This document shows, one piece after another, positions 1-64,000 of a DNA stretch of 64,000 bases. Below the pieces are notes generated by a model that worked only from the letters and a program-made list of their open reading frames with translations, did not search any database and was not told the DNA's origin. Origin of the DNA: Rhodanobacter sp. B04 (GTDB taxonomy: Bacteria > Pseudomonadota > Gammaproteobacteria > Xanthomonadales > Rhodanobacteraceae). Made by a program: the position numbers and the translations under genes. Numbering within the stretch: position 1 is the first letter of the stretch; each line of letters opens with the position of its first letter. The DNA is taken from the NCBI RefSeq assembly GCF_002001125.1, contig NZ_MUNV01000026.1, positions 124,001 through 188,000 of the forward strand, in the 5' to 3' direction.

Positions 1-754
1 GGGTCATAAAGTTCATCCCACCGGTATCCGCCTCGGCATTGCCAAGGACTGGAACTCGAAGTGGTTCGCCAACAAGGGCGATTACGCCAAGTATCTCGTG
101 GCCGACATCAAGGTCCGCGACATGCTGAAGAAGAAGCTGGCCGCCGCCGGCATCTCGAAGATCCAGATCGAGCGTCCGGCCAAGACCGCGCGCGTGACGA
201 TCCACACCGCCCGTCCGGGCGTGGTGATCGGCAAGAAGGGCGAGGATATCGAGAAGCTGCGCAAGGAAGTCAGCGACATGATGGGCGTCCCGACGCACAT
301 CAACGTCAACGAAGTGCGCAAGCCCGAGCTGGACGCCCAGCTGGTGGCCGAGTCGATCGCGCAGCAGCTCGAGCGCCGCATCATGTTCCGTCGCGCGATG
401 AAGCGCTCGGTCGGCAACGCGATGCGCCTCGGCGCCCTGGGTATCAAGATCAACGTGTCCGGTCGTCTGAACGGTGCCGAGATCGCCCGTTCCGAGTGGA
501 GCCGCGAGGGTCGCGTGCCGCTGCATACGCTGCGCGCCGACATCGACTACGGCACCGCCGAGGCGAAGACCACCTACGGCATCATCGGCATCAAGGTGTG
601 GGTCTACAAGGGCGAGGTCTTTGACCTGAGCCAGGTGGGCCAGGAGTCGAAGGACGAGCCGTCCTCGCAGCCGCGCCGCGAAGGTGGCGAAGGTCGTCGT
701 AATGATTCGCGTCGCGAGGCCGGTGACGGCCGCCGCGAGCGGTCTGCGAAGTAA
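1..754 (+). CDS. rpsC: 30S ribosomal protein S3, start codon cut by window edge
   Basis: Small-subunit protein S3, which sits near the mRNA entry channel of the 30S head. Base 1 is the G of the start codon, so only two bases are missing; reading from base 2 gives [13 protein letters not shown], the conserved S3 N-terminus. The full protein would be 251 aa. A KH-type stretch with the motif [13 protein letters not shown] is visible at about residues 62-75. The last ~30 residues are an Arg/Gly/Glu-rich tail longer than in E. coli S3 (233 aa). It belongs to the end of the S10 operon, with rplP 11 bp downstream. Confidence 0.97.
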
Positions 755-765
755 GGAGAGTTGCC

Positions 766-1179
766 ATGTTGCAACCCAAGCGAACCAAGTACCGCAAGCA
801 GTTCAAGGGCCGTAACGACGGTCTGGCGCAGTGTTCCAACCTCGTCAGCTTTGGCGAGTACGGCCTGAAGGCAACGACCCACGGTGCGCTCACCGCGCGC
901 CAGATCGAAGCCGCCCGTCGTTGCATCACCCGTTTCGTGAAGCGTGGCGGCAAGCTGTGGATCCGCGTGTTCCCGGACAAGCCGATCACCAAGAAGCCGA
1001 TCGAAGTGCGAATGGGCGCGGGCAAGGGCAGTGTCGAGTTCTGGGTCGCCCCGATCCAGCCCGGCCGTATGCTCTATGAAATCGAGGGCATCGACGAGGC
1101 AACGGCACGCGAGGCATTCCGCCTGGCCGCCGCCAAGCTCTCGGTGCAGACACAGTTTGTTACCCGGGCGGTGATGTGA
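766..1179 (+). CDS. rplP: 50S ribosomal protein L16
   Basis: Large-subunit protein L16 (137 aa, the usual length), part of the A-site and central protuberance region. It starts [17 protein letters not shown], the canonical L16 N-terminus, after an AGGAGAG ribosome binding site. Its TGA stop overlaps the rpmC start codon by one base (TGATG), which implies translational coupling. The position between rpsC and rpmC is the standard S10 operon order. Confidence 0.98.
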
Positions 1180-1364
1180 TGGCCACCAAAGATATCAATA
1201 ACCAGTCGGCCGAAGAGCTGAACCAGCATCTGCTGGATCTGCGTAAAGAGCAGTTCAATCTGCGCATGCAGAAAGGCTCCGGCCAGCTCACTCAGCCGCA
1301 CCAGCTTCGCCGCGTTCGGCGTGACATCGCCCGCACGAAGTTTGTGCTCGGCGGCAAGAAGTAA
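1179..1364 (+). CDS. rpmC: 50S ribosomal protein L29
   Basis: Small protein (61 aa) near the peptide exit tunnel. The motif NQSAEELNQHLLDLRKEQFN is typical of L29. I take the ATG at 1179, which shares one base with the rplP stop, rather than the in-frame GTG one codon earlier, because ATG and the stop-start overlap are the common arrangement. Last gene but one of the S10 operon. Confidence 0.96.
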   Translation: MATKDINNQSAEELNQHLLDLRKEQFNLRMQKGSGQLTQPHQLRRVRRDIARTKFVLGGKK

Positions 1365-1376
1365 GGGACGGCTGAC

Positions 1377-1649
1377 ATGAGCGACAACCAGATTCAAGCA
1401 GAAAAGCAGACGCGTACCCTCGAAGGTCGCGTTACCAGCAACAAGATGGACAAGACGGTCACCGTGCTGATCGAGCGCCAGGTTCAGCACTGGCTGCTCG
1501 GCAAGATCATCCGCCGTTCGACCAAGCTGCATGCGCAGGACGACCTCGGTGCGAACGAGGGTGACCTCGTGCGTATCGCCGAGTGCCGTCCGTTGTCCAA
1601 GACCAAACATCACCGCGTGGTTGAAATCATCACGCGCGCCAAAGTCTAA
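1377..1649 (+). CDS. rpsQ: 30S ribosomal protein S17
   Basis: Primary 16S rRNA binding protein (90 aa) with an OB fold. The conserved run [18 protein letters not shown] is seen at residues 17-34. It begins 12 bp after rpmC and ends the S10 operon in the usual order; rplN follows after 14 bp, so S10 and spc operons appear contiguous here. Confidence 0.97.
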
Positions 1650-1663
1650 GGGAGGGTGCAGCC

Positions 1664-2032
1664 ATGATCCAGATGCAAAGCACGCTTTCCGCAGCGGACA
1701 ACAGCGGCGCGAAGGAACTGATGTGCATCAAGGTGCTCGGCGGCTCCAAGCGCCGTTATGCCGCGATCGGTGACGTGATCAAGGTCACCGTGAAGGATGC
1801 GATTCCCCGCGGCAAGGTAAAGAAGGGCGAGGTGTACAACGCCGTGGTGGTTCGTACCGCCAAGGGTGTGCGCCGTCCCGATGGTTCGCTGATCCGTTTC
1901 GACGGCAATGCAGCGGTCCTCCTCAACAACAAGCTCGAGCCGATCGGCACCCGTATTTTCGGGCCGGTTACCCGCGAGCTGCGCAGCGAGAAGTTCATGA
2001 AGATCGTCTCGCTTGCTCCCGAAGTGCTCTGA
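1664..2032 (+). CDS. rplN: 50S ribosomal protein L14
   Basis: L14 (122 aa, exact family length) is at the subunit interface of the 50S particle. [19 protein letters not shown] and the end [15 protein letters not shown]-like C-terminus are diagnostic. An AGGGAGG ribosome binding site precedes the ATG. It is the first gene of the spc operon and is followed by rplX after 13 bp. Confidence 0.98.
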
Positions 2033-2045
2033 GCGGAGTCAAGAC

Positions 2046-2360
2046 ATGAACCGTATCCGCAAAGGTGATCAGGTCCTCGTGATCACCGGCAAAAACAAGG
2101 GTCAGCGCGGCGATGTGCTGCGTGTTGCAGACGATCGCGTGTTCGTCTCCAACGTGAATCTGGTCAAGCGCCACACTAAGCCGAATCCGCAGGCCAACCA
2201 GGCCGGCGGCATCGTCGAGCGTGAGGCCTCGATCCATCTCTCCAATGTGCAGCTGTTCAACCCCGCCACGAACAAGGGTGAACGCGTCGGCACCAAAACG
2301 CTCGAAGATGGGCGCAAGGTCCGCGTGTTCCGTTCGACTGGCGAGGTCGTGGACGCGTAA
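2046..2360 (+). CDS. rplX: 50S ribosomal protein L24
   Basis: L24 (104 aa) is an assembly initiator of the 50S subunit with an N-terminal KOW motif ([18 protein letters not shown], residues 4-21). I chose the ATG at 2046 because it matches the family N-terminus MNRIRKGD and length; an in-frame start further upstream would overlap rplN. Confidence 0.97.
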
Positions 2361-2371
2361 GGAACACGATC

Positions 2372-2911
2372 ATGACGCGCCTTGAAAGTTTTTATAAAGA
2401 CCAGGTAGTGGCCAAGCTCACCGAGCAGTTCGGCTACCAGAATGTGATGCAGGTTCCCCGCATCACCAAGATCACGCTGAACATGGGCGTGGGCGAAGCG
2501 GCGGGCAACAAGAAAGTGCTCGAGAACGCCGTGGCCGACATGGCCAAGATCTCCGGCCAGAAGCCGATCACGACCAAGGCGCGCGTTTCCGTGGCCTCGT
2601 TCAAGATCCGCGACGGCTGGCCGATCGGCTGCAAGGTCACCTTGCGCCGTGCGCAGATGTGGGAATTCCTGGACCGCCTGATCAACATCTCGTTGCCCCG
2701 CGTCCGCGATTTCCGCGGTGTGTCGGCACGCGCCTTCGACGGTCGTGGCAACTACAACTTCGGCATCAAGGAACAGATCATCTTCCCTGAGATCGATTTC
2801 GATCAGGTCGATGCGCTGCGTGGCATGGATATCTCCATTACCACTACCGCGAAGACCGACGACGAGGCGAAGGCCTTGTTGACTGCATTCAGCTTCCCGT
2901 TCCGCAACTGA
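2372..2911 (+). CDS. rplE: 50S ribosomal protein L5
   Basis: 5S rRNA binding protein L5 (179 aa). The motifs [10 protein letters not shown] and [19 protein letters not shown] are characteristic. In E. coli the S8 repressor acts at the L5 start; I see no obvious helix 21 mimic in the 11-bp gap upstream here, so any S8 feedback site must lie elsewhere or be cryptic. Confidence 0.98.
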
Positions 2912-2929
2912 TAGACGCGAGAGATACCC

Positions 2930-3235
2930 ATGGCAAAGACCTCGATGGTCAACCGCGATATCAAGCGGACCAAGCTCGTCCAGAAGTTCGCCGCCAAGCG
3001 CGCCGGCCTGAAGGCGATCGTGCTGAGCCCCAGCTCTTCCTACGAGGAGAAGATGGAGGCCCAGTCCAAGTTGCAGAAACTGCCGCGCGATGCCAGCCCG
3101 TCACGCCAGCGCACCCGTTGCGCCCTGACTGGTCGTCCGCGTGCGGTTTACGCCAAGTTCGGTCTTGGCCGCAACAAGCTGCGTGAAGCGACCATGCGCG
3201 GCGACGTGCCTGGTCTGCGCAAGGCCAGCTGGTAA
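2930..3235 (+). CDS. rpsN: 30S ribosomal protein S14, zinc-independent long form
   Basis: S14 (101 aa) of the 30S head. The length and the absence of CxxC pairs mark it as the long, zinc-free form. [21 protein letters not shown] at the N-terminus and [12 protein letters not shown] at the C-terminus match the family. It is followed by an unusually long 221-bp gap before rpsH, described separately. Confidence 0.97.
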
Positions 3236-3456
3236 TACCCGACACGGACCGGTTCGCGGAGTCGAGGCTTCGCGACCGGTTCACCCGGCTGCACGTTTGC
3301 GCAGCCGCTGATGCGACTACCGCATCGAGATTCGCTAAATTCTGGAAATGCTGATATAGTCGGCGGTCTGCGCAAAGCAGGCCGACGTTTTGTCGGCTCA
3401 CAATTTGATTGATTTCCGGTTTTATCGGATATCGGTGCACTCTGAAGGATGTTTTC
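3236..3456 (+). promoter_or_regulatory. Hairpin-rich rpsN-rpsH gap
   Basis: A 221-bp gap inside an otherwise tightly packed operon. Hairpins seen: ACCGGT(t)CGCG with CGCGACCGGT (3248-3280, one bulged T); CGGCTGC with GCAGCCG (3286-3307); GATGCG with CGCATC (3310-3326); and three related arms GTCGGC (3359-3364), GCCGAC (3381-3386), GTCGGC (3392-3397), where the middle arm can pair with only one neighbour at a time. No ORF is credible here. A role in processing, pausing or r-protein feedback is inference. Confidence 0.55.
3352..3360 (+). promoter_or_regulatory. Candidate extended -10 promoter for rpsH
   Basis: TGATATAGT carries the TGn extension directly before TATAGT (3355-3360). There is no good -35 box 16-18 bp upstream (TTCGCT at best), as is usual for extended -10 promoters. 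Transcription would start near 3367 and include the GCCGAC/GTCGGC hairpin but not the upstream competing arm. Confidence 0.4.
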
Positions 3457-3852
3457 ATGAGCATGACTGATCCCATCGCCGATCTGTTCACGCGCGTCCG
3501 CAATGCCCAGTCGATGGGCAAGCCGGTCGTTCGTATGCCGTCGTCGAAACTGAAGGTGGCGATCGCCAACCTTCTCAAGAACGAGGGCTACATCCTCGAC
3601 GCCAAGACTTCCACCGAGGAAGGCAAGCCGGTGCTCGAGATCAAGCTCAAGTATTTCGAAGGCCAGCCGGCCATTGAGACCATTTCCCGTGTCAGCCGCT
3701 CCGGCCTGCGTGTTTACCGCGGCAAGGACGAGCTGCCGAAGGTCCTCGGCGGCCTGGGTATCTCGATCATCTCGACTTCCGCTGGTCTGTTGACCGATGC
3801 GCAGGCCCGTGCCAAGGGTCTGGGCGGCGAAGTCATCGGCCAAGTGGCATAA
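3457..3852 (+). CDS. rpsH: 30S ribosomal protein S8
   Basis: Primary 16S rRNA binder and, in E. coli, the translational repressor of the spc operon. The product (131 aa) starts [18 protein letters not shown] and ends with the usual GGEVIGQVA-type C-terminus; both match S8. I use the ATG at 3457 (MSMTDP) rather than the one at 3463 because the two-residue longer form is common in relatives and has TGAAGGA upstream. Confidence 0.97.
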
Positions 3853-3863
3853 GGAGTCATTCA

Positions 3864-4391
3864 ATGTCACGTGTAGCCAAGAAACCGATTTCCCTGCCGA
3901 AGGGCGTGGAGCTGACCGTCGCCGCTGACGCGATCTCCGTGAAGGGCCCGAAGGGCACGCTGTCCGTGCATCACCTGCCGGGCGTCACCGTCGCCGTGGA
4001 CAATGGCGTTGCCACCATCAGCCTCGCTGAAGGCACCGACGACAAGTTCGGCGGTACCGCTCGCGCGCTGCTGGCCAACATGGTCACCGGTGTTTCCACC
4101 GGTTACGAGCGCAAGCTCGAGCTGGTCGGCGTGGGTTACCGCGTCGCCATGCAGGGCAAGTCGCTGAACCTGAGCCTGGGCTTCTCGCACCCGGTGGTGT
4201 TCGAGGCGCCGGAAGGCATCAGCATCGAAACCCCGACGCAGACCGAGGTCCTGATCAAGGGCACCGACAAGCAGATCGTGGGTCAGGTGGCAGCCAAGAT
4301 TCGCGGCTTCCGTCCGCCGGAGCCTTACAAGGGCAAGGGTGTTCGCTATGCCGGTGAGAAGATCACGCTGAAGGAAGCCAAGAAGGCGTAA
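3864..4391 (+). CDS. rplF: 50S ribosomal protein L6
   Basis: L6 (175 aa) lies near the factor-binding site of the 50S subunit. It begins [17 protein letters not shown] and ends with the signature [17 protein letters not shown]. It follows rpsH by 11 bp and precedes rplR by a 91-bp hairpin-bearing gap. Confidence 0.98.
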
Positions 4392-4412
4392 TGCGGGTCC
4401 CTCCGCGAAAGA

Positions 4413-4445
4413 CTGGCCGTCCATGGCCAGACTCTTCAAAAGAGC
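4413..4445 (+). repeat. Hairpin element upstream of rplR, copy 1 of 2
   Basis: CTGGCC (4413-4418) pairs with GGCCAG (4425-4430) around a GTCCAT loop, followed by a second small hairpin CTCTT (4432-4436) with AAGAG (4440-4444). The 31 bases from 4415 match 10039-10069, upstream of rplQ, at 25 positions by eye, so both gaps carry the same element. Confidence 0.55.
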
Positions 4446-4482
4446 TCCTGATACAAGCCGATCCGCTTTCGAGGAATTAACG

Positions 4483-4836
4483 ATGAACAAGAACGAAAAT
4501 CGCCTGCGTCGCGCCAAGTCCACGCGTAGCCATATCCGCAAGCTGGCCGTGGCCCGCCTGTCGGTGCATCGCACGGGTCAGCACATCTATGCGCAGGTAT
4601 TCGATGCTTCCGGCGTGAACGTGGTGGCTGCGGCCTCCACCGTGCAGAAGTCGGTTGCCGAAGGCCTGAAGGGCACCAAGAACCTGACCGCTGCTGCGGC
4701 CGTGGGCAAGGCTGTCGCCGAGCGCGCTATGGCAGCGGGTATCGAGTCGGTGGCGTTTGATCGCTCCGGCTTCCGCTTCCATGGTCGCATCAAGGCGCTG
4801 GCCGATGCCGCGCGTGAAGCGGGTCTCAAGTTCTAA
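4483..4836 (+). CDS. rplR: 50S ribosomal protein L18
   Basis: 5S rRNA binding protein (117 aa, exact family length). The ATG at 4483 follows GAGGAA (4471-4476) and yields [20 protein letters not shown]. The C-terminal [23 protein letters not shown]-type end is the L18 signature. An in-frame upstream ATG at 4423 would only add residues from the hairpin region and is rejected. Confidence 0.97.
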
Positions 4837-4850
4837 AAGCGCTACCTGGA

Positions 4851-4869
4851 GATCAGGCAGGTCCTGATC
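4851..4869 (+). other. Intercistronic hairpin rplR-rpsE
   Basis: GATCAGG (4851-4857) and CCTGATC (4863-4869) form a perfect 7-bp stem with a 5-nt loop, 15 bp after the rplR stop. No U tract follows, so it is not a terminator; a role in mRNA processing or stability is possible but unproven. Confidence 0.5.
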
Positions 4870-4947
4870 CCCGTTGCTTCACCTACAACTCCAAGCGGCT
4901 CAGTCGCAAGCAAAAGTCCTGGCCTTGCCGGGCACATGGAAAAGAAC

Positions 4948-5457
4948 ATGTCTTCTAACGATCGCGAAAATTCGGACGGCTTGCTCGAGAAGCTTATCGC
5001 CGTCAACCGCGTGGCCAAGACCGTCAAGGGTGGCCGCCAGATGAGCTTCACCGCACTGACCGTGGTCGGTGACGGCGAGGGCAAGGTCGGCTTCGGTTAT
5101 GGCAAGGCGCGTGAAGTGCCGGTCGCCATCTCCAAGGCGATGGAGCGTGCCCGCCGCCAGATGGTGAACATCGAGCTGAACAACGGCACCCTGTGGTACG
5201 CCATCAAGGCCAACCACGGCGCCGCCCGCGTCTACATGCAGCCGGCTTCCGAAGGTACCGGCGTGATCGCCGGTGGCGCCATGCGCGCCGTGCTGGAAGT
5301 GGTCGGCGTGAAGAACGTGCTGGCCAAGGCCGTCGGTTCGCGCAACCCGATCAACCTGGTGCGCGCCACCATCAAGGGTCTGCAGGCCGTTGCCTCGCCC
5401 AAGAAGATCGCCGCCAAGCGTGGCAAGACCCTGGATGAGGTGCTCGGCAATGGCTAA
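4948..5457 (+). CDS. rpsE: 30S ribosomal protein S5
   Basis: S5 (169 aa) works in decoding fidelity and mRNA unwinding on the 30S subunit. [20 protein letters not shown] and [15 protein letters not shown] are diagnostic. The ATG at 4948 has GGAAAAG seven bases upstream; a further in-frame ATG at 4936 would add MEKN only and lacks a good site. The last eight bases overlap the rpmD start, implying coupled translation. Confidence 0.96.
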
Positions 5458-5650
5458 GTCTCAACAAACCGCCGACAAGACCGTGCGCGTGCGCCTGGTC
5501 AAGGGCCTGCGCGGCGTGCAGGCACGTCATCGCCTGAGCGTGAAAGCGCTGGGTCTGGGCAAGATCAACGACGTCCGTGAACTGAAGGACAGCCCGCAGG
5601 TGCGTGGCCTGATCAACACGGTCTATTACCTGGTCCGGGTCGAGGAGTAA
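5450..5650 (+). CDS. rpmD: 50S ribosomal protein L30
   Basis: L30 (66 aa). [20 protein letters not shown] and the spacing to the C-terminal [11 protein letters not shown] match the bacterial family. Starts inside the end of rpsE (8-bp overlap) and is followed by rplO after 5 bp. Confidence 0.96.
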
Positions 5651-5655
5651 GCATC

Positions 5656-6087
5656 ATGCGTTTGAATGACATTCAGCCGGCCGCCGGCTCGCACAAGACG
5701 CGCCTGCGCGTCGGTCGCGGCATCGGTTCGGGTATGGGCAAGACCGCCGGTCGTGGCCACAAGGGTCAGCATGCCCGCGCCGGTGGTACCCACAAGTACG
5801 GTTTCGAAGGTGGCCAGATGCCGCTGCAGCGCCGGTTGCCGAAGGTCGGTTTCCGTTCGCTGAAGAAGGCCGAGAGCCAGGAAGTGTTCCTGTATCAGCT
5901 GGCCAACCTCAAGACTGACGTGATCGACGTCGTCGCGTTGCATCAGGCGGGCCTGATCAGCAGCCGCGCGAAGAAGGTCAAGGTGGTTCTGAAGGGTGAA
6001 ATCGGTCGCGCGGTGAAGTTGTCGGGTCTGCTGGCTACCGCCGGCGCCAAGGCAGCCATCGAGGCTGCCGGCGGCAGCGTGGAGTAA
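5656..6087 (+). CDS. rplO: 50S ribosomal protein L15
   Basis: L15 (143 aa), a late-assembling 50S protein with a Gly/Arg/His-rich N-terminal extension ([19 protein letters not shown] at 21-39) that threads into 23S rRNA. The standard position is just before secY, which starts 6 bp downstream. Confidence 0.98.
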
Positions 6088-6093
6088 TCGACG

Positions 6094-7416
6094 GTGGCTG
6101 CAGCCAAGGGCAATGCACTCGGCAAGCTCGGCAAGCTGACAGAACTCCGTCAGCGCATCTTCTTCGTGATCGGTGCGTTGATGGTGTTCCGCCTCGGCTC
6201 CTTCATTCCGGTCCCGGGCGTGAATCCGGAAGCGATGACCAACCTGGTCAACGGCAACGGCCTGATGGACATGTTCAACATGTTCTCGGGTGGTGCGCTG
6301 GCTCGTTTCTCGGTGTTCGCACTCGGCGTGGTGCCGTACATCTCGGCGTCGATCGTGTTCCAGATGATGGGCTCGGTGCTTCCCGGGCTGCAGGGCCTGC
6401 GCAAGGAGGGCGAGGCCGGCAAGCGCAAGATGACGATGTATACGCGCTATGCCACGGTGGGCCTGGCAGCGTTCCAGTCGTTCGGTATCGCGATGGCGTT
6501 GCAGGGGCAGGTCGCGGCCGGTGGCGCGCCGGTGGTCTACACGCCGGGCTTCGGCTTCATCATGTCATCGGTGGTCGGTTTGACGGCCGGCACGATGTTC
6601 CTGATGTGGCTGGGCGAGCAGATGACGGAGCGTGGCATCGGCAACGGCATTTCGTTGTTGATCTTCGCGGGCATCGTCGCCGGTCTGCCGGGCGCTGTGG
6701 TGCATACGCTCGGAATGAATGCGAGTGGCGAGCTGAACACATTGCCGCTGTTGTTGGTTGTCGGCACGGTGCTGCTAACCACGGCCTTCGTGGTCTTCAT
6801 GGAGCGCGCCCAACGGCGTATCACAGTGAACTATGCACGGCGTTCGGGTGGGCAAAAGGCCTACATGAACCAGAGCTCGAGCCTGCCGCTGAAGATCAAC
6901 ATGGCTGGCGTGATCCCGCCGATCTTCGCTTCGAGCCTGCTGATGTTTCCGGCCACCGCGATCAGCTGGTTCAGCACCGGTCAGCAGTCGCGTTGGTTGC
7001 AGGATTTGACGCAGTCGCTGAGTCCGGGCAATCCGCTGTATGACATCGTGTTTTCAGTGCTGGTGATCGGCTTCGCGTTCTTCTACACGGCGATCGTGTT
7101 CAACGCCGACGAGACGGCCGACAACCTCAAACGGTCGGGTGCGCTGATTCCGGGCATTCGTCCGGGTCGTGCCACGGCCGGCTACATCGATTCGGTGATG
7201 ACTCGCCTGACCGGTGTGGGCGCGTTGTATCTGGTGCTGGTGTGCCTGGTGCCATCGTTCATGCAGCAGGCCTGGCATGTGCCGTTCTATTTCGGTGGCA
7301 CGTCGCTGCTGATCGTGGTGGTGGTGGTGATGGATTTCACGGCTCAGGTGCAGGCGCATCTGGTCAGTCACCAGTACGAGAGTCTGCTCAAGAAGGCCAA
7401 TCTGCGCCGCAGCTGA
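6094..7416 (+). CDS. secY: Preprotein translocase subunit SecY
   Basis: Channel-forming inner membrane subunit of the Sec translocon (440 aa, ten membrane spans expected). The N-terminus runs [20 protein letters not shown] followed by the plug-proximal PVPGVNP; the cytoplasmic loop motif [19 protein letters not shown] and the C-terminal loop [11 protein letters not shown] are conserved. The start is GTG at 6094, the only start compatible with the family N-terminus. rpmJ, which often follows secY, is not present in the 127-bp gap downstream. Confidence 0.97.
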
Positions 7417-7472
7417 GGCTGTCAACGGATCGGTCATAGTGGGGAAGTGGCGGCACCGCGGTGTCGCAGGGC

Positions 7473-7501
7473 TTTCCAGTCAGGGTAATTCAGGTTAGAA
7501 T
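7473..7501 (+). promoter_or_regulatory. Candidate alpha-operon promoter before rpsM
   Basis: TTTCCA (7473-7478), a 17-bp spacer and TAGAAT (7496-7501) fit a housekeeping promoter. Transcription would start near 7508, at the hairpin TGCGCG (7502-7507) / CGCGCA (7513-7518). An alpha-operon promoter at this place is known in E. coli; here it is inferred from the match. Confidence 0.5.
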
Positions 7502-7543
7502 TGCGCGTTTACCGCGCACGAAACGCATCGGAGAAAGTACATC

Positions 7544-7900
7544 ATGGCGCGCATCGCGGGTGTCAATTTGCCGGTCCAGAAGCATGTCTGGGTTGGTCTG
7601 CAGAGCATTTACGGTATCGGCCGCAGCCGAGCCAAGAAGGTCTGCGTGGATGCTGGCGTGGTTCCCACCACCCAGATCAAGTCCCTCAGTGAAGGCGAGG
7701 TGGAGAAGATCCGCCACGAAATCGCCAAGTACACCGTCGAAGGCGATCTGCGCCGTGAGGTGGGTATGGCCATCAAACGCTTGATGGACCTTGGTTGCTA
7801 CCGTGGCCTGCGCCACCGTCGCGGCCTGCCGGTGCGCGGCCAGCGCACGCGTACCAACGCACGTACCCGCAAGGGTCCCCGTCGCGCGATCAAGAAGTAA
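7544..7900 (+). CDS. rpsM: 30S ribosomal protein S13
   Basis: S13 (118 aa) of the 30S head, contacting the P-site tRNA and the 50S A-site finger. [20 protein letters not shown] and the C-terminal [18 protein letters not shown] tail are canonical. It opens the alpha operon; GGAGAAAG precedes the ATG. Confidence 0.98.
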
Positions 7901-7912
7901 CGGATTCCGAAT

Positions 7913-8299
7913 ATGGCTAAGCCGGTCAAGACCAAGAAGAAGATCAAGCGCGTTGTCACGGATGCCGTGGCCCACGTGCAGGCCTCCTTCAACAACACCA
8001 TCGTCACCATCACCGATCGCCAGGGCAATGCCTTGTCGTGGGCTACTGCCGGCGGCGCCGGTTTCCGTGGCTCGCGCAAGTCGACCCCGTTCGCTGCCCA
8101 GGTTGCCGCCGAAAAGGCTGGCCGCGCGGCTGGCGACTACGGCGTGAAGACCGTGGAAGTGCGCATCAAGGGCCCAGGCCCGGGCCGCGAGTCGGCGGTG
8201 CGTTCACTGAATGCGTTGGGCTACAAGGTGCTCAACATCATCGACGTCACGCCGATTCCGCACAACGGCTGCCGTCCCCCCAAGAAGCGTCGAGTCTAA
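7913..8299 (+). CDS. rpsK: 30S ribosomal protein S11
   Basis: S11 (128 aa), platform protein of the 30S subunit. [20 protein letters not shown] and the basic end [13 protein letters not shown] identify it. Spacing of 12 bp from rpsM and 11 bp to rpsD keeps the usual alpha operon order. Confidence 0.98.
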
Positions 8300-8310
8300 G
8301 GAGCATACCC

Positions 8311-8937
<627 letters not shown>

Positions 8938-8952
8938 TTACCGGAGCTCTGC

Positions 8953-9951
8953 ATGGCAGTTTCGTCAACTAGTGTGTTGCGGCCTCGTGGCCTCAGCGTC
9001 GAACAGCTCGGAGCCAACCGCGCCAAGGTGGTGGTCGAGCCGCTCGAGCGTGGCTTCGGTCACACCCTGGGCAACGCGCTGCGTCGCGTACTGCTCTCCT
9101 CGATCCCTGGCAGTGCCATCGTCGAGGTTGAAATCGATGGCGTGCTGCACGAATACACCACCCTGGAAGGCCTGCAGGAGGACGTCATCGAAGTCCTGCT
9201 CAACCTCAAGGACGTGGCGATCCGTCAGCATACGGGTGATGAAGTCACCCTGACCTTGTCCAAGAAGGGCAAGGGCGTGGTCACGGCCGGCGACATCGTC
9301 GTCGACCACTCGGTGGAAATCATCAACCCCGAGCACGTGATCTGCCACCTGACCAAGGACATCGCGCTCAACATGCGCCTGAAGGTGCGTCGCGGCGTCG
9401 GCTATCAGCCGGCCAGCACGCGCCAGCATCCGGATGACGAGGCGCGCCCGATCGGTCGCCTGCAGCTGGATGCGTCGTTCGCGCCGGTGTTGCGCGTGGC
9501 TTACGAAGTGGACGCCGCTCGTGTCGAGCAGCGCACCAACCTCGACAAGCTGGTGCTGGACATCGAGACGAACGGCACGATCGGTGCCGAAGACGCGGTC
9601 CGCAAGGCCGCCGAGATCATCAACGACCAGCTGTCGGTGTTCGGCGACTTCTCGCGTCGCGAGAGCGCCACCGACAAGGCGGAGAAGAGCGGTTTCGATC
9701 CGCTGTTGCTGCGTCCGATCGACGATCTGGAGCTCACCGTGCGTTCGGCCAACTGCCTGAAGGCCGAGAGCATCTACTACATCGGCGATCTGGTACAGAA
9801 GACCGAAGTCGAGCTGCTGAAGACGCCGAACCTGGGCAAGAAGTCGCTGACGGAAATCAAGGATGTGCTGGGCGGGCGTGGTCTCGCACTCGGCATGAAG
9901 CTTGAGAACTGGCCGCCACCGGGCCTTTCGCACGGCATGCAGCTGGGTTGA
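8953..9951 (+). CDS. rpoA: DNA-directed RNA polymerase subunit alpha
   Basis: Alpha subunit (332 aa): N-terminal dimerization domain (about 1-230, with [19 protein letters not shown]) and C-terminal DNA-binding domain (about 245-325, with [14 protein letters not shown] and [16 protein letters not shown]). It assembles the core enzyme and contacts UP elements and activators. The location between rpsD and rplQ is standard, but the gap to rplQ is 208 bp. Confidence 0.98.
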
Positions 9952-9962
9952 TGGGTTGTTTT

Positions 9963-10086
9963 GCGATCGCACATGATCGCATGTGATACCGGCGTTCTGG
10001 CGAGTTTGGGCTTGGCCCTCTCGCCAGGTGCCAGAAGCGGCCGTTCATGGCCGCACTTCTCATAAGAGCCCGTTCTTACAGGGCTC
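9963..10086 (+). promoter_or_regulatory. Hairpin series in rpoA-rplQ gap
   Basis: Four hairpins lie in a row: GCGATC (9963-9968) with GATCGC (9975-9980), overlapping an alternative CACATG/CATGTG (9970-9985); CTGGCGAG (9997-10004) with CTCGCCAG (10020-10027); GCGGCC (10037-10042) with GGCCGC (10049-10054); GAGCCC (10066-10071) with GGGCTC (10081-10086). None has a U tract. Similar gap architecture is seen before rpsH and rplR. Confidence 0.5.
10039..10069 (+). repeat. Hairpin element upstream of rplQ, copy 2 of 2
   Basis: Shares GGCCGTnCATGGCC and a downstream ACTnnTCAnAAGAGC with the element at 4415-4445. Same orientation and similar place, between two ribosomal protein genes. I found no third copy by eye in the window. 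Confidence 0.5.
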
Positions 10087-10159
10087 ATAATAGCGGGCAA
10101 CCGCGGAAAATCGGACCTGAGTGCCGGTTTTTCATAACAACAGATAGAGAGTCATTGCC

Positions 10160-10543
10160 ATGCGCCACCAAAAATCCGGTCGCAAGCTCAACCGCACCAG
10201 CAGCCACCGCGAAGCGATGTTCAAGAACATGGCCTCGTCGCTGATCAAGCATGAGCTGATCCGTACCACCCTGCCCAAGGCGAAGGAACTTCGCCGCGTG
10301 GCCGAGCCGTTGATCACGCTGGCCAAGACCGACGGCGTTGCCAATCGCCGCCTGGCCTTCTCGCGCCTGCGCGACAAGGAAGCGGTCGGCAAGCTGTTCG
10401 TCGAGCTGGGGCCGCGTTACAGCGAGCGTCCCGGCGGCTACCTGCGCATCCTCAAGTGCGGCTTCCGTCCCGGCGACAATGCGCCGATGGCGTATGTCGA
10501 GCTGGTCGGTCGTCCGCAGGTCGAGGCAGTCGACGCCGAATAA
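10160..10543 (+). CDS. rplQ: 50S ribosomal protein L17
   Basis: L17 (127 aa), last gene of the alpha operon. [20 protein letters not shown] is the invariant start and [15 protein letters not shown] the typical end. It is followed by an intrinsic terminator. Confidence 0.98.
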
Positions 10544-10595
10544 GCCGTTCGGGGAAGCCCGTACGCGCAGGTATTCAGACGTCCATACACAAGAG

Positions 10596-10622
10596 CCCGG
10601 CCGGGAAACCTGCCGGGTTTTT
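10596..10622 (+). terminator. Intrinsic terminator of the ribosomal operon
   Basis: CCCGGC (10596-10601) pairs with GCCGGG (10612-10617), followed directly by five Ts. It lies 53 bp after rplQ and closes the S10-spc-alpha block. Confidence 0.85.
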
Positions 10623-10730
10623 GCTTTGTGCGCATATGACGGCGGCAAATTTCTCATGGAAGCTCGCAACCCTGCTGACAGAGCCGCAACGAACAGGTAA
10701 TGTCGTTGTTCCGCAACGCAGCAAAGTGCC

Positions 10731-11237
10731 ATGAATCCATTCCGCTGGTCGTACCGTGTCAGTTTTCTCGCTGGTTTCCTGATCTGTGCCGGCCTGCTCG
10801 GCTTTGCATTGTTCGCCGAATATCACTGGGGCATGTTTCCGTGCCCGCTGTGCATCTTCCAACGCGTGGGCTTCCTCGTGATGGCCTTGTTCTTCCTGCT
10901 TGGCGCCTTGCATGCGCCACGCGGCGGCGGGCGCTGGGTATATACCGGTGGCGCACTGCTCGGGGCGATCTTCGGTATCGCTGTGGCTGGCCGTCACCTG
11001 TGGATCCAGTCGTTGCCGGCCGACCAGGTTCCATCCTGCGGACCGCCGCTGGATTACCTGTTCAGCGCGTTTCCGTTCGCCAAGGTGTTGCAGCTGGTAT
11101 TCACCGGCTCCGGCGAATGCGCCAAGGTCGAACCGATCCTCGGCCTGCCGATGCCAGCCTGGACCCTGCTCTGGTTCATCGTGCTGGCCGTGCTGGCAAT
11201 CGTGGCCACGACGCGCCGCAAGACCTCCCAGAAATGA
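10731..11237 (+). CDS. dsbB: Disulfide bond formation protein B
   Basis: Inner membrane quinone reductase that reoxidizes periplasmic DsbA (168 aa, four spans). The first redox pair is C38-P-L-C41, just after the first span; the second pair is C103 and C130 in the second periplasmic loop; R47 of the QRVGF segment follows the CxxC. The last four bases (ATGA) contain the start codon of the next gene, so the two are probably cotranslated although their functions are unrelated. Confidence 0.95.
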   Translation: MNPFRWSYRVSFLAGFLICAGLLGFALFAEYHWGMFPCPLCIFQRVGFLVMALFFLLGALHAPRGGGRWVYTGGALLGAIFGIAVAGRHLWIQSLPADQVPSCGPPLDYLFSAFPFAKVLQLVFTGSGECAKVEPILGLPMPAWTLLWFIVLAVLAIVATTRRKTSQK

Positions 11238-12634
11238 ATGCTTTCACCGTGACCAGGGCCTTACCCATGAATGCCGGTTTGTCCAGCGCCACCGTGCCCA
11301 CTCAGTGGGCTCCCGATTCCTGGCAGCAGCACGAGGCGTTGCAGCAGCCGCAGTATGACGATGCGGCCGAGCTGGCTGCGGCCAGTGCGCAGTTGGCCCG
11401 GCTGCCGCCGCTGGTGACTTCGTGGGAAGTGCTGGCGTTGAAGCAGTCGCTGGCCGAAGCACAGGAAGGCAAGCGTTTCCTGCTGCAGGGCGGCGATTGT
11501 GCGGAGAGCTTCGCCGATTGCACCAGCCCGATCATTTCCAACCGGCTGAAAGTGCTGCTGCAGATGAGCCTGGTGCTGGTGCACGGGCTGAAGAAGCCGG
11601 TGTTGCGCGTGGGCCGCTTTGCCGGCCAGTACGCCAAGCCGCGCTCGACCGACAGCGAGACCCGCGATGGGCAGACGCTGCCCAGTTTTCGCGGCGACGT
11701 GGTCAACGGCCCCGAGTTCACCGCACAGGCTCGTCGGCCCGATCCGCAGCGGCTTATCCAGGCGCATGCGCACTCGGCGCTGACCATGAACTTCGTGCGC
11801 GCGCTGATCGACGGCGGCTTCGCCGACCTGCATCACCCGGAATACTGGGACCTGGCCTGGGTCGAGCATTCGCCGCTGGCTGCCGAATACCGCCAGATGG
11901 TCGCCGGCATCGGCGATTCGCTGCGCTTCATGGAGACGCTGGCCGGACCGATCGCCGGGTTCTCCAAGGTGGATTTCTTCACCTCGCACGAGGCGCTGCT
12001 GCTGCATTACGAACAGGCGTTGACCCGGCAGGTGCCGCGCCATCCCGGCTTCTTCAACCTGTCCACGCATTTCCCGTGGATCGGCATGCGCACGGCCGCG
12101 CTGGATGGCGCGCACGTGGAGTATTTCCGCGGCATCCGCAATCCGATCGCGGTGAAAGTTGGACCGTCGGTAACGCCGGCGCAGCTGCTGCCGCTGATCG
12201 ATGCACTGAACCCGCAGGACGAGCCGGGCCGGTTGACCCTGATCCATCGCATGGGCAACGCCAAGATCGCCAGCGCACTGCCGCCATTGCTTGATGCGGT
12301 AAAGCGAGAGGGGCGCCGCGTGCTATGGGTGGCCGATCCGATGCACGGCAATACCGAGAGCACCTCGAACGGCTACAAGACCCGCCGCTTCGACAATATC
12401 CGCGGCGAACTTGACCAGGCATTCGACATTCACGCCGCGGCCGGTACGCGATTGGGTGGCGTGCACCTGGAGCTGACCGGCGAAGACGTCACCGAGTGCA
12501 TGGGCGGCGCGCGCGATCTGTCCGAGACGGATCTCGATCGTGCCTACAAGTCGATGGTCGACCCGCGCCTCAACTACGAGCAGTCGCTGGAGCTGGCGAT
12601 GCTGATCGTGCGCAAGTCGGGCGGGATGGCCTGA
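11234..12634 (+). CDS. 3-deoxy-7-phosphoheptulonate synthase, class II
   Basis: First enzyme of the shikimate pathway, joining phosphoenolpyruvate and erythrose 4-phosphate. It is the plant-type (class II) form: GGDCAESF with metal-binding C89, RVGRFAGQYAKPRS, DPMHGNT (metal His), HLELTGEDVTEC (metal Glu) and DPRLNYEQSLEL (metal Asp). The length is 466 aa from the ATG at 11234, which overlaps the dsbB stop; a second ATG at 11267 would shorten it by 11 residues. Whether aromatic amino acids inhibit it cannot be read from sequence. Converges on the beta-lactamase gene. Confidence 0.95.
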   Translation: MNAFTVTRALPMNAGLSSATVPTQWAPDSWQQHEALQQPQYDDAAELAAASAQLARLPPLVTSWEVLALKQSLAEAQEGKRFLLQGGDCAESFADCTSPIISNRLKVLLQMSLVLVHGLKKPVLRVGRFAGQYAKPRSTDSETRDGQTLPSFRGDVVNGPEFTAQARRPDPQRLIQAHAHSALTMNFVRALIDGGFADLHHPEYWDLAWVEHSPLAAEYRQMVAGIGDSLRFMETLAGPIAGFSKVDFFTSHEALLLHYEQALTRQVPRHPGFFNLSTHFPWIGMRTAALDGAHVEYFRGIRNPIAVKVGPSVTPAQLLPLIDALNPQDEPGRLTLIHRMGNAKIASALPPLLDAVKREGRRVLWVADPMHGNTESTSNGYKTRRFDNIRGELDQAFDIHAAAGTRLGGVHLELTGEDVTECMGGARDLSETDLDRAYKSMVDPRLNYEQSLELAMLIVRKSGGMA

Positions 12635-12668
12635 CGGTGCATGGCGTGAAGGCGGGGCCGTCACGTGT

Positions 12669-13550
12669 CTAATGCGTGGCGTGATCCTGCCGTTCCCTGG
12701 CAAGGCGCGCTTCGAGTTTGACACCTGCAGCGGCGGCATAAGCCTGACAGGCATGCGGGTCGATCAGCGGATTGGGCTGCCGCCCACGATCGCGTGCCGT
12801 CACTTTTTCCATGAAGCCGATGGCGTCGGGATGCGGAACCATCAGGATGTCGCAGGGCAACGCGGCGATCGTCGTCAGGGAGCGACGGAAATCCTCCACG
12901 CGATGCGCGTGCGTGGCGTCGTCGCTGAAATGGAAACCGTCCGAACTGATGGCGCTGAGACTGTCGGCGTAGACCATGTCCAGGCAGCGCCCGCCTGCGC
13001 ATGAGCGCCATGTCCACGAAGTGCTGCCGGGCGTGTGTCCAGGCGTGTAGTGCGCGGTCAGCTCGATGTTGCCCACGCGCACCGTGCCTCCGTCGGGCAC
13101 CACGTCGACGTGGGCGACGGGCGGGTAGCGTAGTGCTTCGCCGAATTGCGGATCTTCCGGATCGTTGCCGCCAGCCATCAGGGCGCGCGCGCCCGCTGCA
13201 CTGGCCCGCACATGTGCGCCGCTGGCAGCAGCCAGTTCGGCGATGGCACCGGCATGATCGGAATGCGCATGCGAGTTCAGTATCACGCGTACATCCTCGA
13301 TGCGGAATCCGAGGGCGCGGATATTGGCTTCGATCAGCGGCGCATTACGCTGCAATGTGCCGTCGATCAGGATATCGCCCTGTGGCGAGGTGATCAGGAT
13401 CGCGCTGAGACCCTCGGTGCCGACGTAGTACGTGTTGCCGTAGACCTGGAATGGCTTGTGCGGCTGGTGCCAGCTGGGTTCTTCGGCATGGGCCGACAAC
13501 GCGGCGATGGCGGCCACGCCGATAAACAGATGGCAGGCGAATCGCTTCAT
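12669..13550 (-). CDS. Subclass B3 metallo-beta-lactamase, L1-like
   Basis: Predicted periplasmic zinc enzyme that hydrolyses beta-lactams (293 aa). Signal peptide MKRFACHLFIGVAAIAALSA followed by HAEEPS. All zinc ligands of subclass B3 are seen: H94, H96, D98, H99 (HAHSDH), H172 (TPGHTPGSTSW) and H240 (MVPHPD). The segment YADSLSA and the run EDFRRSLTTIAALPCDIL are like those I recall of Stenotrophomonas L1. I start at the ATG at 13550, which has GGA seven bases upstream; an upstream ATG (MDSH) adds four residues. Activity spectrum is unknown. No ampR-like regulator is adjacent. Confidence 0.9.
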   Translation of the reverse strand: MKRFACHLFIGVAAIAALSAHAEEPSWHQPHKPFQVYGNTYYVGTEGLSAILITSPQGDILIDGTLQRNAPLIEANIRALGFRIEDVRVILNSHAHSDHAGAIAELAAASGAHVRASAAGARALMAGGNDPEDPQFGEALRYPPVAHVDVVPDGGTVRVGNIELTAHYTPGHTPGSTSWTWRSCAGGRCLDMVYADSLSAISSDGFHFSDDATHAHRVEDFRRSLTTIAALPCDILMVPHPDAIGFMEKVTARDRGRQPNPLIDPHACQAYAAAAGVKLEARLARERQDHATH

Positions 13551-13705
13551 GTGGCTATCCATACGAATGGTCCGTGAATCGAAGGGAAGGTGGCGGTCGT
13601 GACGACGTCTGCTGTCTTTCACGCCAGCGACTGCCATAGCCTGCCCTGCCGACCGGGCCGAACAGGGCGGCCAGCCGGTTGCCCATGTGGCCGAGTTGGG
13701 GAAAT

Positions 13706-15316
13706 TTACGGGCTGCCGGCAAGTTGCGGCTTGCCATCCACCGTGTCGAGAAACTGCGGTGGCTGCCAGGCATGGCGATGCTGCTCGAAGCCGTAGCCGA
13801 TCGAGATCAGCGTGGGCTCGCTCCACTTCGCGCCGAACAACACGATGCCGACCGGCAGGCCATGCGCCCAGCCGGCAGGTATGGTGATCGACGGATAACC
13901 GGCGACGGCGGCGGGTTGCGAGGCGCCGCCGATGTTCGGGTCGCCGCTGACGATATGGTCGCCTAGCACCAGGTCGGTGACGAAGGCCGGACCCCATGAC
14001 GGCGCCAGCAAGGCGTCGAGATGATCCTTCGCCAGGGCGGCGTCGATGCCCTCCGGGCCGGCCAGCTGTTTCGTCTTGGCCTGTGCATCGAGATAAGCAC
14101 GGTCGGTGAGTGGACCCCTGGCCTGGGCCTGCTCGAACAACTGCTGGCCGAACCATGGCATCTCGCGCGTCGCCTCGCGCTGATTGAACGCGATCAGGTC
14201 GGCCAGCGTATGCACCTTCAGTCCGGTCCGCGTGGCCAGGTAGGCGTTGAGGTCGTGCTTGAGGTCGTACTGCAGGACCGTCGACTCCGGTGCGTTCAGT
14301 TCGCTCAGATGCGGCAGCGTGACCGGGTCGACGATGGTCGCACCCTGTGCCTTCATCGTGGCGATCGCTTGTTCCAGCACGCGATCCGCATTTGGTTCAT
14401 TGCCGGCCAGCTGGCGCACCACGCCGATGCGCTTGCCCTTCAAGCCATCGGGATCGAGGAAGCGGGTGTAGTCGGTGGCATGCCTGTCCGCCTCGGCGGT
14501 GGCGGGGTCGCGTGGATCGCTGCCGGCGATCACGCCGAGCAGGGTGGCCGCATCGGCCACGCTGCGCGCCAACGGACCGGCGGTATCCTGGTTGTGGCTG
14601 AGCGGCACGATGCCGCTGCGGCTGACCAATCCCAAGGTGGGCTTGATCCCGACGATGCCATTCATCGAGGCGGGGCAGATGATCGAGCCGTCGGTCTCGG
14701 TGCCGATCGCCACGGTGACGAGTCCAGCCGCCACCGCTGCCGCCGAGCCTGAACTCGATCCGCAGGGGTTGCGATCGAGCGCATACGGATTGCGCGTCTG
14801 GCCGCCGACGCCACTCCAGCCGCTGCTGGCGTGATCGGAACGCATGTCCGCCCATTCGCTGAGGTTGGTCTTGCCGAGGATCACTGCACCGGCCTTGCGC
14901 AGGCGCGCCACCAGTGCGGCATCGCGTGGCGCCGGTGCATCGGTGAGCGCGAGTGAGCCGGCGGTGGTGAGCATGCGGTCGCCGGTGTCGATGTTGTCCT
15001 TCAGCAGTACCGGGATGCCATGCAACGGGCCATGCGCCTTGCGGTGCCTCGCATCGATCACGCCGGCGAGTTTCATGGCATCCGGGTTCGTCTCCAGTAC
15101 CGCCCGCAGCGTGGGGCCCGACCGGTCGATCTGCTGGATGCGTGCGATGAACTGCTGCGTCAGCTGCCGGCTGTCGAGCATGCCGGCGTCCATGCGTTGC
15201 TGCAGTTGCGCGATCGACGCCCAGGCCGCAGCGGGCGGTGTTTCATCGGTGGCGATGGCCGGCGTGGCAAGCAGCACGGCGAGGAGCGCAGCGAGAGAGA
15301 CGGATGAGCGGTTCAC
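13706..15316 (-). CDS. Secreted amidase signature enzyme, peptide-amidase-like
   Basis: Amidase signature family hydrolase (536 aa) with a Ser-cisSer-Lys triad: K106 (PVLLKDNID), the serine cluster CGSSSGSAAA (187-189) and the nucleophile S211 (TETDGSIICPAS). The N-terminus SLAALLAVLLATPAIATD is a signal peptide, so it should act in the periplasm. Family members with this layout include the C-terminal peptide amidase of Stenotrophomonas; the substrate here is inferred only. It lies upstream of the beta-lactamase on the same strand with 155 bp between, so common transcription is possible. Confidence 0.88.
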   Translation of the reverse strand: MNRSSVSLAALLAVLLATPAIATDETPPAAAWASIAQLQQRMDAGMLDSRQLTQQFIARIQQIDRSGPTLRAVLETNPDAMKLAGVIDARHRKAHGPLHGIPVLLKDNIDTGDRMLTTAGSLALTDAPAPRDAALVARLRKAGAVILGKTNLSEWADMRSDHASSGWSGVGGQTRNPYALDRNPCGSSSGSAAAVAAGLVTVAIGTETDGSIICPASMNGIVGIKPTLGLVSRSGIVPLSHNQDTAGPLARSVADAATLLGVIAGSDPRDPATAEADRHATDYTRFLDPDGLKGKRIGVVRQLAGNEPNADRVLEQAIATMKAQGATIVDPVTLPHLSELNAPESTVLQYDLKHDLNAYLATRTGLKVHTLADLIAFNQREATREMPWFGQQLFEQAQARGPLTDRAYLDAQAKTKQLAGPEGIDAALAKDHLDALLAPSWGPAFVTDLVLGDHIVSGDPNIGGASQPAAVAGYPSITIPAGWAHGLPVGIVLFGAKWSEPTLISIGYGFEQHRHAWQPPQFLDTVDGKPQLAGSP

Positions 15317-15416
15317 GAGATCCCCCGATTCGACGAATGCGGCATGTTGTCGCGACAGCCCAGCTTAGCCGCATGACGGATGAATCGCCGCTGCCGGCCA
15401 CGCCTATACTCCGGGC

Positions 15417-16166
15417 ATGAACACGAACACCAAGTTGCGCCCTGCCACGCCCATCGTTGCCGTTGCGCTGCTTGCAGCCGCCATGCTGATTGCTGCAGCG
15501 GCTCGTGCAGCCGACGCGCCGAAGATTCCCGATACCCTGCAGCAACGCATCGCCGCCTGCACCACCTGCCATGGCGTGCATGGCGAAGGCACGCCCGGCA
15601 GCGGCTATTTTCCACGCCTGGCAGGCAAGCCAGCCGCCTACCTGGCGCGGCAGATGCAGGATTTCCAGAACGGCCTGCGCAAGTACGCGCCGATGGAATA
15701 CACCGTGCGCCAGCTGAGCCCGGCATACATGCAGGAGATTGCCGAATACTTTGCGGCGCAGCAGGTGCCGTACAGCCGCTCGCCGCTGCCGCCGGTTTCT
15801 GCGGCAACCTTGCAGCGTGGCGAGCAACTGGTCAGCAAGGGCGATCCCGCGAGCAGGATTCCCGCCTGCGCCAGTTGCCACGGCAACCAGCTGACCGGGG
15901 TGCAACCGTCCACGCCGGGGCTGGTCGGTCTGCCGTATGACTACCTCAGCGCGCAGCTGGGTTCCTGGCGCACGCATACCCGCGGCACGGTGGCGCCGGA
16001 CTGCATGGCGGTGATCGCCAACCGGCTGAGTGATTCGGACATCACCGCGGTGGCGGCAGCGCTGGCCAGCCGCCAGCTGCCCGCGGACACGCATGCGCAG
16101 GCTGCCGGTTCGGTGACGCCGCCCTTGCCGTGCGGGGTCCTGGGCGCGACGGGAGACGGTACATGA
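15417..16166 (+). CDS. Diheme cytochrome c, c4-like
   Basis: Periplasmic electron carrier (249 aa) with a signal peptide ending near ARAADA (about residue 32) and two heme-binding motifs, CTTCH (48-52) and CASCH (151-155), in two similar halves as in cytochrome c4. Candidate axial methionines are present in each half (PMEYT; CMAVI). Its stop overlaps the start of the triheme gene (ATGA), so the two form an operon. Confidence 0.9.
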   Translation: MNTNTKLRPATPIVAVALLAAAMLIAAAARAADAPKIPDTLQQRIAACTTCHGVHGEGTPGSGYFPRLAGKPAAYLARQMQDFQNGLRKYAPMEYTVRQLSPAYMQEIAEYFAAQQVPYSRSPLPPVSAATLQRGEQLVSKGDPASRIPACASCHGNQLTGVQPSTPGLVGLPYDYLSAQLGSWRTHTRGTVAPDCMAVIANRLSDSDITAVAAALASRQLPADTHAQAAGSVTPPLPCGVLGATGDGT

Positions 16167-17452
16167 AGTGGTTGCGTCGGCTGTTGCTGTTGATCGCGAT
16201 ACTGGTCTTGCTGCTGGTGGGTTGGCTGTTTTTCGGTGGCGGTCATCAACCGACATCGCCGGCGATGAGCAAGGTGACTGCCGCCACGCTGCACGATCCC
16301 GCCTTGATCGCGCGCGGCGGATACCTGGTCAAGGTTGGCGATTGCGCCGGCTGCCATACCGCGCAGGGCGGCGCCGCGTTTGCCGGAGGCCGCTTGCTGG
16401 CGACGCCATTCGGCAATATCCCGGTGCCCAACATCACGCCGGATCGCGACACCGGTCTGGGCGACTGGAGCTTCGAGGATTTCTGGCAGGCGTTGCATGC
16501 CGGCAAGGGCCGTCACGGCGAACTGCTGTATCCGGCGTTCTCCTACACCTCGTATACCAAGGTGACGCACGACGATGCGCTGGCGATGTTCGCTTACCTG
16601 CAGTCGCTGCCGGCCGTGCATCAGACGTCCAGGCCGTTGATGCTGGATTTTCCCTACAGCGTGCGCAACAGCGTGGCCGCATGGCGTGCGTTGTATTTCA
16701 AGGAAGGCGTGTTCCAGCCTGATCCGCAACAGACGGCACAGTGGAATCGCGGCGCCTATCTGGTGCAGGGCCTGGGCCACTGCAACGAATGCCATGCGGC
16801 GCGCGACTCGCTCGGCGGTACGCCGCAGGACATGCATCTGACCGGTGGCCAGATTCCGTTGCAGAACTGGTATGCGCCGGACCTGAGCACGCGGCGGAAC
16901 GGCGGCCTGCATGGCTGGAGCGAGCAGGATATCGTCGACTTGCTGAAAACCGGCCAGTCGGCCAAGGGTACAGCGTTCGGCCCGATGGCCGACGTGGTGG
17001 CAGGCAGCACCCAGCACATGAGCGACGACGACCTGCGCGCGGTGGCGACCTATCTCGGCTCGTTGCCGGCACGACCTCCGGCAGCGGAGGAGCCGTCGCC
17101 ATTCAATGCGAATTCGCTCGTGCAGCAGGGCGAGAAAATCTACACGCAGCATTGCGCGGATTGTCACGGCAAGGATGGTAACGGCGTCGCCGGCATCTAC
17201 CCGCCGCTCGACGGCAATTCCTCGGTCACCGAGCCGAGCGGCATCAACGCGACCCGCGCAGTCCTGCTGGGTGGTTTTGCACCGCTGACGGCAGCCAATC
17301 CACGGCCGTATTCGATGCCGCCGTTCGCGCAGCAGCTGAGCGACGCCGAAGTGGCGGCGGTGGTCAGCTATATCCGTGGCTCATGGACGAACAAGGCAGC
17401 GGTGGTGCCGGAGCGTGATGTCAGCAAGGATCGGCAGACGCCGATCGATTGA
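16163..17452 (+). CDS. Membrane-anchored triheme cytochrome c
   Basis: Three CxxCH motifs (C61-H65, C207-H211, C331-H335) in a 429-aa protein with an N-terminal anchor (residues 5-24, hydrophobic, no obvious cleavage). This is the architecture of the cytochrome subunit of membrane alcohol, aldehyde and gluconate dehydrogenases. No flavin or quinoprotein dehydrogenase gene is next to it, so its partner is encoded elsewhere or is exchanged. The ATG at 16163 is coupled to the diheme gene and preceded by GGGAGA. Confidence 0.9.
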   Translation: MKWLRRLLLLIAILVLLLVGWLFFGGGHQPTSPAMSKVTAATLHDPALIARGGYLVKVGDCAGCHTAQGGAAFAGGRLLATPFGNIPVPNITPDRDTGLGDWSFEDFWQALHAGKGRHGELLYPAFSYTSYTKVTHDDALAMFAYLQSLPAVHQTSRPLMLDFPYSVRNSVAAWRALYFKEGVFQPDPQQTAQWNRGAYLVQGLGHCNECHAARDSLGGTPQDMHLTGGQIPLQNWYAPDLSTRRNGGLHGWSEQDIVDLLKTGQSAKGTAFGPMADVVAGSTQHMSDDDLRAVATYLGSLPARPPAAEEPSPFNANSLVQQGEKIYTQHCADCHGKDGNGVAGIYPPLDGNSSVTEPSGINATRAVLLGGFAPLTAANPRPYSMPPFAQQLSDAEVAAVVSYIRGSWTNKAAVVPERDVSKDRQTPID

Positions 17453-17495
17453 GGGCTGCACGAACGTTGATGCATTCTCGGGTGGATTCCAGCGA

Positions 17496-18005
17496 TCAAG
17501 GCTTGCTGACGTAGTTTGACAGTGCTTTCCACGGCGACAGATCCCAGTGACCGCGCGCCTGCCCGGAAGGTGACGGCAATACAAACAAGCGCGTGCTGCC
17601 GATGCTCTCATCCTGCAGTCCATAGCGGACGCTACGGCCCAGCAGCGCGCGTGCCGCATTCTTGCTGGTGAACGCGAGCAGGCGTGGCGCATGGTGTTCG
17701 ATCTTGGCGATCAGGGCGGGTACATCGAAAGCATCGCGCGGCAGTTCGTTGTCGTTGCCGGCATGGCGTTTGGCCAGGTCGGTAAGCCCGATGCCGTAAT
17801 CGTGCAGCAGGGGAAATTCAGCGGGCGACAGCTGGCGTGGCGTCAGCCCGGCTTGGTGCAACGCGCGCCAGAATTGGTTGCCGGGATGCGCGTAATAGGC
17901 GCGTTCGGCGGCCGAGCGCTTGCCCGCGGCGGTGCCGCAGAACACCAGCCTCAGGCCTGGTCGCAGCACATCGGGCAGGATGTGGCTTTCAGCCAGCTTT
18001 GCCAT
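17496..18005 (-). CDS. Mug-family DNA glycosylase with altered motif 1
   Basis: Uracil-DNA-glycosylase superfamily protein (169 aa) most like mismatch-specific Mug: AYYAHPGNQFWRALHQAGLT (36-55) resembles the Mug segment FAHPANRFW. Motif 1 reads GTAAG (24-28) where E. coli Mug has GINPG with the catalytic Asn; motif 2 is PSPSG (144-148) for NPSG. Substrate choice may therefore differ. I use the ATG at 18005, which overlaps the end of the upstream gene by 17 bp; a longer start lies inside that gene. Confidence 0.82.
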   Translation of the reverse strand: MAKLAESHILPDVLRPGLRLVFCGTAAGKRSAAERAYYAHPGNQFWRALHQAGLTPRQLSPAEFPLLHDYGIGLTDLAKRHAGNDNELPRDAFDVPALIAKIEHHAPRLLAFTSKNAARALLGRSVRYGLQDESIGSTRLFVLPSPSGQARGHWDLSPWKALSNYVSKP

Positions 18006-18696
18006 GGTCGTCGAGCCGGCTGTTGTCGAGCAGGAAGTCGGTGAACTGGAAACGTCCGTCACGCAGCACCGATTCGCCGCGACGCAGCTTGAGCGGCTGG
18101 CGGAACAGCGGGCCGGCGTAGCTCAAGGTGTGGAACTCGCCGCGTTCGCCGCAGGGATCGACACCCGCCGGGAGCGAGTCGAGCAGGGCGGCATCGTAGT
18201 CGCGGCCGCAGTAACCGGCATCGAGCTGCTGGGTGTCGACGCAGCACAGCATGGCGCGATGGCCTTCGCTGACGAAGCGTCGCGACAGCGTGGCGGTGTC
18301 CTCGCCCCACAACGGAAACACCGCGCGCCAGTTGTCGCGGCCGAGCTGGCGCACGCGGTATTCGCGCACGTCTTCCAGGAACAGGTCGCCGAAGGCGCAA
18401 TGGCGGATGCCGGGCCAGCGCATGCGCGCCTCGACCAGCCCTTGGGCGTGGGCCTGTTCGTAGGCTTCGTTGCTGCCGGGCCAGTCCAGCATGACTTCAA
18501 GCAACGGCTGCCCCAGCGCGGCGGCCTGTGCCAGCAGCACCTCGCGCTGCACGCCGTGCATCGCCACGCGCTGGTAGTTGCGGTTGACCGTGGTGAGCAG
18601 GCCGACCACCTGCCATTGCGGATCGGCGAGCAGGCGCTGCAGCGCCAGCAGGCAGTCCTTGCCACCGCTCCAGGCCAGCAGTATCGGCGTGGTCAT
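17989..18696 (-). CDS. Dph6-like ATP-pyrophosphatase domain protein
   Basis: A 235-aa protein of the diphthine-ammonia ligase / adenine nucleotide alpha hydrolase-like family. The PP-loop SGGKD is at 10-14 and the family-specific CGERGEFHT at 182-190. In eukaryotes and archaea the family amidates diphthine on elongation factor 2; bacteria lack diphthamide, so the bacterial substrate is unknown. Its end overlaps the glycosylase gene, suggesting joint expression. Confidence 0.85.
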   Translation of the reverse strand: MTTPILLAWSGGKDCLLALQRLLADPQWQVVGLLTTVNRNYQRVAMHGVQREVLLAQAAALGQPLLEVMLDWPGSNEAYEQAHAQGLVEARMRWPGIRHCAFGDLFLEDVREYRVRQLGRDNWRAVFPLWGEDTATLSRRFVSEGHRAMLCCVDTQQLDAGYCGRDYDAALLDSLPAGVDPCGERGEFHTLSYAGPLFRQPLKLRRGESVLRDGRFQFTDFLLDNSRLDDHGKAG

Positions 18697-18859
18697 GCTT
18701 CTCTCCAGGGTTGTCCGGTCGACCGGGGCTTGCCATCGGAGTTGGCGCCCCCGGTGATGTCACCGTCGCACAAAGTCGTTGCCAGCGGCAATTTCGTGCG
18801 CGCCGGACGCCTATTTTGAGGGATCGGACGCAGGAATGCGGTTTCCCGGCCAAGGTTCA

Positions 18860-18889
18860 TCGACAGCCTGTGGCTGCAGCCGCTATAAA
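18860..18889 (+). promoter_or_regulatory. Candidate rng promoter
   Basis: TCGACA (18860-18865), an 18-bp spacer and TATAAA (18884-18889) match five of six consensus bases at each box. Start would fall near 18896, leaving a leader of about 19 nt before the GTG of rng. Confidence 0.5.
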
Positions 18890-18914
18890 GATGACTTGTC
18901 CGGGGGAGTATGCG

Positions 18915-20396
18915 GTGAGCGAAGAAATACTGATCAACGTGACCCCACGCGAGACACGGGTCGGGGTGGTCGAGAACGGCATGTTGCAGGAGGTTCACGT
19001 CGAGCGGGCCTCCAAGCGGGGCTATGTCGGCAATGTATACAAGGGCCGGGTGCAGCGGGTGATGCCCGGCATGCAGGCGGTGTTCGTGGAGATCGGACTG
19101 GAGCGTGCGGCGTTCCTGCATGCCTCGGATATCGTGCGGCCGGCGCCGTCCGCCGATGGCGCCGAGCCGAATGGCAACGGCAACGGTCATACCCCTTCGA
19201 TCAGCGAACTGGTGCACGAGGGCCAGGAGATCGTGGTGCAGGTGGTGAAGGATCCGATCAGCACCAAGGGCGCGCGGTTGTCGGCGCACCTGTCGATTCC
19301 CTCGCGTTATCTGGTGCTGCTGCCGTACGCCCGCACGCTGGGCATTTCAGCCCGGATCGAGGACGAAGCCGAGCGCCAGCGGTTGCGCGAAGTGCTGACC
19401 CCGCTGATCGGCGAAACCCCGCTGGGCTACATCGTGCGCACCAATGCCGAAGGGCAGAGCGCCGAATCGCTGGCCTTCGACGTGGCCTACCTGACCAAGG
19501 TGTGGCGGGTGGTGCAGGAAAACATCGCCAAGGCCAAGGTGGGCGAGCGCGTCTACGAGGAGCTGTCGCTGCCGCTGCGCAGCCTGCGCGACATGCTCAA
19601 CGACGACATCGAGAAGGTGCGGGTCGATTCGCACGCGACCTACGAGAAAGTGGTGAAGTTCGTGCACAAGTTCATGCCGAGCCTGGACGACCGCATCGAA
19701 CACTACGACGGCGAGCGGCCGATCTTCGACCTGTACGGGGTCGAGGACGAGATGCAGCGCGCGCTGAAGAAGGAGGTGCCGCTGAAATCCGGCGGCTACC
19801 TGATCGTCGACCAGACCGAGGCGATGACCACGATCGACGTCAACACCGGTGCCTATCTCGGCTCGCGCAACCTGGAGGAGACCGTCTACCGCACCAACCT
19901 GGAGGCGGCGCAGGCAGCGGCGCGCCAGCTGCGGCTGCGCAACCTGGGCGGCATCATCATCATCGACTTCATCGACATGAACGATGAGGAGCACAGGCGC
20001 CAAGTGCTGCGCATGCTGTCCAAGGGCCTGGCGCGCGACCACGCCAAGACCACGGTGTACCCGATGTCGGCGCTGGGCCTGGTCGAGATGACCCGCAAGC
20101 GCACCACCGAGAGCCTGGCGCGGCAGCTGTGCGAGCCATGCCCGGCCTGCAACGGCCGCGGCGTGCTGAAGACCGCCGAAACGGTGACCTACGAGATCTT
20201 CCGCGAGATCACCCGCGCGGTGCGCCAGTTCAATGCCCAGCAGCTGCTGGTGATGGCCAACCCGCTGGTGGTGAACCGCATCCTGGAGGAAGAGTCCACC
20301 GCGGTGGCCGAACTGGAAGAGTTCATCTCCAAAAGCATACGCTTTCAAGCTGAAGAGCATTATTCGCAGGAACAGTTTGATGTCGTCTTGCTGTAA
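18915..20396 (+). CDS. rng: Ribonuclease G
   Basis: Endoribonuclease of the RNase E/G family (493 aa; E. coli RNase G has 489) that trims 16S rRNA 5' ends and turns over some mRNAs. An S1-type domain lies near residues 38-125, catalytic metal aspartates are seen in TTIDVNTGAYLG and IIIDFIDMNDEEHR, and the zinc-link region is CEPCPACNGRG. I choose GTG 18915 (SEEILINVTPRETR) with GGGGGAG seven bases upstream; the in-frame ATG at 18891 lacks a site. Followed by yhdP, the order known from E. coli (rng-yhdP-tldD). Confidence 0.95.
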   Translation: MSEEILINVTPRETRVGVVENGMLQEVHVERASKRGYVGNVYKGRVQRVMPGMQAVFVEIGLERAAFLHASDIVRPAPSADGAEPNGNGNGHTPSISELVHEGQEIVVQVVKDPISTKGARLSAHLSIPSRYLVLLPYARTLGISARIEDEAERQRLREVLTPLIGETPLGYIVRTNAEGQSAESLAFDVAYLTKVWRVVQENIAKAKVGERVYEELSLPLRSLRDMLNDDIEKVRVDSHATYEKVVKFVHKFMPSLDDRIEHYDGERPIFDLYGVEDEMQRALKKEVPLKSGGYLIVDQTEAMTTIDVNTGAYLGSRNLEETVYRTNLEAAQAAARQLRLRNLGGIIIIDFIDMNDEEHRRQVLRMLSKGLARDHAKTTVYPMSALGLVEMTRKRTTESLARQLCEPCPACNGRGVLKTAETVTYEIFREITRAVRQFNAQQLLVMANPLVVNRILEEESTAVAELEEFISKSIRFQAEEHYSQEQFDVVLL

Positions 20397-20417
20397 ACAC
20401 GGTCCGGATTGCCACGC

Positions 20418-23400
20418 GTGAACAAGCGGTGGCGGCAGCGGCTTCATCTTTGCGCGCGTGCGCTGGGCTGGGTGGCCGGCGTCAGCGTGATCCTGCTCGC
20501 CGTGCTGATGGCCCTGGCGCAACTGCTGTTGCCGCTGCTGGCGCGACATCCGGCGTGGGTGGCCGCGCAGCTCAGCCAGCGCGTGCAGCGCCCCGTCAGT
20601 TTCATCTCGATGGAAGGGCGCTGGACGCCGTCCGGCCCGCTGTTCGTGATGCACAACGTGACGGTAGGCATGGCGCCGGGTGAGCAAGGCACCGTGCTGC
20701 AGCTGCCGGAGTCCGAGCTGAAGCTGGATTTCGGTAGCTGGCTGCTGCCGACGCGACACCTGCTCAACCTGCATGTGCGTGGCATGCAACTGGATCTGGC
20801 ACGTGACGCCGATGGCTGGCACGTCAACGGCATCGGCGTCGCCGGCGGCGCCAACAAGCAGCCGTTCTCGCCGGGCCGGCTTTCACTGGACCTGTGGCTG
20901 GAGGATCTGCGGGTCGATGTCACCGATGCCATCCGTGGCAGGCACTACACGTTGCTGGCGCCGCAATTGCGACTGAGCCGGCAGGGCAGCCAGATCCGTT
21001 TCGGCGGACTGTTGCAGCGCGGCGGCGTGAACACGGCGCTGCGCACGGCGGGGCGTTTTCGCGAGGACGGCAGCAGCGGACAGGTCTGGCTTGGCGCCGA
21101 CGATGTCGAGCTGAAGCCGCTGCTGGACGGCATCGATATGGACGGCTATACGGCCGATCAGGGACATGGTCGATTGTCGGCGTGGCTGGACTGGCGCAAG
21201 GGCAGCGTGGCCAACAGCTTGATCCGCTTCGACCTGGATGCCTTGGCGGTGACCTCCCCAGCGGGCGCCACGGCCAGTGTGCCGGCCCTGCATGGGCTGG
21301 CTGGCCTGCGTCAGACCGACGATGGCTACGACATACGCTGGGCTGGCGACGATGGCGGCGCGCTGGCACTCCGCCTGGATCGTCCTGACACCCCGCAGGT
21401 TAGCGTCGGTGTCGCTGCGCGGGAGCTGCAGCTGGCCCCGCTGCTGCCCTGGCTGGCGCTGGCGCCGGATCTGCCGCCGGGCTTGGCGCAGTGGCTGGGC
21501 AGCGGGCAACCTCACGGCGACCTGAGCCGGGTTGCACTGCAGTGGGACCGCGCCGGCGGCCTGCGCGCGCTGGACGTGACTTTTCAGGGTCTGGGTATCG
21601 ACCCGGTCGGCAAGCTGCCGGGCTTGAACGATCTGCATGGCGAATTCCGCGGCGATGCCGAGGCGATCTCGCTGGAGTTGCCGGCCCAGCCTGCCACGTT
21701 GCAGTTCTCCCATCTGTTCCGCCAGCCGTTCGTGTTGTCGAAGCTGGCCGGCACGCTGGCATTCTGGCGGCAGGACGACGGTTGGCACATCGGTGCCGAT
21801 GCCCTCGATTTCGTCGGTACCGGTTACGCCGGACAGGCTCGCGGCGAGGCGATCCTGCCGGCACAGGGCGGCGCGCCATTCCTGGACATCTACGCCTCGG
21901 TGGATCATGCCGACGTGCCGGCCGCCAAGCTGTTCTGGCCGGTCAGCGTGATGCCGCCGCAGACGGTCGCCTGGCTGGATCGGGCTTTGGTGTCCGGTCA
22001 CGTCGACCAGGCCCAGGTGCTGGTGCGCGGAGATCTGGCTGACTGGCCGTTCCATCACAACGAAGGCCGTTTCGAGGCGCGCGCGCAGATCAGCGACCTC
22101 ACGTTCAACTACGGCGATGCGTGGCCGCGCGCGGAAAACGTGAGCGCCGTGGCCAATTTCATCAACAGCGGCATGCTGATTGAGGCTGGCGGCGGCCAGT
22201 CGCTGGGCGTGAAGGTGGACAAGGCGGTGGCGTTGATTCCGGATTTCGGTGACGGCCTGCTCGACCTCAACGTGCAGGGCAGCGGCAGTGGCGCCAGTCT
22301 GATGAACTTCGTGCGCAAGAGTCCGATCGCCAGCCAGCAGTCCGATACGCTGGCCAAGTTGAACGTGGGCGGCAGCGGCACGTTCGACTTCCATCTGAGC
22401 CTGCCGCTGAAGAAGGTCGAGGACGCCCGGCTCAGCGGCACCGCCCAGCTGAAGGACGCCGATCTGAGCGCAGCGGAGTGGAACCTCAAGCTGGACAAGC
22501 TCAACGGGCCCTTGCGCTTCGATCTGCATGGCATGCAGGCCGGCCCGCTGGTCGCCAGCTATCACGGCCAGCCATCCAAGTTGCAGCTGGCAGTAGCAGG
22601 TGCCAACGGCGATCCCGCCACCGTGCTGTCGGCGCAACTGCAAGGCAGCTACATGGTTGCGGAGCTGGTGCAGGACTATCCGTCACTGGCCTGGCTGGGA
22701 CAGTTGGCTCACGGACGCAGCGATTTCACGATCGGCTACGTGCTTGCAAAGATTCCCGGCCACGATGCGCTCAGCCAGACCCTCAGCGTCGATTCGCCGC
22801 TGCTCGGCACCGCGCTAGACCTGCCGGCGCCGCTGCACAAGTCGGCGGAGGCCGGCATGCCGTTGCACCTGACACTGGGCCTGCCGGTCAGCGGCAGCGA
22901 TGTGCAGGTGGCGTTGGGTCAGGTGATGCGCGAGCGCTTGCGCCTGCCCGCCGATCCGAAGCAGCCGGTGGCGGGCACGCTGGCGTTTGGCGACCAGATG
23001 CCGGATGCGCTGCCGCTGAAAGGTCTGCGCATCCGCGGCCATGCGAGCCAGCTCGATGTCACCGGCTGGGTGCAACTGGCGGCGGGCGGCAGTGGCGGCA
23101 ACGGCCCGGGTCTGGAAAGCATCGACGTCAGCACCGACCAGGCTGAATGGTTCGATCATCCGCTCGGCGCGATGACGATCCAGGTGAAGCCGCAAAGCGA
23201 TGCACTGAGCGCCGACATCAGCGGTGTCGCGATGGCCGGCAATTTCAGCGTGCCCACGCAGGAACTGGACAAGCGTGGCGTCACGGTGCGCCTGCAGCGG
23301 TTGTACTGGCCGAAGAGTCCGACTGCGGAGACGTCGCCGGCGGCAGCGACGGGCGCCGGCGCGATGCCGGCAGTCGATCCGGCCAATACCGGCGTCAATC

Positions 23401-24305
23401 CGGCCACCTTGCCGTCGTTTCACATGTGGGTGGGCGATCTGCGCCTGGGCGACGCCAAGCTCGGCGAGGCGCGCCTGGAAACCTGGCCCACCGCGAATGG
23501 CCTGCACATCGAGCAGCTGCGTGCGCTGTCCAGCCGGGTGCAGATCAACGCCAGCGGCGACTGGAATGGCAGTGCCAGCAACAGCCATACGCATATGAAG
23601 ATCAGTTTCGCAGCCGAGGATCTCGGCGAGATGCTCGGAGCCCTGGGTTACGACGGGCTGGTGAATGGCGGCAAGACGCATGACGAACTCGATGCCAGCT
23701 GGCCCGGGGCGCCCAGCGCGTTGTCGCTGGCTACCATGGACGGCACGCTCAGCATCCACGTCAACGACGGCCGCATCCCCGAGGCATCATCGCCTGGGGT
23801 GGGGCGTTTGCTGGGCCTGGTTTCGCTGGCCGAGCTGCCGCGCCGGCTCAGCCTGGATTTCGGCGATGTGTTCGGCAAGGGACTGGCGTTCGATTCGATT
23901 GTCGGCGACTTCCATCTGGCCGATGGCAATGCCACCACCAGCAACCTCGCGATCGACGGGCCGGCGGCCAATGTCCGGGTCAGCGGCCGTACCGGCCTGC
24001 GGACCAAGGATTACGACCAGCAGATGATCGTGGTGCCGCACATCGGCAACAGCCTGCCGCTGGTGGGTGCCGTGGTTGGTGGTCCGATCGGCGCGGCGGC
24101 GGGGTTCGCCGTGCAGGGGCTGCTCGGCAGGGGCCTGAACCAGGCGGCCAGTGCGCGCTACAAGATCACCGGAAGCTGGGACAAGCCGGTGATGACCCTG
24201 GTCGAGAAGCATGGTGTCACCCCGCCTGCAGCCGTGCTGCCTGGCAGCCTGCCGGCGTCGTCGGGTAGCGTCGCGCCGGCGCCGGCAAGCTCGATCGGGC
24301 ACTGA
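20418..24305 (+). CDS. yhdP: AsmA-family envelope protein YhdP
   Basis: Very long protein (1295 aa; E. coli YhdP 1266) anchored in the inner membrane by one N-terminal span (about residues 15-37), the rest periplasmic. Work in E. coli assigns YhdP, with TamB and YdbH, to phospholipid movement toward the outer membrane. Long beta-rich repeats are visible and the C-terminal part GNSLPLVGAVVGGPIGAAAG is typical. GTG 20418 has GGTCCGGA nine bases upstream; a TTG at 20409 is too close to that site. Its end is only 10 bp from the convergent next gene. Confidence 0.93.
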   Translation: MNKRWRQRLHLCARALGWVAGVSVILLAVLMALAQLLLPLLARHPAWVAAQLSQRVQRPVSFISMEGRWTPSGPLFVMHNVTVGMAPGEQGTVLQLPESELKLDFGSWLLPTRHLLNLHVRGMQLDLARDADGWHVNGIGVAGGANKQPFSPGRLSLDLWLEDLRVDVTDAIRGRHYTLLAPQLRLSRQGSQIRFGGLLQRGGVNTALRTAGRFREDGSSGQVWLGADDVELKPLLDGIDMDGYTADQGHGRLSAWLDWRKGSVANSLIRFDLDALAVTSPAGATASVPALHGLAGLRQTDDGYDIRWAGDDGGALALRLDRPDTPQVSVGVAARELQLAPLLPWLALAPDLPPGLAQWLGSGQPHGDLSRVALQWDRAGGLRALDVTFQGLGIDPVGKLPGLNDLHGEFRGDAEAISLELPAQPATLQFSHLFRQPFVLSKLAGTLAFWRQDDGWHIGADALDFVGTGYAGQARGEAILPAQGGAPFLDIYASVDHADVPAAKLFWPVSVMPPQTVAWLDRALVSGHVDQAQVLVRGDLADWPFHHNEGRFEARAQISDLTFNYGDAWPRAENVSAVANFINSGMLIEAGGGQSLGVKVDKAVALIPDFGDGLLDLNVQGSGSGASLMNFVRKSPIASQQSDTLAKLNVGGSGTFDFHLSLPLKKVEDARLSGTAQLKDADLSAAEWNLKLDKLNGPLRFDLHGMQAGPLVASYHGQPSKLQLAVAGANGDPATVLSAQLQGSYMVAELVQDYPSLAWLGQLAHGRSDFTIGYVLAKIPGHDALSQTLSVDSPLLGTALDLPAPLHKSAEAGMPLHLTLGLPVSGSDVQVALGQVMRERLRLPADPKQPVAGTLAFGDQMPDALPLKGLRIRGHASQLDVTGWVQLAAGGSGGNGPGLESIDVSTDQAEWFDHPLGAMTIQVKPQSDALSADISGVAMAGNFSVPTQELDKRGVTVRLQRLYWPKSPTAETSPAAATGAGAMPAVDPANTGVNPATLPSFHMWVGDLRLGDAKLGEARLETWPTANGLHIEQLRALSSRVQINASGDWNGSASNSHTHMKISFAAEDLGEMLGALGYDGLVNGGKTHDELDASWPGAPSALSLATMDGTLSIHVNDGRIPEASSPGVGRLLGLVSLAELPRRLSLDFGDVFGKGLAFDSIVGDFHLADGNATTSNLAIDGPAANVRVSGRTGLRTKDYDQQMIVVPHIGNSLPLVGAVVGGPIGAAAGFAVQGLLGRGLNQAASARYKITGSWDKPVMTLVEKHGVTPPAAVLPGSLPASSGSVAPAPASSIGH

Positions 24306-24315
24306 TTCCGGCGGC

Positions 24316-25521
24316 TCAGGCCGGCGGTTCCGCTGCCGTGTCGTGCCGGCGGAACGGAAACAGCTGCTGTTTCACGAAGCCGTCGGGCATGTAGTCGCCG
24401 ACCACGCCATAGCGTTCGGGGAACTTGTTCTTCGACTTCACGGCGGTGCCGAACAGATAGTCGAGAAAAGCGTAGTGCGCCGCGTAGTTCCGGTCGATCG
24501 CCTCGTCGTCGGAGGCGTGGTGCCAGTGGTGGAAGTCCGGCGTCACCAGCACATACTTCAGCGGCCCCCACGGCAGGTGCACGTTGGCGTGGTTGAACAC
24601 CGCCTGGAAACCGACGATCAGGATGTAGCCGTTCATCGCCGCCTCGCTGAAACCGAGGATGTACAGCGGCGCCAGCACGCAGACGCGGGTGAAGATCAGC
24701 TCCAGCATGTGCTGGCGCGAGCCGGCCAGCCAGTCCATCGTCTTCACGCTGTGATGGACCGAGTGGAAGCGCCACAGGAACGGCACCTCGTGATACGCGC
24801 GATGCGTCCAGTACTGCGCCATGTCCGCCACCAGCACGCACAGCAGCAGCTGCGGCAGGAACGGAATGTGCTGCACGGTCTGCTGGAAGTTGCTGCTGAC
24901 CAGCCAGCCGAACAGGTGATGCAGCAGGAAATTTACCGTCAGTAGCGCGAGGCCGACGATGAAGTGGTTAACCGCGAAATGCTTCAGGTCGGTCTGCCAT
25001 TCCTTGCGGAAGATCGCCTGGCCCTTGTACAGCGGAAACAGTTTCTCGATCACCACGAAGATCAGGGTCGAGCCGAGCAGGTCGAGGATGAACCAGTCCA
25101 GCCCGATATACGGCGTGTGATCGGGGAAGTTGCCCACCGGCACGCGCGAGCCGCCCAGCGCGACCGCGGCGAACACCAGCACGAACGCCACGATATTGAT
25201 GTTGCGCTGACGGTTGAGCACCAGATTGCCCAGCGAGATGCCGCCGGCGACCAGCAGGCCGACCAGCAGCACCTGGCGCAGCACGTCCACCGAATACTTG
25301 TGGCGCAGGTCCGGCGTGGTCAGGTATTGCGGAAAGTGGAAGGCGAGTACCGCCAGCAGGCACAGGAAGCCCAGCGACAGTGCGATCGTGCTGCTGATCC
25401 AGCCCTGGCCCGGCTTCATCTCGCCATCGTCGTGCAGTAGCGCGCGGGTTTCCGCGACTGGCGCCTTCACCACGTGGTTGATGATCTTGCGGGCGCCCCC
25501 ATGCCTGGAATGCTCACTCAT
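24316..25521 (-). CDS. Membrane fatty acid hydroxylase / sterol desaturase family protein
   Basis: Integral membrane diiron oxygenase family member (401 aa). The eight-histidine pattern is seen: HRAYH (240-244), HSVHH (253-257) and HHWHH (331-335), plus several hydrophobic spans (about 42-62, 82-104, 108-124, 143-165, 187-206, 218-235). The substrate (fatty acid, hopanoid or other lipid) cannot be told. The gene is inserted on the opposite strand between yhdP and tldD, which are neighbours in E. coli. Confidence 0.88.
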
Positions 25522-25654
25522 CCTGCGATTTCCCCCTTCGACGCCGGCCGGCGCCGGTTTGCATGGTAGCCCAGACATCCCGTTCACCGCTTTAAAGCGG
25601 TCCAGGGCAACCCCATGTGGGATAGTTCCTGATCGACCGCAGAAAGCGAGCACC

Positions 25655-27094
25655 ATGGATTCCCTGATCGCGCTAGCCCAGAGCAAGTTGCTTACCCCCG
25701 GCGGCCTCGCCACCGGCGACCTCGACCGCGTGTTCACCCAGCTGATGGGCCCGGCGATCGACGCCGCCGACCTGTACTTCCAGCATTCGCGCAGCGAGTC
25801 GTGGCTGCTGGAGGAGGGCATCGTCAAGGATGGCAGCCACTCGATCGAGCAGGGCGTGGGCGTGCGCGCGATCAGCGGCGAGAAGACCGGCTTCGCCTAT
25901 TCCGACGAGATCGTGCTGCCGCAGCTGCTGGAAGCCTCGAAAGCGGCGCGGGCGATCGCGCACGACGGCCGCGGCGCCGGCAAGCCGCTGGCGCTGAACG
26001 GCGCACGCCAGCTGTACCCGGCGATCGACCCGGTCGAGAGCCTGCCCAATCCCGAAAAAATCGCCTTGCTGCGTGAAGTCGATGCGTATGCACGTTCGCG
26101 CGATCCGCGCATCAGGCAGGTCATCGTCAGCGTTGCCGCCACCATGGACACGATCCTGATCGCCGCCTCCGATGGCACGCTGGCGGCCGACGTGCGTCCG
26201 TTGGTGCGGCTCAACGTGCAGGTGATCGCCGAACAGAACGGTCGCCGCGAGCAGGGCAGCGCCGGCGGTGGCGGCCGTTACGGCTATGCCGAGCTGATGG
26301 CGAACGGCCGCGCACTGGCGTTCGCCGACGAGGCGGTGCGCCAGGCGTTGGTGAATCTCGACGCGATCGACGCGCCGGCCGGTCAGATGACCGTGGTGCT
26401 CGGCCCCGGCTGGCCCGGGGTGCTGTTGCACGAGGCGATCGGCCATGGCCTGGAAGGCGACTTCAACCGCAAGGGCAGCTCCGCCTTCTCCGGCCGCATC
26501 GGCCAGCGTGTGGCCGCGAAGGGCGTCACCATCGTCGACGACGGCACGCTGCCGGGGCGTCGCGGTTCGCTCAGCATCGACGACGAAGGCACGCCGACCG
26601 AGTGCACCACGCTGATCGAGGACGGCATTCTCAAGGGCTACATGCAGGACAAGCTCAACGCGCGCCTGATGGGCATGGCGCCTACCGGCAACGGCCGCCG
26701 CGAATCGTTCACCACGTTGCCGATGCCGCGCATGACCAACACCTACATGCTCGGCGGTACGCACGATCCTGCCGAGATCATCCGCTCGGTGAAGAAGGGC
26801 CTGTACGCGCCGAACTTCGGCGGTGGCCAGGTCGACATCACCAACGGCAAGTTCGTGTTCTCCGCCAGCGAGGCGTACCTGATCGAGGACGGCAGGATCA
26901 CTGCTCCGGTGAAGGGCGCCACCCTGATCGGCAGCGGCCCGGAGGTACTCAACCGCGTCTCGATGATCGGCAACGACATGAAGCTCGATGACGGCGTCGG
27001 TGTGTGCGGCAAGGATGGACAGAGTGTGCCGGTCGGTGTCGGTCAGCCGACGTTGAAGATTGATGCGATGACGGTGGGTGGAACGGCTTCGTAA
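25655..27094 (+). CDS. tldD: Metalloprotease TldD
   Basis: Catalytic subunit of the TldD/TldE heterodimeric protease (479 aa) that trims unfolded peptides and matures some modified peptides, for example microcin B17. The zinc site HEAIGH has H259, E260 and H264; the [20 protein letters not shown] region is conserved. Its partner pmbA (tldE) lies 4.7 kb downstream beyond the accessory island. Confidence 0.96.
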
Positions 27095-27123
27095 GTCTGG
27101 GTATTTGCACCAAACTCGAACCC

Positions 27124-27143
27124 TCGTCATTCCGGTGAAGGCC
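27124..27143 (+). repeat. Partial copy of the island repeat
   Basis: Twenty bases match the start of the 98-bp repeat that begins at 27159, with one difference (GGTGAA for GGCGAA). It lies 30 bp after tldD and shows that the terminal part of the repeat occurs on its own. Confidence 0.6.
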
Positions 27144-27158
27144 CGCACCAGACCTCCA

Positions 27159-27256
27159 AGTCGTCATTCCGGCGAAGGCCGGAGGAGTTTTTCAACAGCG
27201 AAGCTGGTCATCGCCTCTGCCTTTCCTGCACTTAGGCATCAGAGCAAAGAGCTTTC
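27159..27256 (+). repeat. 98-bp island boundary repeat, left copy
   Basis: Begins AGTCGTCATTCCGGCGAAG and ends AAGAGCTTTC. The same 98 bases occur in reverse orientation at 30691-30788 with four differences by my count. Its outer part has the CATTCCGGCGAA core found in dispersed short palindromic repeats of related bacteria (recalled, not searched). Confidence 0.85.
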
Positions 27257-27273
27257 GTCTGCCTGTGGCAGCC

Positions 27274-27312
27274 GAGTCACTTTTTTCTTGCGTGGCCAAG
27301 AGAAAAGCAACC
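27274..27312 (+). repeat. 39-bp palindromic repeat, left copy
   Basis: Quasi-palindrome around CTTGCGTGGCCAAG with flanking T- and A-rich arms. It matches 30633-30671 on the same strand with two differences. In the right copy the stem ACTTTTCTCTTG / CAAGAGAAAAGT is a perfect 12 bp with a 6-nt loop. Confidence 0.85.
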
Positions 27313-27560
27313 ACTGCGCCGCAGGAGCGGCGCGAACGGCGAAGCCGGCCCGAAGGGCGGAAGGCAGGATGCCCGGAGTAAAGGAGAAGGCCACCCCGCT
27401 TGGCGCTTGCCGCCCATTCATGGGCGGCAAGTCCGTGAGCCGGGGCCGGGCTTTTCGACAGGGCATCCTGCCCTGACGAACAGGAATCGACATCCATGTC
27501 GATTCCCCCTTCGGTGCCTGTCGTCCCCGACTCACCGCCGCACAGGGGGGCCGGGTAGAG
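27313..27560. repeat. Structured non-coding block, probable dispersed repeat
   Basis: Holds GGCAGGATGCCC (27363-27374) and its complement GGGCATCCTGCC (27461-27472) enclosing an 11-bp hairpin CTTGCCGCCCA/TGGGCGGCAAG (27406-27431), then a second 11-bp hairpin GGAATCGACAT/ATGTCGATTCC (27483-27506). Open frames across it on both strands are low-complexity shadows of the structure. I recall comparable blocks in intergenic regions of Xanthomonadales genomes, which is an unverified memory. Confidence 0.55.
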
Positions 27561-27899
27561 CAGCGTGCCATCCTGGCCCGTACCCGGTGCGCAACCGCTG
27601 CGCGCTTGCGAGAGCGGAACAGCCTGCGAAGCCAAGCTTTTCGATTTGACGTGTGAGTTGGTATGTCTACAAACGGCCATGAAGAGACGGTCAGCGACCT
27701 AGGTGTGCCTGTCGCAAAGCCGCCGTTCGCAAGGGATGAAACAGGTCGCCCAGCGATCGTCGGGCAGGCGCTGTCGGACCTGCCGTGAAGCGGACATTCT
27801 GATTAGTGCAGCCATCGCTCCGGTGTTGGCGAATCCCACCGGGCGCGGAAGAGACATGCGCTGCCATAGGTCTTCGCATGGCAGAACGCTGCGCTTTCT
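27561..27899. other. Intergenic stretch, no gene recognised
   Basis: About 340 bp between the structured block and the end of the MBL-fold gene. Short open frames exist on both strands but none has a convincing start site or a recognisable product. Possibly degraded sequence at the island edge. Confidence 0.5.
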
Positions 27900-28820
27900 C
27901 TACTTGGGGATCTGTCGAATGGCCTCGTACGCAGCAGGCACGTTGACCGTGTTGTGCGCCCAGTCGAACAAGCTGTATTCGCCGTAGTGCGACATGCCGG
28001 CCGCCTCGAGCGTAGCCTCGACCGATTCACCCGCTGCGATCGCGGCGCTGACCGCGGTATCAAGCTCGCGCAGATACCGAATCGGAAAGTCGATATCCGC
28101 CGGTCGCATGGGGCGGCCGTGTCCCGGAATGATCGTCGCGTCTTCGGGGAGGAAATCGCGAACCTTCGTCAACGTCTCGATGGTGTCCCGGTGACGTCCT
28201 TCAAGAAGCCACGGGAGCGCCGGAGAGGGAGCCTGGATCATGTTGCCCACCCACAGAACCTTCGCGTCCGGCGTCCAGATCACCAGGTCACCTGGCGTCT
28301 GCGCAAATCCAAAGTGACGAATCTCGACCGTTCGACCACCAAGATCGACACTGATGAAGTCCGAGACAGTGATATCGGCGCTGCGAGACTGCACCCGCTC
28401 AATGCCATTGCCTTTGCCCATGAGGCCGAGCGTGAAGCGGCGATCGTCTTCAAAGTTCTCGTCCAGGTAGCGCTTGGTCGCGGGATGATGGATCACCACA
28501 GTGCTTTCCGGAAACACGTAGTTCCCGTACGCATGGTCGCCGTGATAGCTGGTATTGACGAGGAAGCGAATCGGCTTCGAGGTCTGCTGGCGGACCAGCC
28601 CGATGAGCTGGGAAGCAAGATCGCCGTTCAACATGGCCTCGACAACCAAAACGCTTCGTTCGCCGATGACAAAGCCCCCCGTCGTAGCGACGTGGTCCTT
28701 GGCGAATACGTCGTCAGGCATCACCGCAAACACGCCCGGTGCCATCTCTTTCGAGGTCAGGTTTACCGACGCTGCGTCCCAGGGAGGTGTCGCCTCGTGC
28801 TCGTCATGGTTTTGGGTCAT
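27900..28820 (-). CDS. MBL-fold protein with non-canonical metal ligands
   Basis: Metallo-beta-lactamase-fold protein (306 aa), no signal peptide, so cytoplasmic. The usual HxHxDH motif reads S91-Y-H93-G-D95-H96, the usual GHTPGD reads AQTPGD with Q174, the usual metal Asp in GD is N193, while PGHG (H234) is kept. Three of seven canonical positions are thus changed. ATG 28820 has GGAG eight bases upstream. The gene shares a strand with the AhpD-like gene and lies in the lower-GC part of the island. Substrate unknown. Confidence 0.85.
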   Translation of the reverse strand: MTQNHDEHEATPPWDAASVNLTSKEMAPGVFAVMPDDVFAKDHVATTGGFVIGERSVLVVEAMLNGDLASQLIGLVRQQTSKPIRFLVNTSYHGDHAYGNYVFPESTVVIHHPATKRYLDENFEDDRRFTLGLMGKGNGIERVQSRSADITVSDFISVDLGGRTVEIRHFGFAQTPGDLVIWTPDAKVLWVGNMIQAPSPALPWLLEGRHRDTIETLTKVRDFLPEDATIIPGHGRPMRPADIDFPIRYLRELDTAVSAAIAAGESVEATLEAAGMSHYGEYSLFDWAHNTVNVPAAYEAIRQIPK

Positions 28821-28865
28821 GGCAATTACTCCAGTTTTAGCGTGTGAATTTTGGTAAGTCCGCCG

Positions 28866-28934
28866 ACCACGACCGACCAGTGCCCGGGTCTGCCGGGTTG
28901 CAACCGCCTTCTGCCGGGAATACCCGGTCGTGGT
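28866..28934. other. 10-bp inverted repeat between island genes
   Basis: ACCACGACCG (28866-28875) and CGGTCGTGGT (28925-28934) are perfect complements with 49 bp between them that is itself rich in CCGGG/CCCGG. It lies in the 156-bp gap between the MBL-fold and AhpD-like genes. No U tract follows on the minus strand; function open. Confidence 0.5.
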
Positions 28935-28976
28935 TGAAATGCCGCTCGTGGCCGGTTCCTGAGTCCTGCGAGGACG

Positions 28977-29516
28977 TCAACTGTTCAGCGGGGGCGCGGC
29001 AGGGAAGTCCACCGGGACCAACGTGGTGGAGTGCAGGAAGTTGGTGGTCATCTTGTCGCCGATGGCGACGATCGCATCGACGAGATTGGCTTCTGTCCAG
29101 CCGACTGCAAAGAAGGCCTGCACCAGAGCCTGGTCGGCATGTCCACGCTCCAGCGCGATGTTGCGCACAAGCCTGGCCAGTGCATCCAGGCGCGGATCGA
29201 AGGACACGCCGCCGCCGCGGATCTCCAGAATCTGCTCGGGCGTATAGCCGAGCATGCTGCCCACCGCCGTATGCGCCGCCAAGCAATAGGCGCAGTCGTT
29301 GACCTGGCTGACCACGAGGTTGATGACCTCGCGCGCCTTCGGGCTCAGCGAACTCTTGGAGTTATTCAGCATCAGGTAGGTTGCCAGCGCGGTTTCGGAA
29401 TGCGCGAAGGTGGCGAACAGGTTCGGGACGAAGCCGAACTTCTTCTTCATACTGTCGAAGATGGCCTGGTTGGCCGGCGAGACGTGGTCGTAGGTGGGCA
29501 CGGTTATGGTGTTCAT
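28977..29516 (-). CDS. AhpD-like carboxymuconolactone decarboxylase family protein
   Basis: Alkylhydroperoxidase-like protein (179 aa) of the carboxymuconolactone decarboxylase fold. The redox and proton-relay motif C75-A-Y-C78-L-A-A-H82 is intact, and KFGFVPNLFATFAHSETALA is typical of the larger YciW/AhpD-like group. Such proteins reduce peroxides or act on small cyclic substrates. ATG 29516 follows GGAG with six bases between. It is first in the minus-strand pair and divergent from the LysR gene, the usual target arrangement. Confidence 0.88.
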   Translation of the reverse strand: MNTITVPTYDHVSPANQAIFDSMKKKFGFVPNLFATFAHSETALATYLMLNNSKSSLSPKAREVINLVVSQVNDCAYCLAAHTAVGSMLGYTPEQILEIRGGGVSFDPRLDALARLVRNIALERGHADQALVQAFFAVGWTEANLVDAIVAIGDKMTTNFLHSTTLVPVDFPAAPPLNS

Positions 29517-29635
29517 GAGGGGCTCCAGTGGCAGTGATGACTCAGTGGGGTGAACTGTGATTGCAGAACCAGATCGCCGGTAGACCAGGATTTGGCCTAA
29601 CATTCAGTCCAACGTGGCATCAATAAGGGCAGCTT
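29517..29635. promoter_or_regulatory. Divergent control region of the island
   Basis: 119 bp between the divergent AhpD-like and LysR genes. A dyad CTG-N6-CAG (29555-29566) within GAAC...GAAC direct repeats is a candidate regulator site, but it does not fit the T-N11-A rule exactly. No clear -35/-10 pair on either strand. Confidence 0.3.
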
Positions 29636-30550
29636 GTGGATCGCATGTCGGCCATGCACACCTTCGTGCGCGTCGTGGAGACGGGCAGCTTCTCGGCCGT
29701 GGCGCGGGAGCAGTCCAGCACCCAGAGTGCGGTGAGCAAGCAGGTGGCGGCGCTTGAACGGCATCTGGGCGTGAAGCTGCTGACGCGAACGACGCGCATG
29801 CTCTCGCTCACCGACGATGGCGAACGCTATTTCGAAGACGCCCGACGGCTGGTCGCCGAGGTAATGGAGGCCGAGAGCCAGTTGCGCCGGGGCGAGCAGC
29901 AGCTCACCGGATGGCTCCGAGTGGCCGCTTCGGTCGGATTCGGCACGCGCGTGCTGCGACCGCACGTGCTTTCGTTTCTCACCGCCCACCCCGGTGTGAA
30001 AATAGATTTCAGACTCAACGACGGCTTCATCGACTTGGTCGAGCACGGCATCGACGTCGCCGTACGCATCGGCAACCTCGCCGATAGCACGCTGGTCGCG
30101 CGGCGCATCGGCACTACCCGGCTGGCCGTGGTCGCGAGTCGTTCATTCGTCGCCGCCATGACGGCGGAGCGGCCGACACCGCAGATCCCGGCCGACTTGA
30201 AACGCCACCCGTGCATCGTCTACACGGAAATGCGCACCCGAAATGTGTGGGACTTCAGAACGGCCGACGGGTCAACGGCGTCCGTGCGCGTCGAGGGCTC
30301 CTTGCAGACGAATTCAGAGGAGATTTTGCGGGCGGCGGTCATCGACGGTTTGGGCATTGCCTACGTGCCCACCTGGCTCTTTCAGGATCTGATCGCCAGT
30401 GGAGATGTACAGATCCTACTTCCGGGCTGGGAGCCCAGTTCGTTACCGATCAACCTGGTGAGCCCACCCGAACGCCGTCGCGCCGCCAAGGTACGTGCGT
30501 TCTCCGACCATCTATCGGCAGCACTCGCGGACTCCCCTGCGTGCCGTTGA
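29636..30550 (+). CDS. LysR-family transcriptional regulator
   Basis: LysR-type regulator (304 aa): winged helix at residues 1-60 (ETGSFSAVAREQSSTQSAVS, then RTTRMLSLTDDGERYFEDAR) and a periplasmic-binding-like effector domain from about 90. Closest in feel to the CrgA/DsdC-like group that controls neighbouring redox enzymes. GTG 29636 has AAGGGC five bases upstream; an in-frame ATG at 29645 is the alternative. It probably controls the divergent AhpD-like/MBL pair and itself. Confidence 0.92.
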   Translation: MDRMSAMHTFVRVVETGSFSAVAREQSSTQSAVSKQVAALERHLGVKLLTRTTRMLSLTDDGERYFEDARRLVAEVMEAESQLRRGEQQLTGWLRVAASVGFGTRVLRPHVLSFLTAHPGVKIDFRLNDGFIDLVEHGIDVAVRIGNLADSTLVARRIGTTRLAVVASRSFVAAMTAERPTPQIPADLKRHPCIVYTEMRTRNVWDFRTADGSTASVRVEGSLQTNSEEILRAAVIDGLGIAYVPTWLFQDLIASGDVQILLPGWEPSSLPINLVSPPERRRAAKVRAFSDHLSAALADSPACR

Positions 30551-30632
30551 GGCCAAGAGGTGTCAGGGACAATTTGGACCTATCGGCCAGGAGCAGCCTC
30601 TCAAAAATGCACTCGAGCTGACCCGAGTTTTG

Positions 30633-30671
30633 GAGTCACTTTTCTCTTGCGTGGCCAAGAGAAAAGTAACC
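30633..30671 (+). repeat. 39-bp palindromic repeat, right copy
   Basis: Matches 27274-27312 in the same orientation (two differences). It forms a 12-bp perfect stem, ACTTTTCTCTTG with CAAGAGAAAAGT, around CGTGGC, and could terminate transcription from the LysR gene. Confidence 0.85.
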
Positions 30672-30690
30672 TCGCCCTCCGGAGGAGGGT

Positions 30691-30788
30691 GAAAGCTCTT
30701 CGCTCTGATACCTAAGTGCAGGAAAGGCAGAAGCGATGACCAGCTTCGCTGTTGAAAAACTCCTCCGGTCTTCGCCGGAATGACGACT
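30691..30788 (-). repeat. 98-bp island boundary repeat, right copy
   Basis: Reverse complement of 27159-27256 with four differences. Together with the left copy it encloses 3.4 kb holding the three accessory genes. It ends 46 bp before the darP stop codon. Confidence 0.85.
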
Positions 30789-30834
30789 CTGGGAGGACCT
30801 GTATACGCGCGTCGCGCAAGGTGTCGCAGAGCAC

Positions 30835-31389
30835 TCAGCCTTCGGCCGAATCGCCTTTCTGCGCCAGATCCTTCAACAACTGAAAAATCTCCCGATACGC
30901 CCGCGGCGGCTTGTTCGGGATTTCCTTTTCCAGGCGCGCCTGCCGCACCAGCGACCGCAGATGCTGCCGATCGACCTGCGGATGCTCGGCGATCAATTCC
31001 GACAACGCACCTTCGTCCTCGGCGATCAAGCGATCGCGCATCGCTTCGAGGCGATGCATCGCGGCGGTTTCCTGACGCTGCTTCTCGCGATTCTCGCCGA
31101 GTTCGGCACGCACCGACGCGAAGTCTTCCTCGCCATAGCGGCGCATGACCTTGGCAAGGAACGCCATCTGGCGCTTGCGCGCGATATGCGCGGTGATGCG
31201 CCGGGTGACGTCGATTTCGCGGCGCACGTCTTCCGGCAGGTCGAGCTTGGCCAGCCGGCTCGGCTGCAGATCGACCAGTTGCTGCGCAAGCACCAGCACG
31301 GCGAGTGCCTCGCGGCGCTGCTGGGTACGGCTGGGGCCGTACTCCTGGTCGTCGAGTTCGGTCTGGTTGCGGCTGCGGCTTGGGCTCAC
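30835..31389 (-). CDS. darP: Ribosome-associated protein DarP (YjgA)
   Basis: Helical 184-aa protein of the DarP/UPF0307 family; E. coli DarP (183 aa) assists late 50S subunit maturation. NKPPRAYREIFQLLKDL at the C-terminus and the highly charged helices (RREIDVTRRITAHIARKRQM) match. GTG 31389 gives the family length with GGAA upstream; the frame remains open further upstream but would enter the next gene. Its neighbourhood with pmbA is conserved in E. coli. Confidence 0.9.
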   Translation of the reverse strand: MSPSRSRNQTELDDQEYGPSRTQQRREALAVLVLAQQLVDLQPSRLAKLDLPEDVRREIDVTRRITAHIARKRQMAFLAKVMRRYGEEDFASVRAELGENREKQRQETAAMHRLEAMRDRLIAEDEGALSELIAEHPQVDRQHLRSLVRQARLEKEIPNKPPRAYREIFQLLKDLAQKGDSAEG

Positions 31390-31418
31390 GATTTCAATTC
31401 CGGAAGGTGGTGCGTGGG

Positions 31419-31661
31419 TCAGGCGTGGGTGTCGGCGTCGGCTGCAGGCTCGGCCTGCTCCAGCGCGAAACGGGCGATCGGCTCGCCATCCAGCTCGATG
31501 GTTTCGCTGAACATCGCGGCAGGGCGTACCCACAGGCCATGATCGCCATACAGCGCCTGGTAGACCACCAGTGGCTCCATCGTCTCGCTGTGATGGGCGG
31601 TGCCCAGCACGCGGTAGCGCTGGCCCTTGTAGTGGCGATAGATGCCGGCGGTCAGTTGCAT
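31419..31661 (-). CDS. DUF1653 family protein
   Basis: Small protein (80 aa) with the DUF1653 signature: GIYRHYKGQRYRVLGTAHHS, then ETMEPLVVYQALYG and WVRPAAMFSETIELDG. Function unknown. ATG 31661 has GGAG six bases upstream; an ATG at 31685 is less well supported. It lies between darP and pmbA, 29 bp upstream of darP on the same strand. Confidence 0.88.
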   Translation of the reverse strand: MQLTAGIYRHYKGQRYRVLGTAHHSETMEPLVVYQALYGDHGLWVRPAAMFSETIELDGEPIARFALEQAEPAADADTHA

Positions 31662-31766
31662 GGCGTTCTCCGCAGCTCTTTGCATTTCGTTGCCGCGGCC
31701 CCCATTTGGAGGTGCAGCGGTCGCGAACCGCTTATTCTACCCGTCTAACCCCCAGGAAAGCCCAAC

Positions 31767-33149
31767 GTGAGCGAAGTTGTCATCAGCCCGGATCGCAGCC
31801 ACACGGATCGAAGTGAGGCCGAACTCGACCGGCTGGCCGAACTCGCCGAGGACGTGATCCGTCGCGCCCGCGCCGCCGGCGCAAGCCAGGCGGAGGTGGC
31901 AGCCAGCATCGACACCGGCCTCAGCGTGAATGTGCGCCTGGGCGAGGTGGAGACGGTCGAGCATACCCGCGACCGCGGCTTCGGGCTCACCGTGTACTTC
32001 GGACAGCGCAAGGGTTCGGCCAGCACCGCCGACCTGCATCCGGATTCGATTCAGGCCACGCTGGACCAGGCTTGCGCGATCGCGCGCTATACCGAGGCCG
32101 ATCCGGCGGCGGGACTGGCCGATGCTGCACGCATGGCAAGGTCCTTTCCCGATCTCGACCTGTGGCATCCGTGGGATATCGATACCGCGCGGGCGATCGA
32201 GCTGGGCATCGAGATCGAGGATGCGGGACGCGCGCACGCCGGCATCAGCAACTCCGACGGCGCCAGCGTACAGGCCGGGCAGGGCGTGTCGGTCTATGCG
32301 AATTCGCACGGCTTCGTCGGGCGCGAGCGCGGCACGCGGCATTCGCTGTCGCTGGCCTTGATCGCCGGCGACGAGGACGGCATGCAGCGCGACTACTGGT
32401 ACGACAGCGTGCGCGCGGCCGGCGATTTCATCAGCGCGCAGGCGCTGGGCGACAAGGCGGCCGAACGCACGCTGGCGCGCATGGGCGCGCGCAGCCTGTC
32501 GACGCGGCAGTGCCCGGTGCTGTTTGTGCCGGAGCTGGCCCGCGGACTGATCGGCCACCTGCTGGGCGCGGTCAGCGGCGGGGCGCTGTATCGGCGGGCC
32601 AGCTTCCTGCTCGACCACGTCGGCAAGCCGGTGATGCCGGCATGGCTCAACATCCACGAGCGGCCGCATCTGCAGCGCGGCCAGGGCTCCGGCAACTTCG
32701 ATGCCGAAGGCGTGGCCACCCGCGACAGCACCCTGGTCGAGGGCGGCGTGCTGGCGCGCTACGTGCTGGGCAGCTATTCGGCGCGCAAGCTGGGGCTGGA
32801 GTCGACCGGCAATGCCGGCGGCATTCACAACCTGATCGTCGAAGCGGGCAGTGCCGACCATGCGCAGGACGACTTCGCCGGCATGCTGCGCCGGATGGGC
32901 ACCGGTTTGCTGGTGACCGAGGTGATGGGCCAGGGCGTGTCCACCATCACCGGCGATTATTCGCGCGGCGCGGCGGGTTTCTGGGTCGAGAATGGCGTGA
33001 TTGCCTATCCGGTCGAGGAGATCACGATTGCCGCCAACCTGCGCGAGATGTTCGCCGGCATCGTGGCGGTGGGCACGGACGTCGATCCGCGTTCGCACCT
33101 GCTGACCGGCTCGATCCTGCTGGAGCGGATGACGGTGGCCGGCGAATAG
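31767..33149 (+). CDS. pmbA: Metalloprotease subunit PmbA (TldE)
   Basis: Non-catalytic partner of TldD (460 aa). GLTVYFGQRKGSASTADL, NSHGFVGRERGTRHSLSLAL and VTEVMGQGVSTITGDYSRGA are characteristic, and no HExxxH is present, as expected. The start is GTG 31767 with AGGAAAG seven bases upstream. Divergent from DUF1653-darP. Confidence 0.96.
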   Translation: MSEVVISPDRSHTDRSEAELDRLAELAEDVIRRARAAGASQAEVAASIDTGLSVNVRLGEVETVEHTRDRGFGLTVYFGQRKGSASTADLHPDSIQATLDQACAIARYTEADPAAGLADAARMARSFPDLDLWHPWDIDTARAIELGIEIEDAGRAHAGISNSDGASVQAGQGVSVYANSHGFVGRERGTRHSLSLALIAGDEDGMQRDYWYDSVRAAGDFISAQALGDKAAERTLARMGARSLSTRQCPVLFVPELARGLIGHLLGAVSGGALYRRASFLLDHVGKPVMPAWLNIHERPHLQRGQGSGNFDAEGVATRDSTLVEGGVLARYVLGSYSARKLGLESTGNAGGIHNLIVEAGSADHAQDDFAGMLRRMGTGLLVTEVMGQGVSTITGDYSRGAAGFWVENGVIAYPVEEITIAANLREMFAGIVAVGTDVDPRSHLLTGSILLERMTVAGE

Positions 33150-33279
33150 CCTGCCGCAAGCTTCCGCCCCCTGCCGCAAGTTCACTCGGAAAAACGCGCA
33201 AGGCTTGCTAGCATCCACACCACCGGCGCTGGGCCGGCCGGCTGTCAATAGAGAAGCTGTCGACGTTGAGGAGATACGC

Positions 33280-33717
33280 ATGAGCGTTCCGCCCGAGTCC
33301 GTCATTCCGCCTGCGCCGGGCGATCCTTCGCTGGCTGGCGTGCCCTCGACCGAAGAACGTCAGTGGGCGATGTTCGCGCACCTTTCCTCGCTGCTCGGGG
33401 CCATTCTCACCGGCGCCTTCGGCGGCGGCTGGGGCTGCTTCATCGGCCCGCTGATCATCTGGCTGGTAAAGAAGGACACCATGCCGTTCGTCGACGATCA
33501 GGGCAAGGAGGCGCTGAACTTCAACATCACGGTGGCGATCGCGTTCCTGATCCTGCTGCTGTTGTCGGTCATGACGTTAGGCATCGGCCTGATCATCGCG
33601 ATTCCGCTGTGGGTGATCATCGGCCTTGCGTGGCTGGTGCTGACCATCATCGCGGCGATCAAGGCCAACGAAGGCGTGCGTTACCGCTATCCGTTCACGC
33701 TACGCCTGATCAAGTAA
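33280..33717 (+). CDS. DUF4870 membrane protein
   Basis: Small membrane protein (145 aa) of the DUF4870 family: a Pro-rich N-terminus, RQWAMFAHLSSLLGAIL at about 28-44, the marker FVDDQGKEALNFNITVAI and the end GVRYRYPFTLRLIK. Three or four membrane spans. ATG 33280 has GAGGAG upstream. Function not established. Confidence 0.88.
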   Translation: MSVPPESVIPPAPGDPSLAGVPSTEERQWAMFAHLSSLLGAILTGAFGGGWGCFIGPLIIWLVKKDTMPFVDDQGKEALNFNITVAIAFLILLLLSVMTLGIGLIIAIPLWVIIGLAWLVLTIIAAIKANEGVRYRYPFTLRLIK

Positions 33718-33735
33718 CCGCGACCTGGTGGCGAC

Positions 33736-33763
33736 GCGAAAGCCGCCATCCGGCGGCTTTCGC
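33736..33763. terminator. Bidirectional hairpin terminator
   Basis: GCGAAAGCCGCC (33736-33747) and GGCGGCTTTCGC (33752-33763) form a perfect 12-bp stem with an ATCC loop between two convergent genes. The T tracts are short, so termination strength is uncertain. Confidence 0.65.
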
Positions 33764-33781
33764 ACTTGTGCGTCTGGGCGG

Positions 33782-34705
33782 TCAGTAGGCGCGATGCGCG
33801 GCGTAATGCGCCAGTTCCTGCAGCAACACGCCTTGTTCGCCCAAGGGCTCGATGGCGCCTAGTGCGGCAGCGGTCAGCTCGGCCAGTCGGGCACGCGAGG
33901 CGTCGAGGCCGATGATCGAGGGGAAGGTGGGCTTGTCGGCGGCGGCGTCCTTGCCGGCGGTCTTGCCGATCACCGCCGATTCGCCTTCCACGTCGAGGAT
34001 GTCGTCGCGTACCTGGAACGCCAGGCCAAGCGCATCGGCGTAGCGATCCAGCGCCTGCAGCGTGCCGGTGTCGGCATGGGCGACCAGCGCGCCGAGTTGT
34101 ACCGAGGCGCGGATCAGCGCACCGGTCTTGCAGGCATGCATGTGCTCCAGCTCGGCCAGCGTCAGCTTGCGGCCGACTGCGGCCAGGTCCAGTGCCTGGC
34201 CTCCGGCCATGCCTTCGGCGCCGCAGGCGCGGCCAAGCGCGTGCAGCATGCCGATGGCGGTGGCTGCATCGATGCGGCCCGTCGTGTCGTTGGCCAGGAT
34301 CTCGAAGGCCAGCGCCTGCAGCGCATCCCCGGCGAGGATCGCCATCGCTTCGCCGTATACGATATGGCAGGTCGGCCGGCCGCGACGCATGGCGTCGTCG
34401 TCCATCGCCGGCAGGTCGTCGTGCACCAGCGAGTAGGCGTGGATCAGCTCCACTGCGCATGCGGCGGCATCCAGCGACACGCCATTTTCGCCCAGTGCAT
34501 GCGCCGCGGCGTACACCAGCAGCGGGCGCAGCCGCTTGCCGCCGCCGAGTACGGCATAGCGCATGGCGTGGTGCAGCTCGGCGGGGGATTGTGCGGCCGG
34601 CGGCAGGCGGCGATCCAGCGCCTGTTCGGCGCGGACGATCAGCGCCTGCAGGGCGGGGCCAAGCTCAGAGTTCGGGTTCAAACGGTTCGGCGTTTTCGGG
34701 AGCAT
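33782..34705 (-). CDS. ispA: Farnesyl diphosphate synthase, IspA type
   Basis: Short-chain trans-prenyltransferase (307 aa) making C15 diphosphate for ubiquinone, heme O and undecaprenyl carriers. First Asp-rich motif DDLPAMDDD (96-104), second [12 protein letters not shown], and the [20 protein letters not shown] loop are typical. The ATG at 34705 overlaps xseB by 41 bp; TTG alternatives exist at 34714 and at codon 9. dxs, which often follows, is absent here. Confidence 0.92.
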
Positions 34706-34922
34706 CGGGGTCAAGCAGCAGGCGGACGCGCAACTCGGCCTGTTGCAGCGATTGCTGGCAATGACGATACAGGCCGATGCCGCGCTCGAACGAGGTGAGT
34801 GATTCGTCCAGGCTCATCTCGCCGCCTTCCATCCGCGCGACCAGTTGCTCCAGCTCGTCGAGGGAGTGTTCGAAGTCGGCGGCAGGCGGGGTCTTGCTGG
34901 AAGCGGGAGCGGTCTTGGCCAT
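34665..34922 (-). CDS. xseB: Exodeoxyribonuclease VII small subunit
   Basis: Small subunit (85 aa) of exonuclease [23 protein letters not shown] and [19 protein letters not shown] are the family signature. Its 3' end overlaps ispA, the usual xseB-ispA coupling. The large subunit xseA is not in the window. Confidence 0.93.
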
Positions 34923-34999
34923 GGCCCGCAACGCTAACGCAGCAGCCGCACGGAATCAATCGGCGCAAGGTCGCAGCAGGGTTGCCGGGGTGACCTGGA

Positions 35000-36301
35000 T
35001 CAACGCGCCGGCAGCCAGTGCGGGGCGCCGCCGGTCTGCTGGAAGATCGCGGCGCCATGGCTGGTGATCCAGCGATCGGCCACCGCAACCAGCTCGTCGC
35101 CGGCATACAGCAGCGGACAGGTGTTGCGCTGCCAGGGCGGCAACTGCCTTTGCTGGAACAGGTGGCGCAGCTCGCGGGTGTGCACGTCGCCGGCCGGCTT
35201 GATGCGCTCGCCGCCCTGGCGCAGCCGCACGGTCAGCGGCCCGGCCAGACGAGCGCCGGCTTCGGTCAGCGACAGCCGGCCGCCGTCTGGCAGGAGCAGC
35301 AGCTCGCCGTGCCAGGAGGCCTGCCAGTCGAAGGGAACAGTTCGTGCTGGCGGGAGGGCCCACAGCCGGCCTTTCCAGATATGCAGTTCGGCGCCCGCCC
35401 AGCGGATGCATGGCAACTGGCCGGCACGTGCGCTGCACTGGCGCTCGATCTGCCGACGCTGTGCGGTGGTCGGTGCGGGCAGGTTGCGTGCATGCAGCCA
35501 GTGGTCGAGCAGTGGTTCGCGCAATGCGGAATCCAGCGCCAGCCAGCCGGCGGCATCCAGGCTGCCGGTGGCAGGATCGTGCAGCGCACCGAACGCCGTC
35601 AGCCATTGTGCCCGCAAGGCGTCGGCGGCGGCATGGCAGAGTGCCGCGCTATGCAGGATCGAATCTGCCGCTTGCGGCCAGTGCCGCAGCAGCTGCGGCA
35701 GGACCTCGTGGCGCAGGTGGTTGCGTGCGAGCCGGGTGTCGGCATTGGAGGGATCATCGATGCTCTCCAGCGCGTGTACTTCAACGTAATCGCGCAGTTG
35801 TTGTCGCGACAGGTCCAGCAAGGGCCGCCACAGCTGGCCAGGGCCGAACGGGCGCAAGGCACGCATGCCACCCAGCCCGTCGGGGCCGGCGCCGCGCAGC
35901 AGCTTGAGCAGGACCGTCTCGACCTGGTCGTCGCGGTGATGGCCGAGCAGCAGCCATTCGCGATCGTGCAGATGCGCGGCGAGTGCGCCGTAACGCGCGC
36001 GCCGCGCAGCCGCTTCCAGGCCGTCGCCGTTGCCGGTGTCGACCTGCACCCGAAGAACCTCGCACGGCAGCCCGAGCGAGGCGCAGAAACGTCGGCAACG
36101 TCCGGCCCATGCGGCACTGTCGGCGTGCAGGCCGTGATCGACATGCAAGGCGCGCAGGCCACGCGCACGTGCGGCGGGGAGCTGCGCCAGCGCGTGCAGC
36201 AGCGCGGTGGAATCGGGGCCGCCGCTGAAGGCCACGCACAGCGTTGCCGCTGGCAAGCGCGCCAAGGCAGCCAACAGGTGCTGGTGCAGCGGGTCGCTCA
36301 C
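35000..36301 (-). CDS. tilS: tRNA(Ile)-lysidine synthase
   Basis: Modifies C34 of the CAU anticodon of a minor tRNA-Ile to lysidine, so it reads AUA (433 aa). PP-loop SGGPDS at 26-31, then HVDHGLHADS and LGHHRDDQVETVL, followed by a substrate-binding domain and a C-terminal domain (KPAGDVHTRELRHLFQQRQL). The start codon is GTG at 36301, 10 bp after the upstream gene, with a weak ribosome binding site. Confidence 0.95.
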   Translation of the reverse strand: MSDPLHQHLLAALARLPAATLCVAFSGGPDSTALLHALAQLPAARARGLRALHVDHGLHADSAAWAGRCRRFCASLGLPCEVLRVQVDTGNGDGLEAAARRARYGALAAHLHDREWLLLGHHRDDQVETVLLKLLRGAGPDGLGGMRALRPFGPGQLWRPLLDLSRQQLRDYVEVHALESIDDPSNADTRLARNHLRHEVLPQLLRHWPQAADSILHSAALCHAAADALRAQWLTAFGALHDPATGSLDAAGWLALDSALREPLLDHWLHARNLPAPTTAQRRQIERQCSARAGQLPCIRWAGAELHIWKGRLWALPPARTVPFDWQASWHGELLLLPDGGRLSLTEAGARLAGPLTVRLRQGGERIKPAGDVHTRELRHLFQQRQLPPWQRNTCPLLYAGDELVAVADRWITSHGAAIFQQTGGAPHWLPAR

Positions 36302-36311
36302 TTCGAATTGC

Positions 36312-37052
36312 TCATTTCTTTGCGACGCGTGGGCGCACGTAGATGTGTTTGCCGTTGCCGATCTGGCGTTCCTCGGTATCGAACAGGCCGACGCCCTTGA
36401 TCAGTCCGCTCAGCTTGGCGAAGCCGTAGTTGCGCGAGTCGAAATCGGGCGACTGCTTGTTGATGATGCTGCCGATTGCACCGAGGCCGGCCCAGCCGGT
36501 GTCATCCGACGCCGCCTCGATGGCATGGCGCAGCATGTTCATCAGATGACTGTCACCGCGCAGCTCCTTGGCCGAACGTTGCTTCGGCGCGGCTTCGGCC
36601 TCGGTGGCGGTCGAGGCAGCAAGCACCTCGGTGTAGATGAACTTGTCGCAGGCGGTGCGGAACGGCTCGGGGGTCTTCTTCTCGCCGAAGCCATAGACGA
36701 TGCGCCCGGACTCGCGGATGCGCGAGGCCAGCCGGGTGAAGTCGCTGTCGCTGGAGACGATGCAGAAGCCGTCGAAGCGTTCGGCGTAGAGCAGGTCCAT
36801 CGCGTCGATGATCATTGCCGAGTCGGTGGCGTTCTTGCCCACGGTGTAGCGGAACTGCTGGATCGGCTGGATCGAGTGGCGCAGCAGCACTTCCTTCCAG
36901 CCGTTGAGGTCGGGCTTGGTCCAGTCGCCGTAGATGCGCTTGACGTGGGCGGTGCCGTATTTGGCGATCTCCGCGAGCAGACCCTCGACGATCGCCGGGC
37001 GCGCGTTGTCGGCGTCGATCAGGACGGCGAGCTTGGTGGTGTCGTGAGCCAT
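36312..37052 (-). CDS. NYN-domain nuclease with LOTUS-like C-terminus
   Basis: LabA/YaiI-like PIN-fold protein (246 aa). The NYN domain (about 5-150) shows the acidic residues of the active site in LIDADNARP, TDSAMIIDAMDLLY and SSDSDFTRLASRI. After a linker, residues about 165-240 (MNMLRHAIEAASDDTGWAGL, FDSRNYGFAKLSGLIK) look like an OST-HTH/LOTUS RNA-binding domain. RNase activity is likely but the target is unknown. It sits between accA and tilS. Confidence 0.87.
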   Translation of the reverse strand: MAHDTTKLAVLIDADNARPAIVEGLLAEIAKYGTAHVKRIYGDWTKPDLNGWKEVLLRHSIQPIQQFRYTVGKNATDSAMIIDAMDLLYAERFDGFCIVSSDSDFTRLASRIRESGRIVYGFGEKKTPEPFRTACDKFIYTEVLAASTATEAEAAPKQRSAKELRGDSHLMNMLRHAIEAASDDTGWAGLGAIGSIINKQSPDFDSRNYGFAKLSGLIKGVGLFDTEERQIGNGKHIYVRPRVAKK

Positions 37053-37097
37053 GACAGATCCCGGCAGCATGTGGGTGATGCCGATGGTAACGCCAAG

Positions 37098-37117
37098 CAC
37101 GCGGCTGTCGCCGCGTG
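37098..37117. other. Hairpin after accA
   Basis: CACGCGGC (37098-37105) and GCCGCGTG (37110-37117) form a perfect 8-bp stem with a 4-nt loop in the 79-bp gap after the accA stop. No T tract follows on the minus strand, so it may stabilise or partially terminate the accA message. Confidence 0.45.
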
Positions 37118-37131
37118 GGTCGTGTCGCCGG

Positions 37132-38088
37132 CTATCCCTGGTAGGCGCCGTAGCTGCGCAGGCGCTTGTAGCGCTGTTCGAGCAGGTCGGGCAACGGTAT
37201 CGCCTCCAGTTCGTCGAGCTGTTTCAGCAGCACGGCTTTCAGGCGCACGGCCATCGAGCGCGGGTTGCGGTGCGCGCCGCCGAGCGGCTCGCGCACCAGC
37301 TTGTCGATCAGGCCCAGTTCCAGCAGGCGCGGCGCGGTCATGCCCAAGGCCTCGGCGGCGTCCTTCACCTTGTCCGCGCTCTTCCACAGGATCGAGGCGC
37401 AGCCTTCCGGCGAGATCACCGAATAGGTCGAGTACTGCAGCATCAGGGTGCGGTCGCCGACGCCGATCGCCAGCGCGCCGCCGGAGCCGCCCTCGCCGAT
37501 CACGGTGCACACGATCGGCACCTTCAGCTCGGCCATTTCCAGCAGGTTGCGGGCGATCGCCTCGCTCTGGCCGCGCTCCTCGGCACCGACGCCGGGGTAG
37601 GCTCCAGGCGTGTCGATCAGGGTCAGCAGCGGCAGGCCGAAGCGCTCGGCCATCTTCATCAGGCGCAGCGCCTTGCGGTAACCCTCCGGGCGCGGCATGC
37701 CGAAGTTGCGGCGCACCTTGTCCTTGGTGTTGCGGCCCTTCTGGTGGCCGATGATCATTACCGGCCGGCCGTTGATGCGGCCGAGGCCGCCGACGATGGC
37801 GGCGTCATCCGCGTACATGCGGTCGCCGGCCAGCTCGTGGAATTCCTCGCAGATCACGCCGATGTAGTCGAGCGTGTACGGCCGCGCCGGGTGGCGCGAC
37901 AGCTGGGTGGTCTGCCAGGAGTTGAGATTGCGGAAGATCTCGTTCGTCTTGAGCTTCAGCTTCTCGCGCAGCCGGCCGACTTCCTCGTCAATATTGAACG
38001 CCTGGCCATGGCTGGCATGGCGAAGCTCTTCGATCTTCGCGTCCAGTTCGGCGATCGGTTGTTCGAAATCGAGGAAGTTTGGGTTCAT
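37132..38088 (-). CDS. accA: Acetyl-CoA carboxylase carboxyltransferase subunit alpha
   Basis: Carboxyltransferase alpha subunit (318 aa; E. coli 319) making malonyl-CoA with Acc[21 protein letters not shown] at the N-terminus, [19 protein letters not shown] and [15 protein letters not shown] in the crotonase fold. The ATG at 38088 lacks a strong ribosome binding site; the frame is open further upstream but the family N-terminus fits this start. Confidence 0.96.
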
Positions 38089-38248
38089 TCGTTGCAATTC
38101 ATGGCACAGAAGCGGCTCAGTATACCGTCCCGCAGGAAAAGACGAGAACGCCGCCGTATGGCTGTGACGGGTTTGACATCTGCCTGCCGCAGATGGGCCG
38201 ATTGCGCTATCGTCCGCCCCATCCAGCACTGCTTCCGCCAGGTCCGAC

Positions 38249-38626
38249 ATGCCGATCAAACCGCCCATCGACAACGCCAAGCTCGACCGCATCGTGGCCG
38301 AGGCCCGGCGCAACGCCGAGCAGCGCGAGCTGGGCTACCGCGAGCGCGCGCTGAAGATGTATCCGTGGGTGTGCGGTCGCTGCGCGCGCGAGTTCACCCG
38401 CGCGAACCTGCAGGAACTGACCGTGCACCATCGCAACCACGACCACGATTTCAACCCGCCGGACGGCAGCAACTGGGAGTTGTTGTGCGTGTATTGCCAT
38501 GACAACGAACACTCGCGGCATATCGACCATGTGCGTGGTGGCGTGATGGAAGTCGAGGATGCGCCGCCGGCTACCGGCAACCCGTTCGCGGATCTGAAGG
38601 CGATGCTGGAACGAGGCAGGAAGTGA
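38249..38626 (+). CDS. HNH endonuclease, YajD family
   Basis: Small HNH protein (125 aa). Two zinc-type cysteine pairs, CGRC (42-45) and CVYC, bracket the ββα-metal motif [11 protein letters not shown]. This matches YajD-like proteins found in core genomes, for which no target is known. It lies antiparallel between accA and dnaE, which are adjacent in many gammaproteobacteria. Confidence 0.85.
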
Positions 38627-38652
38627 GGTTCGCGGTGGCCTCCGCTTGATCG

Positions 38653-38725
38653 GCAGGAGCGCACCCTGTGCGCGATTGCTCTCCCGCGGAACCGTAAAAG
38701 CATCGCGTACGCGCTGCGCTCCTGC
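38653..38725. repeat. REP-like long hairpin
   Basis: GCAGGAGCGCA (38653-38663) and TGCGCTCCTGC (38715-38725) are perfect complements; inner arms GCGCGAT and ATCGCGT extend the fold. It fills the convergent gap between the HNH gene and dnaE. Sequences with a GGAGCGCACCCTGTGCGCGA arm are, as I recall, dispersed extragenic repeats in this bacterial group (not verified here). Confidence 0.65.
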
Positions 38726-38741
38726 ACGCAATCGTGACGGT

Positions 38742-41700
38742 TCAATCCGGCTGCTTTACGATGCGCAACCGTGCCGCCTGTACACCCGGCAGTGCACGCA
38801 CGGCGCGCAACAATTCCGGGATGGCCTCGACGCGCCAGTTCTCGCCCAATTCGAGGTCGGCCTGGGCGCCGTGGTTGCGATAGCCATGCAGGGTCACACT
38901 GGCGCGGCCACCGCGATAACCGGCCAGCGCATGCCGCAGCTGTTCGACGAAGCCGGGGCCGATGCCGTTCAATTTCAGCTGCAGCAGCCGGGCGTGCTTG
39001 CGGCAGGCATCGGCGAGCGAGATGGCGCTGCGCGCGCGCAGCTGGAAGCCGCCGCCTGAGAAATCGTCGATGCGCAGGCCGCCCTCGACGATCAGCATCT
39101 GGTCGCGGGTGAGCAGGGGCGCGATCTGCTGGTACAACTCGCCGAAGAAGCTCACCTCGATGAGGCCGCTGCCGTCTTCCAGCCGCACGAAGGCATCGCT
39201 GTCGCCGCGCTTGCGCACGGCGGTGACCATGCCGGCGACGGTCCACGGCGTGTCCGGTCCGCGACGGAAGCGGTTGTTGTCGCCGTCGTCGTTCTTGCGT
39301 GGTTTCGGCGGCTGGTAGCGGTCGGCAATCTCGCCGAGCGGGCAAGTGGAGAGCTGCGCCAGTTCGTCCTTCCACGGGTCGGTGGGATGGCCGGACAGGT
39401 AATGGCCGAGCGTGTCGCGCTCCCCTTGCAGCTTCTGCTCCAGCGGCCATTCGGGTGCCGTCGGCAGGTCGATGTGGACTACCGGCGTGGTCGCGCCCAT
39501 CGCGGCACCGAACATGTCGTTCTGGCCCGACTGCTTGTCGCGCAGATGCTGCTCGGCGGCCTTGATCGCATCGGGCAGCTGCAGCATCAGGCTGGCGCGG
39601 GTGGGCGCCAGCGCGTCCAGCGCGCCGGACAGGATCAGCGCCTCCAGTACGCGGCGGTTGAGCTTGGTCGGGTCGACGCGACGGCAGAAATTGGCCAGGT
39701 CGGCATACGCGCCGTGCACACGCTCGGCGACGATCGCCTCGCAGGCGCCCTGACCGACGCCCTTGATCGCGCCCAAGCCGTACTGGATGGTCTTCGGTTC
39801 GATCGCGACGAACATGTAGTCGGACGCATTCACGTCCGGCGGTTGCACCACGATGCCGAGCGCGCGCGATTCGTCGAGGAAGGTCACCACCTTGTCGGTG
39901 TTGTCCATGTCGGACGAGATCGTCGCGGCCATGAACTCGGCCGGATAATGCGCCTTCAGCCATGCGGTCTGGTACGACACCAGCGCGTAGGCGGCGGCGT
40001 GCGACTTGTTGAAGCCGTAGCCGGCGAATTTTTCCATCAGGTCGAAGATGGTGTCGGCCTTGTCGCCGGCCAGGCCGTCCTTCGCCGCGCCCTCGCGGAA
40101 CTTGGCACGCTCCTTCGCCATCTTCTCGACGTCTTTCTTGCCCATCGCGCGGCGCAGCAGATCGGCGCCGCCGAGCGAGTAGCCGCCGACGATCTGCGCC
40201 ATCTGCATCACCTGCTCCTGGTAGACCATGATGCCGTAGGTCTCTTGCAGGATCGGCTCGACGCGCGGGTCGGGATATTCCACCTGCTCGCGGCCGTGCT
40301 TGCGCGCGACGAAGCTGGGGATCAGGTCCATCGGGCCGGGGCGGTACAGCGCCACCAGCGCGATGATGTCCTCGAAGCGGTCGGGCTTGGCGTCCTTCAG
40401 CATGCGCTGCATGCCGGAGGATTCGAGCTGGAACACCGCGACGGTCTGCGCCTTTTTCAGCAATTCGTACGGCGCCGGGTCGTCCAGTGGCAACGCGGCG
40501 ATATCCAGCGGTTCTTCGCCGGCCTTCGCGCGGCGGCGATTGATCGCCTTCACCGCCCAGTCGATGATGGTCAGCGTGCGCAGGCCGAGGAAGTCGAACT
40601 TGACCAGGCCGACCGCCTCGACGTCGTCCTTGTCGTACTGGGTCACCACGCCAGCGCCGCCCGCTTCGCAATACAGCGGTGCGAAGTCGGTCAGCGGGGT
40701 CGGTGCGATCACCACGCCGCCGGCATGTTTGCCGGCGTTGCGGGTGAGGTTTTCCAGGCTCAAGGCCAGGTCGATCAGGGCGCGGGCGTCCTCGTCCTGC
40801 TCATACGCATCGCAGAATTCCTTGACGACGCGGTCGGTCTCTTTCTTCGACTTTTCGGAGCGGCCGAGCGCATCGGACAAGGTGAGGTCGAGCGGCCGCG
40901 GCGGCACCATCTTGGCCAGTCGGTCGACCTGGCCGTACGGCATGCTGAGCACGCGACCGGAGTCGCGCAGCACGGCCTTGGCCGCCATCGAGCCGTAGGT
41001 GATGATCTGGCTGACGCGATCGCGGCCGTACTTGCGCGACACGTAGTCGATCACCTCGTCGCGGCGATCCATGCAGAAGTCGATGTCGAAGTCGGGCATC
41101 GACACGCGTTCGGGATTGAGGAAGCGCTCGAACAGCAGGTTGAACTGCAGCGGATCCAGGTCGGTGATCTTCAGCGCCCAGGCGACCAGCGAGCCGGCAC
41201 CGGAACCACGGCCCGGCCCGACCGGAATGCCGTTGTCCTTGCCCCAGCGGATGAAGTCCGACACGATCAGGAAGTAGCCGGGGAAGCCCATCTTGATGAT
41301 GACGTCCAGCTCGCGTTCCAGCCGCGCCTCGTAGTCGGCCAGCGTGTGGCCGGCGGCGAGCGGCGCCAGCGCGAGGCGCTCCTGCAGGCCTTGCCGCGAC
41401 AGTTCGCGGATGTGGCTGTCGAGGTTGTAACCCGCGGGTACCGGAAAATCGGGCAGGTAGTACTTGCCGAACTCCAGTTCCACATTGCAGCGTTTGGCCA
41501 GTTCGACCGTGTTTTCCAGCGCCTCGGGGAGGTCGGCGAACAGCGCGGCCATCTCCTCGGGCGTCTTCAGGTATTGCTGGTCGCTGTAGTCGCGCGGGCG
41601 TTTCGGATCCGCCAGCACGCGGCCCTGGTTGATGCATACGCGTGCTTCATGCGCGCTGAAATCGTCCTGCTTCAGGAAACGCACGTCGTTGCTGGCCAGC

Positions 41701-42281
41701 ACCGGCAGGCCGAGTTCGGCAGCCAGTGCCAGCGCCGCGGTGTTCCAGTTTTCCTCGCCATCGCGACCGCAGCGGGTCAACTCCAGATACAGCCGTTCGG
41801 GGAACAGCCGCGCCAGCGGCCGCAGCTTTACCAGCGCCGCCTCGACACCCTGGTTCAGCGCGATGCGACCGACCTCGCTCTCGCGCCCGAGCAGGGCGAT
41901 CAGGCCGTGACTGGCGTCGGCGCTCAGCCAGCCGGCGTCGACCAGCGCACGGCCGCCGTGTTGCCCTTCCTGCCAGGCACGCGAGACCAGTCGCGACAGG
42001 TTGAGATAGCCTTCGCGGTTCTGGCACAGCACGGTGAGTCGCCACGGGCGCGGGTCGTCCGGTGCGGAAACCGACAGGTCGCAACCGCCGATCGGCTTGA
42101 TCCCGGCCGCGCTGCAGGCCTTGTAGAACTTCACCAGCGCGAACATGTTGCATTCGTCGGTGAGCGCCACCGCCGGGATACCGTCGCGCACGCAGGCGGC
42201 GACCAGCGCCTTGATGCGGATGGTCGAGTCGACCAGCGAATATTCGCTGTGCAGGTGCAGGTGGGTATAGCGGGCGGTCAT
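38742..42281 (-). CDS. dnaE: DNA polymerase III subunit alpha
   Basis: Replicative polymerase subunit (1179 aa; E. coli 1160). PHP domain at the N-terminus (YTHLHLHSEYSLVDS), catalytic aspartates in MPDFDIDFCMDRRDEV, further polymerase motifs GPGRGSGAGSLVAWAL and GYGFNKSHAAAYALVS, then tau/beta-binding and OB regions. The ATG at 42281 matches the family start; the frame stays open for 26 codons upstream but without a family match. Confidence 0.96.
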   Translation of the reverse strand: MTARYTHLHLHSEYSLVDSTIRIKALVAACVRDGIPAVALTDECNMFALVKFYKACSAAGIKPIGGCDLSVSAPDDPRPWRLTVLCQNREGYLNLSRLVSRAWQEGQHGGRALVDAGWLSADASHGLIALLGRESEVGRIALNQGVEAALVKLRPLARLFPERLYLELTRCGRDGEENWNTAALALAAELGLPVLASNDVRFLKQDDFSAHEARVCINQGRVLADPKRPRDYSDQQYLKTPEEMAALFADLPEALENTVELAKRCNVELEFGKYYLPDFPVPAGYNLDSHIRELSRQGLQERLALAPLAAGHTLADYEARLERELDVIIKMGFPGYFLIVSDFIRWGKDNGIPVGPGRGSGAGSLVAWALKITDLDPLQFNLLFERFLNPERVSMPDFDIDFCMDRRDEVIDYVSRKYGRDRVSQIITYGSMAAKAVLRDSGRVLSMPYGQVDRLAKMVPPRPLDLTLSDALGRSEKSKKETDRVVKEFCDAYEQDEDARALIDLALSLENLTRNAGKHAGGVVIAPTPLTDFAPLYCEAGGAGVVTQYDKDDVEAVGLVKFDFLGLRTLTIIDWAVKAINRRRAKAGEEPLDIAALPLDDPAPYELLKKAQTVAVFQLESSGMQRMLKDAKPDRFEDIIALVALYRPGPMDLIPSFVARKHGREQVEYPDPRVEPILQETYGIMVYQEQVMQMAQIVGGYSLGGADLLRRAMGKKDVEKMAKERAKFREGAAKDGLAGDKADTIFDLMEKFAGYGFNKSHAAAYALVSYQTAWLKAHYPAEFMAATISSDMDNTDKVVTFLDESRALGIVVQPPDVNASDYMFVAIEPKTIQYGLGAIKGVGQGACEAIVAERVHGAYADLANFCRRVDPTKLNRRVLEALILSGALDALAPTRASLMLQLPDAIKAAEQHLRDKQSGQNDMFGAAMGATTPVVHIDLPTAPEWPLEQKLQGERDTLGHYLSGHPTDPWKDELAQLSTCPLGEIADRYQPPKPRKNDDGDNNRFRRGPDTPWTVAGMVTAVRKRGDSDAFVRLEDGSGLIEVSFFGELYQQIAPLLTRDQMLIVEGGLRIDDFSGGGFQLRARSAISLADACRKHARLLQLKLNGIGPGFVEQLRHALAGYRGGRASVTLHGYRNHGAQADLELGENWRVEAIPELLRAVRALPGVQAARLRIVKQPD

Positions 42282-42432
42282 GCAGTTTTGCGGGGTGAGT
42301 CCACGCAGGCTAGCTGGCGCTCTGTCCGGCGGCAAGATTGACTTCCGCGCGGTTTGCATGACGCGGCGCGGCGACCGAAGGAAGCCTCCTTTCGGGAGCA
42401 GCCGGAATCAGGTCACCGGATGGCGCTGCCGG

Positions 42433-42978
42433 TCAGGGACTGCGGGTGATTCCGGCCACAGCGGAAGGTGGCGGTTCGACGAGCAATTCGTTGATCTCGG
42501 CCACCAGGCTGTCCAGCATGTCTTCGCCATAGCCGACATGGACATGCGCCACGCTGCCGTCACGATGCAGCATCACCATCACGGGGATGCCCTTGTCGGA
42601 GCCGTAGGGCTTGCCGATCGAGCCGTCACGATCCCAGGTGATCAACAGCCCGGGCAAGCGCTTCTTGAGCAGACGGGCGCTGTGCGCGAACGTGTCGTGG
42701 TCTTCCTTGGAGTCGACGGCCACGACTTGCAGCGGAAGGCCGCGTTGGCTGGCTACCGATTGCAGCCCTGCCAGCACCGGTATTTCCTTCATGCAGTAGC
42801 CGCACCAGGTTGCCCAGAAACTGATCACCACGACCTTGCCGTGCAGCGAGGATACAGTCACTGCCGGCCCGCCCAGCGTCGCGCCCAGCGCATCCGGTGG
42901 CGTGTCGCCAGGTCGCATTTTCGCCTCGGCGGCAAAACACAGCATCAGTCCGAGCAATGCAAAAGCGATCCTGCGCAT
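42433..42978 (-). CDS. TlpA-like thioredoxin-fold protein, exported
   Basis: Periplasmic redox protein (181 aa). Signal peptide MRRIAFALLGLMLCFAAEA, then the thioredoxin fold with active site W-C59-G-Y-C62 (FWATWCGYC) and the cis-Pro segment GIPVMVML. Likely reduces or repairs periplasmic thiols, for example in cytochrome c maturation; partner unknown. ATG 42978 has GGGA eight bases upstream. It lies between rnhB and dnaE. Confidence 0.88.
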   Translation of the reverse strand: MRRIAFALLGLMLCFAAEAKMRPGDTPPDALGATLGGPAVTVSSLHGKVVVISFWATWCGYCMKEIPVLAGLQSVASQRGLPLQVVAVDSKEDHDTFAHSARLLKKRLPGLLITWDRDGSIGKPYGSDKGIPVMVMLHRDGSVAHVHVGYGEDMLDSLVAEINELLVEPPPSAVAGITRSP

Positions 42979-43103
42979 GTCATCCATCCCTTGGTTGTTG
43001 CTGCCAGCGTAGCAACGGATGCGAAGGGGTGGAAGCAATGTCGGGCCTTCATCCATTCAGCAGGTGGCGCTGCAGGCCAGTTTCGGCGAATGCATGCTGT
43101 TTG

Positions 43104-43301
43104 TCAGCGGATATGGAAGCGCTCGTCGTCGTCGTACTCCACGTAGTGGTCGAGACGGTGAACCTCCAATGGACGCAGGTTGTAGTCGGCGTGCGACATG
43201 CTGTCGTCGTCGACAGTGGCTGATGCAGGCGGAGTCGTTGACGGTGTTGGGATGAAGGTTGGTGTCGGTGGCATGGCTGGGCGAGTGTCTGGAAGCATCA
43301 T
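43104..43301 (-). CDS. Small hypothetical protein with strong ribosome binding site
   Basis: A 65-aa frame beginning ATG-ATG, with AGGAG about eight bases upstream. The product has a Pro/Thr-rich segment (PPTPTFIPTPSTTPPAS) and an acidic, aromatic C-terminus (HYVEYDDDERFHIR). No signal peptide or known domain. I do not recognise it; the start site and the non-repetitive end are the only support. Confidence 0.45.
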   Translation of the reverse strand: MMLPDTRPAMPPTPTFIPTPSTTPPASATVDDDSMSHADYNLRPLEVHRLDHYVEYDDDERFHIR

Positions 43302-43525
43302 GGCAGTGCTCCTGCGGTCTGTGTGGCGCTGAGACAGTTGAGCCGCGTGCCTGGGCAGGACAGGCCGTATGGCTGGCGCATCCATGCATGTCGAGATCCC
43401 TGCAGTGAAGGATGCTCCAGCGCCGGAAAAAGTTGCATAGACGGATGGCCTGTATGGCAGCCACCATCATCGGCGGAGCGCATTTGCTGCCGCAAATCGA
43501 CAGCATGGGATCAAGCAGCGCTGGA

Positions 43526-44188
43526 TCAGAGCAGTCTCGCCCGATCCAGCAGCAGTCGCACCGGTGCAAAGCTGCTGCGGTGCTGCGCGCAGGGGCCGAG
43601 CTTTTGCAATGCTGTCAGGTGTGCCTGAGTCGGGTAACCCTTGTGCACGGCAAAGCCGTAGCCGGGATGGACGGCATCCATCGCCACCATCAGGCGATCA
43701 CGACTTACCTTGGCGAGGATCGAAGCGGCGCTGATCGCCGGCTCCAGTGCATCGCCACCGATGATGGCGCGGCCAGGGCAGGGCAGGTCCTTTGGCAGCT
43801 TGTTGCCGTCGATCAGAGCTTCATGCGCGGCCGGTGCCAGGCCGGCCACGGCACGGCTCATGCCGGTCATGGTGGCCTGGAAGATATTCAGGCGATCGAT
43901 CTCGTCGGGCTCGATCAGGATCACGCAATAGGCCAGCGCCCGTTCGATGATCAGCGGATACAGCGCCTCGCGCCTGGCTTCGCTGAGCTTCTTCGAATCA
44001 TTGAGCCCGGCGATCGGACGGTCCGGATCGAGGATCACCGCCGCGACGGCCAGCGGTCCGGCCAGCGGCCCGCGTCCGGCTTCGTCGACCCCGGCAATGA
44101 AAAAGTTTCTTGCGCTGACTGCCACGCTGCCGTCGAGAGAGGCGCGCGGTGAGGGCTTGGCGCTCGCCACGGTCTTCTTAGCCGGCAT
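43526..44188 (-). CDS. rnhB: Ribonuclease HII
   Basis: Removes ribonucleotides and RNA primers from RNA-DNA hybrids (220 aa). The motif [13 protein letters not shown] has catalytic D35 and E36; further acidic residues lie in [12 protein letters not shown] and in the [16 protein letters not shown] segment. The start overlaps the lpxB end by 11 bp. An N-terminal basic extension of about 28 residues precedes the core. Confidence 0.95.
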
Positions 44189-45392
44189 CGCGCTGGTCCA
44201 TCAATTCTGCAATGGCCGCTGCCGCGCGGTCGCCCGCTTGACCGTCCATGCCTCCGCGCAATGCCTGATGCAGCTGCTCGAAAGCAGCGACGATATGGCT
44301 GCGACGTTCGCTGTCGCGGAACAAGGCCAGGGTGGCGGCAGCCAGGTTCGCGGCGTTGCAGTCGTCCTGCATCAGCTCGGGCACCAGCCGCTCATCGCCG
44401 AGGCCGCAGGCGCGCGCCAGGATGTTGGGCAGCGAATAGATGTCCGTTTTCAGCATCTTCATGGCGCGCGCGATGCGATAGCTCATCGGGGTCACGCGAT
44501 AGCCCACCACCATGGGCCGCTTCGCCAGCATCGCCTCCAGCGTCGCGGTGCCGGAAGCCAGCAGCACCACGTCGGCGGCCAGCATGGCCTCGTGTGCATG
44601 GCCATCGAGCAGCAGCGGTGCGGCTTCGTCGCGCGGACCTTTTGCCAACAGCTCCCTGAGCCTGGCACGGACCTGCGGATTGGCGGCCGGGATCACGATG
44701 CGCAAGCCAGGAATGGCCGCGGCCACCTGCGCTGCCGCGTCGATGAAGATCTGTCCCAGTCGCGTGAGTTCGGACAACCTGCTGCCCGGCAGCACGGCCA
44801 ATACCGGTGCCTGCTGCGGCAGTTGCAGTACGTCGCGCGCACCGGTGCGGTCCGATACCAGGGCAAAGCGGTCGGCCAGCGGATGGCCGACGAAGCGCGC
44901 GTCGATGCCGTGCCTGGCGTAAATGGCAGGCTCCATCGGAAACAGGCAGAGCACGCGACGTGCGCTGCGTCCGATTTTCTCCGCGCGCTTCTCGCGCCAT
45001 GCCCACACCGACGGGCTGACGTAATGCACGGTGAGCAGGCCGGCCTGCTTCAGCCGTTGCTCTACGCCGAGGTTGAAATCGGGAGCGTCGATGCCGACCA
45101 CCACCGCCGGGCGTGCCGCCAGCAAGCGCGCCATCAGCGCCTTGCGCAGTCGCAGCAGTCGCGGCAGATGGCGGATCACTTCGCTGAAGCCGAACAGCGA
45201 AAGTTCGTGGATCTCGTACCAGGACTCGAAGCCCTGCGCCTGCATGCGGGTGCCGCCAATGCCGACGAAACGGGCCTGCGGATAGCGCTGGCGCAGCGCG
45301 ACGATCAGGTCGGCGCCGAGTTGATCACCGGAATCTTCGCCGGCGAGAATGGCGATCAGCGGGGCTTGTGCAGAGACTTCGCCTGCTTGCAT
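44178..45392 (-). CDS. lpxB: Lipid-A-disaccharide synthase
   Basis: Peripheral membrane glycosyltransferase (404 aa) joining UDP-diacylglucosamine and lipid [14 protein letters not shown] near the N-terminus, [32 protein letters not shown] and [21 protein letters not shown] are signatures. CAGGAG precedes the ATG. Part of the lpxD-fabZ-lpxA-lpxB run. Confidence 0.96.
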
Positions 45393-45450
45393 GTGGGTGT
45401 CTCCTGCAGGAAGTCAGGGCAAAAGCGCGTACCCGATTTCGCGGTAGGCG

Positions 45451-46224
45451 CTAACGGGCCAGCGAGCGCTCGCTGCGGCCCAGAAATTCCAGCATGGCCC
45501 GCACGTCCTCGCTCTGCCGGGCCTGTTCGGCCAGTTTTTCACGCGCCTCGGGCAGCGAGAGCCCTGCCATGTACAAGGTGCGGTAGGCGCGCTTGATCGC
45601 AGCAATGCGGGTGGCGTCGAAGCCGCGTCGCTTCAGGCCTTCGCTGTTGATCCCGCGCGGACGGCCCTGCTGTTCGTTGGCCATCATCACGAATGGCGGC
45701 ACGTCGTGGCCGACCAGGCAGCCCATGCCGATGAACGCATGCGCACCGACCTTGCAGAACTGGTGCACGCCGGAGTAGCCGGACATGATCGTCCAGTCGC
45801 CGATCTCCACATGCCCGGCCAGTGCCGAGTAGTTCGAAAACACCACGTTGTTGCCGACCTGGCAGTCGTGCGCGATGTGCACGTAGGCCAGCACCCAATT
45901 GTCATTGCCGATGCGCGTGACGCCGCCGCCGTCGCCGGTGCCGCGGTTGAGGGTGGCGAATTCGCGGATCAGGTTGCGGTCACCGATCACCAGTTCGGTG
46001 CGTTCACCGGCGAATTTCTTGTCCTGCGGTGCGCCGCCCAGCGAGGCGAACTGGGCAATGCGGTTGTCGCGGCCGATCCGGGTCGGCCCCTCGATCACCA
46101 CGTGCGGGCCGATCACCGTGCCGTCGCCGACCTCCACCTCGGCACCGATCACGCTGTAGGCGCCGATGCTGACGTTGGCACCGATGCTGGCGGATGGATC
46201 GATCTGCGCTGTGGGGTGGATCAT
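45451..46224 (-). CDS. lpxA: UDP-N-acetylglucosamine acyltransferase
   Basis: First acylation of lipid A (257 aa), a left-handed beta helix of hexapeptide repeats with a helical C-terminus. [13 protein letters not shown] carries the catalytic His (H119). The ATG overlaps the fabZ stop (ATGA), so translation is coupled. Confidence 0.96.
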
Positions 46225-46694
46225 TTGTCGGATCTCGCCGCGCACATCAGTTCGCAGCTGGCCACTTCCTTGCCATCGACCAGCGTGCGCGCCACGAACA
46301 GGCCCATGCCGCGCATCAGGCGTTTCAGGGTCACTTCCAGACGCAACTGATCGCCAGGTACGACCGGCGCGCTGAAGCGCGCATTGTCGACCTTGACCAG
46401 ATAGAACAGCGGGCTGCCCTTGTCACCCTTGAGATGCCGGCTGATCTGGGTCAGCAGGCCGGCGGTCTGCGCCATCGCCTCGACGATCAACACGCCGGGC
46501 ATCACCGGATGGCCGGGGAAATGTCCCTGGAAGAATGGTTCGTTGATGGTCGCGTTCTTCAGTGCGACCACGCTGACGTCTGGCACGATCTCGATCACCC
46601 GATCCACCAGCAGGAACGGATAGCGATGCGGCAGCAACTGCTGGATCTGCTCCACGTTGATCGGCAACGTCAGGGTCCCGGTTTTCTCACTCAT
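46221..46694 (-). CDS. fabZ: 3-hydroxyacyl-ACP dehydratase
   Basis: Hot-dog fold dehydratase of fatty acid synthesis (157 aa). Catalytic H58 in [13 protein letters not shown] and E72 in LIVEAMAQ. It competes with LpxA/LpxD for hydroxyacyl-ACP, hence its classic place between lpxD and lpxA. ATG 46694 overlaps the lpxD end by 8 bp; the frame is open further upstream within lpxD. Confidence 0.96.
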
Positions 46695-47733
46695 TGTTGC
46701 TGTCCTTCTCCAGCGCCGACAACCGGCGCGCGTACTCATCCAGATGCTTGAAGCGTGCCGCATTCTTCCGCCACTGGCGGTTTTCCTGCAGCGGCACGCC
46801 GGAAGAATATTCGCCCGGCTCGCGGATCGAGTGCGTAACCAGGCTCTTGGCGGTAATGGTAACCCGGTCGGCGAGTTCAAGATGACCGAGTACGCCCGCG
46901 TTGCCGCCGATCATGCAATATCGGCCGATTTTTGCACTGCCGGCGACCGCCGCGCAGCCGGCCATGGCAGTGTGCGCACCGACATGGACGTTGTGGGCGA
47001 TCTGGATCTGGTTGTCCAGCCGTACATCCTCTTCCAGCACGGTATCGTCCAGCGCGCCGCGGTCGATCGTGGTGTTTGCGCCGATTTCGCAGTCATCGCC
47101 GATGCGCACGCCGCCAAGCTGCGGCAGCTTGATCCAGCTGCCGTGGGCGGAAGCGTTGCGATCAAAGGCGAGACCGAAGCCGTCCGAGCCGATCACGGCG
47201 CCGGGATGCACCAGCACGCGTTTGCCCAGGGTGACCCGGGTCACCAGGGTCACCCGGGCGACCAGCCGCGACTGCGCGCCGACCGTGCAAGCTTCGCCGA
47301 TGATGCAATGCGGCCCCAGCACGGCACCGTCTTCGATCACCGCGGCGTCTCCGATCACGCAGCACGGGCCGATGCTGGCGCTTTGGCTGATCTGCGCGCT
47401 GGCGGCGACCACGGCGCTGGGATGTATTCCCGCCGGCGCGGCCGGCAGGCGTTCGAACAGCGCGGCGATTTTCGCGTAGGCCACATAGGGATCATGCGCG
47501 ACCAGTGCGGCGACAGGGCAGCCGGCGAGATCCTCCTCGCGCAACACCACTACGCCGGCACGGGTGGCTGCCAGCTGTGCGGTGTACTTGCTGTTGGAGA
47601 GAAAGCTCAGCTGGCTGGGGCTGGCGCCTGCCAGCGTGCCGACGCCGTCGAGGCGGATGCCGCCGTCACCGTGGCAGGCCAGACCGAATCGTTCGGCGAG
47701 TTCGGCGAGGGAGTAGGTGCTGTTCGCGCTCAA
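46687..47733 (-). CDS. lpxD: UDP-3-O-acylglucosamine N-acyltransferase
   Basis: Third step of lipid A synthesis (348 aa; E. coli 341). N-terminal uridine-binding domain, then hexapeptide repeats with the catalytic-His segment IQIAHNVHVGAHTAMAG and a C-terminal helix. The start is most likely TTG at 47733, giving LSANSTYSLAELAERFG, with GGAG six bases upstream; no ATG fits and a GTG at 47796 would add an unsupported extension. Confidence 0.92.
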   Translation of the reverse strand: MSANSTYSLAELAERFGLACHGDGGIRLDGVGTLAGASPSQLSFLSNSKYTAQLAATRAGVVVLREEDLAGCPVAALVAHDPYVAYAKIAALFERLPAAPAGIHPSAVVAASAQISQSASIGPCCVIGDAAVIEDGAVLGPHCIIGEACTVGAQSRLVARVTLVTRVTLGKRVLVHPGAVIGSDGFGLAFDRNASAHGSWIKLPQLGGVRIGDDCEIGANTTIDRGALDDTVLEEDVRLDNQIQIAHNVHVGAHTAMAGCAAVAGSAKIGRYCMIGGNAGVLGHLELADRVTITAKSLVTHSIREPGEYSSGVPLQENRQWRKNAARFKHLDEYARRLSALEKDSNNE

Positions 47734-47805
47734 GATGCTCTCCGTGAAACGGTGTTCATTGTATCGGCTCAGCCATGCCGGCGCGCTCGACGGCACCGCA
47801 AAGCA

Positions 47806-47830
47806 GAAAGCGCGGCATGGCCGCGCTTTC
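47806..47830. terminator. Strong hairpin between bamA and lpxD
   Basis: GAAAGCGCGGC (47806-47816) and GCCGCGCTTTC (47820-47830) form an 11-bp stem with a 3-nt loop; arms AAGCA and TGCTT can extend it. It lies 27 bp after the bamA stop. The U run is short, so it may be a partial terminator that sets bamA over lpxD expression. Confidence 0.55.
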
Positions 47831-47857
47831 CTTGCTTCGCATGTTCGCCCGTGGCGG

Positions 47858-50272
47858 TCAGAACTGGCTGCCGAAGGTGAACTGGATACGCTCCTCGTAG
47901 TGGCTGTCCGATGGCTGGGTACGGAACGGCACGGCCAGGCTGATGATCAGCGGGCCGATCGGCGCCTGCCAGTGCAGCGAGATGCCCGCCGAGGCGCGCA
48001 GCGTGCTGGCGCTGAAGCTCTGGATGTTCTGGTAGGCGTTGCCGACGTCGGTGAATACCGACACGCGCGCAGTGTTGGTGTCTTTCAGGAACGGTAGCGG
48101 CAGGTAAAGCTCGGCGGTGCCGAGCACCTTGAACGCGCCGCCGACCGGCTGCGCGTAATAGCCACCGTCGCAGTAACCGTTGCTCGCCGGAGTGGTGCCA
48201 TCGATGCAGACTCGCGGTCCCAGCGTGTTGTCCTGGAAGCCGCGCACGTCGCGCACGCCGCCGGAGTAGAAGTTTGCCCAGAAGGGGAAGTCCTGGCGCA
48301 TGTCGGGTGGAGCGGCTTCGCCGGCGGCGGCGTAGACGGCCTTCAACGCGTCGTAGGCCTGGTCGCTGATGCCATTGCTGCCGTAGGTCTTGCCGTAACC
48401 TGCCTGGCCATCCAGATACAGCACGAAGCCCTTGCCGATCGGCCAGTAGTGGTTGATTTCGGTGGTCAGCTTCCAGTACTGCACGGTCGAGCCGGGCAGT
48501 GCGATGTCGGTCGACACGGAGATCAGGCCGCCGCGGGTCGGCGCCCAGTAGCCATTGCGGGTATCGTGGTTCCAGCCCAGCGTACCGGTCCAGGAATGAA
48601 TGGTCTGGTTGCCGATTTCGTTCTGGTAATCGATCAGCATCTGCGGGCTATAGCCCGGAATCAGGTTGACCTTGTTGCTGCTGATGCCCAGGCCCACGCG
48701 GACACCGTCGGTTTCGGTGATCGGGATACCCAGGTAGCTGGAGAAGGCTTTCTGACTAGTGGAGTAGTCCGCGAAATCGGTGTTGCCGTAATCGGTCTTG
48801 GAATAGTTGGCGCTGTAACCGATGCCGATGCCGTTGTCGGTCAGGTACGGGTTGTAATAATTCATCCCGTAACTGGTGGTGTAGTAGCTGCGCGAACCGC
48901 TCACCGAGAAGCTGTCGCCGGTGCCGAAGAGGTTGTTCTGCGTGACCGAGGCATTCAGGATGATGCCTTCGAGCTGCGAATAGCCGACGCCGAACTGCAT
49001 GCTGCCGGCGGACTGCTCCTCGACCTTGACGCTGATGTCGACCTGATCCTGCGTGCCTGCCACCAGTTTCTTGTCGATGTCGACCTTCTTGAAGAAGCCC
49101 AGTCGCTGCAGGCGGATCTTGGAACGGTCGATCGCCGCCTGTGAATACCAGGAGCCCTCGAGCTGGCGCATCTCGCGGCGCAGCACGCCGTCCTCGGTAC
49201 GGGTATTGCCCTGGAAGATCACCCGGCGCACGTACACGCGCTGCCCCGGTTCGATGTACATGGTCAGGTCGACGGTGCGCTTGTCCTTGTCCAGCTTGGG
49301 GATCGGGGTGACCTTGGCAAAGGCGTAGCCGATATTGGCCAGCACGGCCTTGATCGCCTTCGAGCTTGCCTCGATCGCGCCACGGTTGAAGGTTTCACCC
49401 GGCTTGATGAAGATCAGCTGGCGCAAGGTCGCTTCCGGCAGGATCAATTCGCCAAGCAGCTTGACGTCGGTCACCTTGTAGATCTCGCCCTCTTTCACGC
49501 TGGCGTCGATGTACATCCCGCGCTTGTCCGGCGAGATCGAGACCTGGGTGGAGTCGACCCCGAAGTCGGCATAGCCGCGATCCATGTAGTAGGACTGCAG
49601 CTTCTCCAGGTCGCCGGAGAGTTTTTCGCGTGAATACTGGTCGTCCTTGGAATACCACGACATCAGGCCGCCGGTATCCGACTCGAAACCCTTGCGGATC
49701 TGCTTGTCGGTGAAAGCGTGGTTGCCGAGGATGTTGATTTCCTTGATCTTGGCGACTTTGCCCTCGCGGATCTCAAGGTCGATGGAGACACGGTTGCGGT
49801 CGAGCTGGGTTACGTGCGGGATCACCGACACGTTGTACTTGCCGCGGTTGTAGTACTGGCGAATCAGCTCCTGCTGCACGTTGTCCAATGCCAGCCGGTC
49901 AAACGTCTCGCCCTCGGTCAGGCCGATATCCTTCAGGCCCTTCTTCAGGTCCTCGGTCTTGATGTCATGGTTGCCGCGGATGCTCAGCTTGGCGATCGAC
50001 GGCCGCTCGACCACCTTGATCACCAGGATGTTGCCGTCGCGGTCAAGCGTGACGTCGCTGAAGAACTTGGTGTTGTACAACGCACGAATGGCCCGTTGGG
50101 CCTCGTCATTGGTCAGCCGGTCGCCCTTGTTGATCGGCAGGTAGTTGTACACGGTACCGGCGGAGATGCGGCTGAGGCCGTCGATGCGGATGTCCGACAC
50201 CACGAACGGGTCGAACGCGAACGCATTGGCGGAGAGGGAGGCAAGCAGGATCAGCGCGGCGATACGCTTCAT
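47858..50272 (-). CDS. bamA: Outer membrane assembly factor BamA
   Basis: Core of the BAM machine that inserts beta-barrel proteins (804 aa). Signal peptide MKRIAALILLASLSANAFA, five POTRA domains (to about residue 420), then a 16-strand barrel with the conserved VRGF (GVRDVRGFQDNTLGPR) and a terminal Phe (FTFGSQF). The neighbours rseP and lpxD are typical; skp, which often follows bamA, is missing here. Confidence 0.96.
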   Translation of the reverse strand: MKRIAALILLASLSANAFAFDPFVVSDIRIDGLSRISAGTVYNYLPINKGDRLTNDEAQRAIRALYNTKFFSDVTLDRDGNILVIKVVERPSIAKLSIRGNHDIKTEDLKKGLKDIGLTEGETFDRLALDNVQQELIRQYYNRGKYNVSVIPHVTQLDRNRVSIDLEIREGKVAKIKEINILGNHAFTDKQIRKGFESDTGGLMSWYSKDDQYSREKLSGDLEKLQSYYMDRGYADFGVDSTQVSISPDKRGMYIDASVKEGEIYKVTDVKLLGELILPEATLRQLIFIKPGETFNRGAIEASSKAIKAVLANIGYAFAKVTPIPKLDKDKRTVDLTMYIEPGQRVYVRRVIFQGNTRTEDGVLRREMRQLEGSWYSQAAIDRSKIRLQRLGFFKKVDIDKKLVAGTQDQVDISVKVEEQSAGSMQFGVGYSQLEGIILNASVTQNNLFGTGDSFSVSGSRSYYTTSYGMNYYNPYLTDNGIGIGYSANYSKTDYGNTDFADYSTSQKAFSSYLGIPITETDGVRVGLGISSNKVNLIPGYSPQMLIDYQNEIGNQTIHSWTGTLGWNHDTRNGYWAPTRGGLISVSTDIALPGSTVQYWKLTTEINHYWPIGKGFVLYLDGQAGYGKTYGSNGISDQAYDALKAVYAAAGEAAPPDMRQDFPFWANFYSGGVRDVRGFQDNTLGPRVCIDGTTPASNGYCDGGYYAQPVGGAFKVLGTAELYLPLPFLKDTNTARVSVFTDVGNAYQNIQSFSASTLRASAGISLHWQAPIGPLIISLAVPFRTQPSDSHYEERIQFTFGSQF

Positions 50273-50336
50273 CGTCGGTTCCGTTGGGTTATTTCGATGA
50301 GGCAGCCAGCGTGGCCGCCTCGATCAAGAGCATGAA

Positions 50337-50385
50337 ACAGGGCCTGACCCTGTCTCGAAAGGGTGTTTGCACTCCGCCGGAGTGC
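50337..50385. other. Hairpins in the rseP-bamA gap
   Basis: ACAGGG (50337-50342) with CCCTGT (50348-50353), and the 17-bp palindrome GCACTCCG-C-CGGAGTGC (50369-50385), in the 195-bp gap. They may separate rseP from bamA transcription. No clear sigma-E promoter was found in the gap on the minus strand. Confidence 0.4.
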
Positions 50386-50467
50386 CTGGTTTGACTTGCC
50401 GCCGCGCTGCACTGCGGATAGCGCAGGCAGGCTCGCATCGACATGCCGCGATCGCCGCTGATCATGG

Positions 50468-51814
50468 TCATGACAGCAGCATGCGGTGAATATCGTTGTA
50501 GAACGCCAACCCCATCAGGGTGAACAGCAACGCCAGTCCGATGTATTGACCGACGAGCATCACCTGTTCACTGACCGGGCTGCCTTTGGCCAACTCCACA
50601 AGATAATACAGCAGGTGCCCGCCATCCAGCAGCGGGATCGGCAGCAGGTTCAGGATGGCCAGGCTCAGCGACACCAGCGCCAGGAACTGCAGGAACCAGG
50701 ACAGGCCCATGCTGGCTGACTGGTTGGCCACCTGGGCGATGCCGATCACGCCGGACAGGTTGTTGGCGGAGGCCTGCCCGCTGACCATCTTGCCGATCAG
50801 GTTGAAGGTTTGCGCGGTGTTGAACCACGTAGCCCGCAACGCGGCGCCGAAAGCCCGGACCGGGCCGTAGCGCAGGGTCACCTGTTCGGGCCCGGGACCA
50901 CCCACACCGATCACCCAGTTGACGGGCTGGCCTTGCAGCGACTCCCGTTGGGCATCCACGGCCAACAGCATCGGTCTGCCGGCGCGCTCGATGGCCAGTT
51001 GCAAATGGGGCGACTTGGCTGCTTCGGCGGGTATCAGCTTCTGGAACACGGAGTAATCGGCGACAGGCTGGCCGTTGACCGCCACGATGCGGTCGCCGCC
51101 CTGCATGCCGGCCAGCGCAGCCGGCTTGCCCGGCAACACGTTGGCGGCAATCGCCGGGGAGGGCGCCAGGTCCAGGCCGAGTTTCTTCAGGTATTGATCG
51201 ATGGGCTGACCAGCTGGCAGCTGCTCCAGCGGTATCACCAGCTGGCGCAAGCTGCCGTTGTTGCCGCGCACAGTGAGTGGCAGTGGCGTGCGCCCGAGCA
51301 GTGCATTGGCCACGCTGTCCATCGCGTCGGTGAAGGTGCCCACCGGGCGGCCATCGATGCTGAGGATGCGATCACCTGGCTGGATGCCCGCCTCGGCGGC
51401 TAGGCTGTGCGGCGCGGCGTTGACGATGGGGGCTACGTCCGGCCGGCCCAGCATGAACATCAGCCAGAACGCGGCAATCGTGAAAATCAGGTTGAAACCG
51501 GGCCCGGCCGCCACGATCGCAATGCGCTGCCACACGGATTTGCCGGTGAATTCCTGGTCGCGCAAGGCGGGATCGACTTCCCCCTCGCGCGCATCCAGCA
51601 TCTTGACGTAGCCGCCGAGCGGGATCGCGGCGATCTGGTATTCGGTGCCGTCGCGGCCGATGCGCTTCCAGATCGCGTTGCCGAAGCCGATCGAAAAACG
51701 CAGCACCTTGACGCCGCAGCGGCGCGCGACCCAGTAATGGCCGAATTCATGAAAGGTCACCAGCACGCCCAGCGTGACCAGCAACCAGAACACCGAGCCG
51801 AAAAAGGAAGTCAT
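50468..51814 (-). CDS. rseP: Site-2 protease RseP
   Basis: Intramembrane zinc protease of the envelope stress response (448 aa), cleaving RseA within the membrane after DegS. HEFGH (H22, E23, H26) lies in the first span, two PDZ domains in the periplasmic loop (AEAGIQPGDRILSI and ALAGMQGGDRIVAV), and NLLPIPLLDGGH supplies the third metal ligand. The ATG at 51814 is preferred over a TTG one codon before. Confidence 0.95.
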   Translation of the reverse strand: MTSFFGSVFWLLVTLGVLVTFHEFGHYWVARRCGVKVLRFSIGFGNAIWKRIGRDGTEYQIAAIPLGGYVKMLDAREGEVDPALRDQEFTGKSVWQRIAIVAAGPGFNLIFTIAAFWLMFMLGRPDVAPIVNAAPHSLAAEAGIQPGDRILSIDGRPVGTFTDAMDSVANALLGRTPLPLTVRGNNGSLRQLVIPLEQLPAGQPIDQYLKKLGLDLAPSPAIAANVLPGKPAALAGMQGGDRIVAVNGQPVADYSVFQKLIPAEAAKSPHLQLAIERAGRPMLLAVDAQRESLQGQPVNWVIGVGGPGPEQVTLRYGPVRAFGAALRATWFNTAQTFNLIGKMVSGQASANNLSGVIGIAQVANQSASMGLSWFLQFLALVSLSLAILNLLPIPLLDGGHLLYYLVELAKGSPVSEQVMLVGQYIGLALLFTLMGLAFYNDIHRMLLS

Positions 51815-51850
51815 CAAGCGCCGTAAAAGGGAGTCATCGAACCAAGGATA

Positions 51851-53026
51851 TCAGCAAGCATTGCGCAGAATACGGCGGGCCGCCTCGCGGGCGACCCGAT
51901 CGCGTTCAGCAAGGGTCCCAACATCGACCACGGCTTGCGCCGGCAGTTCCGCAAGTACGGCCTCGACCACGTCAGCGATCGACAGGAACGGCAGCGTGCC
52001 GGCCAGAAATGCGTCCACGGCAACTTCGTTGGCGGCGTTCAGCACTGCCGGGGCGTCGCCGCCGGCGCGCAGCGCGTGGAATGCCAATGCCAGGCAACGG
52101 AAGGTGGCCAGGTCCGGGGGCTCGAATTGCAGCGGTGCGCAGGCGGCCAGATTCAGGGGCGCCACACCGGCTTCGACCCGCTCCGGCCACGCCAGTGCAT
52201 GGGCGATCGCGGTACGCATGTCCGGATTGCCGAGCTGGGCCAGTACCGAACCATCGACGTATTCGACCAGCGAATGCACCAGACTTTGCGGATGCACCAG
52301 CACGTCGATGGCTTCTGCCGGGGCGCCGAACAGGTGATGTGCCTCGATCACCTCCAGCCCCTTGTTCATCAGGGTCGCCGAGTCGACCGAGATCTTGCGG
52401 CCCATCACCCAGTTCGGATGCTTGCAGGCCTGCTCCGGCGTGATGTCGACCAGCTGCGACCGGCTACGGCCGCGGAACGGGCCGCCGGAGGCGGTCAGGA
52501 TCAGCCGGCGCACGCCGCTGGCGCGCAGATCCGGACGTCCGCCCGGCAGGCATTGAAAGATCGCATTATGTTCGGAATCGACCGGGATCAGCGCACCACC
52601 GCCGGCCGCGACCGCCGCCAACAGCAGCGGGCCGGCCATCACGATGGATTCCTTGTTGGCCAGCAGCAAGTGTTTGCCTGCACGCGCGGCGGCCAGGGTG
52701 GAATCCAGCCCGGCGGCACCGACGATCGCCGCCACCACGGTGTCGCACAGTTCGCCGGCCGCGGCGGCAGTCAGCGCAGCATGACCGCTGGCCACTTCGC
52801 AGCGCACGCCGGCGGCGGCCAGGCGTCGTGCCAGTTCGGCCTCCAGTGCCGGATCGGCGATCACGGCCAGCTGCGGTCGATGCCGGGCGCACAGCTCGGC
52901 CAGCGCCTCGACTTGCCGGTGTGCGGTCAGCACGCTGGCACGGAAACGATCCGGGTGCCGCGCGATGACGTCGAGCGTGTTGCCGCCGATCGAGCCGGTC
53001 GCGCCAAGGACGGCGACGTGCTTCAT
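51851..53026 (-). CDS. dxr: 1-deoxy-D-xylulose 5-phosphate reductoisomerase
   Basis: Second enzyme of the MEP isoprenoid pathway, NADPH dependent (391 aa). [16 protein letters not shown] for nucleotide binding, [19 protein letters not shown] with metal-binding acids, and [11 protein letters not shown]. The ATG at 53026 is one base from the cdsA stop. Target family of fosmidomycin. Confidence 0.96.
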
Positions 53027-53027
53027 C

Positions 53028-53846
53028 TCAAAGCCCCAGCAGCAACAGGCCGGCAGCGAACAGCGGCAGCGCCGCAAAGACACTGTCGAGCCGGTCCATC
53101 AGGCCGCCATGGCCGGGAAACAGGGTGCCGGAATCCTTCACCTGGGCGTGCCGCTTCATCAGGCTTTCGATCAGGTCGCCGACGATCGATATCGCCACGG
53201 TCGGCATGGCCAGCAAGGCCAGGCCGAGCAGCTGGCTTCCGCGCACGTCGAGCAGCCATCCGCCGGTCAGGGCGACCAGTACCCCGGCCACCATGGCGCC
53301 GTAGGCGCCGGCCCAGGTCTTGCCGGGACTGATCTGCGGTGCCAGCTTGCGCTTGCCGAAGAAGCGGCCGCTGAAATAAGCGCCGATGTCGGCGGCCCAA
53401 ACGATCACCAGGGCGAGCAGGGTCCACCAGTGGCCGTGCGGCACTCGTTCATGGATGCTTACCAGGGCGATCCATGCCGGGAATATCACGAACGCGCCGG
53501 CCAGCAGTTTCAACATGCGGTTTTCGCTGGTCGGAGCAGCGGCGAAGGCGAAATGGCGCAGCCAAAGGCAAGCCAGCAACCACCATGCGACACCGGCAAG
53601 CAGCAGCACCGAGCTCGTGATGCCGGCATGTGCGTACCACAGCATCGAGAACACGACGGCGGCGGCGACAAGCAGGCCGATCCGGGCGGACCGGTTCTTC
53701 AGCCCGCTGAGCTGGGCCCATTCCCACAGTGCCGCGAGGAACGCCGCTGCGCAGATCAGTGCGAACACCGAAGTCGATGGCAGCAGGATGATCAGGATCG
53801 CCAGCGGTGCAAGCAGCAGGGCGGTGAGGGTGCGCTGTAGCAGCAT
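53028..53846 (-). CDS. cdsA: Phosphatidate cytidylyltransferase
   Basis: Polytopic membrane enzyme making CDP-diacylglycerol (272 aa). The C-terminal signature [20 protein letters not shown] followed by [12 protein letters not shown] is diagnostic; about seven hydrophobic spans precede it. ATG 53846 has AAGGA five bases upstream; the frame runs further upstream inside uppS without support. Confidence 0.95.
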
Positions 53847-53854
53847 CGGAATCC

Positions 53855-54595
53855 TTAAGGAGCGGCGGCGATCTGCTCGCCGGTGCGACCGTAACGACGC
53901 TCGCGACGGGCATAGTCCTCGATGGCCCGGCGCAGGCAAGCCTGGTCGAAGTCCGGCCACAAGGTGTCGGTAAAGTACAACTCGGCGTACGCCGCCTGCC
54001 ACAACAGGAAATTGCTGATGCGGCATTCGCCGCCGGTACGGATGAACAGATCCAGCGGCGGCAGCTCGGCCAGGCTTATCCACCGGTTCAGCCGGGCCTC
54101 GTCGATCTGGTCGGGGCGCAGCTCGCCGCGGAGCACGGCTTCCGCCGCCAGGCGACTGGCTTGCACGATGTCCCAGCGGCCGCCGTAGTTCACCGCGATG
54201 TTCACGTGCAGCCGGTCGTTGCCGGCCGTGCGGCTCATCGCCAGCTGCATGCGCTGGCGCAACGGTTCGTCAAACGCGCTCAGGTCGCCGATGAAGCGCA
54301 GGCGCACGCCGTTGGCGTGCAGCTCGTCGACTTCCTTGTCCAGTGCGCGCACGAACAGGCTCATCAAGGCGCCCACCTCGTCCTGCGGGCGCTGCCAGTT
54401 TTCGCTGGAGAACGCGAACAGGGTCAGCGCATGCACGCCTTCGCGCATGCAGGATTCGATCGCGGCACGCACGGCCTTGCGCCCGGCATTGTGGCCAAAG
54501 CTGCGCGGACGATGGCGAGCCCGGGCCCAGCGACCGTTGCCATCCATCACGATGGCGATGTGGCGCGGAATCTGCGAGGCCTTGCCCTTGGTCAT
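53855..54595 (-). CDS. uppS: Isoprenyl transferase, undecaprenyl diphosphate synthase
   Basis: cis-Prenyltransferase (246 aa) producing the C55 carrier for peptidoglycan and O-antigen. IVMDGNGRWA with D18, FAFSSENWQRP and LFIRTGGECRISNFLLWQ are conserved motifs. Eight bp from cdsA. Confidence 0.96.
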   Translation of the reverse strand: MTKGKASQIPRHIAIVMDGNGRWARARHRPRSFGHNAGRKAVRAAIESCMREGVHALTLFAFSSENWQRPQDEVGALMSLFVRALDKEVDELHANGVRLRFIGDLSAFDEPLRQRMQLAMSRTAGNDRLHVNIAVNYGGRWDIVQASRLAAEAVLRGELRPDQIDEARLNRWISLAELPPLDLFIRTGGECRISNFLLWQAAYAELYFTDTLWPDFDQACLRRAIEDYARRERRYGRTGEQIAAAP

Positions 54596-54620
54596 GCGAG
54601 GAGGAACCGTGATGGCCCGG

Positions 54621-55178
54621 TCAGAGGGCCATCAGCTCCTCTTCCTTCGCCTTGACCACGGCGTCGACGTCCTTGACGGCCTTGTCGGTGAGCTTCTGGA
54701 TTTCATCGTCGACGCGGCGGTCATCGTCCTCGGTGATCAGCTTTTCCTTGAGCAGATCCTTGACCTGCTGCAAGGCATCGCGGCGCACGTTGCGGATTGC
54801 GATCTTCGCGTTCTCGCCTTCATGGCCGACGTGCTTGGCCAGTTCCCGGCGGCGCTCTTCGGTGAGCGCGGGCATGTTGAGGCGGATCACCGTGCCGGCG
54901 GTGGTCGGCGTGATGCCGATGTCCGAGGCCATCAGGGCTTTTTCGATCGGTGCCACCATGGTCTTCTCCCATGGTGTGATGATGATCGTGCGGGCATCGG
55001 CCAGCGATACCGAGGCGACCTGGGTCAACGGCATGTCGGCGCCGTAGTAAGGCACCTTGATGTGCTCCACCAGCGCGGTGCTGGCGCGGCCGGTACGCAG
55101 GCGGGTGAGGTCGTGCTTGAGCGAGTCGATGCTCTTGCCCATGCGGGTCTGGGCATCGGTTTTGATGTCGTTGAGCAT
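54621..55178 (-). CDS. frr: Ribosome recycling factor
   Basis: Splits post-termination ribosomes with EF-G (185 aa, exact family length). SLKHDLTRLRTGRASTALVE at the N-terminus, ASDIGITPTTAGTVIRLNMP and LTEERRRELAKHV are typical. It has its own candidate promoter upstream. Confidence 0.97.
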   Translation of the reverse strand: MLNDIKTDAQTRMGKSIDSLKHDLTRLRTGRASTALVEHIKVPYYGADMPLTQVASVSLADARTIIITPWEKTMVAPIEKALMASDIGITPTTAGTVIRLNMPALTEERRRELAKHVGHEGENAKIAIRNVRRDALQQVKDLLKEKLITEDDDRRVDDEIQKLTDKAVKDVDAVVKAKEEELMAL

Positions 55179-55210
55179 GTGGCGTGTCCCGGTGAATCTG
55201 GCAACGTTCG

Positions 55211-55219
55211 ATTATAGCA
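55211..55219 (-). promoter_or_regulatory. Candidate frr promoter, extended -10
   Basis: On the minus strand TGC-TATAAT is a perfect -10 (55216 down to 55211) with a TGn extension; the -35 region is poor. Transcription would start about 26 bp before the frr ATG. Confidence 0.5.
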
Positions 55220-55263
55220 GTGCCGGCAGCTGCAGCCTGGCGCCGGAGAATGTTTCGGCGAGT

Positions 55264-55986
55264 TCAGCCGCCGTCGACCAGGGTGCCGATCGCTTCGCCG
55301 TGCATGATCCGCATCAGGCTGCCCGGCACGGTCATGTCATAGATGCGCAGCGGCATGTCGTGGTCGCGGCACAGCGCGATCGCGGCGGTGTCCATGACGG
55401 CCAGCTTGCGCTCGATCACATCGTCGTAGCTGAGCCGTTCGTAGCGGGTGGCATCCTGGTGCTTGGCCGGATCGGCGGTGTATACGCCGTCCACCTTGGT
55501 TGCCTTCAGCAGCAACTCGGCGCCCACTTCCACCGCACGCAGGGCCGCAGCCGAATCGGTGGTGAAGAACGGGTTGCCGGTGCCGGCGGCGAACAGCACG
55601 ATGCGCCCCTTCTCGATGTGGCGGATCGCACGACGGCGGATGAAATCCTCGGAGACGTCATGGATCTGGATCGCGCTCATCACGCGGGCGAAGCCGCCGC
55701 GCCGCTCGATCGCATCCTGCATGGCCAGTGCGTTCATCACCGTGGCCAGCATGCCCATGTGGTCGCCGGTAACCCGGTCCATGCCGGCGGCAGCGAGGCC
55801 GGCGCCGCGGAAAATGTTGCCGCCGCCGATCACCACGCCGATCTGGATGCCGGCGCGTTGCACCTCGATGATCTCGTCGGCAAGGCGGCCGATCACCTTC
55901 GGGTCGATGCCGTAATCGGCGTCGCCCATCAATGCCTCACCGGAGAGCTTGAGCAGGATGCGGCGGTACTTGGGCTGGTCGCTCAT
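55264..55986 (-). CDS. pyrH: Uridylate kinase
   Basis: UMP kinase of the amino acid kinase fold (240 aa). [33 protein letters not shown] and [13 protein letters not shown] are signature segments. ATG 55986 has GGAG five bases upstream; an open frame upstream crosses the terminator region and is rejected. Confidence 0.97.
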
Positions 55987-56020
55987 GAAATCTCCGGATT
56001 TGTGTGGGGCAAACCGCTGC

Positions 56021-56049
56021 ATTGTAGCGGTAGCGGGCTCCTGCCGGAA
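56021..56049 (-). promoter_or_regulatory. Candidate pyrH promoter
   Basis: Minus-strand TACAAT (56026 down to 56021), a 17-bp spacer and a weak TTCCGG (56049 down to 56044). The nearby terminator after tsf makes a separate promoter for pyrH likely. Confidence 0.45.
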
Positions 56050-56139
56050 CGCTGGCCTCGGGCTGTCGCTGCAATGGCCGCAAACTTCCCGCCGCCACGA
56101 ATCGGATGGCGGCGTGATTTCGTGAGCGGCGCACCCATG

Positions 56140-56167
56140 AAAAAGCCGCGGTTTCCCGCGGCTTTTT
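56140..56167. terminator. Bidirectional intrinsic terminator after tsf
   Basis: AAAAAGCCGCGG (56140-56151) and CCGCGGCTTTTT (56156-56167) form a perfect 12-bp stem with a 4-nt loop and five T residues on either strand. It begins 24 bp past the tsf stop and separates rpsB-tsf from pyrH. Confidence 0.88.
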
Positions 56168-56191
56168 CGCAGCCTGATGGCGCGGAGCGGC

Positions 56192-57070
56192 TTAGACCTG
56201 CATCGCCTTGGCCACTTCGGCCAAGTAGTCTTCCTGGACCTTCTCGATGCCTTCGCCGACGGCCAGACGGGCCACCGAGATGACATCCGCGCCTTCCTTC
56301 TTCAGCGCGTCTGCGACGGTCGTGTTGGTGTCCAGCACGTACGGCTGACCGAGCAGGGTGACTTCGGCGATGATCTTGTGGACCTTGCCGGCGACAATCT
56401 TCTCGAGGATCTCGGCCGGCTTGGCCTTTTCCTTGTCGGACATCTGGCTCAGCGCAATGTCCTTTTCCTTGGCCAGGAACTCGGCGGGAACGTCATCGGC
56501 GCGGACATAGGCCGGGTTCATCGCGGCGACATGCATCGCGATGCCCTTGGCCAGCTCCTCGGAGCCGCCCTTGAGTGCGACCAGCGCGCCAATGCGGCCG
56601 CCGTGGGTGTAGCTGCCGATCACGCCATCAGTCTTGACGACGGCCATGCGGCGCACGTCGATCTTCTCGCCGATGGTGGCAATCAGGACCTTGGCGGCTT
56701 CCTCGACGTTGCTGGCACCCGGGTAGGCGGCAGCCTTCAGCGCGTCGATGTCGGCGGCGCCGGAATTCAGCGCGACGTCGGCGACGGTGTCGCTGAACTT
56801 CAGGAAGCTGGCATCTTTGCCGACGAAGTCGGTCTCGCAGTTGATCTCGACCAGCACGGCCTTGCCCGGTACCTGGGCGGCCACGATGCGGCCTTCGGCG
56901 GCGATGCGGCTGGCCTTCTTGTCGGCCTTGGCCAGGCCGGACTTGCGCAGCCATTCCATCGCGATCTCGATGTCGCCGTTGTTCTCGACCAGCGCCTTCT
57001 TGCATTCCATCATGCCGGCGCCGGACCGCTCGCGCAGATCCTTGACCAGTTGGGCGGAAATATTGCTCAT
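56192..57070 (-). CDS. tsf: Elongation factor Ts
   Basis: Nucleotide exchange factor for EF-Tu (292 aa). [20 protein letters not shown] and [14 protein letters not shown] with the Asp-Phe pair that displaces Mg from EF-Tu. Directly downstream of rpsB, as in most bacteria, and followed by a terminator. Confidence 0.97.
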
Positions 57071-57163
57071 CGGTAGTCCTCTAATGCTTTGATGGCGCCG
57101 CGGCAAGGCATGCCGCGGCGCGTTATCGCTTGTTGATCCGACGTCGAAGCGTCGTGATCGCGC

Positions 57164-58030
57164 TTACTTGGCGGGTGCGCCGTCGTTGCGCGGGCCACGA
57201 CCGCCATCACGACGCGGAGCGCCGGCGCCCTTCTTCGGGGCGGCGTCGCGGCGCGGGCCGGACGGCTTGCGATCGATCTTGGCGACCGGGTTGCCTTCCT
57301 CGTCCAGCTCGACGAAGTCGTTGGCGTCGCCCTGGGCGGCGGCCGGGGCGGCAGCCTTGCCTTCGAGGATCGAGTCGGCGGCGGCGCGGGCGTACAGCTG
57401 GATCGCGCGGATCGCGTCGTCATTGCCCGGGATGGCGTAGTCGACCAGTTCCGGATTGTAGTTGGTGTCGACCACGGCGATCACCGGGATGCCGAGCTTC
57501 TTGGCTTCCTGCACGGCGATGTCTTCGTGGCCGATGTCGATCACGAACAGCGCGTCGGGCAGACGGTTCATGTCCTTGATGCCGCCCAGCGAGGCCTGTA
57601 GCTTGTCGCGCTCGCGGCGGCGGGCCAGCACTTCGTGCTTGACCAGCTTGTCGAAGCTGCCATCGGTCTCGGCCGCTTCCAGTTCCTTCAGGCGCGAGAC
57701 GGACTGCTTGACGGTGCGGAAGTTGGTCAGCATGCCGCCGAGCCAGCGCGAGGTGACGAACGGCATGCCGGCGCGTGCGGCCTCTTCGGCCAACGGCTCG
57801 CGGGCCGAACGCTTGGTGCCGACGAACAGCACGGTGCCGCGCTTCTGCGCCAGGCCCGACAGGAAATTCATCGCGTCGGTGAACAGCGGCAGGGTCTTTT
57901 CGAGATTGATGATGTGGATCTTGCCGCGCGCGCCGAAGATGTACGGCGCCATCTTGGGGTTCCAGTAACGGGTCTGGTGACCGAAATGGACGCCGGCTTC
58001 GAGCATCTGGCGCATGGTGACTTGTGCCAT
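57164..58030 (-). CDS. rpsB: 30S ribosomal protein S2
   Basis: S2 (288 aa) binds the 30S subunit late and helps recruit S1. [20 protein letters not shown] and [20 protein letters not shown] are canonical. The last ~45 residues are a Pro/Arg/Gly/Lys-rich tail (about [16 protein letters not shown] onward) absent from E. coli S2 (241 aa). AAGGAG precedes the ATG at 58030. Confidence 0.97.
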
Positions 58031-58297
58031 GGGTGTAACTCCTTGCAGTGGTCCTTGAAGGACCTGGGGGTTGGGACCTCCACGCATCCCCGGCTTCGAC
58101 CGCGGCTTGCCCGATTTTTATGGTGGACAGGCCGCAGCACCCCGAAGGCGGTGCCGATACGTGTGTGGCGTTGGTTTGGGCTTGTACCGCAGCGCGGTTA
58201 CAATTCCGGTTCGCTTTGCAGGTTGATCGGGGCGCGAAACGCTCCATGCGATCTGCAAAACTCCGAAATTGTAGCCGGTGTACCGGCAGGGCGGCAA
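58031..58297 (-). promoter_or_regulatory. rpsB promoter and long leader
   Basis: Minus-strand TTGCCG (58297 down to 58292), an 18-bp spacer and TACAAT (58273 down to 58268) form a candidate promoter, giving a leader of about 230 nt. The leader has hairpins GGTCC/GGACC (58050-58064, close to the ribosome binding site) and GCACC/GGTGC (58137-58154). S2 represses its own leader in E. coli; a similar function here is inference. The 325-bp rpsB-map gap holds no gene. Confidence 0.5.
58176..58204 (+). promoter_or_regulatory. Candidate map promoter
   Basis: TTGGGC (58176-58181), a 17-bp spacer and TACAAT (58199-58204). It lies inside the rpsB leader region on the opposite strand, so the two divergent transcripts would overlap by several dozen bases. 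Confidence 0.45.
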
Positions 58298-58355
58298 GTC
58301 ACTGACGGAATTCAGTATTGAATTGCGGGACTTGCAGCATCATCTAGGCGAAATC

Positions 58356-59120
58356 ATGGCTATTACCCTGAAAACTCCCGAGGACCTCGAAGGCATGCGT
58401 GTTGCCGGCAAGCTGGCGGCCGAAGTGCTGGCGATGCTGAAGGAGCACGTGAAGCCCGGCGTCACCACCGAGGAGCTGGACCGGCTGGCCTACGAGCACA
58501 TCGTCAACGTGCAGAAGGCGATTCCGGCCAATGTGGGCTACCACGGCTTCCCGAAGACCCTGTGCACTTCGGTCAACCACGTGATCTGCCATGGCATTCC
58601 GAACGAGGGCAAGGTGCTCAAGGACGGCGACATCGTCAACCTCGACGTCACCGTGATCAAGGACGGCTGGCACGGCGACACCAGCCGCATGTACATCGCC
58701 GGCACGCCGTCGGTGCTGGCCAAGCGGCTGGTCGATACGACGTACGAGGCGATGATGCGCGGTATCCAGGCCGTGCGCCCGGGCGCCACGCTGGGCGACG
58801 TCGGTCACGCGATCCAGCAGCATGCCGAGGCGGCCGGTTTTTCGGTGGTGCGCGAATACTGTGGTCACGGCATCGGCAAGGTCTATCACGACGAGCCGCA
58901 GGTGCTGCACTACGGCAAGCCCGGCACCGGTGTCGAATTGAAGAAGGGCATGACCTTCACCATCGAGCCGATGATCAACGCCGGCAAGCCGCAGACCAAG
59001 CAGCTGCCCGACGGCTGGACCGTGGTGACCAAGGACCATTCACTCTCGGCGCAGTGGGAACACACCATTGCGGTGACCGACGACGGTTTCGAGATACTCA
59101 CGGCGTGGCCGGACGCCTGA
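58356..59120 (+). CDS. map: Methionine aminopeptidase, type I
   Basis: Removes N-terminal Met from nascent proteins (254 aa). Metal ligands are seen in VNLDVTVIKDGWHGDTSRM (two Asp), GHGIGKVYHDEP (His), FTIEPMI (Glu) and WEHTIAV (Glu). It is divergent from rpsB and upstream of glnD, as in E. coli. Confidence 0.96.
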   Translation: MAITLKTPEDLEGMRVAGKLAAEVLAMLKEHVKPGVTTEELDRLAYEHIVNVQKAIPANVGYHGFPKTLCTSVNHVICHGIPNEGKVLKDGDIVNLDVTVIKDGWHGDTSRMYIAGTPSVLAKRLVDTTYEAMMRGIQAVRPGATLGDVGHAIQQHAEAAGFSVVREYCGHGIGKVYHDEPQVLHYGKPGTGVELKKGMTFTIEPMINAGKPQTKQLPDGWTVVTKDHSLSAQWEHTIAVTDDGFEILTAWPDA

Positions 59121-59195
59121 AGGCGCAGCCATAAGCGCGATGCGGAATCATAGGCCCGGGCAGGCCGACAGGCGCTTGCGGAGTTCCATCTGACC

Positions 59196-61844
59196 ATGTT
59201 GCCGACACCAGGTCGTGTTGTGTTGCCGCCACTGCCGCGCCTGCCTGTGGCGGTGCCGCGCTCGGGCGTTTCCGCCGAAGCGCGCCGTGCCTTGCGCCAG
59301 TTGCTGGGAGACGTCGACCGGGCACTCGCCACTGCGTTCAGGGATGGTGCCGATGCCAGTGTCCTGGCGCGACGCCGCGGCGAGTCGGTCGAGCGGGTGG
59401 TGGCGCACGTGTGGATGGCCTGTCTCGGCGAGGTCAGCGAGGCGGCGCTGTTCGCGGTCGGCGGTTTCGGTCGCGGCCTGCTGTTTCCTTATTCGGATGT
59501 GGACCTGCTGGCGCTGGTGGAAACGCCCGAGCCGGCGCGCCTGCGTGCGCTGGAGCAGTTCTTTGCCACGTTGTGGGATGTCGGCCTCAAGGTCGGTCAT
59601 GCCGTGCGCGATCCTGTGCAATGCCGCGCGTTGGCGGCTCAGGACGCCAGCGTCTTCACCAGTTTGCTGGATGCGCGGCGGCTGGCCGGTGACCGGGCGC
59701 TGGATGCCCGGCTGCGTGCCATCGTCGATGATCCCGCGTTATGGCCGCCGCGCGAGTATCTGGCCGCGCGGCTGGCCGAGCGCGACGCGCGGCACGCCCG
59801 TTACGACGACACCGCCTACAACCTCGAGCCCAATCTCAAGGACGGCCCGGGTGGCCTGCGCACGCTCGATTCGTTGCGCTGGATGGCCCGGCGGCTGGCG
59901 CACGTGGACGACCTGCATGGCATGGTGACGGAGGGGTTGCTCGATCCTGCCGAACAGGCTGCGCTGGAACAATCCGAAGCCACGCTGCGTCGTTATCGCT
60001 ACGCACTGCATCTGGAGGCTGGCCGTCCCGAGGAGCGGCTGCTGTTCGACTATCAGCGCGCGCTGGCCACGCGGCTGGGGTTCGAGGACGAACACGAGAA
60101 AAACCTCGGCGTCGAGCAATTCATGCAGGGTTATTACCGTGCGGCCAGCCAGGTCGAGCGGCTCGGGGTGCAGGTGGCCGAACGTTTCGAGGAAATGCTC
60201 GAGCAACCGGGCACGGCTGAGCCGGTCGGCAGCGACTTCGTGCGCTATGGCAAACGGTTGGCGGCGCGGGACCCGCAACTGTTCATGCAACGACCCGCTG
60301 CGCTGGTGGAAATCTTCATCGCCCGGCTGGATCAGCCGGGCGTGGCCGGCTTCAGTGCCGACACCATGCGCCGCATTCACCAGGCGACCGCCGTGCATGG
60401 TGGTGCGCTGGCGGATGACCGCGACGTGCTGGCGGCTTTCCTGCAACTGCTGCGGCGCGGGGCGCCGGCGGTGGAGGCCTTGTGGCGGATGAACCGGCAC
60501 GGCTTGTTGGCTGCGATCCTGCCGGCCTTCGGCAAGGTATTCGGCCGCATGCAGTACGACCTGTTCCATGTCTACACGGTCGACGAACATACCTTGCGCG
60601 TGCTGCGCAACATGGCGCGGTTTGCCGACCCGGCGGCACAGCGCGAGTTTCCGCTGGGTTGCGAAATCTGGTCGGGATTGCCCACGCCGGAAGTGCTGTT
60701 GCTGGCCGCGCTGTTCCACGATATCGCCAAGGGTCGCGGGGGTGATCACTCGGTGCTGGGCGAGGAGGAGGCGCGCGATTTCTGCACACGGTTGGCTCTG
60801 CCACCTGGCGATGTCGAGCGCGTCGCATGGCTGGTGCGCTGGCATCTGCTGATGAGCACCACCGCGCAGCGCCAGGACATCACCGATCCGGACGTGGTGC
60901 ACCGGTTTGCCGAACAGGTCGGCAGTCGCGAGCGGCTGGGTCAGCTGTACCTGCTGACGATTGCCGACATCATCGGTACCAGCCCGCGACTGTGGAATGG
61001 CTGGAAGGACCGTCTGCTCTCCGACCTGTGCACCGCCACCCGCTATGCCCTGCGCAGTGACGTGGAACTGCCGCGTGACATCGGTGTGCGCGTGCAGGAA
61101 TGCTCCGAATACGCGCTGGCGCTGCTGATGAACGAGGGGCATGCGGAAGCGGATGTCGTCAGAGTCTGGGCCGACTTCCCGCAGCTCAGCTTCCTGCGCC
61201 ACCGGCCCGAGCAGATCGCCTGGCAGGCCGCCGCGATCCTGCACGCGCAAGGTTCGGTGCCGCTGGTCGCCGTGCATCCGTTGTCGGTACGTGGCAGTAC
61301 CGAACTGTTTGTCTACGCGCCTGATCGCGATGGCCTGTTCGCGACCGTCACCGCCGTGCTGGATCGCCTGCGCTTCTCGGTGATGGAGTCGCGCATCCTC
61401 AGCTCGCCGACCGGGATGGCACTGGATACGTTCCTGCTGCTGGATGCGGACAGCCAGCAGCCGGTCAGCACCGCCCGCGCCGAAGAGCTGCAGCAGCGGT
61501 TGCAACGTGCATTGACGCAATCCAGCGGCGTACAGCCGAGCAGGCGCGGCATGTCGCGCCATCAGAAACATTTCCAGATGGCCCCGCAGATCAGTTTCCA
61601 CGCGGCGGGCGACCGCACCCAGCTGGCCCTGATCGGCGCCGATCGGCCCGGCTTGCTGGCCGCCGTGGCACAGGTCATGTTTCACGCCGAAGTGCGCGTG
61701 CACGACGCGCGCATCGCGACGTTCGGCGAGCGCGTGGAGGATTTCTTCCAGCTGACCGACCGCCACGATGCGCCGCTCGGCGCCGCGCAACAGGAGCGCT
61801 TGCTGCAGGCGCTGCTGGAGCGGATCGGCGTCACCAGGTACTGA
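59196..61844 (+). CDS. glnD: Bifunctional uridylyltransferase/uridylyl-removing enzyme
   Basis: Glutamine sensor that adds or removes UMP on PII proteins (882 aa). Nucleotidyltransferase motif VGGFGRGLLFPYSDVDLL (88-105), an HD phosphohydrolase domain (LFHDIAKGRGGDHS, near 505), and two C-terminal ACT domains (APDRDGLFATVTAVLDRL and GADRPGLLAAVAQVMF). The ATG at 59196 has a GGAG 12 bases upstream, rather far. dapD, the usual next gene in E. coli, is not here. Confidence 0.95.
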   Translation: MLPTPGRVVLPPLPRLPVAVPRSGVSAEARRALRQLLGDVDRALATAFRDGADASVLARRRGESVERVVAHVWMACLGEVSEAALFAVGGFGRGLLFPYSDVDLLALVETPEPARLRALEQFFATLWDVGLKVGHAVRDPVQCRALAAQDASVFTSLLDARRLAGDRALDARLRAIVDDPALWPPREYLAARLAERDARHARYDDTAYNLEPNLKDGPGGLRTLDSLRWMARRLAHVDDLHGMVTEGLLDPAEQAALEQSEATLRRYRYALHLEAGRPEERLLFDYQRALATRLGFEDEHEKNLGVEQFMQGYYRAASQVERLGVQVAERFEEMLEQPGTAEPVGSDFVRYGKRLAARDPQLFMQRPAALVEIFIARLDQPGVAGFSADTMRRIHQATAVHGGALADDRDVLAAFLQLLRRGAPAVEALWRMNRHGLLAAILPAFGKVFGRMQYDLFHVYTVDEHTLRVLRNMARFADPAAQREFPLGCEIWSGLPTPEVLLLAALFHDIAKGRGGDHSVLGEEEARDFCTRLALPPGDVERVAWLVRWHLLMSTTAQRQDITDPDVVHRFAEQVGSRERLGQLYLLTIADIIGTSPRLWNGWKDRLLSDLCTATRYALRSDVELPRDIGVRVQECSEYALALLMNEGHAEADVVRVWADFPQLSFLRHRPEQIAWQAAAILHAQGSVPLVAVHPLSVRGSTELFVYAPDRDGLFATVTAVLDRLRFSVMESRILSSPTGMALDTFLLLDADSQQPVSTARAEELQQRLQRALTQSSGVQPSRRGMSRHQKHFQMAPQISFHAAGDRTQLALIGADRPGLLAAVAQVMFHAEVRVHDARIATFGERVEDFFQLTDRHDAPLGAAQQERLLQALLERIGVTRY

Positions 61845-61927
61845 GTGCCGCAGTGCCAGCGTGAGCAGACGGCCCCGCGCTATCATCCCGCTCGCTGCGT
61901 ATTGCAGCGCTTGCCGGTGATTCCGTC

Positions 61928-62377
61928 GTGGCCTATCTGTTGATCAAATCGTTGCACCTGCTGTTCGCCATCGCCTGGATGGCCACGGTGTTCTATCTGC
62001 CGCGGATCCTGGTGAATCTGGCCGAGTCGGCCAGTGAGCCCGACGTGCAGGCGCGGCTGCAGCTGATGGGGCGACGCCTGTACAAGTTCGGCCACAATAT
62101 GTTCGGTATCGCGTTCCTGTTCGGGTTGACGTTGTGGCAGGGCTGGCGCGTGTTTCCCGGGGCGTTGCCAAACATGGTGGCTTCGATGCACTGGATCGAT
62201 GCCAAGCTGACCTTGGTGGCCTTGCTGCTGGCGTATTTCATATGGTGCGGCCGCATGCTCAAGCGCAGCGAGAAGGGCGGCGCGCTGCCCTCGTCACGTA
62301 CCTTGCGCTGGTTCAACGAGTTGCCGGTGCTGCTCTTGCTTGGGGTGATCTACCTGGTGATCGCCAAGCCCTTCTGA
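61928..62377 (+). CDS. HemJ/CopD-like membrane protein
   Basis: Four-span membrane protein (149 aa). KSLHLLFAIAWMATVFYLPR with H10, RRLYKFGHNMFG, MHWIDAKLTLVALLLAYFIW and the C-terminal RWFNELPVLLLLGVIYLVI fit the HemJ branch of the CopD family, which oxidises protoporphyrinogen IX in bacteria lacking HemG/HemY. The start is GTG 61928. The alternative is another CopD-type protein; heme function needs the rest of the genome to judge. Confidence 0.75.
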   Translation: MAYLLIKSLHLLFAIAWMATVFYLPRILVNLAESASEPDVQARLQLMGRRLYKFGHNMFGIAFLFGLTLWQGWRVFPGALPNMVASMHWIDAKLTLVALLLAYFIWCGRMLKRSEKGGALPSSRTLRWFNELPVLLLLGVIYLVIAKPF

Positions 62378-62397
62378 GGCCTTCCTCGGCGGCGCGA

Positions 62398-63408
62398 TCA
62401 ATCCTTCGCGTGGTACTCGCGATACCACGCGACGAAGTTCTCGACGCCTTGCTCGATACTGGTGGTCGGCGCATAGCCGACATCCCGGCGCAGCGCGGAC
62501 ACGTCAGCCCAGGTGTCAGGCACGTCACCTGGCTGCATGGGTAGTAGGCGCTTTTCGACGGTGCGCCCGAGGTGCTGTTCCAGCAATTCGATGAAGCGCA
62601 GCAACTGCACCGGCTGGTCGTTGCCGATGTTGTAGACACGATACGGGGCATTCGAGGTGCCGGGATTCGGCAGCTCGGCGTTGTAGTTGAGGTCCGGTTC
62701 GGCGGAATGATCGAGCGCGCGGATCACGCCTTCGACGATGTCGTCGATGTAAGTGAAGTCACGGCTGTGGTTGCCGTGGTTGAACACATCGATCGGTTCG
62801 CCGCGGCTGATCCGGTCGGCAAACAGGATCGGCGACATGTCCGGTCGCCCCCACGGCCCGTAGACGGTGAAGAAGCGCAGGCCGGTGGTGGGCAGGCCGT
62901 ACAGATGGCTGTAGGTATGCGCCATCAACTCGTTCGCCTTCTTGCTGGCGGCGTACAGGCTGACCGGGTGATCGACCGCATCCTCCACGGCGAACGGCAG
63001 TTTGCGGTTGGCGCCGTAGACCGAGCTGGACGAGGCGTAGACCAAATGCTCGACGCCGCCATGCCGGCAGGCCTCGAGGATGTTGACAAAGCCGACCAGG
63101 TTGCTTTGCACATAGGCGCGCGGATTCTGCAGTGAATAGCGCACGCCGGCCTGTGCGGCAAGATTCACCACCCGCTGCGGCTTGAATGTGGCGAACGCGC
63201 GATCCACCGCGGCAGCGTCGGCAAGGTCGGCGCGTTGATGGGTATAGTTCGGATGCTCGGCGAAGCGCGCCAGTCGGGCTTCCTTCAGCGCCGGATCGTA
63301 GTAATCGTTGTGGTTGTCGTAACCGTAAACCACATCGCCGCGTGCCAGCAGACGCTGCGCCAGGGCGGCGCCGATGAAGCCGGCGGTGCCGGTAACCAGA
63401 ATGCGCAT
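62398..63408 (-). CDS. NAD-dependent epimerase, UDP-glucuronate 4-epimerase-like
   Basis: Extended short-chain dehydrogenase (336 aa): nucleotide motif TGTAGFIG (6-13), SSSSVYG, catalytic Y-A-A-S-K, and TVYGPWGRPDMSP, which is typical of UDP-glucuronate C4 epimerases (GalE relatives) used for capsule or LPS sugars. The ATG at 63408 follows GGATCGTCC-type sequence; the open frame upstream is unsupported. It stands alone, with no other polysaccharide gene near. Confidence 0.85.
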   Translation of the reverse strand: MRILVTGTAGFIGAALAQRLLARGDVVYGYDNHNDYYDPALKEARLARFAEHPNYTHQRADLADAAAVDRAFATFKPQRVVNLAAQAGVRYSLQNPRAYVQSNLVGFVNILEACRHGGVEHLVYASSSSVYGANRKLPFAVEDAVDHPVSLYAASKKANELMAHTYSHLYGLPTTGLRFFTVYGPWGRPDMSPILFADRISRGEPIDVFNHGNHSRDFTYIDDIVEGVIRALDHSAEPDLNYNAELPNPGTSNAPYRVYNIGNDQPVQLLRFIELLEQHLGRTVEKRLLPMQPGDVPDTWADVSALRRDVGYAPTTSIEQGVENFVAWYREYHAKD

Positions 63409-63478
63409 GGACGATCCTCGGGATGACTCGTTCAATTCTATCGCTGAAGGTCCATTCGCATGGCCGTATTGGCGAGGA

Positions 63479-63507
63479 TTGACAGGCAATTTGGGCTAAA
63501 CTAGCGT
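63479..63507 (+). promoter_or_regulatory. Candidate thrS promoter
   Basis: Perfect TTGACA (63479-63484), a 17-bp spacer and TAGCGT (63502-63507), which keeps the T, A and final T of the -10. Start would be near 63514, giving a 150-nt leader. Confidence 0.5.
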
Positions 63508-63564
63508 TTCGGCATTATCCACAAGACCTAAGGTGGCCCGCGCTTCGCCGGCCGAGTGTGCGAC

Positions 63565-63591
63565 ATGGCAACTACACGCTGCTCCCGCTGA
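63565..63591 (+). CDS. Putative thrS leader peptide MATTRCSR
   Basis: Eight-codon frame (ATG to TGA) with two adjacent Thr codons, ACT ACA, in the leader between the promoter and an intrinsic terminator. A GAG lies eight bases upstream of the ATG, a weak ribosome binding site. The arrangement suggests leader-peptide attenuation by threonyl-tRNA supply, but so short a frame could be chance. Confidence 0.4.
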   Translation: MATTRCSR

Positions 63592-63622
63592 TACCCACGA
63601 CGCCTTGTGCTTTTATTTGAAG

Positions 63623-63642
63623 AAGGGCGGATGCCCTTTTTT
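63623..63642 (+). terminator. Intrinsic terminator in thrS leader, likely attenuator
   Basis: AAGGGC (63623-63628) and GCCCTT (63633-63638) with a GGAT loop and a run of six Ts (63637-63642), 21 bp before the thrS ATG. A further imperfect hairpin, GGCCcGCG with CGCcGGCC (63535-63553), lies upstream. A terminator in a leader implies read-through control. Confidence 0.75.
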
Positions 63643-63663
63643 GCTTTTCAGAGAATGCTTCCC

Positions 63664-64000
63664 ATGATTGAGATCACCCTACCCGACGGCAGCAAGCGGC
63701 CGTTCGATCATCCCGTTACCGTGCAGGACGTGGCCGCCTCGATTGGCGCCGGTCTGGCCAAGGCCACCCTGGCCGGCAGGGTTGACGGTCAGCTGGTGGA
63801 TGCCAGCTTCCTGATCGAGCGCGATGCCAGCCTGCAGATCGTCACCGACAAGAGTCCCGAGGCGCTGGAAATCCTGCGCCATTCCACCGCGCACCTGATG
63901 GGGCAGGCCGTGCAGCGGCTGTATCCCGGCGCGCAGGTCACGATCGGCCCGGTGATCGACAACGGCTTCTTCTACGATTTCGCCTACGAGCGCCCGTTCA
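63664..64000 (+). CDS. thrS: Threonyl-tRNA synthetase, N-terminal part
   Basis: First 112 residues of threonyl-tRNA synthetase, cut by the window end. The TGS domain comes first ([20 protein letters not shown]), then the start of the editing domain with [18 protein letters not shown] and [10 protein letters not shown]. It charges tRNA-Thr and hydrolyses Ser-tRNA-Thr. infC is expected downstream in relatives. Confidence 0.95.

Follow-up and report, generated by a model that had tools for sequence, protein, structure and literature searches.

A probable threonine leader-peptide attenuator upstream of thrS in Rhodanobacter and across the order Xanthomonadales

The threonyl-tRNA synthetase gene thrS is a textbook example of a gene whose translation is regulated by its own product, an aminoacyl-tRNA synthetase. 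In Firmicutes thrS is controlled by the T-box, which senses the charging of tRNA-Thr and works through a terminator. A further mode of control is seen in the pheST attenuator of E. coli and its relatives, in which a leader peptide rich in cognate codons (PheM) is followed by an antiterminator/terminator before the synthetase operon. Proteobacterial attenuators were reportedly surveyed by Vitreschak et al. in 2004. In the literature pheST is named as the gammaproteobacterial example of leader-peptide attenuation of a synthetase, and attenuators of this type, known or predicted, are given for trpS and leuS in Streptomyces (PMC1262725); leader peptides of hisS are described in bacilli (PMC2965389). 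For thrS itself one report proposes a threonine leader peptide, thrL, upstream of the gene in Streptomyces lividans TK24 (PMC8079986). We found no report in the open literature of leader-peptide attenuation of thrS in gammaproteobacteria; an earlier prediction is possible, subscription papers having been mostly outside the search. Here we analyze the thrS leader of Rhodanobacter sp. B04 and conclude, with a probability of about 0.88 and on the strength of comparative sequence evidence, that it is a ribosome-mediated transcription attenuator sensing charged tRNA-Thr, which controls thrS and probably infC-rpmI-rplT along with it.

The window, i.e. the whole analyzed stretch of 64,000 nucleotides of contig NZ_MUNV01000026.1, ends inside thrS (Table 1). 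The identity of this gene is unambiguous in profile searches (TIGR00418 score of 713.8 bits vs a cut-off of 383.65; open frame of 657 aa), and its ThrRS places Rhodanobacter and Dyella species as the nearest named relatives. By the open reading frames thrS is followed downstream by infC, rpmI and rplT, and its divergent upstream neighbor, on the minus strand, is an ORF resembling an NAD-dependent epimerase. From 5' to 3' the leader comprises a promoter, a hairpin (P1), the ORF MATTRCSR, a segment termed region 2 and an intrinsic terminator, after which thrS begins. We gathered thrS leaders at the levels of genus, family, order and class, and used shuffled sequences and the other 19 amino acids, in place of all genes of the genome, as the controls for enrichment.

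Table 1. Features of the thrS leader in the window
Feature	Positions	Strand	Basis
Promoter: -35 TTGACA (63479-63484), 17-nt spacer, -10-like TAGCGT (63502-63507)	63479..63507	+	sequence, conservation
Region 1: CACAAG (63520-63525) and AAGGTGG (63530-63536), complementary to region 2	63520..63536	+	fold, complementarity
P1 hairpin GGCC-C-GCG-cuu-CGC-C-GGCC	63535..63553	+	covariation
Leader ORF ATG GCA ACT ACA CGC TGC TCC CGC TGA (MATTRCSR)	63565..63591	+	conservation
Region 2: CGCCTTGTG, pairs with region 1 or region 3	63601..63609	+	fold, covariation
Intrinsic terminator (regions 3 and 4): GAAGAAGGGC ggat GCCCTTTTTT	63619..63642	+	folding, conservation
thrS, threonyl-tRNA synthetase, from its ATG	63664..64000, runs beyond window end	+	TIGR00418, ORFs

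Examination of the distinct leaders of the window's family recovered the leader ORF in 127 of 133. It is exactly eight codons long in 115 of these 127, and a stop codon is kept in all of them (119 TGA, 4 TAG and 4 TAA). The two Thr residues of MATTRCSR stand at codons 3 and 4; among the 115 eight-codon ORFs codon 3 is Thr in 111 (97%) and codon 4 in 99 (86%), the third base of the latter being free (51 ACC, 39 ACG, 6 ACA and 3 ACT), and the amino acids at codons 2 and 5-8 vary. A GTG frame from 63558, which also contains Thr-Thr, was set aside on the sole basis of conservation, since the codons and stop of the ATG frame are those kept in the relatives. The terminator stem (63619-63628/63633-63642), with the U-run inside its 3' arm, folds at -13.3 kcal/mol (z -5.1; 0 of 200 shuffles as stable); 21 bases separate its end from the ATG of thrS. 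We detected a terminator in 126 of the 127 family leaders, lying 18-34 nt past the leader stop in 125 of the 126; a few genomes have the leader ORF with no detected terminator. The promoter pattern TTGACA-N16-18-TAnnnT occurs in 75 of 107 family leaders vs 0.65 expected from shuffles and sits about 85-90 nt upstream of the leader ORF, and in the window transcription would be expected to start near 63514. A simple scanner reported neither a promoter nor a terminator at this leader, which is a limit of that scan, as the -10 element is weak and the T-run is swallowed by the stem. The original prediction for this DNA, made from the window alone, had pointed to the promoter-like TTGACA, the eight-codon frame with its two Thr codons and a terminator 21 bp before thrS, and all three hold up against the relatives. 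It had also named the loss of the Thr codons with the terminator retained as an observation that would speak against it; such cases are few, a single Thr codon being left in 11 of the 127 family ORFs and zero in none.

To compare lineages we applied a uniform test for an ATG-initiated ORF of 5-16 codons containing Thr-Thr or Thr-x-Thr, with a terminator 5-45 nt past its stop. This combination was found in 80 of 91 family genomes, in 30 of 40 genomes from other families of the order (Xanthomonadales) and in 0 of 60 genomes of other gammaproteobacterial orders. The same test run with each of the other 19 amino acids gave at most 8 of 91 in the family and 2 of 40 in the other families, and the combination turned up in about 4% when the bases ahead of the terminator were shuffled. 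The leader sequences of the other families are often unrelated and not alignable, and sometimes lie directly behind a tRNA gene, and the Thr ORF and terminator are still there. Their predicted peptides include MTRTFAH, MSTRTFPR, MTRTACNA, MTRTGTPD, MSTTTAQR, MRTTTMAIH, MKTTTKN, MCQQATTTTTP, MNVSFRTTT, MASTLTTVD and MRYTRTTSDAPS. The comparison of relatives that the original prediction had asked for thus finds that the Thr codons and terminator have been kept across the family and that the two recur together in other families. We regard this apparent convergence of independent leaders on Thr, the substrate of the enzyme encoded downstream, as the strongest individual line of evidence. In the sampled genomes of families f10 and f6 (loci L255, L256 and L257), also of this order, neither a Thr leader ORF nor a ThrRS operator motif was found before thrS. 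A class-wide search for the motif AGGTGGCC..GTGYGACATG matched only this Rhodanobacter genome, and this form of the leader was accordingly unseen beyond the order in that sample.

These collections also yielded several observations on how the leaders are built. The leader lies directly downstream of a tRNA gene at loci L235, L236, L239, L243 and L245 and at other loci of the order, and the tRNA-adjoining leaders have a small GTTC...GAAC hairpin ahead of the ORF. In families f3 and f4 the leader starts with a conserved GGAGCCGTAGTTCGAA(A/C)GAACACGATCACC, followed by ATGACGCGAACC. At L071, L073, L086, L158 and other Dyella and Rhodanobacter loci the attenuator and thrS are separated by inserted repeats of the form CCGGCCATCCATGGCCGGA / GCCCGCCGTCCAGGCGGGC, which in several genomes puts 170-245 nt between the leader ORF and the start of thrS.

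The P1 hairpin ends 11 nt before the ATG of the leader ORF in essentially all relatives. None of 500 shuffles reached its observed covariation, 96% of the cells are paired and four pairs have changed on both sides, which by comparative evidence makes P1 a genuine RNA structure; its loops are GNRA in many relatives. In other gammaproteobacteria, including E. coli K-12 (L352), hairpins of the form GTGGCC/GTGATC-YYTCGT-GGTCAC are found directly before thrS. A strict pattern for this ThrRS operator was recovered in 27 of 60 genomes of other orders (more by eye), E. coli being positive, vs 0 of 40 other-family genomes of the order and 2 of 91 family genomes, where the hits are apparently spurious. 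In other orders (L261-L320) the E. coli ThrRS operator is matched by GTGGCC-YYTCGTAxG-GGTCACCACTGGAGA, which many thrS leaders have immediately ahead of the start.

These features raise the question of whether P1 is a mimic of tRNA-Thr, so that bound ThrRS would block translation as in E. coli. P1 is indeed strongly conserved and adjoins a start codon, its arms GUGGCC...GGUC resemble the operator arms of other gammaproteobacteria, and the ribosome-binding site of E. coli thrS is likewise split by a hairpin (PMC3858243). However, the loops of P1 are GNRA or short rather than an anticodon-like CGU loop, the start codon that it precedes is that of the leader ORF and not of thrS, and the operator motif beside thrS is missing from the order as counted above. 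As autoregulation would further leave the Thr codons and the terminator unexplained, we consider it improbable, even if it is the best placed of the alternatives. Given that the operator arms GTGGCC and GGTC resemble the P1 arms in the window's family, P1 may instead be a remodelled ThrRS operator; and with the operator present in other gammaproteobacteria and missing here, the order seems, as judged from these motifs, to have exchanged translational repression for attenuation. The contrast that the original prediction drew with the control of E. coli thrS, by ThrRS bound to its own mRNA leader, was in this respect right.

An attenuator further needs alternative RNA states. Two segments show complementarity to region 2, namely the AAGGTGG ahead of P1 and the arm of the terminator. 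In the unconstrained fold of the full window leader, P1 and the terminator form together with a region 1:2 helix (63520-63525/63604-63609). When the RNA is folded from 63584 as far as the terminator loop, it gives a predicted antiterminator, 63601-63606/63624-63629, at -10.1 kcal/mol. The window is therefore predicted to fold into both states that attenuation needs. In the Xanthomonadaceae covariation makes a clear case, at the level of aligned sequences, for the antiterminator pairing of regions 2 and 3: the mean helix is 4.67 bp vs 3.70 (SD 0.15) when permuted, a value reached in 0 of 1000 permutations in which 30 distinct loops were represented once each, a procedure by which the kinship of the genomes is not fully removed. 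The pairs between region 2 and the terminator loop in these genomes include CGAGG/CCTCG, CCAAG/CTTGG, ATTGGC/GCCAAT, CATGA/TCATG, CCGAAGC/GCTTCGG and GCCAGGC/GCCTGGC. In the window's family the 2:3 covariation is marginal (17 of 500 permutations), and the stability of the 2:3 duplex does not exceed that obtained with dinucleotide-shuffled spacers (mean rank 0.43), probably owing to the C-rich spacer and the G-rich arm. Of the conserved antiterminator anticipated by the original prediction, the part that stands is thus that in the Xanthomonadaceae, and the antiterminator of the window's own genome is a predicted fold.

For the pairing of regions 1 and 2 the complementarity is above shuffles (mean rank 0.17), and covariation in fixed alignment columns is not above shuffles, perhaps because bulges shift the register; we accordingly treat the 1:2 helix as putative. 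The AGGTG in region 1 could serve the leader ORF as its ribosome-binding site. AAGGTGG has the look of such a site, and in family f12 it stands directly before the ATG. Since AAGGTGG both resembles a ribosome-binding site and pairs with region 2, initiation at the leader ORF and formation of the 1:2 helix may compete.

In light of the above, two further interpretations can be weighed, each of which we hold to be very improbable. In the first, the terminator works independently of translation, ending a small RNA or keeping thrS constantly low, with the ORF there by coincidence. The promoter and terminator do bound a 130-nt unit and the fold indicates a strong terminator, but the frame, Thr codons and stop of the ORF are kept throughout the family and reappear in leaders of unrelated sequence, with no enrichment for any other amino acid. 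In the second, the leader ORF acts on thrS through translation, by coupling or re-initiation, rather than through transcription termination. Such a role would suit a short, conserved ORF placed ahead of a synthetase gene, and also the long stretch from terminator to thrS in some family leaders; against this, a terminator lies between ORF and thrS in nearly all, the leader stop precedes the thrS start by about 70 nt or more, a distance beyond the reach of ordinary coupling, and the antiterminator covariation points to the terminator. A T-box finds no backing, as the window leader has no Rfam match at E <= 1 and 16 related loci gave nothing at gathering level in Rfam apart from tRNA.

The preferred reading, attenuation by a translating ribosome, is supported by comparative sequence in the translated Thr ORF, its linkage to the terminator, P1, the promoter and the Xanthomonadaceae antiterminator, and it can be put together as follows. 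A ribosome would translate the eight-codon leader close behind RNA polymerase, with the RNA presumed to fold in the following order. When Thr-tRNA is plentiful it would reach the stop codon and cover region 2, whereupon the terminator would form and transcription would end before thrS. A ribosome at a stop codon covers roughly 10-12 nt beyond it, and hence the start of region 2; the near-constant distance from leader stop to region 2 (about 10 nt in the window and 10-13 nt in 80 of 89 anchored family leaders) fits a ribosome at the stop covering region 2. When Thr-tRNA is scarce the ribosome would stall at codons 3-4, where by its geometry it would be abutted by P1, and the exposed region 2 would pair with the 5' arm of the terminator as an antiterminator, allowing thrS to be transcribed in response to the lack of threonine. 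With no ribosome on the leader, region 2 would pair with the upstream region 1 and the terminator would form. As the leader has just two Thr codons, the stalling could be weak. It is also conceivable, if doubtful, that the order as a whole uses minimal leader peptides, for the most part of 5-10 codons with their control codons at the beginning, in which P1, held at 11 nt ahead of the start codon and abutting the stalled ribosome, replaces the usual region 1 in the coding part, with P1 perhaps a remnant of the operator and the order having switched control by rebuilding the same leader.

The whole order, including the Xanthomonadaceae, appears to have replaced the ThrRS operator by leader-peptide attenuation, and such a change would be a clean natural swap of regulators at a single essential gene. 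To our knowledge these leader peptides are among the shortest proposed for amino-acid sensing and would help in finding the smallest number of codons with which attenuation can work, and the order-wide alignment offers directly testable sites. While the class of mechanism is known, the comparative sequence evidence provides good support for the thrS attenuator as a new and widespread case with unusually short leader peptides.

A close counterpart is pheST/PheM, also gammaproteobacterial, which shares the leader peptide with cognate codons and the antiterminator/terminator upstream of a synthetase; it differs in its amino acid and gene and in having 14 codons with a run of Phe, whereas the Thr/thrS peptide has 5-10 codons in most genomes, with 2-3 control codons near its start. 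The thrL of S. lividans resembles the present case in being a Thr leader peptide with two Thr codons upstream of thrS, but it is 18 aa long and on a leaderless transcript, has no clear terminator and comes from one organism of another phylum, and the accessible text gave no comparative or covariation evidence (PMC8079986). The trpS and leuS genes of Streptomyces (PMC1262725) and hisS of bacilli (PMC2965389) are likewise synthetase genes under leader-peptide attenuation, but for other amino acids, in other phyla and with unrelated leaders. The Firmicutes T-box differs in that the tRNA is read directly by the RNA, without a leader peptide. Finally, the E. coli thrS operator controls the same gene, also with a hairpin adjoining a start codon, but there ThrRS binds the anticodon-like hairpin and blocks the ribosome, without a leader peptide and without a terminator (PMC3858243).
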